Shown here piece by piece: positions 1 to 23,158 of a stretch of 23,158 bases of DNA; position 1 is the stretch's first letter, and each line of letters opens with the position of its first letter. Made by a program: the position numbers and the translations under genes. This DNA comes from a virus, in IMG/VR virus record IMGVR_UViG_3300008266_000492, positions 1-23,158 of that record; one strand, given 5' to 3'. Under the pieces are notes generated by a model that saw only the letters and a program-made list of their open reading frames with translations, ran no database searches and was not told the DNA's origin.

Positions 1-206
1 TCCTGCCATTCCTGGATCTCGCTCTTTACACCGTGCGCTCCTACGAAGTCTCTCCATTTACGGTAGCCATCTTCAATCCATGCTTCAGCAAATACGTACC
101 CAGTGGGATCGTTACTCTCAAGGAATCGCGTGCGCCAGAAATCCTTCTGATCCCTGTTACAGGTACGGAAATGATGCGCCCCAACGATCTTGATTTCTTC
201 AGCCAT
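1..206 (-). CDS. Hypothetical phage protein, 3' part off the left edge
   Basis: The reading frame starts at ATG 206 and runs open to base 1, giving the first 68 residues of a longer protein that begins MAEEIKIVGAHHF. Its start overlaps the end of the upstream gene by 8 nt (ATGGCTGA), the same junction type seen at 17674, so translation is probably coupled. The visible part is soluble, rich in Trp and charged residues, with no signal peptide or membrane segment. I do not recognise the family. Its position after the tail-like beta-rich proteins suggests a late gene, perhaps tail-associated, but this rests on position alone. Confidence 0.7.
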   Translation of the reverse strand, partial: MAEEIKIVGAHHFRTCNRDQKDFWRTRFLESNDPTGYVFAEAWIEDGYRKWRDFVGAHGVKSEIQEWQ

Positions 207-747
207 AACGTGCCGTGTTAACTCTTTCAAAAGCAGAAATGCGTTCTGCCAGAGTACCTACGTACCCAAGCGCTCCAAGCCAAGCGTACAAAGTTTCGTT
301 AGTTGCTCCTGTATAGCCAAGACCAGTAAGGTAAACTTGAATCTTATCGGTTACTCCGCCAGGAGAAGTTTCTGTTTGTTGTATCCATTGCCAAATATTA
401 TTTACAGGCAAATACGTTACTCCTCCAGTATAGGCAATGCTGTACGCAGCGGTTGTGCCATAAGCGGATGTGGATTCATCCCAAATAAAATAGTTAAATG
501 TAAGAGATTGCGTACCGGATATATGCGAAAACTGCGGAACACCGTTGGTACTGATTGTTACGGACCAAGTGCTAGTAACTCCGTTCGACAAGTACCACTT
601 ATTGAATACAATAAGATCGGATGTTGCCAGTGTAGGACTCAGGCTATAAGCAATACCTAGCGTATTACTTAAGTCCGGAGTCACAATTTCTACGTACTTG
701 TATCCTGCCGGAGCTGATGCGGATAAAGTAAGCGTAGCAGTAGCCAT
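199..747 (-). CDS. Probable tail-associated beta-rich protein, 182 aa
   Basis: This protein of 182 aa has a low-complexity, Ser/Thr/Gly/Ala-rich sequence with alternating hydrophobic residues, typical of beta-rich phage tail or fibre proteins. Its last about 60 residues (from about 120) look helical, with the repeated pattern GLGYTGA and GALGYVGT, which resembles short C-terminal segments of tail proteins. The ATG at 747 overlaps the TAA of the upstream gene (TAATG), with AAGGTGG as a distant Shine-Dalgarno. It is the third consecutive gene of this compositional type. No enzymatic motif is visible. The tail assignment is inference from composition and neighbours. Confidence 0.6.
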   Translation of the reverse strand: MATATLTLSASAPAGYKYVEIVTPDLSNTLGIAYSLSPTLATSDLIVFNKWYLSNGVTSTWSVTISTNGVPQFSHISGTQSLTFNYFIWDESTSAYGTTAAYSIAYTGGVTYLPVNNIWQWIQQTETSPGGVTDKIQVYLTGLGYTGATNETLYAWLGALGYVGTLAERISAFERVNTARYG

Positions 748-1631
748 TATCCAACCACCTTGAATTCATAGTTTCTTCCCAACTTTATATTGTTGGTAAA
801 GAAATTAGGGAATGTAATCTTGAGGCTTGTAGAGCTGCTAGCGGATTCGTTAGTGCAAGCAATACCTGCATAGGTGCATACAACACTCGCGCTAAGCCCT
901 GTTCCAATTACTGCTGAATTAGTTTGAGCAGAAAAAGCTGTATTCGTCGTATTGACGCTGGTGATGGTGAGGCCGGTGGCTACAGCCGGCGCAATAGCAA
1001 ACGAGAAAGCTCGCTTTGCGTTCGTAGGGTTTGTCCACTGTCGCGTGCCTGTTGCGCCAGCGGTTGTTTGTGTCTCGTATGCCAGACCGAGCCACGAAGC
1101 CGACGTCGCCCATTGTTTGATAAGCGTAGTCGTGTCTGGCTCGTCTCCTACGTCAAACGTGCCCGCAGTGTCACGCGAGCCACCGCCAAAGAACAGAATG
1201 CACCCGTTCTCCGTTGTCGTGATGCTTGGGCTGTTCCAGTTAGCGCCGCCTGTGGCCGTCGCCTGTGCGCCCACATTGTAGGGCGTTGTCGTATTGTGGC
1301 CTGTGAGGCGAAGCGATATTGCTTGAATCAATGCGTCCGAGCCGCCGGACCGAGATAGCGTTACTGTGCCGCTACCGCCGCCCCACCCTTCAGAACCCGT
1401 CACTGTTTTGGTAAAGATTCCAAGGCCACCCTCGTTGTTTGATCCTGTAAAACCAACAGCAAAGTCGGTAGGCGTTGAGAATGACGCGGTTCCTACGTCT
1501 ATGTACCCAACGATTACAATTAACTCCCCGGCAGAACACGCTGGGATTGGGACGTTGACAGATGTGGCAACTACGCTTGAATCAACGTATTTCCAATCGG
1601 TGTTTTCTACGTTGCCAAATACCAACGCCAT
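747..1631 (-). CDS. Probable tail/receptor-interaction protein with Ig-like C terminus, 294 aa
   Basis: I chose ATG 1631 over an upstream start (1652) because GGAG lies 7 nt upstream and the start overlaps the TAA of the preceding gene (TAATG). The product is 294 aa, rich in Gly, Thr, Ser and Asn. Residues 1-215 look like one beta-sandwich or jelly-roll unit with the phrase AGELIVIVGYI. The last about 70 residues form an Ig/IPT-like strand pattern with two Cys (in VVCTYAGIACTN). The composition matches phage tail and fibre accessory proteins that bind glycans or neighbouring subunits. No catalytic residues are evident. Function is inferred from composition and from sitting between two other beta-rich genes. 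Confidence 0.6.
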   Translation of the reverse strand: MALVFGNVENTDWKYVDSSVVATSVNVPIPACSAGELIVIVGYIDVGTASFSTPTDFAVGFTGSNNEGGLGIFTKTVTGSEGWGGGSGTVTLSRSGGSDALIQAISLRLTGHNTTTPYNVGAQATATGGANWNSPSITTTENGCILFFGGGSRDTAGTFDVGDEPDTTTLIKQWATSASWLGLAYETQTTAGATGTRQWTNPTNAKRAFSFAIAPAVATGLTITSVNTTNTAFSAQTNSAVIGTGLSASVVCTYAGIACTNESASSSTSLKITFPNFFTNNIKLGRNYEFKVVG

Positions 1632-2488
1632 TACGCTTCTCCGCCGTACCAACGGACGTTATCGACTTGCAGATACGTTGTGTTGAGGAAGCCTGTATTT
1701 GCCGCGCCAAGAAAATAACCGTACCACGCACCCCATCCACCGACCTGATCGGCGCGGTAGTTATTTATGTTCGTCTCGTTTATAACCAACGATCCATTTT
1801 TCCAAACGCGAATGATTGAGCGCTCTGAAGCGCTTTGAGCGTGGTAGAAATAAACTTTCACCGACACCCATGTGCCAAGATCGCTGGCGTTTATAAACCC
1901 ATCTGCTGGCGTTCCGCGTTGCGTCTGCCCTAGACCGTCGTCTACTGAATTCCAGTCGCAATACAACCGTGAATACGAACCCTCTGGCAACAGTGAAAGA
2001 CCTAGCTTGCCCGGCTCGTTGTACGTGTCGTTCGGCGACGCTTCTGACCCATTTCCCGGCCATACACGATAAAACTTATTGTTGCTTCCGCCGCTTGTCG
2101 CTGTGCGGTGCGTGTATGCGGCACCGCCCCACGCTTCCGCGCCGTCTGGGATGTAGAGGTCGAATTCGGTTGTCAGGCCGACATACAAAGCACCCAACTC
2201 AAATCGCTGCTCGCCGATGGCATTGGCGGGGTTGTCTGCGTCGGGTGTCCCTGTAAATGTAAACTGCAGCGCGTAACCCGGATTACCTCGCCCTGACTGG
2301 ACGCTTGTGTTTGTTCCAGCCAGCCAGTTAGCGCCGTTCTCAGTGTATGTAAGGTTGCCGGACTCAAAACCGTCAGTAAAAAACGGAGTAGCCCCCACCA
2401 CCACATCCACCCGACACGCGCTAGTATTGCCGAACGAACAGTTCGGGCCTGTCAAAGAGATAATTTTTCTAGTGGCATTAATTGTCAC
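1631..2488 (-). CDS. Lectin/polysaccharide-lyase-fold tail protein, 285 aa
   Basis: The GTG start at 2488 has AAGGA 5 nt upstream and overlaps the TGA of the GT8-like gene (GTGA). The protein has a concanavalin-like (polysaccharide lyase family) signature: FFTDGFESGNLTYTENGANW near residues 36-55, then EQRFELGALY, TEFDLYIPDG and NNKFYRVWPGNG, and a closing strand YLQVDNVRWYGGEA. In phages this fold occurs in virion proteins that bind or cut surface polysaccharide. Whether it is a lyase or only a lectin cannot be told, because no catalytic set is clear. It directly follows the sugar-transfer cassette, which fits a role at the glycan interface between virion and host. Confidence 0.65.
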   Translation of the reverse strand: MTINATRKIISLTGPNCSFGNTSACRVDVVVGATPFFTDGFESGNLTYTENGANWLAGTNTSVQSGRGNPGYALQFTFTGTPDADNPANAIGEQRFELGALYVGLTTEFDLYIPDGAEAWGGAAYTHRTATSGGSNNKFYRVWPGNGSEASPNDTYNEPGKLGLSLLPEGSYSRLYCDWNSVDDGLGQTQRGTPADGFINASDLGTWVSVKVYFYHAQSASERSIIRVWKNGSLVINETNINNYRADQVGGWGAWYGYFLGAANTGFLNTTYLQVDNVRWYGGEA

Positions 2489-3180
2489 GTAAGTCCTTCT
2501 TTGACGTATTTCATTTTACGGAATGCTTTCCACCACGCTTGGGTATAATCCACATCAGAGTAATCCTTGAAGTACGGCCCACCTTCGGTGAAGTGAACAG
2601 CCTTGGCATCATCCCTGTAAGGGTAGTGCCCAACAAGATGATTCCACTCAATAGGCAAAGAGCCAATTTCCTCATCCTTGCACCACTTGAATTGATGCAG
2701 ATCGAGTCCACTGGCTCTGTCTATATACCCTGGAGTAAGCCTGCTGGTTGATTGGTGCTCACAATTGAACAACATCAGACTGGACCAGCACTTCTTTTCG
2801 TATACTGTTTGCTCTGTTCCCAGGTACTTTTTACCTTCCTTGAAGGTATCCGTATTGTGCTTACAGACTTGCACTGCTTTAGTGCTATCTCGCAGGAACC
2901 ACAGTTCCGCAATATCAGTTAAAAACAGGAAGTCGCAATCTACGAATATACCATGCCCTTTGAAATTTTGCAAGTGAGGTACTAGCCAGCGAGTAAAGGA
3001 GAACTCGTTGGATTGCTTGGGATCCTTAGCTCTTGTAAGAGGGAGTTGTGCTTTCTTGAGAGGGGTAATCTGTACGGGTTCAGAGCTGTGCTCAAGGATA
3101 CTGGCAGCACAAGTCCAGAAGGCTCCGGACTCTACTGGATCGTACCCAATGTACACAGGAATCTTGTGGGTTTCCCTCAT
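2485..3180 (-). CDS. GT8-like glycosyltransferase, 231 aa
   Basis: I chose ATG 3180 (product starts MRETHKIPVYIGYDP) because it overlaps the methyltransferase stop as ATGA; an upstream start at 3234 would overlap that gene deeply. The fold is a nucleotide-sugar (GT-A) transferase. An N-terminal strand PVYIGYDPVE is followed by HGIFVDCDFLFL with the DxD metal and sugar-nucleotide motif (D81, D83), then CWSSLMLFNC and the late motif AVHFTEGGPY. These match glycogenin/GT8-like transferases seen in phages and bacteria. It is the last enzyme gene of a four-gene coupled cassette (TPR-GT9, GT4/1-like, methyltransferase, GT8). The acceptor is unknown; host surface sugar, a virion protein or DNA are all possible. 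Confidence 0.8.
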   Translation of the reverse strand: MRETHKIPVYIGYDPVESGAFWTCAASILEHSSEPVQITPLKKAQLPLTRAKDPKQSNEFSFTRWLVPHLQNFKGHGIFVDCDFLFLTDIAELWFLRDSTKAVQVCKHNTDTFKEGKKYLGTEQTVYEKKCWSSLMLFNCEHQSTSRLTPGYIDRASGLDLHQFKWCKDEEIGSLPIEWNHLVGHYPYRDDAKAVHFTEGGPYFKDYSDVDYTQAWWKAFRKMKYVKEGLT

Positions 3181-3647
3181 TTGAATGCTTCCATGCGGAG
3201 ATCTCTTGCGGGTATCTTGAACTGGGCTTGGCACTTCTGGATATCCCTGAATCCTGCCTGTTGTAGCTCGTATGCCAGCGTCTCAGGCGTGTAACCCCAG
3301 TGGTGACAGTGGAACTCATTCTTTAGGTCAGGATTGCCATAGAAGGCCCACATTCCCATTTGATCCCCTGCTCCCATAAGGAATGCATGAGCTGCTTTCT
3401 TCAGATCCGGGCACTCAAGGATAATCTTGCCTCCTGGCTTCAGTACCCTGCGCCACTCTTGCAGCATTCCTTGCACTTCCCACTTGTAGAAGTGCTCGAT
3501 AACATGGATTGCAATGATCTCCTCTACACTGTTGTCCTCTGCGAACTCCAACTTACGCAAATCGCACTTGATATCCGCATTAGGCGCTAAATCCACGCCA
3601 ATGTAACCCTCAAGAGGGCGATTACCTGAGCCTAGATTGAGTTTCAT
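3177..3647 (-). CDS. Class I SAM-dependent methyltransferase, 156 aa
   Basis: ATG 3647 overlaps the upstream TGA (ATGA) and places the glycine-rich motif I at the extreme N terminus: MKLNLGSGNR, residues 1-10. D19 in YIGVDLAP is the expected acidic residue for SAM ribose binding. IAIHVIEHF (residues 46-53) and WRRVLKPGG (65-73) are hallmarks of the UbiE/Methyltransf_11 group. The C terminus has HCHHWGYTPETLAYELQQAG, common in sugar or lipid methyltransferases. At 156 aa it is a minimal catalytic domain with no separate substrate domain. Lying between two glycosyltransferases, it most likely caps or modifies the same glycan. It does not look like a DNA methyltransferase. Confidence 0.85.
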   Translation of the reverse strand: MKLNLGSGNRPLEGYIGVDLAPNADIKCDLRKLEFAEDNSVEEIIAIHVIEHFYKWEVQGMLQEWRRVLKPGGKIILECPDLKKAAHAFLMGAGDQMGMWAFYGNPDLKNEFHCHHWGYTPETLAYELQQAGFRDIQKCQAQFKIPARDLRMEAFK

Positions 3648-4534
3648 GCGAGACTCCCAAAGACTCGTGCCCACTTATCCGCAATTACCTCTGGACTGTA
3701 GTTCTCAGCAATATGCTTTTGGGCCTTTTCTATCTCTAGTCCCCAGTTCCAGCCACGAACTGACTCCATAATCTCGTTAATGGGTCGATCCAAGTACGCA
3801 ATTCCTGCTTTCGGAAGTTCCTGTACACTGGGAATTGAATCCGTCAGAACAACCATCCCGCATTGCAGGGCTTCCAGTACACGATTGGCGCTTTTCGCTG
3901 CTTTTCCCTGCCTATAAGGCAAAACTGCTACCGTATTGCGCTCAGCAAGATCAGGAATTATATCCTTGTGCCAAGGAGTCCATCGAATTTGAGGAGCTTG
4001 GAAGTACGCAGGAGGCTGGACATTACTCGGAAGTACGATTTCTAGTGGGTACGTGCAGTCCTCTGTGTACACATCGTACAAACCATGGATGTTCATGGAT
4101 TGTCCGTACCAGCAAAGACTGGTTGGCATGTCAGGATCGTAGGAAAGTTGAGGAGAAAGGACAGGATCAGGGATAACTATTGCGTCCCGGTTTACTTTTT
4201 CCTTAATAACCTCAGCCATCTCGTAGGAGTTACACGTAATAGTGTCAGCAACATCTGACATCCTACGGTAGTGATCCGACATTTTTCCTTCAAAGTGATC
4301 ATCACAGACATCAAAGATTACTTTTTGTCCACGAAGTTTACAGAACTTAGCGTAACTCCAATCGTTGTACGTCCAGTGCTTACTGAATACAACAACCTCG
4401 GACTCCTTTCGAGCTAGGCTGCTTACACTAGGAATGATGAGATGCTTACCCAGATTCTGGGCAGGAGAGAGGATTCGGTACCGAAAGGAAGCAATATTGT
4501 CATTCCCTGTGGTTACGTAGGATACATTCATCAC
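3644..4534 (-). CDS. Glycosyltransferase, GT-B fold (GT4/GT1-like), 296 aa
   Basis: The start is either GTG 4534 (GTGA overlap with the upstream stop) or the adjacent ATG 4531; I use the first. The short N-terminal Rossmann half begins NVSYVTTGNDNIASFRYRI. The C-terminal half carries the nucleotide-sugar signature: VAVLPYRQGKAAKSANRVLE followed by ALQCGMVVLTDSIPSVQEL, an EX7E-like region that contacts the donor in GT4/GT1 enzymes. The segment VIFDVCDDHFEG is typical of phage and bacterial relatives. At 296 aa it is shorter than the usual 350-400, mostly in the N-terminal acceptor half. It is the second enzyme of the coupled cassette. Confidence 0.8.
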   Translation of the reverse strand: MMNVSYVTTGNDNIASFRYRILSPAQNLGKHLIIPSVSSLARKESEVVVFSKHWTYNDWSYAKFCKLRGQKVIFDVCDDHFEGKMSDHYRRMSDVADTITCNSYEMAEVIKEKVNRDAIVIPDPVLSPQLSYDPDMPTSLCWYGQSMNIHGLYDVYTEDCTYPLEIVLPSNVQPPAYFQAPQIRWTPWHKDIIPDLAERNTVAVLPYRQGKAAKSANRVLEALQCGMVVLTDSIPSVQELPKAGIAYLDRPINEIMESVRGWNWGLEIEKAQKHIAENYSPEVIADKWARVFGSLA

Positions 4535-6039
4535 GGCTTGAACCCTCGGCAGAATTTCTTGAGATCCTTGGCTACTTTACTAATTGGGATATCCCAGTCA
4601 ACGCCTTCATCTTGATGGTACTGGATAACGGAGTTGTAGAAGGGATTCAGTTCATCCTTCTTACCATAACGCCAAGCGTGACCATGCGGTGTCAGAGTCC
4701 ACGTAAGGAGATCCATGGAGCCCCGTACATGCACCATACTGGTGTTCACACAGATGACGAGATCACAGGCCGCAGCGAGTGCCATTGAGTGCTCGTAATC
4801 CTGATCCTCCACAACGTCAGGCCAGTGGTGCAGGTAGATTCCGTGCCTCTTGAGCAACTCTCCAGTCTGTTTCTCTGCTCCGGGCAGGTACTCCAATGAA
4901 ACGAAGGTTGCATCATTTTCGAGTACAGGTACGAGTTTCTCAAGCGGGATGCTTCGCAAGTCCACACGGGTTTTCTTCTTACCTCCAGTCCAGGCTATCC
5001 CGACAATAGGACGCCCAATTTGACCCGTTTCTTCCTGAATGGTACGTACAATTCCTTTGTATTTAGATACAAGCTCAGGATTGGGCTTTAGCCATCCTGA
5101 GTTAACCCGCCTTTGCTGGTGGTACCAACGAGGCAATGATCCCAATCCATCCTTGTAATCCACTCGAATAGTGTCATTCCACTCGGGTGTTTGTTTGGAT
5201 TTACGGGTTGGGAAGATATCGTTAATCTCTGGCAAGGATCGCTGGATAGCGGTGTACAACCGGGGATGCACATCCAGGATTACCCGAGTATTGGGATTAG
5301 CCTTGAGGAACTCAGGAACGAATTGCATGAACAGGAGTTCATCCCCAATACCTTGCTCTCCGTGCAGAACAATCGTCTTATCTGTCAGATCCTCTCCTTT
5401 CCAGAACTTGGCTTCCTTACCACCCTTGTCCTTGTAGGATCGAACAATACGCTCTCCAGTTTGGAATCCTTCTGCGTAGAACTTGAAGCCCTCTTCGTAC
5501 TGCTTGTTCTCGATTAGCAGTAGGCCAAGGTTCCAGTTACCCTGAGGATGGTCAGGACGCAACTCAAGGCACTGCCTGCCATAGGGAATACCCTTAGCTG
5601 GATTACCCTCGTTTACCCAGAGAGCGCACAGGTTAGCCAGTACATCGGGGTGGTACTCCAGCTTCAGAGCTTGCTCAAAGGCTTCTCTGGCCTCTGCATT
5701 GCAGTGCTCATTGCGGTACGCAGCCCCGAGGTTATTGAGCCACTCGATCTTTGGTTTCTTGGAGTTCTGTACGAGGGGTTCTAGGAGATTAATGGCGAGA
5801 CCGTTTCGATTGGTCTGCATGTACAGTGTGGCTAGTTGGTACAGGACTATCTCGTTATGGATGTCCTTGTTGAGGAGTTCGGAGTAAATACTCTCCGAGC
5901 GTTCGACGCATTGAGCGGCTTGATGGGTATCAAAACGACCCTTCTGGGAGGTCATTTGAATAAAGGTCTGGTGGTACTGAGAGGCTTCGGACAATCCTTG
6001 TTTGAATTCTGGATCCATTCCCTGGAGTTCGTCTTGCAC
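4531..6039 (-). CDS. TPR-repeat protein fused to GT9/heptosyltransferase-like domain, 502 aa
   Basis: Residues about 45-200 are tetratricopeptide repeats: LYQLATLYMQTNRNGLAINL, LNNLGAAYRNEHCNAEAREA and GNWNLGLLLIENKQYEEGFK. Residues about 220-475 match the GT9-like domain that follows TPRs in many proteobacterial glycosyltransferases: HGEQGIGDELLFMQFVPEF (226-244), GIAWTGGKKKTRVDLRSIP (347-364) and CDLVICVNTSMVHVRGSM (425-442), then TWTLTPHGHAWRYG. The GTG start at 6039 has GAGG 6 nt upstream. TPR-GT fusions usually modify proteins or surface glycans. In a phage virion operon the target could be a structural protein or host lipopolysaccharide. It is the first and largest gene of the cassette. 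Confidence 0.85.
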   Translation of the reverse strand: MQDELQGMDPEFKQGLSEASQYHQTFIQMTSQKGRFDTHQAAQCVERSESIYSELLNKDIHNEIVLYQLATLYMQTNRNGLAINLLEPLVQNSKKPKIEWLNNLGAAYRNEHCNAEAREAFEQALKLEYHPDVLANLCALWVNEGNPAKGIPYGRQCLELRPDHPQGNWNLGLLLIENKQYEEGFKFYAEGFQTGERIVRSYKDKGGKEAKFWKGEDLTDKTIVLHGEQGIGDELLFMQFVPEFLKANPNTRVILDVHPRLYTAIQRSLPEINDIFPTRKSKQTPEWNDTIRVDYKDGLGSLPRWYHQQRRVNSGWLKPNPELVSKYKGIVRTIQEETGQIGRPIVGIAWTGGKKKTRVDLRSIPLEKLVPVLENDATFVSLEYLPGAEKQTGELLKRHGIYLHHWPDVVEDQDYEHSMALAAACDLVICVNTSMVHVRGSMDLLTWTLTPHGHAWRYGKKDELNPFYNSVIQYHQDEGVDWDIPISKVAKDLKKFCRGFKP

Positions 6040-6047
6040 TGATTACC

Positions 6048-6443
6048 TCATGTCTTCGATAGATTCAGCCCCAGATTGGATAGTGCGCGCTCACCGTACC
6101 AGAATCCTAGTGAGATGAGATTCAACTGAAAGAGTCCTTGCATACCATCGGGTGTAAACGTACCGGGATGCAAGAATCCCCAACCGTACAGTCCAGCAAG
6201 AATGTAAGTGAGTACTGGGCGTACCGATCCTCTGAGGAATTGCAAGGGAGGAGATACACTCGCCCCCTCTCCTTCGTACTGTACTACGAACTTTCTGAAA
6301 CTGTCAACTTCGTCCTGACCCTGCTTGGCTACCAGTAGAGCGTACTCAGCTTTGGCTTTCTCAGCCTGAGCTTTGTCAGGAATGACCCTATCCAGTACCT
6401 TGGAGACTAGATCAAGGGCAGGGGAAAGCAGGAGTGGATTCAT
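6048..6443 (-). CDS. Holin, GTA/3TM-type, 131 aa
   Basis: The N-terminal segment LSPALDLVSKVLDRVIPDKA (residues 6-25) and the later RGSVRPVLTYILAGLYGWGF match the GTA_holin_3TM family, which has a charged helical middle and an R-x-x-x-RP entry into the first membrane helix. I see membrane segments at about 73-92 and 102-121, plus an amphipathic N terminus. This family permeabilises the inner membrane so the endolysin can act. ATG 6443 overlaps the stop of the upstream small gene (ATGA). The candidate endolysin (21707-22042) is not adjacent, so the lysis genes are split. Upstream Shine-Dalgarno is weak; translation is probably coupled. Confidence 0.75.
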   Translation of the reverse strand: MNPLLLSPALDLVSKVLDRVIPDKAQAEKAKAEYALLVAKQGQDEVDSFRKFVVQYEGEGASVSPPLQFLRGSVRPVLTYILAGLYGWGFLHPGTFTPDGMQGLFQLNLISLGFWYGERALSNLGLNLSKT

Positions 6444-6583
6444 TTCTTGGCTGTCTTGGCGGACTGCTTGAACGCCTTAGCGGTAGGTGCTCCCTTGGAT
6501 CCAGGAAGGCGCATCTTCTCCTTGCTACCCTCTTTGATCCGTTTCCTCTTGGCATGGATGTTAGCGTACAGTCCGGGTTTCAC
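6440..6583 (-). CDS. Small basic conserved phage protein, 47 aa
   Basis: The GTG start at 6583 has GAGGAAG 5 nt upstream and overlaps the previous stop (GTGA). The product begins MKPGLYANIHAKRKRI and contains MRLPGSKGAPTAKAFKQSAK before ending AKK. From memory, this pattern recurs in small proteins of many podovirus and siphovirus late operons of Proteobacteria. Its function is not established. It has 13 Lys and 4 Arg in 47 residues, so it could bind nucleic acid or coat DNA. It sits between another tiny Lys-rich protein and the holin. Short length and GTG start make it easy to miss. Confidence 0.8.
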   Translation of the reverse strand: MKPGLYANIHAKRKRIKEGSKEKMRLPGSKGAPTAKAFKQSAKTAKK

Positions 6584-6711
6584 TTGGACTTCCTCTTCTT
6601 GGGCATCTTGCCTTGCTTCTGGAGAGCAGCGGTAGCAATAGCGTAAGCGGACTCCTTGGACTTCCCAGTCTTCTGGATCTTCTTCCGGAGGTCTTCTAGC
6701 ATCTTGGGCAC
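6580..6711 (-). CDS. Small Lys-rich phage protein, 43 aa
   Basis: The GTG at 6711 is preceded by AAGGAG with 6-nt spacing; ATG 6702 is in frame but has poorer spacing. An in-frame TAA at 6747-6745 limits the frame upstream. The core phrase KTGKSKESAYAIATAALQKQ followed by GKMPKKRK resembles a small protein family I have seen in phages, usually next to the 47-aa partner found here. Function unknown. It is the first gene of the leftward operon, about 200 nt downstream of the proposed promoter at 6918-6946, and its stop overlaps the next GTG. Confidence 0.75.
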   Translation of the reverse strand: MPKMLEDLRKKIQKTGKSKESAYAIATAALQKQGKMPKKRKSK

Positions 6712-6917
6712 TTGGTTCTCCTTGGTGTCTCTGTTCAGTACTGTTTAAACGCTCTAGGAAGCGCTGTAAGCGATTTTCTGGCTATGGGAGCTACAAGGGT
6801 AGCTTGTCTGTTCTGGAATCGATCCTAAGGCTTTCTAGGAAGTTCTTGTATCTGGCGCAATTATCGTGCCAACCCTAACACTTGGTCGCTATCGCTTAAC
6901 GCTCAGAAGGTAGAGTA

Positions 6918-6946
6918 ATTATACCAGTATTGGTATATACAGTCCA
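6918..6946 (-). promoter_or_regulatory. Sigma70-like leftward promoter
   Basis: On the minus strand a perfect -10 box TATAAT (6923-6918) lies exactly 17 nt from TGGACT (6946-6941), a four-of-six match to the -35 consensus. Transcription would start near 6911 and read the leftward operon beginning at 6711, with a leader of about 200 nt. The spacer contains a palindrome (separate entry), suggesting repression by a dimeric regulator. Confidence 0.55.
6921..6936. promoter_or_regulatory. Palindromic operator candidate inside promoter
   Basis: ATACCA (6921-6926) and TGGTAT (6931-6936) form an inverted repeat around GTAT. It overlaps the -10 box and fills most of the -10/-35 spacer of the leftward promoter, so a bound dimer would block RNA polymerase. 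No obvious repressor gene lies in the window. Confidence 0.4.
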
Positions 6947-6963
6947 GATTGGAATACTTTAAA

Positions 6964-6981
6964 ACAAACCCCTTGGTTTGT
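6964..6981. repeat. Inverted repeat ACAAACC/GGTTTGT
   Basis: A 7-bp perfect inverted repeat with CCTT between the arms sits just upstream of the leftward promoter. The inner AAACC/GGTTT half-sites recall the AAACCT/AGGTTT arms of the composite elements at 7089-7105 and 10278-10293, so all three could bind one protein. There is no U-tract on either strand, so a terminator is unlikely. Confidence 0.45.
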
Positions 6982-7010
6982 AACGCTAAGTGAGAATGAA
7001 TCACTGAGTA

Positions 7011-7028
7011 CCATTCAGTCCGGAATGG
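7011..7028. repeat. Inverted repeat CCATTC/GAATGG
   Basis: CCATTC (7011-7016) and GAATGG (7023-7028) are perfect arms around AGTCCG. The interior CAGTCC followed by a GA and TGGAAT block also occurs at 6940-6954, on the upstream side of the leftward promoter, giving a degenerate direct repeat about 76 bp apart. It may be a regulator site. Evidence is pattern only. Confidence 0.3.
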
Positions 7029-7044
7029 AATGGAGGACATTACC

Positions 7045-7086
7045 AGTACTTAGTACTTAGTACTTAGTACTTAGTACTTAGTACAG
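7045..7086. repeat. Tandem heptamer AGTACTT, five perfect copies
   Basis: AGTACTT occurs at 7045, 7052, 7059, 7066 and 7073 without interruption, followed by a sixth variant unit AGTACAG at 7080. Each unit contains the self-complementary hexamer AGTACT. The unit is 7 bp, so successive sites rotate around the helix. Fourteen GTAC tetramers lie between 7045 and 7163. This is too short and without spacers to be a CRISPR. It leads directly into the palindromic element at 7089. Confidence 0.9.
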
Positions 7087-7166
7087 TATAAACCTAGAAG
7101 GTTTAAGTATAGTACTTGTACTGTACTAGTACTTAGTACTGTAAGAGTACTGTACTTAGTACTAAG
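7080..7166. repeat. Composite palindromic element A
   Basis: AGTACAGTA (7080-7088) is followed by TAAACCT (7089-7095), AGA, and the matching arm AGGTTTA (7099-7105), then ATAGTACT. Further AGTACT and GTACTGTAC units follow, ending in the 12-bp perfect palindrome CTTAGTACTAAG (7155-7166). The order of parts (GTAC repeats, AGTACAGTA, AAACCT/AGGTTT palindrome, TAGTACT) is repeated at 10250-10305. Likely a regulator or initiator binding cluster; the role is inference. Confidence 0.75.
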
Positions 7167-7181
7167 AGATACGAAGAGTCA

Positions 7182-7210
7182 TTCAGAACGGATCACTATT
7201 GGATTATAAA
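7182..7210 (+). promoter_or_regulatory. Weak rightward promoter candidate
   Basis: TTCAGA (7182-7187) and TATAAA (7205-7210) are spaced by 17 nt and each match sigma70 consensus at four or five of six bases. The first rightward gene starts at 8045, so the leader would be about 800 nt and would cross the iterons. Overlapping TATAAC and GTATA repeats follow at 7215-7237. This may equally be AT-rich origin DNA. Confidence 0.25.
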
Positions 7211-7414
7211 TAATTATAACCAAGTATAACCGAGTATACGGAGAGGAGAATATATTTCCCGAACAGGAAAATTATTAAGTTTACTTGGGTTTACTGGGAA
7301 TAATGTACCGATCGGGGTGATTGCTAAAAATATTGCAAATTTTGTTGAGGTGAACGACTCGGGTTGTAGAAAACATTGGAGAAATTTTTGAGGTGCAATG
7401 CACTATAGTCCAGC

Positions 7415-7487
7415 CCCCCGCACCCCCGGGGCTACCCACTCGCGCTCGCGCACGCACGCGTGCCCAGGCGCGCCCAGGCGCGCGCTA
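7415..7487. other. GC-rich block with short palindromes
   Basis: This short block is almost only G and C, in sharp contrast to the AT-rich DNA on its left. It contains AGCCCC/GGGGCT arms near 7412-7433, the 10-bp palindrome GCACGCGTGC (7454-7463), and a direct repeat CCCAGGCGCG (7463 and 7473). No U-run follows, so it is not a standard terminator. A strong secondary structure or a strand-switch or pause site next to the iterons is possible. Confidence 0.6.
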
Positions 7488-7497
7488 GTTGCTGCAC

Positions 7498-7555
7498 GAT
7501 CGAGCATGATCGAGACATCTAGCGACATATCGCTGCATGATCGAGACAGATCGAG
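7498..7555. repeat. Four phased GATCGAG iterons flanking an inverted repeat
   Basis: GATCGAG is present at 7498, 7508, 7539 and 7549. Start-to-start distances are 10, 31 and 10 bp, about one, three and one helical turns, so all copies face the same side of DNA. The inner pair share the longer unit GCATGATCGAGACA (7504-7517 and 7535-7548). Between them lies the inverted repeat AGCGA-CATA-TCGCT (7521-7534). This is a strong signature of a multi-subunit protein binding site, such as a replication origin, partition site or early repressor site. Confidence 0.75.
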
Positions 7556-8044
7556 CACTATGCATAATTGCTATAGATGTATGTGATTGGTGCATAACAC
7601 ACTGTAGCACGTTACTACCCCATCAATCAGTGTCAATCGATCGCAACACCTTGATGTGTCAACTAATCCTTACACCATTCACGCCATGAATACCCTCGAG
7701 ATGCGAGTCATTCTCATTAGTGCGCTGAGCATCTACCTGCTAGCCCACTAGCATTCCACCCATTCTGTGCGCTGTGGCGCTTCTGAGAGCGTTTCAGCGG
7801 CATGTACACCTGTACACTGGAGGTTTGTACAGTAGTCCAGGATTTTGGCACACTTGATGCTACGCGCGCACGCACGCATCTCATTTAGTGCAATGGCACG
7901 AGCTGATTGGTTACTTGGACTGTTGAAAAAATATCATATGTTTTCGGGCTTCTGATTTTTGACAAAAGCACTAGAATTCGGGTCGAGCGCAAGGATGCGC
8001 GGGACGGAAACAGGGAAACAGGAAACACAAACGGAGAGCCTGAT

Positions 8045-8251
8045 ATGTGGACTAAAGACGACTGCTTGGCTTTTGCCTCTGATAGTGCTGATTCCGCATT
8101 CGCATATGCTAGCGATTATTCATCCCTGCAAGAGTCAATCGATATCGCGCGCGAGAACATTCGTTGCACGTTGCAGGAATACCGCGCAAGCGAATACGAA
8201 CGCGAAGCTTGGGCTGTTTTCGATTCTCGCGTCGCGAACAAAGGATCTTGA
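8045..8251 (+). CDS. Small acidic early protein, 68 aa
   Basis: ATG 8045 has GGAG 8 nt upstream; the frame extends further 5' but without a start that has a ribosome site. The product starts MWTKDDCLAF and continues as one or two amphipathic helices rich in Ala, Ser, Asp and Glu, with two Cys. It is the first gene of the rightward unit, directly after an A-rich leader with three GGAAACA repeats. Position suggests an early, host-takeover type product. I do not recognise the family. Confidence 0.65.
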   Translation: MWTKDDCLAFASDSADSAFAYASDYSSLQESIDIARENIRCTLQEYRASEYEREAWAVFDSRVANKGS

Positions 8252-8252
8252 T

Positions 8253-8570
8253 ATGTACAGCTACGAAAATTGGATTGAAGACAACAATGCTTGGTTCTCC
8301 CGATCCGACCGTTTTGACGGATTCGACCGGGGGGATATTGTCGATAATGAAGGTGATGCCACACCGGCAAAGCACACAGGAGAACAGACCATGCAGCACG
8401 TAACGCTTGAGCAGCTGTCAGTAGCAGACCGATCCTTTTTGATCCGGTGGTTGTCTTGGAATGACCGCCATGGCGTGTACACGGACGAGGATAGCGCAGC
8501 TGAGGGGTTGCCGCCGATCACGCTCGAAGAAGCACGTGATCTTGTCCGTATTCAATTTGGGGGAGAATGA
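8253..8570 (+). CDS. Hypothetical early protein, 105 aa
   Basis: The start ATG 8253 follows the previous stop by one base, with AAGGA about 7 nt upstream. The protein begins MYSYENWIEDNNAWF and is acidic, rich in Asp and aromatic residues. The second half, from about residue 48 (MQHVTLEQLSVADRSFLIRW), looks like a small helical domain and ends LVRIQFGGE. A second ATG at about 8391 (MQHVT) could give a shorter form, though no clear site supports it. Family unknown. It overlaps the next gene's possible start at ATGA (8567). Confidence 0.6.
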   Translation: MYSYENWIEDNNAWFSRSDRFDGFDRGDIVDNEGDATPAKHTGEQTMQHVTLEQLSVADRSFLIRWLSWNDRHGVYTDEDSAAEGLPPITLEEARDLVRIQFGGE

Positions 8571-8572
8571 TC

Positions 8573-8785
8573 ATGCACCGTACATACGAAGAATCCTATG
8601 CCGCCCACTACCCTAAATTCCAGGAAGCTTACCGCGCTGCGCCGCTCGCGGCTTGCTTAGGTGCCCGCAAAGACATATACGAAACTCTCGTTCACCATTA
8701 CGGTCGCACGCCGTACGAAGCTAAGCTTATGGCAGAGCTCGATGCCGCTCGCGAGCGCATCGCTTGCCTGTCCAAAGGAGTGTGA
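8573..8785 (+). CDS. Hypothetical early protein, 70 aa
   Basis: Two in-frame ATGs are available, 8567 and 8573. I chose 8573 because GGGAG (8561-8565) is 7 nt upstream, while it is too close to 8567. The product (MHRTYEESYAAHYPKFQEAY) is helical and rich in Ala, Tyr and Arg, with two Cys. No membrane segment or known motif is seen. It sits inside a run of tiny, evenly spaced early genes with strong ribosome sites, so high expression is likely. Function unknown. Confidence 0.6.
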   Translation: MHRTYEESYAAHYPKFQEAYRAAPLAACLGARKDIYETLVHHYGRTPYEAKLMAELDAARERIACLSKGV

Positions 8786-8787
8786 TC

Positions 8788-8898
8788 ATGTACGACTCAA
8801 TTATTACTCAGGTCGAGCGTGGCATAGTCTATGCAATGTGCATCGCCTACTCCGTACTCGTGTTCGTAGCATCCGTCAAACTCATCATTGGAGCCTAG
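8788..8898 (+). CDS. Single-span membrane microprotein, 36 aa
   Basis: AAAGGAG lies 7 nt before ATG 8788. The 36-aa product has a short polar N terminus (MYDSIITQVERG), one hydrophobic helix at about residues 13-30 (IVYAMCIAYSVLVFVASV), then KLIIGA. The ribosome site is among the best of the region and the gene fills exactly the space between its neighbours, which supports it being real. Small membrane proteins in early phage regions can disturb host membrane or block superinfection; that is a suggestion only. Confidence 0.6.
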   Translation: MYDSIITQVERGIVYAMCIAYSVLVFVASVKLIIGA

Positions 8899-8901
8899 AC
8901 C

Positions 8902-9279
8902 ATGTACCAGACCGTCAGCTTTAGCATGTTCGTTGATGCGTTCCGCAGTATGGATCGCTATAACCAATTCGCGGCGTACTACTACGAGAATATCCCTGTC
9001 GGAGCATACGATGCTATGCGCGTGCTGTTCGACTATCTGGAGGATTCCGACGACAACATAGAGCTCGACGTGATCGCTCTGTGCTGCGAGTTCTCGCATG
9101 ACACGGCTACGGAGATTGCCAACCAGTACAATATCGACATTTTCGGTGATGCGGACGAGTATGAGGTACGTAACAGCAATCGGGAAGATGAGATCACCGA
9201 CATCGTTCGGGAGTATCTGGAAGATCAGGGTATGCTGATCGGCGAGACTGACTACGGGTTTGTGTATCGTCAGCATTAG
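8902..9279 (+). CDS. Acidic hypothetical protein, 125 aa
   Basis: GGAG is 7-8 nt before ATG 8902. The protein is 125 aa and strongly acidic (long runs of Asp/Glu such as FDYLEDSDDNIELD), with several Tyr, ending GFVYRQH. It appears all-helical with a few strands and no cysteine motif beyond one CC pair. Highly acidic small phage proteins often mimic DNA or bind host nucleoid or RNA polymerase proteins, but nothing here identifies a target. It is followed by a 74-nt gap before the GP88-family gene. Confidence 0.65.
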   Translation: MYQTVSFSMFVDAFRSMDRYNQFAAYYYENIPVGAYDAMRVLFDYLEDSDDNIELDVIALCCEFSHDTATEIANQYNIDIFGDADEYEVRNSNREDEITDIVREYLEDQGMLIGETDYGFVYRQH

Positions 9280-9353
9280 TGGTATGCAACAGTGTGAGCA
9301 TTCTCGCAAGTGCTCACCATGGTGCAATCCGCATCAAACTCGGAGCTTATGCC

Positions 9354-10061
9354 ATGAGATACCTTGCCATCGGGAACAATGCTAAGACCATCAAATCAGA
9401 CAAGGGTGGGGAGTGGCTTACTGCCATCCTGTATCTCGCTCCGGCCGATACTGTCGAAGGTATCAACGTGTGCCCAATGGCAGAATTGGCAGGGTGCAAG
9501 GAAGCTTGCCTGTACACTGCGGGGCGTGGCGCATTTAACAATGTGCAGCAGGCCAGGATTTCCAAGACAATCGCATTTCGTGATGATCGGGATCAATTCA
9601 TGCGGGATATTGCGGCCGATATCCTGACTGCCAATCGGAAGGCACACAAGCTTGGCGTGCGCCTTGCTGTTAGATTGAATGGTACTTCTGACATTGCATG
9701 GGAGAATATCCCGGTCGCCAATACGGGCGGGAACTACCAGAACATAATGGCAATGTTTCCTGACGTACAGTTTTATGACTACACGAAGCTTCCCGGGCGG
9801 AAGACGCCCACGAATTACCATTTGACGGTCTCGTATTCGGGCGCGAATCCTAAATATGCCGCCAAGGTCCACCGTAGCGGGCACAATGTGGCGGTTGTGT
9901 TCGCATCGGATCGGCCCGCTCGTTTCATCGGTCGGCCTACATTGGATGGGGACGCGAACGATCTACGATTCTTGGACTCTCCTGGTCACGTAGTGGCGTT
10001 GACTGCTAAAGGCAAGGCAAAGCGGGATCGTACAGGATTTGTGGTGCGGAATGTAGCGTGA
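9354..10061 (+). CDS. GP88-family phage protein, 235 aa
   Basis: I place the start at ATG 9354 (GGAG 8 nt upstream; conserved opening MRYLAIGNNAKTIKSDKGGE), not at a start 75 nt upstream. The sequence matches the phage 'gene product 88' family as I know it: an N-terminal cysteine cluster INVCPMAELAGCKEACLYTAG (C40, C48, C52), then QQARISKTIAFRDDRDQFMR, VRLNGTSDIAWEN (107-119) and QFYDYTKLPGR (139-149). The function of the family is not established. Three closely spaced Cys and a conserved YDYTK could bind a metal or Fe-S cluster and suggest an enzyme. It is the largest early gene, followed by a hairpin without U-tract. Confidence 0.8.
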   Translation: MRYLAIGNNAKTIKSDKGGEWLTAILYLAPADTVEGINVCPMAELAGCKEACLYTAGRGAFNNVQQARISKTIAFRDDRDQFMRDIAADILTANRKAHKLGVRLAVRLNGTSDIAWENIPVANTGGNYQNIMAMFPDVQFYDYTKLPGRKTPTNYHLTVSYSGANPKYAAKVHRSGHNVAVVFASDRPARFIGRPTLDGDANDLRFLDSPGHVVALTAKGKAKRDRTGFVVRNVA

Positions 10062-10070
10062 ATGGGGGCG

Positions 10071-10092
10071 AGCCTGCCACGGATGGCGGGCT
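10071..10092. terminator. Hairpin after GP88 gene, possible weak terminator
   Basis: AGCCTGCC (10071-10078) pairs with GGCGGGCT (10085-10092) through eight pairs including one G-T wobble, with loop ACGGAT, 10 nt after the stop. It is GC-rich but followed by TGATGATAGC, not a U-run. It may act as a factor-dependent terminator or mRNA-protecting hairpin before the promoter-like region that follows. Confidence 0.35.
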
Positions 10093-10249
10093 TGATGATA
10101 GCTTCGCACTAGGTTGGGTGAATGCGCTCGATACCAGTTACTAGGTGCTCCGCTACCATGAAACAGGGAGCGTGTCAAACCCTCTATTGTGTGCATTAGT
10201 TGGCACTAGTAGGGGTGGATATGCTCAGGATGTAGAGTATTTTTACTCA

Positions 10250-10317
10250 CTAGTACTAGTACTAGTAAGTACAGTACTAAACCTTAAGGTTTATTTAATA
10301 GTACTAGTGCTAGTACT
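10250..10317. repeat. Composite palindromic element B
   Basis: CTAGTA is repeated three times (10250-10267), then AGTACAG (10268-10274), then the perfect 16-bp palindrome TAAACCTTAAGGTTTA (10278-10293), then TTTA and ATAGTACT (10298-10305) and another TAGTACT at 10311-10317. The part order equals element A at 7045-7118: GTAC-type tandem repeats, AGTACAGTA, AAACCT/AGGTTT arms, TAGTACT. The arm sequences are identical and the centre differs (AGA in A, TA in B). Two matching copies 3.2 kb apart argue for a shared trans-acting factor. Confidence 0.8.
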
Positions 10318-10328
10318 GAGGAGATCGA

Positions 10329-10520
10329 ATGCGAATGCTGTTCACGAACGAGGGCGAAGGCACACAAAGCAGGGTAGTGGCTCTACGATCCCGGCCGGGG
10401 TGGTACGCCGTGACACTCATGGACCTGGATTCTGGGGAGGTGCTGCCGTACGCTCGTCACGTTGACAATCTGGAAGTAGCAATTAAACTTGCCCGTGAGT
10501 GGGCTAACTTGGGAGAATGA
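10329..10520 (+). CDS. Hypothetical small protein, 63 aa
   Basis: GAGGAG lies 5 nt before ATG 10329. The 63-aa product begins MRMLFTNEGEG and has a strand-rich middle (RPGWYAVTLMDLDSGEVLPY) followed by an amphipathic helix ending REWANLGE. This looks like a small beta-beta-alpha domain. It is the first gene after element B and may be directly controlled by it. Family unknown. Confidence 0.65.
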   Translation: MRMLFTNEGEGTQSRVVALRSRPGWYAVTLMDLDSGEVLPYARHVDNLEVAIKLAREWANLGE

Positions 10521-10522
10521 AA

Positions 10523-10804
10523 ATGTGGAATCCAATGACAGCAGACGAGCCGGATCCGTATCCTGGAATGCTTGAAGATGCGATCGAGCGCCGTGCTAAC
10601 CGTCTGATGGACGACGAGGATTGGGTTGCTTGCCAGTTCGAGGATGGCTTGGTATCGGGAAAAGGCCTGTTCAAAACAATCGCTGGGCCGTATGTGCATG
10701 GCAGTACTCACGCATTGATCGGCGGACTGATCATTGATGTTCTCTGGAAGCTTGCTATGCAGCAGGCAGCAGACACAATTGACGACGACTACGACGGAGA
10801 ATGA
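10523..10804 (+). CDS. Hypothetical protein, 93 aa
   Basis: Starts are ATG 10517 or 10523; I chose 10523 because GGGAG sits 7 nt before it and overlaps too closely with the other, the same arrangement as at 8573. The 93-aa product begins MWNPMTADEPDPYPG and ends in an acidic DDDYDGE tail. Residues 62-80 (STHALIGGLIIDVLWKLAMQ) are hydrophobic enough for one weak membrane-associated helix. No known motif is seen. The stop TGA lies one base before the next start. Confidence 0.6.
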   Translation: MWNPMTADEPDPYPGMLEDAIERRANRLMDDEDWVACQFEDGLVSGKGLFKTIAGPYVHGSTHALIGGLIIDVLWKLAMQQAADTIDDDYDGE

Positions 10805-10805
10805 A

Positions 10806-11012
10806 ATGGAAACCGTGACAAGATTCGCAATCCAGGCTTACGATCCTCTGGAACCGCACTTTTGGTTCCTGCTGTCCAGCACGCACGAAACGATCAAGGA
10901 TGCGGAAGACAAAATCCGTTCTTTTGAAAGATGGGAAGAGGCTAACCCCATCCCCAATTTGAGGAAGATGGATCACAGGATCCTCCCATTCACAATCGAG
11001 GTGCCAGTATGA
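10806..11012 (+). CDS. Hypothetical protein, 68 aa
   Basis: ATG 10806 has GGAG 7 nt upstream; an in-frame upstream extension to 10734 is a shadow of the previous gene. The product is 68 aa, begins METVTRFAIQAYDPLEPHFW and looks like a compact alpha/beta domain with a middle helix (THETIKDAEDKIRSFERWEE). It ends in a strand, FTIEVPV. Overlap of its stop with the next ATG is ATGA-type. Family not recognised. Confidence 0.6.
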   Translation: METVTRFAIQAYDPLEPHFWFLLSSTHETIKDAEDKIRSFERWEEANPIPNLRKMDHRILPFTIEVPV

Positions 11013-11227
11013 GCGCAATGTCTGACTTTAGTATCTGGATCGAGGATGTATTGGTGTCTCGTGGGTGGGACATAGACGATCCTGAGGTGCAATGGTGCAT
11101 TAACAAGCATCAAGGCTATTTGATGAGCATGTACGCTGCTAACTGCCCAGAACAGGAAGTGACGAGGGCGTTTGCGGGCTTCTGGCACAGAGCAGAGGCA
11201 GTGCTTAAACCTGCGAGGGTGTACTGA
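11009..11227 (+). CDS. Hypothetical protein, 72 aa
   Basis: ATG 11009 overlaps the previous stop (ATGA) and has GAGGTG upstream. The 72-aa protein (MSAMSDFSIWIEDVLVSRGW) is helical, with two Cys and several Trp. A second in-frame ATG lies three codons later. No domain is recognised. It belongs to the chain of coupled small genes preceding the primase-helicase gene. Confidence 0.6.
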   Translation: MSAMSDFSIWIEDVLVSRGWDIDDPEVQWCINKHQGYLMSMYAANCPEQEVTRAFAGFWHRAEAVLKPARVY

Positions 11228-11229
11228 TC

Positions 11230-11316
11230 ATGAACGGAAATGATGTGGTGATGTTCGTTTGCCTAATCGGTTTGATCGGGTTCTGCATGTGGTACGACCA
11301 GGAGCGCTGGCCTTGA
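11230..11316 (+). CDS. Membrane microprotein, 28 aa
   Basis: ATG 11230 opens a 28-aa frame: a short N terminus (MNGNDVV), one hydrophobic helix at about 8-20 (MFVCLIGLIGFCM) and the polar tail WYDQERWP. The ribosome site is modest (GAGGG, 10 nt away), but it starts 2 nt after the preceding stop and its own stop overlaps the next start in TTGA, which fits the gene-packing rule of the region. This is the second single-span microprotein here (see 8788). Confidence 0.45.
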   Translation: MNGNDVVMFVCLIGLIGFCMWYDQERWP

Positions 11317-11567
11317 GGTGCCGTGCCTGTAACAGGAAGATGGAAGTCCTGCGGTCCAAGCATGGCGGCTTTGAGGATCTGTGCTATATGTGCCGCAGTT
11401 ATGTGGCACGAGACATGCGTGCCAAGATGTACGGGAAGGATGAAGAATCCGTGAGTCAGGAGCAGATCCTTGTGGACATAGAGCCGAAGGATGTTGATGA
11501 TAGCTGGCTTGTGCCTGATCGTAACAGCGAATGGGGAAGCATACTGGAGGGAATGAGTGATGATTGA
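11313..11567 (+). CDS. Zinc-ribbon protein with TTG start, 84 aa
   Basis: I propose TTG 11313 as start. AGGAG is 8 nt upstream, it overlaps the previous stop (TTGA), and it places a zinc ribbon at the N terminus: MRCRACNRKM, C3 and C6, then LCYMC, C24 and C27. An earlier in-frame TTG (11259) would overlap the 28-aa gene fully. The rest is acidic and probably unfolded or helical. Such small zinc ribbons are common in phage early genes and in proteins binding nucleic acid or RNA polymerase. Target unknown. Confidence 0.65.
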   Translation: MRCRACNRKMEVLRSKHGGFEDLCYMCRSYVARDMRAKMYGKDEESVSQEQILVDIEPKDVDDSWLVPDRNSEWGSILEGMSDD

Positions 11568-11703
11568 GTGGGATGTGGATTTCAGCGACACGCAGCGTAG
11601 GTATGTTGTGATGGTGGATCTTGGGGATGAGACTGTAGTGCTAACCCGAGAGATGCTGGCCGACATGCTGAACAGTCTGGACGAGGCCGAGACTTCGGCA
11701 TAA
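11560..11703 (+). CDS. Small acidic protein, 47 aa
   Basis: ATG 11560 overlaps the end of the zinc-ribbon gene by 8 nt, with GGAGG about 9 nt upstream. The 47-aa product starts MIEWDVDFSDTQRRY and forms a likely beta-hairpin (RYVVMVDLGDETVVLT) followed by one helix (REMLADMLNSLDEAE). This resembles a small regulatory or mimic-type fold but has no recognisable family. A 50-nt gap with AAGGTG separates it from the primase-helicase gene. Confidence 0.6.
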   Translation: MIEWDVDFSDTQRRYVVMVDLGDETVVLTREMLADMLNSLDEAETSA

Positions 11704-11753
11704 GTGGCGAGATACAGCCATAATACCTGCGGATTCGACAAAGGTGACGAGGT

Positions 11754-13421
11754 ATGAAAATCAGGTGCCCAAAGTGTGCCGAGGAAGGGAGGGATCAGCG
11801 TGGAACTAATGCAACCACGTACCCGGACGGCAGAACATTCTGCCATGCTGGTCATGGTATAGTGTCCGGCCAGCAAACAGAGGTGACACGGATGGAAAGC
11901 AAGATAAGCGTACAGGATTGTCTGTCAGAACCTGCGGGCCATGATCCTGAGCGTAAAATCAGTGACGAGATCGTCCAGAAGTACGGCATACGTTGCGTGT
12001 ACGACACGTCTACAGGAAAAGCCAAGCGCACCTATTACCCGTACGCTGATCGAGACGGAAAGGTTACCGGCTTCAAGGTGAGGAACATTCAGAGTAAAGA
12101 GTTCTTTATCGCAGGAAAACTCAATGGCCTGTGGGGTAAACAGGCTGCACACAAGACACCGCACGGTGCGTTAATCATTACAGAAGGAGAGGAAGATGCG
12201 CTCGCTATCGCAGAGATGTTACGGAATAGTCCTGGGGCTGTGCATGACGTTGTTTCTGTACCTCATGGCGCTAACAGTGACGGCAGGGTTGATGCAAGCG
12301 TTCAAGCCGACATTGATTTCATCCGTAGATACGCCAAAGTCTACCTGTGCTTGGACAACGACGAACCGGGAAGGGCGACGGCAAAAAAGCTGGCAGGATG
12401 GTTATCCGGTTTCGTGCCCGATGTACGCCTAGTCGAGGTTCCAAACAAGGATGCCTCTGCCTGCCTGATGGGAGGGCACAAGGCTGAGTTCGCAGCAGCA
12501 GTGAAGAGTACGCCGCAGTTCCGGCCAGAGGGAATTGTGCATGGCTCAGAGATTAGCATTCAGGATCTCATGCGCTCAGTACCTGAAGGATTCAGCACTC
12601 CCTATCCCGGACTGAACGACAAGTTGCATGGTGTACGCAAAGGAGAGATCCTTACTGTATGCGCTGGCTCAGGCATTGGTAAGAGCACACTGGTGAAGGA
12701 GATAGGCTACGATCTGGTAGTGCGTCATGGCCTGAAGGTGTGCCACATCGCACTAGAGGATGTCGTAGAGGCTACCGCAGCCAGCTATATCGCAATGGAC
12801 AACAACGTACCATCCTCTCGATTCCGTACCGATCCGGGTTGTATCCCTATGCGTCTTGTTGAGGCGAGTATGGATCGTACAGTGCGGAAGATGTACTTCT
12901 TCAATCACTTCGGATCAATTGATTCGTCCACATTCAAGGAGAAGCTGTTCTACTATGCTCGCAGTGGCGTGGACTTCATTATCTTGGATCACCTGAGCAT
13001 GGTTATCTCTGGGTCTGATGTACAGAATGAGCGCAAGGAGATAGACAAGATCATGACTGACCTCGCACAGATGGTAGTGTCCACTGGCGTTGGCCTGATC
13101 AACGTAGTGCATCTCAAGCGCAGAGAATCCAGGGATGCAGGCAAATCCCTGAACGAGGGAGGCGCTGTTAGCCTTACGGATCTCCGAGGATCTGCTGCGC
13201 TGGAGCAACTGAGCTGGGGAGTATTGGCAATGGAGCGCAACCAGCAGGCAGAGGATGGCAGCGAGGACTTTGTATCCCTGCGCGTACTGAAGAACAGAAC
13301 GTGGGGATTCACTGGCTCCTGCGGTAGGGCCAAGTACGTGCATTCCTCCGGGCGTATGCTTCCAGTGGATGATGAACTGCCAGTACCCGATCCTCAATCG
13401 CTCGATGAGGTGTACGCATGA
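11754..13421 (+). CDS. T7-gp4-like primase-helicase, 555 aa
   Basis: Residues 1-40 form a zinc-binding primase domain: C5, C8, C30 and, instead of a final Cys pair partner, a His in FCHAGHG (H34 or H31). T7 gp4 uses four Cys. The TOPRIM domain shows IITEGEEDALA (141-151) and LCLDNDEPGR (198-207), with E144, D201 and D203 as metal ligands. The RecA-like helicase half has Walker A AGSGIGKST (304-312), a Walker B-like FIILDHLSM (408-416), and NVVHLKRR (450-457). It unwinds DNA and primes lagging-strand synthesis, working with the polymerase two genes on. AAGGTG lies 7 nt before the ATG. Length is close to T7 gp4 (566 aa). Confidence 0.95.
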   Translation: MKIRCPKCAEEGRDQRGTNATTYPDGRTFCHAGHGIVSGQQTEVTRMESKISVQDCLSEPAGHDPERKISDEIVQKYGIRCVYDTSTGKAKRTYYPYADRDGKVTGFKVRNIQSKEFFIAGKLNGLWGKQAAHKTPHGALIITEGEEDALAIAEMLRNSPGAVHDVVSVPHGANSDGRVDASVQADIDFIRRYAKVYLCLDNDEPGRATAKKLAGWLSGFVPDVRLVEVPNKDASACLMGGHKAEFAAAVKSTPQFRPEGIVHGSEISIQDLMRSVPEGFSTPYPGLNDKLHGVRKGEILTVCAGSGIGKSTLVKEIGYDLVVRHGLKVCHIALEDVVEATAASYIAMDNNVPSSRFRTDPGCIPMRLVEASMDRTVRKMYFFNHFGSIDSSTFKEKLFYYARSGVDFIILDHLSMVISGSDVQNERKEIDKIMTDLAQMVVSTGVGLINVVHLKRRESRDAGKSLNEGGAVSLTDLRGSAALEQLSWGVLAMERNQQAEDGSEDFVSLRVLKNRTWGFTGSCGRAKYVHSSGRMLPVDDELPVPDPQSLDEVYA

Positions 13422-13642
13422 AGCAGGAAGACGTTGATAAGCTATGGTACAAAGCCATGTCGCAGGCCATGCAGCAAGGAGAATTGTATACGCGGTACAA
13501 GTTCGCTGAGTTGATTGCCGCAGAAGAGCGCGAGGCGTGTGCGCTGGTCTGTGAGCAGGTCACTGCTGCGTGGTCAGAGATGGAGTACAACGAGGGTTGT
13601 ATGGACTGCTCCAAAGCCATCCGCGCAAGGGGTGACGCATGA
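13418..13642 (+). CDS. Small phage protein between helicase and polymerase, 74 aa
   Basis: The start overlaps the helicase stop (ATGA) and the stop overlaps the polymerase ATG (ATGA), so all three are translationally linked. The 74-aa product is mostly helical. The stretch AAEEREACALVCEQVTAAW carries a phrase (REACA-x-x-CE) that I know from many small phage proteins near replication genes, usually of unknown role. Cys positions (C41, C45, C61, C64) could bind zinc or be a disulfide pair. Confidence 0.7.
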   Translation: MKQEDVDKLWYKAMSQAMQQGELYTRYKFAELIAAEEREACALVCEQVTAAWSEMEYNEGCMDCSKAIRARGDA

Positions 13643-15549
13643 TCGTATACCTTGACCTTGAGACTAACTTCCCCGAGCAGAAGGAATTCCAAGATCTGGG
13701 GCAGATGGCAGTGGATAGAGTTACCTGCCTTGCGTTCACAGTATGGGATGGGGCGAATGAGTACACCGAGGTGATAACGGATGTACACACCGATAACTTC
13801 ACGTTCTTTCGGCAGTGCGTAGAGGAACACAAGCCTGTATTCGTAGGGCACAACATCTGTCGCTTTGATGCGCCTATTCTCAAGCGCCTCTTTGGTATGG
13901 ATCTCTGGGATCACGGCATGATCCACGATACCTTGCTCATGTCTAAGATGATGTACGAGCGCCCGAGTCACTCGCTGGACTCATGGTACAAGGACTTCGG
14001 TATGGAGAAGCGCCCGCTGTCTGATGGACTAGGTGATATGGTTGCCCGTTGCCGTGAGGATGTGCAGGTCACCCGTAAACTGTACGAGAAGATCCGAGAT
14101 GAGTCCCTCTCCAAGGGAATGAGCTCTCAGGCCTTTGTGATCGAGGCCCATGTAGCCCGTATCGTTGCGGAGCAGCACGAGCGCGGTATTACTTTCAACG
14201 TACCGGCGGCAATGCAATTGCATTCTCTGCTCAGTGATCGCATGAATGCCTTGGCTACTGAGGTAGCGGATGAGGCGGGCTGGATGAAGATCCCGCAGAA
14301 CAAACTGGATAATCCACCCAAGGCACAGTTCAAGAAGGATGGAACTCCCAGTGTAGCGATACACAAGTACATCGAGCGCAACGGATGGGAACTGACGCAT
14401 GAGAAGGATGGCTGGCGAGCATGGAAGAACTCTCTTATGAGTTATCCTTTGCCGTTGTCTATCCCATTGAACCTTCATCGCAAGCTGGACATTGGTTCCT
14501 CTGATGAGGTGAAGGAGTACCTTCTTGGCCTTGGATGGGAGCCTACGATCTGGAACCACAAGATTGATCCCGTGACACGCAAGAAGACTAAGACCTCCCC
14601 CAAGCTGCACGGGGATGACGGGTCAATGTGTACCGGATTGGATACGATTCCTGGCGCTGAAGCGACAGTACGCAAGATCAAGGAGTACCTGACTATCCGC
14701 AATCGCAGGAATGTCCTTGCCTCTGACTCCGGATCAGGCTGGTTGAACCATACGCGAGTGGTGCGAGAAGGGCTGATTGGATCGGATGCTGATACCGTTG
14801 GTGCTGTTACTGGGAGATTCACGCACAGAGTGGTAGCCAACATACCGAGGTCAACCTCCGCATACGGTGCGGAGATTAGAGCTCTATTCACCGCACGCCC
14901 CGGCTATGTCATGGTGGGATGGGATGCCAGTTCCCTCGAAGCTAGGATGGAGGCACACTATACATTCCCGATTGATGGTGGAGCGTACGCTGCTGAACTG
15001 CTGGAAGGAGACATTCATACCAAGAATCAGCAGGCACTGGGCCTGCCCACAAGGGCACAAGCCAAGACATTCAAGTACGCGGTAACCTATGGTGCCTCTG
15101 CTAAGAAACTCGCTAGCCAGTTCGGATGGAGTCAGTCCCATGCAGAGGATGTGTACCAGGCTTTCTGGGACACTAACCCAGCACTAAAGGATCTGCACGG
15201 TCGAGTACAGAGAGCGGCAGCTAGGGGCTACCTTGTAGCACTGGATCGCCGGCGCATACCTGTTGATTCCATGCACTCCGCACTGAATAGATTGTTCCAA
15301 TCAGCGGGTGCAATCACTATGAAGTACGCCATGTACCTCGCTGATAAGGAGATCAAAGGTCTTGGATTGGACGCATACGGATTGATACGCTACCATGACG
15401 AGGAACAATGGGAGGCACGGCATTACATTGCTGATGACATAGGGAGGATAGGAATTGAAAGCATTGTGAACGCAGGGAAGATGCTGAAGTTGAATGTTCC
15501 CTTGACAGGGGAATACAAGATAGGAAACAATTGGGCTGAAACTCACTGA
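13639..15549 (+). CDS. Family A (T7-like) DNA polymerase with proofreading exonuclease, 636 aa
   Basis: The N-terminal 3'-5' exonuclease shows Exo I YLDLETN (D6, E8), Exo II HNICRFDAPIL (D77) and Exo III CREDVQVTRKLY (D141). The polymerase half has motif A GWDASSLEARM (D429), motif B TRAQAKTFKYAVTYG with R472, K476, Y480 and Y484, and motif C RYHDEEQWE (H586, D587, E588). Y480 is the residue equivalent to T7 Tyr526 and E. coli Phe762, so this is a Tyr-type enzyme, associated with fast, lytic phages. TGAVTGRFTHR-type text is present at 388-397. At 636 aa it is shorter than T7 gp5 (704 aa); I see no clear thioredoxin-binding insert. It copies phage DNA together with the primase-helicase. Confidence 0.96.
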   Translation: MIVYLDLETNFPEQKEFQDLGQMAVDRVTCLAFTVWDGANEYTEVITDVHTDNFTFFRQCVEEHKPVFVGHNICRFDAPILKRLFGMDLWDHGMIHDTLLMSKMMYERPSHSLDSWYKDFGMEKRPLSDGLGDMVARCREDVQVTRKLYEKIRDESLSKGMSSQAFVIEAHVARIVAEQHERGITFNVPAAMQLHSLLSDRMNALATEVADEAGWMKIPQNKLDNPPKAQFKKDGTPSVAIHKYIERNGWELTHEKDGWRAWKNSLMSYPLPLSIPLNLHRKLDIGSSDEVKEYLLGLGWEPTIWNHKIDPVTRKKTKTSPKLHGDDGSMCTGLDTIPGAEATVRKIKEYLTIRNRRNVLASDSGSGWLNHTRVVREGLIGSDADTVGAVTGRFTHRVVANIPRSTSAYGAEIRALFTARPGYVMVGWDASSLEARMEAHYTFPIDGGAYAAELLEGDIHTKNQQALGLPTRAQAKTFKYAVTYGASAKKLASQFGWSQSHAEDVYQAFWDTNPALKDLHGRVQRAAARGYLVALDRRRIPVDSMHSALNRLFQSAGAITMKYAMYLADKEIKGLGLDAYGLIRYHDEEQWEARHYIADDIGRIGIESIVNAGKMLKLNVPLTGEYKIGNNWAETH

Positions 15550-15560
15550 AGGAGATTGAT

Positions 15561-16019
15561 ATGGCTACGCTCACTGGCACTGTTGCATCCAAAGCTCGTA
15601 ACGGTTCTTCGATCAAGATCGGGGATGACTGGTACGGCGCATTCAAGGGGAAAGGACTTGAAACAATTGAACAAGGACACACTGTCCAAGTGGATTGGGA
15701 CTTCGATAAGACCGGGAAGTACCGCAACATCAAGAGCGTCTCTGTTCTTGGCGGTGCTCCTCGCGCTCCTGCTCAGGTTACGGGCGGCAGTGGCGGGTAC
15801 TCCAACTTGGGTGTTGAACTTGGTCACGCATCCAAGCTGGCTATGGATCTTGTCTTGGCTATGCACGATCCTCGTAATGTTGGCGATGATGACTTCTATG
15901 CGGACTGGATGAAGCACACACGCAAGGTATACAAGGCTATGTCCGCGCTGCGCTCAGATATGAGCAAGCCCGCTGAAGCGCCTGCTCCTGCTCCTGCCGA
16001 AGAAGAGAGCATCTTCTGA
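15561..16019 (+). CDS. Probable ssDNA-binding protein, 152 aa
   Basis: GAAGGAG precedes ATG 15561 by 6 nt. Residues 1-65 are compatible with a small OB-fold beta barrel (MATLTGTVASKARNGSSIKI, then WDFDKTGKYRNIKSVSV). Residues 83-135 are helical. A Pro/Ala linker leads to an acidic tip ending EEESIF, with terminal Phe as in bacterial SSB and T7 gp2.5, where the tail recruits replication partners. Position between polymerase and exonuclease supports this. Sequence similarity to a named SSB family is not strong by eye, so the assignment is mainly architecture and context. Confidence 0.6.
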   Translation: MATLTGTVASKARNGSSIKIGDDWYGAFKGKGLETIEQGHTVQVDWDFDKTGKYRNIKSVSVLGGAPRAPAQVTGGSGGYSNLGVELGHASKLAMDLVLAMHDPRNVGDDDFYADWMKHTRKVYKAMSALRSDMSKPAEAPAPAPAEEESIF

Positions 16020-16822
16020 TGTTCTCCAGAGTTGTGGTGGACGCGGATTCTCTTTTGTACCGTTGCGGATTCGCTGCGGAACAGGAACCCGTGTCCCACG
16101 CTTGCCACAACTTGAAGCAGCAGATAGCCAGCATAAAGGAAGTGCTGGGCTGCGATAACGTAGAGTTGTACATCAAGGGGAAGGGCAATTTCAGGACAGA
16201 GATTGCCGTCTCTTGTACGTACAAGGGAACGAGAGAGAACAGGGTGCCCACTCATTACCCAGCCCTCAGGGACTACATTAAGGAAGTCCACGGGGCAAAG
16301 GAAGTGGATGGCATGGAAGCCGACGATCGCTGCTCTGCGATACTGTACGAGTTCCAAGAGAGGGACTCCGGTGTTGTAATAGCTGCAATGGATAAGGATC
16401 TCTGGAATACACCGGGATGGCACTTTAACTATGACCCAAGAAAGTGGACTACGGAGTACGTTACGGTTGCGGAAGCCGACTACAACTTCCTCAAGCAGTT
16501 GGTCACAGGCGATCGCTCAGACAACGTTCCTGGACTGCCGAGACTGGCACAATCCAGTATCGAACGCTTGGCGCTTGAGGGTGTACGAGCAGGAGGGGTT
16601 GGAGAAACCAAAGCAACCCGAATCCTGAACTCCCTGAATACCAATCAGGAGCGCATTCAAGAAGTCTGGCGCCTGTACCAAGAGTACGGTAAGGAAGTAG
16701 AGTGGTCGCAACAGGACGTACAAGAGTACTTCGTCGAGCAAGGAAGACTCCTGTGGATGACAAGAAGGATGCACGCAGACGGAACACCAGTACTGTGGGA
16801 GCCACCAGAGGGACTGCTCTAA
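16019..16822 (+). CDS. 5'-3' exonuclease, FEN/T7 gp6-like, 267 aa
   Basis: Start ATG 16019 overlaps the previous TGA (TGATG). Metal-binding carboxylates follow the flap-endonuclease order: VVVDADSLLY (D8, D10), VDGMEADDRC (E100, D102, D103), AAMDKDLW (D125, D127) and VTGDRSDNVPG (D165, D168). A helix-hairpin-helix element follows as GGVGETKATRIL (192-203). Between DNVPG and that element there are about 20 extra residues compared with the compact form DNVPG-x-PGIG. The enzyme removes RNA primers and degrades duplex ends, supporting recombination and possibly host DNA breakdown for nucleotide reuse. Confidence 0.92.
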   Translation: MFSRVVVDADSLLYRCGFAAEQEPVSHACHNLKQQIASIKEVLGCDNVELYIKGKGNFRTEIAVSCTYKGTRENRVPTHYPALRDYIKEVHGAKEVDGMEADDRCSAILYEFQERDSGVVIAAMDKDLWNTPGWHFNYDPRKWTTEYVTVAEADYNFLKQLVTGDRSDNVPGLPRLAQSSIERLALEGVRAGGVGETKATRILNSLNTNQERIQEVWRLYQEYGKEVEWSQQDVQEYFVEQGRLLWMTRRMHADGTPVLWEPPEGLL

Positions 16823-17127
16823 AGGCCACAGAGATACGGAAGTACAGGGAGCAGCAGTTAGAGAAGCAACTGTACATCTGCCCTCTGTGCAGAAGGATGA
16901 TAGCTCTCGATGAGGCAGCACTGGATCACTGCCACAAGACAGGAATGATCCGCAGGGTACTGCACAGATGGTGCAACTCTGTGCTTGGTAGGGTAGAGAA
17001 CTGGGCAGGCAGGAGTGGGATCGATAAGATCGACTTCCTCAAGGCCGTAGTACACTACTTGGAGGCTCCGCAGACAACTGTAGTGCATCCAAGTCATGGG
17101 AAGCGCAGACGCAGGAGACGCAAATGA
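16753..17127 (+). CDS. Recombination endonuclease VII-like protein, about 124 aa
   Basis: The catalytic core is clear: YICPLCRRM (C43, C46), then LDHCHKTGMIRRVL (D58, H59, H61) and RWCNSVLG (C74, N75), the zinc-and-active-site pattern of T4 gp49-type Holliday-junction resolvases. No ATG is usable. GTG 16753 has AAGGAAG 6 nt upstream; GTG 16795 and GTG 16702 are alternatives. The chosen start overlaps the exonuclease gene by 70 nt out of frame. The C terminus is very basic (GKRRRRRRK). It cleaves branched DNA before packaging. Its location after the exonuclease agrees with this role. Confidence 0.9.
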   Translation: MDDKKDARRRNTSTVGATRGTALKATEIRKYREQQLEKQLYICPLCRRMIALDEAALDHCHKTGMIRRVLHRWCNSVLGRVENWAGRSGIDKIDFLKAVVHYLEAPQTTVVHPSHGKRRRRRRK

Positions 17128-17306
17128 AGGTGTACACCGTTGAGACTAAGGATACGATATTCTGGTCTGATCGTAAGCTGGATGCTACGTACAAGCACGT
17201 AGAGTTCCTGTACGGTCAAGCTAGGTTCGGCGAGATGAACAAGGATGATCTCGTTAGAAAGGGAAAGAAGACGATCCAAATCCAACTTGAGGAGCAGAAG
17301 CAATGA
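17124..17306 (+). CDS. Hypothetical protein, 60 aa
   Basis: The start overlaps the endonuclease stop (ATGA), so it is translated by coupling. The 60-aa product begins MKVYTVETKDTIFWSDRKLD and is basic and charged, ending IQIQLEEQKQ. No motif is recognised. It is followed by another ATGA-coupled small gene, forming a chain of four short genes that ends at the HNH insertion. Confidence 0.55.
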   Translation: MKVYTVETKDTIFWSDRKLDATYKHVEFLYGQARFGEMNKDDLVRKGKKTIQIQLEEQKQ

Positions 17307-17497
17307 AAGCGGATGAGTACCGAGTTCTTCAAACGGCTATCGAAGAAGGCGTAATGAATGGCTTTCTGAAAATCTATCCAGAAGATGACGATATCTTTGA
17401 TACTTACAAAGAGCTCGCCATGGTCAATGCAGTGATGGATTCTATCCTGGAGTGGTTCCACATCGAGCGGCCTTGGATTAAAGAGTCGAATGTCTGA
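17303..17497 (+). CDS. Small acidic phage protein, 64 aa
   Basis: ATG 17303 overlaps the previous stop and has GGAG about 10 nt upstream. The 64-aa acidic helical product (MKADEYRVLQTAIEEGVMNG, later EDDDIFDTYKE and ILEWFHIERPW) resembles a family of tiny proteins that I have seen in many phages; I know no assigned role. The end overlaps the next start by 8 nt (ATGTCTGA). Confidence 0.6.
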   Translation: MKADEYRVLQTAIEEGVMNGFLKIYPEDDDIFDTYKELAMVNAVMDSILEWFHIERPWIKESNV

Positions 17498-17681
17498 TCT
17501 GGAGTTATACGCAAAGTCCCTGAACGCTAGGGTAAAAGTCGAGAACGAACTCTGGCAGGTAGCGATAGGAGCAGCAGAGTTGCCTACCCGAGAGAAGTGC
17601 AGGGAATGGGCACAGAGGCTAGGCATACCTGATGATGTCCTAGCTAAATTCAAGGAACTCTTTGGAGACAAGTATGGCTGA
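17490..17681 (+). CDS. Hypothetical protein, 63 aa
   Basis: ATG 17490 overlaps the preceding stop. The 63-aa product is helical (MSDLELYAKSLNARVKVENE, then REWAQRLGIPDDVLAKFKEL) and has one Cys. The C-terminal phrase LGIPDDVLAKFKELF looks like a small helical DNA- or protein-binding tail, but no family is recognised. Overlap with the next gene is the 8-nt ATGGCTGA junction. Confidence 0.55.
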   Translation: MSDLELYAKSLNARVKVENELWQVAIGAAELPTREKCREWAQRLGIPDDVLAKFKELFGDKYG

Positions 17682-17856
17682 CATCACAATGTGTACTGGA
17701 AGAGATTGTCCATTCAAGTACAGATGCTACCGAGCTATGGCGCAATCCCATGAGTTGTACCAAGCGTACTTCACAATCCCTCCTTACGATACAGAGAAGG
17801 GAGCCTGCGAGCACTTCTGGGATCTTAACCCTGACATGGAAGATGTATGCAAATAG
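17674..17856 (+). CDS. Small cysteine-rich protein, 60 aa
   Basis: ATG 17674 has GGAG 6 nt upstream; a TTG four codons earlier overlaps that site and is unlikely. The protein has MCTGRDCPFKYRCYRAMAQS, with C7, C12, C18, plus C45 (GACEHFW) and C59. This spacing is shared by a small phage family I recall from several genomes, probably zinc-binding, of unknown role. Its last 10 nt overlap the HNH gene, and the DNA turns AT-rich directly after it. Confidence 0.7.
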   Translation: MADITMCTGRDCPFKYRCYRAMAQSHELYQAYFTIPPYDTEKGACEHFWDLNPDMEDVCK

Positions 17857-18320
17857 ATACAACTTCTGGAAACAAGGTAGTATATTCTGAAGCACAGATC
17901 AGAGCTAAAAGAAAATATTACGAAAAAAATAAAACCAAGATTATTGCGGCTTCGTCCGCTTATAACAAAGCAAATCCAAAAAATAATTCTACTTCGGCTA
18001 AAAAATGGAGAGATCAGAATCCAGAAAAACGAATGCACTTAGTTGCAAAAAGAAGAGCTAAGTTAAAAAACTTGGAGTTTAATATAGATGTTGCTGACAT
18101 AATTATACCAAGTGTATGCCCAATACTTGGCATACCTCTTCTAAGAGGTCTAGGTAAAATAGATAGAGGTTCTCCTTCTTTAGATAGAATAGATATTAAA
18201 AAAGGATATATCAAAGGAAACGTTCAGGTCATATCTGCAAAAGCTAATATGATGAAAAATGATGCTTCTTTTGAAGAACTGAAACTTTTTGCTAAATGGG
18301 TAAACAAATGCGTATTATAG
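17847..18320 (+). CDS. Free-standing HNH homing-type endonuclease, 157 aa
   Basis: The C-terminal half shows the HNH-like core of a phage endonuclease family: SVCPILGIPLLRG (C91), GSPSLDRIDIKKGYIKGNVQ (D113, R114, D116, G120, N125) and VISAKANMMKNDASFEELK (N134). The N-terminal half is Lys-rich with a repeated KKYYEKN/KKWRDQNPEKR pattern typical of DNA-binding modules in homing enzymes. GGAAG lies 4 nt before the ATG. The gene has about 32% G+C over 17881-18300, against roughly half in the flanking genes, showing recent transfer from an AT-rich source. It is inserted between a cysteine-rich gene and the phosphoesterase, overlapping both. Confidence 0.85.
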   Translation: MQIDTTSGNKVVYSEAQIRAKRKYYEKNKTKIIAASSAYNKANPKNNSTSAKKWRDQNPEKRMHLVAKRRAKLKNLEFNIDVADIIIPSVCPILGIPLLRGLGKIDRGSPSLDRIDIKKGYIKGNVQVISAKANMMKNDASFEELKLFAKWVNKCVL

Positions 18321-18430
18321 TAATACCGGATGCCCAAGTAAAAAAAGATGTGCCTCTTGGGCATCTAACAGCGCTTGGGAATTACATAATGGATAAAAAA
18401 CCAGATGTAATAGTAAACATTGGCGATTTC
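17857..18430. mobile_element. AT-rich imported tract around the HNH gene
   Basis: Counted by hand, 17881-18300 has 136 G or C in 420 bases (32%) and 18301-18420 has 42 in 120 (35%). From about 18430 composition returns to that of the neighbours. The tract therefore includes not only the endonuclease gene but also the first about 40 codons of the downstream phosphoesterase gene. That is the expected footprint of homing with co-conversion of one flank. No terminal repeats are seen. Confidence 0.6.
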
Positions 18431-19075
18431 TTCGATATGCCATCTTTGGGACAGCATAACTCCAAGGGGCACATTGTCTATGAGGGAGCACGGATGCTCT
18501 CGGACTTGGAGGCTGGATGGGAGGGCATGGAGGCTCTTCTTTCCCCGCTGAACAGGCACAACGATATCCAGATCCGCAGCAAGCACAGACCCTACAGACC
18601 GAGGAAGGTATTCTGCTATGGCAATCACGAAGCTAGAAGGGACAGACTCATTGCCCAGGAGCCTTTTTTGCAGGGGGCCTTGCCTGGTTACGATCTGTGT
18701 AGACGCTATGGATGGGAGGAACATGATTTCCTTAGCCCTGTCCGAATCAACGGAGTTAATTTCTGTCACTATGCACAAGGAGGAGCCATGGGAAGAGCAA
18801 TCTCCCGTGCCCACCTGATCGCTACCAAGAAGCACGAGTCATGGATCGTAGGACACCAGCAGACCTTTGATTACTACATCTCTCCGCATGTAAAGACAGA
18901 TGGCTCACGAGTACAGTGCATCATTGCTGGAGCGTTCTACCAGCATGAAGAGGATTACATGCAGTACCAAGGGAACCAGCATTGGCGCGGTGCCCTGATG
19001 TGTACAGAAGTACAGAACGGCTCCTACGATATCGTCACTCTATCCATTGACTATCTCTTGAGGAATTGGCTGTGA
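18308..19075 (+). CDS. Phage metallophosphoesterase, 255 aa
   Basis: I chose ATG 18308 (MRIIVIPDAQVKKD) because motif I starts at once; 18296 adds four residues and has no ribosome site. The calcineurin-like set is IPDAQ (6-10; the usual D-x-H has Q10 in the third place), VNIGDFFDMPSL (G39, D40, D43), CYGNHEARR (105-108), HYAQGG (154) and VGHQQTF (H183). Q for H in motifs I and V appears shared with a phage subfamily I know. Substrate unknown: nucleotides, DNA ends or protein phosphate are possible. The first about 40 codons are AT-rich and look imported with the HNH gene. Confidence 0.85.
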   Translation: MRIIVIPDAQVKKDVPLGHLTALGNYIMDKKPDVIVNIGDFFDMPSLGQHNSKGHIVYEGARMLSDLEAGWEGMEALLSPLNRHNDIQIRSKHRPYRPRKVFCYGNHEARRDRLIAQEPFLQGALPGYDLCRRYGWEEHDFLSPVRINGVNFCHYAQGGAMGRAISRAHLIATKKHESWIVGHQQTFDYYISPHVKTDGSRVQCIIAGAFYQHEEDYMQYQGNQHWRGALMCTEVQNGSYDIVTLSIDYLLRNWL

Positions 19076-19617
19076 AGGTACTGGTAGCTTGCGAGTACAG
19101 TGCGACTGTCCGAGAAGCCTTTAAAGCCAAAGGACACTACGCAATGTCTTGCGATCTGCTTCCTACAGAGATTCCTGGAGAACACTACGAAGGAGATGTA
19201 CGAGATATCCTGCACGATGGATGGGATCTGATGATCGCGCATCCTCCTTGTACTCATCTTGCAGTCAGTGGAGCACGTTGGTTCAAGGATAAGCGAGAGG
19301 AACAGAAGGAAGCTCTTGCGTTCGTACAGGAACTACTGGACGCGCCTATCCCAAGGATTGCACTGGAGAATCCCATCTCCATCATCTCCTCCAAGATACG
19401 CAAGCCGGATCAGATCATCCAGCCTTGGATGTTCGGACACGGAGAAACTAAGGCAACCTGTCTCTGGCTGAAGAACTTGCCTGACCTTGTTCCTACGAAT
19501 ATCGTGGATGGCAGGGAGGCTAGGGTACACAAGATGGCTCCTAGCCCTGACCGTTGGAAAGAAAGATCCCGAACCTTTACCGGAGTAGCTCAAGCAATGG
19601 CAGAACAGTGGGGTTAA
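19072..19617 (+). CDS. C5-DNA-methyltransferase-like protein lacking target domain, 181 aa
   Basis: GTG 19072 overlaps the previous stop (GTGA) with GAGG 8 nt upstream; an in-frame TTG at 19066 is less likely. VLVACEYSATVREAF is a SAM-binding motif I-like opening, IAHPPCTHLAVSG (P58, P59, C60) matches the catalytic PPC loop, and RIALENPISI (E99, N100, P101) matches the ENV motif of cytosine-5 methyltransferases. The recognition domain and the later motifs are missing, so the protein is about half a usual enzyme. Homologues occur widely in phages and prophages and are often labelled DNA cytosine methyltransferase; activity is not proved. Confidence 0.75.
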   Translation: MKVLVACEYSATVREAFKAKGHYAMSCDLLPTEIPGEHYEGDVRDILHDGWDLMIAHPPCTHLAVSGARWFKDKREEQKEALAFVQELLDAPIPRIALENPISIISSKIRKPDQIIQPWMFGHGETKATCLWLKNLPDLVPTNIVDGREARVHKMAPSPDRWKERSRTFTGVAQAMAEQWG

Positions 19618-19618
19618 T

Positions 19619-19861
19619 ATGGACGATTCCGAAATCGACTTCAATCTCAACGACTACACAGGAGATCGTGTAAATCATCCTAAGCACTACACACAGCACC
19701 CATCTGGAATAGAGTGCATCCAGATCACGGAGCACTTCAATTTCTGTGTTGGTAATGCAATCAAATACCTCTGGAGGGCAGGACTGAAGGACGATACAAT
19801 ACAGGATCTACGCAAGGCCATTTGGTACATTGAACGTGAGATTGAAAGGAGAATAGCATGA
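19619..19861 (+). CDS. DUF3310 family protein, 80 aa
   Basis: The hallmark phrases are all here: DRVNHPKHYTQHPSGIECIQ, EHFNFCVGNAIKYLWRAGLK and DLRKAIWYIEREIERR. DUF3310 is very common in tailed phages, usually beside nucleotide-metabolism genes. It is related, as far as I recall, to part of T7 gp1.7, a nucleotide kinase; activity of short versions like this is not known. It lies right before the ribonucleotide reductase gene, whose ATG overlaps its stop (ATGA), supporting a dNTP-supply role. Confidence 0.9.
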   Translation: MDDSEIDFNLNDYTGDRVNHPKHYTQHPSGIECIQITEHFNFCVGNAIKYLWRAGLKDDTIQDLRKAIWYIEREIERRIA

Positions 19862-21486
19862 GTGAGTTCCGCAACAGCTTCGGTGAGAACGTATTCAAGA
19901 ACAAGTACGCTCTCTTCCCTGATCAGACTTGGGCAGAGAAGTCCAAAGATATCGTTCACGATGTAACCACTAACCTCTTTGCCAAGGATCATCAGGATTC
20001 CTTGGAGAAGTTCATCGCATCGTTCAAGTTTATTCCTGGTGGCCGGTATGTCTACTACGCAGGACGACAAGCTCGCTTCTACAATAACTGCTATTTGTTA
20101 AAGGGAGAGGAGGATACAAGGGAGGAATGGGGTCGCCTCCTTAAAAGAGCTAGTGATTGCCTGATGTCAGGCGGCGGTATTGGCGTGGATTACTCTGTCT
20201 TCCGTCCTCATGGGGCAACTCTGGGCCGTACTGGAGGTCGAGCAAGCGGGCCTATCCCCCTCATGCACTCTATCAACGAAGTCGGAAGAAATGTTATGCA
20301 GGGTGGAAGCCGACGCTCTGCGATCTATGCCAGCATCAACTGGCGACACGGGGACGCAGAAGCCTTCCTGAAGGTAAAGAACTGGAAGGACATGCCTGTG
20401 CACGAAGGGTACTCTTTGCATGACGCGAAGAACGACAACTTCAACTTCCCTGCTCCTCTGGATATGACGAACGTATCCCTGAACTACGATGATGCATTCT
20501 TGGATGCAGTGCAGCAGGGGTACATTCCCTCTGTGTTCGTAGAGAACTGCCGCCAAGCTATGTCATCCGGTGAGCCCGGATTCTCCTTTAACTTCGGAGA
20601 CAAAGAGAATGAAACGCTACGTAATGCGTGCACTGAAGTTACTTCTGCTGATGACTCTGATGTGTGCAACCTTGGCTCTATTAACATTGGCCGGATTGAT
20701 ACACTACAGGAATTCAGGGAAGTCGTTCGGCTTGCGTCTGGGTTCCTGGTATGCGGAACTATTACGGCGGACCTTCCCTACAAAAAGGTATACGAGGTTC
20801 GCAAGAAGAACCGCCGATTGGGTCTTGGACTCATGGGAATACATGAATGGCTTCTGAAGAGGAATTACAAATATGAAATGGTTCCTGAGCTTCGCCAGTG
20901 GATGGAGGTATATCGCGAAGAGTCCGAACGTGCAGCGAATAGCCTCTGCGACCGCCTTAGCATCAGCCGTCCTGTTGCCTACCGCGCTATCGCGCCCACA
21001 GGGTCTATCGGCATACTGGCTGGGACTACTACTGGTATTGAGCCTTTGTTTGCTGTGGCTTACAAGCGACGATACCTAGTAGATGGTACGAAGTGGAAGT
21101 ACGAGTACGTTGTGGATGCTACTGCGGATGCTCTGATCCGTGAGGGAATCAATCCCGATACCATCGAGACTGCTATTGATCTAGTTCCCGATTGGGAACG
21201 CCGAGTGAGGTTCCAAGCTGATGTCCAGGATTACGTCGATATGTCTATCTCTAGTACTATTAACCTCCCCTCTTGGGGCAGCGATCTCAATAATGATGAT
21301 CGTGTTGGGGAGTTCTCCAGTATTCTGGCTAGGTACGCTCATCGTCTTCGCGGTTTTACTTGCTACCCCGATGGTGCTAGAGGAGGTCAGCCGCTAGAGG
21401 CTGTGTCGTACAAGGAAGCCATTAAACACAAGGGCGTTGTGTACGAGGAGAATGATCAATGTCTCGGAGGTGTCTGTGGACTCTGA
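19858..21486 (+). CDS. nrdJ: Class II (B12-dependent) ribonucleotide reductase, 542 aa
   Basis: Active-site cysteines: NNCYLL (C78), the finger-loop NACTE (N256, C258 thiyl, E260), and CNLGSIN (C270, partner of C78). A C-terminal pair sits in DQCLGGVCGL (C535, C540) for re-reduction. The phosphate-binding loop is APTGSIGILAGTTTGIEP (379-396). At 542 aa it lacks the ATP-cone and the radical-transfer tyrosines expected of class I, and no NrdB-like gene is in the window. So it probably uses adenosylcobalamin directly. It supplies dNTPs, independent of oxygen. The ATG overlaps the DUF3310 stop. Confidence 0.9.
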   Translation: MSEFRNSFGENVFKNKYALFPDQTWAEKSKDIVHDVTTNLFAKDHQDSLEKFIASFKFIPGGRYVYYAGRQARFYNNCYLLKGEEDTREEWGRLLKRASDCLMSGGGIGVDYSVFRPHGATLGRTGGRASGPIPLMHSINEVGRNVMQGGSRRSAIYASINWRHGDAEAFLKVKNWKDMPVHEGYSLHDAKNDNFNFPAPLDMTNVSLNYDDAFLDAVQQGYIPSVFVENCRQAMSSGEPGFSFNFGDKENETLRNACTEVTSADDSDVCNLGSINIGRIDTLQEFREVVRLASGFLVCGTITADLPYKKVYEVRKKNRRLGLGLMGIHEWLLKRNYKYEMVPELRQWMEVYREESERAANSLCDRLSISRPVAYRAIAPTGSIGILAGTTTGIEPLFAVAYKRRYLVDGTKWKYEYVVDATADALIREGINPDTIETAIDLVPDWERRVRFQADVQDYVDMSISSTINLPSWGSDLNNDDRVGEFSSILARYAHRLRGFTCYPDGARGGQPLEAVSYKEAIKHKGVVYEENDQCLGGVCGL

Positions 21487-21706
21487 CAAACCGGACTCAA
21501 AGGTAACTACGTTCCCCAAAGCAAAGAGGGCTACCCCGGATGATTGGGAAGCCCTCCCTCTGGCTCACGTGTGCTCAGTGGACGATAACATCCAGTCATT
21601 CAAGTGGGCCATCCACATGAAAGGAGATGGCCTGTGGTTCATCTGCTCTAACTGTGGATTGGGTCTGGATATGCAGACTGTACTGGACTGTTTCGAGGGA
21701 GAGTGA
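21476..21706 (+). CDS. Small zinc-ribbon-like protein, 76 aa
   Basis: Three in-frame starts exist. GTG 21476 has GGAGG with 5-nt spacing, while ATG 21452 is only 1 nt from its GAGGAG, so I use 21476. The 76-aa product has ICSNCGLGLDMQTVLDCFEG with a C-x-x-C pair and a further Cys, plus HVCSVDD upstream, compatible with one zinc site. It overlaps the reductase gene by 11 nt. Its TGA is directly followed by the stop codon of the convergent endolysin gene. Function unknown; a redox partner for the reductase is a speculation. Confidence 0.6.
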   Translation: MDSDKPDSKVTTFPKAKRATPDDWEALPLAHVCSVDDNIQSFKWAIHMKGDGLWFICSNCGLGLDMQTVLDCFEGE

Positions 21707-22042
21707 TTACTTAAACCCGTCATGCTCAAGGGAGTAATGGTTGGCATCTTGGAATCGTCCACCCCAGGATCCACCCATTGACTCCCACTTTTCTCCCAGA
21801 GGCTTGTGCGCCTCTCCATCCGTAACGTACTTGCCATCAACGAACAGATTGAGATCCATTGCGAGTCTCAACTTATGGCAAGAGTTCCTTGAACCATAGC
21901 CTACTTTCTCTCCAAGTGCCCCATGTAATCGGGGATCCCTGTACGCATCCCCTAGAGTAATCTCATAGCCCTTGTCGTAGGCCCAGAGGATCAACTCTGC
22001 GATCATCTTGGAGAACAGTCTCTGCTTCTGGGAGAGTGTCAC
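21707..22042 (-). CDS. M15-type peptidase endolysin, 111 aa
   Basis: GTG 22042 overlaps the upstream stop (GTGA) and has AGGAG 8 nt upstream. The protein carries NSCHKLRLAMDLNLF (H56, D63) and DANHYSLEHDGF (H102, E106, H107), the zinc-ligand and catalytic pattern of peptidase family M15C, which cleaves peptidoglycan stem peptides (L-Ala-D-Glu or D-Ala). At 111 aa it is a bare catalytic domain without signal peptide or wall-binding module, typical of Gram-negative phages that need a holin. The candidate holin (6048-6443) is distant within this window. Confidence 0.85.
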   Translation of the reverse strand: MTLSQKQRLFSKMIAELILWAYDKGYEITLGDAYRDPRLHGALGEKVGYGSRNSCHKLRLAMDLNLFVDGKYVTDGEAHKPLGEKWESMGGSWGGRFQDANHYSLEHDGFK

Positions 22043-23158
22043 CGAGGCTCTCCTGACTTATAGAAAGGACTTTTTCCTTCAGCCATCCTTTTCTTAGCAT
22101 GAGCTATTGCTTTTTGAATGATCGGCTCAGGAATATCTTTTTCATTAGGGATAATATCCGTTACCATCAACTGTACTTCTTCTTTAGTCAAAGTTGGTAC
22201 CAGAGTAGGAAAGTCTATCTGTTTTCCAGAAGCATCTTTCACTGCCTGTGATTGCATGGAATACTCAGTTGCGACTCCTTTCCCGTTTGGGAGTTGCAGT
22301 TCACCAAGCCAACCTACATCCTTTGAAGTTCCATTTGGCCTAAGTCCATAGTTGGGCGCAAGCGTATTATTGCCAGCACCTCCACCTAAATTAGTATTCC
22401 CTCCTCCTCCTTGAGTCGGAGACTGTACAGGTATTTGTACTTCAAAGAAGTCCCTAGCAAGAGCATCCCGACTGCCTCGGGCATTAGGAGAAAACGTATC
22501 CACTTGCTCTAGGACACCCAAAGCCATGTTCATCTTGGTAGCCAGTGCTTGACTGAACGGTTCTTCTACGCTGGATACGAACTTTCCATCACCGTACCTG
22601 ATGTTGCTTAGGGCTCCGCCAGCATCCGTTTTGATATCGTCGATGTTCTGCTGGGCAATCCTCTGTACGCTGAGAGCAGCTCCTGCCCTCTTATCTGCTG
22701 GAAGAGATGCAACATCTCTTGCCAGTTTATCGTTGAAGATACGATTGTAGATACTTACTCTATCCAACTTCTGGACAGCCCATATTTGACCAGCACTATA
22801 GTTAAGACTGTTATAGAATGCATCCGGGCTATTAGTCGCTGCATTAGGATCAGCAACGATACTGATAGTCGCAGCAGTTGCTCCTGGTGCTACAGCAGGA
22901 TCTACAGGCTGACCAGTGGTAGCATTAACTACGCCTTGAAGCCTGTTCTCAGTAGTAGCATTGACTGCGTTCGTAATTTGTCCGGATAGTTCAGTGATTG
23001 CGATTGGGTTTGTTACCAAACTTTCTGCTACTGCGGCTCGCATCAATTCAGGAGCAAGTCCACTCGCTAGCAATCTCCCAACAGTAGGGTTGCTGAACAC
23101 ATCCACACCGTACCTAGTTTTCAAATCCTCAAGAGTTCTTGCTCGGATTGCGAACTGA
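22039..23158 (-). CDS. Large virion protein, C-terminal part only (5' end off right edge)
   Basis: The frame is open to the last base of the window, with QFAIRARTLEDL preceding the first possible TTG (23124), so the true start lies outside. The middle is Ala/Asn-rich (ATAATISIVADPNAATN). A Gly/Asn linker (GGGGNTNLGGGAGNN) leads to a known phage C-terminal domain: GLRPNGTSKDVGWLGELQLP, DFPTLVPTLTKEEV and IIQKAIAHAKKRMAEGKSPF, found in podovirus internal virion or large tail proteins. It is probably an ejected or internal virion component. The stop overlaps the endolysin GTG. Confidence 0.8.
   Translation of the reverse strand, partial: QFAIRARTLEDLKTRYGVDVFSNPTVGRLLASGLAPELMRAAVAESLVTNPIAITELSGQITNAVNATTENRLQGVVNATTGQPVDPAVAPGATAATISIVADPNAATNSPDAFYNSLNYSAGQIWAVQKLDRVSIYNRIFNDKLARDVASLPADKRAGAALSVQRIAQQNIDDIKTDAGGALSNIRYGDGKFVSSVEEPFSQALATKMNMALGVLEQVDTFSPNARGSRDALARDFFEVQIPVQSPTQGGGGNTNLGGGAGNNTLAPNYGLRPNGTSKDVGWLGELQLPNGKGVATEYSMQSQAVKDASGKQIDFPTLVPTLTKEEVQLMVTDIIPNEKDIPEPIIQKAIAHAKKRMAEGKSPFYKSGEPR

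Follow-up and report, generated by a model that had tools for sequence, protein, structure and literature searches.

Paired GTAC arrays around TAAACC/GGTTTA cores in a Zobellviridae-type phage, candidate recognition sites for a single phage protein

Phages of the Zobellviridae (GX1-k141_326647, hereafter GX1, VpV262, RIO-1, ICBM1, CW02, PA11 and ICP2) have genomes of two arms separated by a gap. Terminal repeats are annotated in the inter-arm gap of RIO-1, VpV262 and ICBM1, a terminus motif is found in several members of the family, and GX1 carries GTACTAAGTACTTA and a GGTTAC..GTAAC palindrome between its terminus motif and its late arm. The accessible part of one study states that transcription must be regulated differently in podophages of Zobellviridae without their own polymerase, and recalls the sigma-factor changes of phiEco32 (PMC9960094). 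We analysed a 23,158-nt stretch of DNA (the whole of positions 1 to 23,158 of IMG/VR virus record IMGVR_UViG_3300008266_000492; hereafter the window) from a phage with the same two-arm layout, which contains two related elements, E1 and E2.

E1 and E2 share with iteron-type origins the arrays of short repeats and the palindromes in AT-rich DNA. Unlike such origins, which have regularly spaced direct repeats and a cognate initiator gene, they are built of overlapping short dyads at irregular, unconserved spacings of 5-13 bp, and no initiator gene was recognised beside them. Like multi-site phage operators and enhancers, they place repeated dyad sites at two control points, next to promoter-like sequences, but no repressor or activator gene was recognised, and the second copy lies 3.2 kb off, adjoining a ribosome-binding site. 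T7 has one right-end and one left-side origin, in places roughly comparable to those of E1 and E2, and its replication promoters include a right-end site and another within the left end, a likeness of position. A T7-type promoter set comes in many copies with a phage RNA polymerase, whereas here no such polymerase was detected and each 47-kb record has two copies. Among the matches listed for literature on SIO1, ICP2 and phage iterons, and for literature on terminal repeats, late promoters and T7 ends, the accessible text describes no such element, and the letters of TAGTACTAGTACTA were not found in the literature text searched.

Composition and conservation of E1 and E2

Both elements consist of GTAC units placed around a TAAACC-n3..5-GGTTTA core (Table 1). 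A sequence-only reading had described two matching composites of GTAC repeats and an inverted repeat; both were found where it had placed them, with true ends further right (about 7166 for E1 and about 10318 for E2), and the perfect 16-bp palindrome that it had seen in the second copy is the E2 core. AGTACAGTA occurs exactly twice in the window, at 7080 and 10268. Twelve of the 13 TAGTACT sequences in the window lie within E1 and E2, and seven of its eight AGTACTT sequences lie within E1. E1 retrieved E2 in a blastn search (minus strand, E = 9.6e-6), as did an E1 model search of the window (E 7.5e-9).

Table 1. Positions of E1, E2 and neighbouring features in the window
Feature	Position	Strand	Remarks
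Probable first small gene of left (late) arm	6580..6711	-	43 aa
Predicted leftward promoter	6918..6946	-	TGGACT-17-TATAAT, extended -10 (TGnTATAAT)
Framing dyad, third, weaker copy	6936..6951	.	TATACAGTCCAGATTG
Hairpin-like sequence	6962..6981	.	AAACAAACC-n4-GGTTTGT; conserved
Framing dyad left of E1	7012..7027	.	CATTCAGTCCGGAATG; identical in aligned relatives
E1	7045..7166	.	14 GTAC units (AGTACT, TAGTACT, CTAGTACT) around core; conserved island
E1 core	7089..7105	.	TAAACC-n5-GGTTTA, TAAACCTAGAAGGTTTA; 6-bp arms, 5-nt spacer
Framing dyad, partial copy right of E1	7180..7196	.	CATTCAGAACGGATCAC
Predicted genome terminus / direct terminal repeat start	7380..7427	+	Cut expected after about 7398; C tracts then
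Conserved block directly left of E2	10216..10248	+	TGGAT...AGAGTATTTTTA; promoter-like and/or small hairpin, by eye
E2	10248..10318	.	6 GTAC units around second core
E2 core	10278..10293	.	TAAACCTTAAGGTTTA
Small gene directly downstream of E2	10329..10520	+	63 aa; no known family

The densest 120-nt stretch contained 14 GTAC, whereas none of 200 simulated order-3 Markov genomes exceeded 8. Against an expectation of no more than about 0.005 per window, the TAAACC/GGTTTA core was observed twice. The likeness of E1 and E2 as related arrays is far beyond chance. All ten copies have a GTAC unit 15-18 bp to the left of the core centre, and nine of the ten have another 15-16 bp to its right. The AGTA before the E1 core gives AGTATAAACC, which is unchanged across the five aligned E1 copies. 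The 7-bp AGTACTT tandem is found in this phage only; its relatives have mixed spacings of 5-13 bp.

Among relatives fetched by protein, E1 was in place in all five contigs covering its site, a count that leaves out L239, which was found through the core pattern, and E2 in all six covering its own. The sequence-only reading had named unrelated sequence at both positions in relatives as the outcome that would speak against it; instead, close relatives whose sequence covers the two sites retain both copies there. The elements are 83-90% identical, and the fourfold sites of the flanking helicase and polymerase genes 40-51%. As judged by these comparisons, E1 and E2 are under strong purifying selection. 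Their positions are fixed, although most of the genes between them have turned over.

Pattern scans of viral and bacterial contigs confined the array to this clade, a restriction that rests on a stricter, complete scan (a looser first viral scan returned at least 119 stretches). Outside the clade, a looser core search among the collected loci found just L082, L092 and L200, with four GTAC each. Both 47-kb genomes carry two array copies, and an E1 model search of G001 and G002 found no third. No array was found in the mid-distance relatives L125-L129, of which L125 and L129, with no match to a left-arm protein, seem to stop short of the E1 gap. E1 and E2 had no nhmmer match in GX1, ICP2, PA11, CW02 or T2S1 (RIO-1, VpV262 and ICBM1 were outside this search), and AGTACT was not among the five most enriched gap palindromes of GX1, ICP2, PA11 and CW02. 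No match to the whole window was found by megablast among 50,697 phages, and a distant blastn of the region gave a weak intragenic match to a Mesorhizobium phage, present as two records.

The core-plus-TAGTACT pattern was also scanned in 84,980 bacterial and archaeal species (one genome each), which yielded four isolated matches with one GTAC each. It is very improbable that the phage borrowed the binding sites of a host-encoded regulator, as this scarcity speaks against it; a host regulator would explain the missing phage binder and was allowed for by the sequence-only reading. The scan required a core and a nearby unit and is thus blind to GTAC-only host sites.

Genome terminus and surroundings of the elements

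The terminase is 64% identical to that of GX1 and 61% to that of ICP2, and the portal 58% to that of GX1 and 56% to those of PA11 and CW02; by these protein comparisons the phage is of Zobellviridae type. The 47-kb genome G001 has two opposed gene arms. A search for tRNA genes found none. The distant blastn search of the region also found 27 nt shared exactly with phage T2S1, and this led to a terminus motif that matches the annotated terminal-repeat start of RIO-1, that of VpV262 by eye and that of ICBM1 more weakly. By comparison with these three phages, a genome terminus is predicted near 7398. The best 20 of 79 records in a distant blastn of the motif alone were Klebsiella phages with chance-level E-values. 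The motif hints at a sequence rule by which genome ends could be located in metagenomic Zobellviridae. E1, which had been assigned to a gap of the rightward arm, does not belong there: relative to this predicted terminus it is on the side of the late arm.

The neighbourhood of E1 and the terminus raises the possibility that E1, a large palindrome beside the predicted right terminal repeat, serves the terminus machinery through duplication of the repeat or recognition by the terminase, with E2 a separate co-opted copy. The end of the E1 core lies 116-125 bp from the predicted cut in four of five sequences, and dyads in the 600 nt on the late side of the terminus exceed all 40 simulations in five of 10 phages (this one, VpV262, GX1, PA11 and ICP2). 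However, in the window this distance is 293 bp, the other five phages (ICBM1, RIO-1, CW02, T2S1 and CVT22) have no dyad excess, and E2 is left unexplained; we consider this role improbable.

E1 sits within the late-arm end, and the predicted leftward promoter is downstream of it. A leftward extended -10 stands between E1 and the left arm in five of five sequences, the window's copy being out of alignment with the others. There is also a conserved TGGACT hexamer, but its distance from the -10 is 17 nt only in the window, and the promoter consensus scan gave a total of eight, not above chance (5.0, sd 2.2). The hairpin-like sequence, some 110 nt to the left of the E1 core, shares the AAACC/GGTTT arms of the cores. 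The first left-arm gene is longer in L067 and L072 than in this phage.

The right end of E2 adjoins the ribosome-binding site of the next gene, and its core ends 33-36 nt before the start codon in all five sequences compared. The block left of E2 is conserved in five of five sequences; its small hairpin, GAGTA-TTTT-TACTC, is broken in L068, and the promoter consensus scan called no promoter there. The gene downstream is the first of a run leading to the primase-helicase and DNA polymerase genes. Its 63-aa product has a predicted beta4-alpha fold (a fairly confident model) with no significant PDB match.

Next to a ribosome-binding site, E2 could also act as RNA, its hairpins in the 5' UTR controlling translation or RNase III processing, with E1 playing a similar part in a leftward or read-through transcript. 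The ten copies folded had predicted folding better than shuffled sequence (z -1.9 to -4.1), and in L070 a GCAC unit stands, by eye, opposite GTGC in the right-hand hairpin. The long E2 hairpin, however, was the minimum-energy fold in only two of five sequences, the other three forming three local hairpins. RNAalifold on the five E2 sequences, a set of low power, found none of 30 pairs changed on both sides and an unfavourable covariation term, and Rfam gave only four matches, all within E1, to microRNA models and far below cut-off. E1 also lies upstream of the predicted leftward promoter, and action at the DNA level is favoured because E1 is outside any predicted transcript of its arm. The RNA reading is thus disfavoured, and we regard it as quite improbable.

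Candidate binding protein and function of the arrays

A T7-type RNA polymerase (PF00940) was not found in any of four clade records, with P-SSP7 as a positive control. Sigma region 2 was not found in any of six clade records, three of which are fragments of less than 24 kb, whereas PA11, CW02 and CVT22 were positive. RIO-1, with a putative sigma factor annotated in its record, escaped this search, and a divergent sigma could likewise be missed in this clade. As no sigma region 2 was detected, another factor would be needed if the arms are separately controlled.

We tentatively favour, with a little less than even confidence, the reading that E1 and E2 are DNA-level recognition arrays for one phage-encoded, probably oligomeric protein that coordinates both arms. 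The protein would sit on the GTAC units found some 16 bp to either side of the core. Its site of action at E1 would be upstream of the predicted leftward extended -10 promoter of the late arm; at E2, ahead of the replication genes, it would act between the promoter-like block and the ribosome-binding site. Binding at the two places would repress or activate, and so coordinate, the two arms. Such arrays would most likely function as a transcription switch, with a replication origin as the main rival. The sequence-only reading had proposed a single factor, encoded by phage or host, that binds both copies as origin initiator or promoter regulator. A single factor is still the simplest reading, both copies being kept in relatives, and a phage-encoded one is likelier because of the scarcity of matches in the 84,980 species; between the two roles the sequence does not decide.

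Several findings count against the proposed switch. No good candidate binder was recognised among the 20 right-arm proteins, none of which had a DNA-binding Pfam domain above cut-off, and comparison of right-arm proteins with Pfam and PHROGs found no regulator. The protein at 11259 had a sub-threshold zinc-ribbon match only (15.4 bits, cut-off 25.3). The core spacer varies from 3 to 5 nt, which is unusual for a rigid dimer site, and the promoters are predictions at chance level in number. A 72-aa protein at 11009 had been guessed as a binder; its model was fairly confident but, like that of the 63-aa product, also a conserved early protein, had no significant PDB match.

It is possible, though on the doubtful side, that E1 and E2 are instead replication origins carrying initiator arrays, E1 near the right end of the genome and E2 some 2.9 kb in from its left end. 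The repeat array and palindromes lie in an AT-rich stretch (39% GC, 6751-7250), E1 stands beside the predicted terminus, and no phage RNA polymerase was detected that could prime T7-style origins. The cumulative GC-skew minimum is 1.4 kb (G001), 0.7 kb (G002), 0.6 kb (G005) and 2.2 kb (G004) from the E1 core, but skew is fully confounded with gene direction, and in the fragment G003 the minimum falls at the contig end. The irregular unit spacing and the lack of a recognised initiator gene also argue against origins, and the contact of E2 with the ribosome-binding site suggests gene control. The more specific proposal that the two arrays form a matched origin pair, or double as origin and switch, is rather unlikely; a new phage-encoded initiator without known family would bind them, and they would replace the RNA-polymerase-primed origins of T7 in a lineage with no detectable phage RNA polymerase or sigma factor. 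The conserved pair of sites, one at the end of the late arm and the other preceding the replication genes, provides the exact DNA for catching the missing regulator or initiator.

GTAC is mildly over-represented throughout G001 (415 occurrences, 348 expected). Further, looser GTAC clusters of up to six units, all coreless, occur in the same genome.

Composition and conservation of E1 and E2

E1 and E2, the two GTAC-unit arrays of the window, are real, conserved and paired. The sequence-only reading had described both as tandem AGTACTT or CTAGTA repeats, a TAAACCT/AGGTTTA inverted repeat and TAGTACT, and we found these parts and their order to be correct on re-inspection. Fourteen GTAC units per 120 nt were observed, against a maximum of 8 in 200 order-3 simulated genomes; the core occurred twice, against at most about 0.005 expected. 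GTAC was slightly over-represented across the whole genome of G001, a contig of the same phage (415 versus 348 expected), and looser clusters of up to six units, without the core, were found elsewhere in G001.

Coordinates of the two elements and of the terminus motif (motif positions with mismatches allowed)
Feature	Record	Position	Description
E1	window	7045-7166	14 GTAC units around a TAAACC-GGTTTA core, spacer 5 nt
E2	window	10248-10318	6 GTAC units around a TAAACC-GGTTTA core, spacer 4 nt
Terminus motif	window	7380-7427
Terminus motif	CW02 (L252)	41275
Terminus motif	T2S1 (L253)	6014
Terminus motif	L251	42788
Terminus motif	L274	43745
Terminus motif	L278	336 (minus)
Terminus motif	L249	62 (minus)

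The window (IMG/VR virus record, 23,158 bases) carries T7-like replication genes in its right arm (primase-helicase, family A DNA polymerase, exonuclease, endonuclease VII and ribonucleotide reductase), and was 99.86% identical to G001 (47,129 bases) across 22,041 bases. The terminase of this phage was 64% identical to that of GX1-k141_326647 and 61% to that of ICP2, both Zobellviridae; the portal was 58% and 55% identical, respectively. In translation, left-arm reading frames at 2485-6039 (minus strand) resemble glycosyltransferases and a methyltransferase. For the frame searched, 4531-6039, the sole match was a PHROG of unknown function.

The sequence-only reading had proposed searching related phages for the motif. 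Among relatives retrieved by protein (polymerase identity 78-83%), E1 was found in all five contigs reaching its place (G001-G005), a count that takes in G001 itself and G004, whose element sequences equal those of G003; E2 was found in 6/6 (G001-G005 and L070). Contig L239 (left-arm protein 89% identical) was used in alignments but left out of the E1 count: the core pattern had picked it, so its E1 cannot serve as separate support for presence. L239 stops short of E2's place, and L070 starts past E1's.

Compared with the window, four relatives showed 83-89% identity over ungapped columns in E1 (19-33 gap columns) and 85-90% in E2 (5-13 gap columns). Helicase and polymerase together were just 40-51% identical at fourfold-degenerate sites in the four relatives holding both, and alignment was poor away from the E1 and E2 islands and the terminus motif. 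Between the elements, a 125-aa protein at 8902 was retained, the proteins at 8045, 8567 and 9354 had no match at the corresponding place, and that at 8253 had a 13-residue match only, indicating that the elements persist while most intervening genes turn over. The 8902-9279 product, an early protein assigned to a PHROG of unknown function, occurred in 5/5 searched relatives reaching it, despite replaced neighbours.

Searching with the E1 profile recovered E2 (E = 7.5e-9), and the 47-kb records G001 and G002 yielded no further copy. No match to either profile was obtained in ICP2, PA11, CW02, GX1 or T2S1, nor in L125-L129, L270 and L272, records at intermediate distance; because the profiles contain the window itself, only the E1-E2 cross-match and these absences count as independent. 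A core-plus-TAGTACT pattern, narrow enough that some clade copies escape it (e.g. E2 of L068), returned 23 stretches in a complete viral-contig scan, with at least five GTAC around the core only in the clade's contigs and one to three in the others. The bacterial and archaeal scan returned four stretches with one GTAC apiece. As far as the scans reach, the arrays are clade-specific, and our literature searches, which covered openly licensed papers, showed no description of such an element.

Predicted genome terminus

The clade also shares another conserved sequence, AGAAATTTTTGAGGTGnAATGCAC with C tracts after it, which T2S1 and CW02 carry with 5 mismatches. A search for a 22-nt version, tolerating up to 6 mismatches, gave matches in the gap separating the arms in RIO-1, PA11, CVT22, ICP2 and GX1; in 384E50-1 the match is again inter-arm and falls, as in CW02, within an annotated frame. 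At 6 mismatches chance matches arise too, in MEP401 and at a second RIO-1 place, both within genes. The annotated terminal repeat of RIO-1 begins within the motif (GAGGTGCTA then TGCACCCC). That of VpV262 begins right after AGAAATATTCGAGGTGTGT, and that of ICBM1 after a weaker version, AGTAAATATTTTTGTGT; both were seen by eye and missed by the automatic search. The cobavirus paper PMC6775973 independently locates terminal repeats in the inter-arm gap and describes their 5' end as conserved and G+C-rich. Taken together, the repeat starts and this placement led us to predict the terminus of this phage at about 7398. The motif, common to several Zobellviridae, could assist in placing genome ends in metagenomic members.

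Relative to the predicted terminus, E1 is on the side of the late arm and E2 about 2.9 kb away on the opposite side, so that the two would be near opposite ends of the linear virion genome. Between the E1 core end and the predicted cut, four relatives have 116-125 bp and the window has 293 bp; the window carries an additional stretch of about 170 bp near the terminus, unique to this phage among the five sequences aligned. Within this stretch, some 50 nt to the left of the full motif, 7326-7352 is half of a second terminus motif, a 27-nt exact match to phage T2S1-k141_477764 adjoining T2S1's own motif. Over 600 nt on the terminus's late side, dyad coverage was above all 40 simulations in five of ten phages (this one, VpV262, GX1, PA11 and ICP2), and the remaining five did not show this.

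The early leaders of CW02 (41699-42176) and T2S1 (6436-6865) each contain three spaced GCTCTTTAACAAT-like sequences, some near TTGACA-like hexamers; we take them to resemble the boxA antitermination signal of ribosomal RNA operons.

Promoters and predicted function

A leftward extended -10 (TGnTATAAT) was present between E1 and the left arm in 5/5 sequences, 171-216 nt from the core; that of the window is off the aligned position common to the other four, and the eight promoter-like sites of the region agree with the number expected by chance (5.0, sd 2.2). A block TGGAT...AGAGTATTTTTA to the left of E2, retained in 5/5 sequences, could be a promoter, although the promoter scan passed it over. 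In all five, the E2 core ends 33-36 nt upstream of the start codon.

The best reading is that E1 and E2 are a predicted binding array for a single putative phage protein, which would control both genome arms. With a core spacer ranging over 3-5 nt, a rigid dimer site is slightly less likely. Action as RNA structure appears less likely. All ten copies folded better as RNA than shuffled sequence (z -1.9 to -4.1), a general tendency of overlapping-palindrome arrays. The E2 minimum-energy fold was a single long hairpin for two sequences and a set of three local hairpins for the other three. RNAalifold on five E2 sequences, a comparison of low power, gave no pair in which both partners had changed, and its covariation term was unfavourable; a hint of pairing, seen by eye, is a GCAC unit opposite GTGC in the right-hand hairpin of L070. 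Since E1 is upstream of the predicted leftward promoter, the function common to both elements more likely acts at the DNA level.

The main rival to control of both arms is a replication origin. In four of five records the GC-skew minimum was 0.6-2.2 kb away from E1, and in G003 it fell where the contig ends; however, GC skew here tracks gene direction.

A weak candidate nucleic-acid binder is the early protein at 11259-11567, which has a sub-threshold zinc-ribbon match, is retained in the clade and is recognisable in L125 and L129. Its start codon is uncertain, because the matched stretch contains a stop in L067 and L070.

PF00940 RNA polymerase was absent from G001, G002, G003 and G009 (P-SSP7 control positive). 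PMC9960094 and PMC6775973 describe Zobellviridae and SIO1, respectively, as without RNA polymerase. Sigma region 2 was absent from all six clade records searched, of which three are fragments shorter than 24 kb, in a search whose controls PA11, CW02 and CVT22 were positive and RIO-1 negative. An annotated sigma factor lies between helicase and polymerase in PA11, CW02, CVT22, 384E50-1 and RIO-1; the five other relatives viewed (ICP2, VpV262, ICBM1, GX1 and MEP401) have none there, so this lack is not peculiar to the clade. At the helicase-polymerase position, the window encodes a 74-aa protein (13418-13642) with no family match above cut-off.
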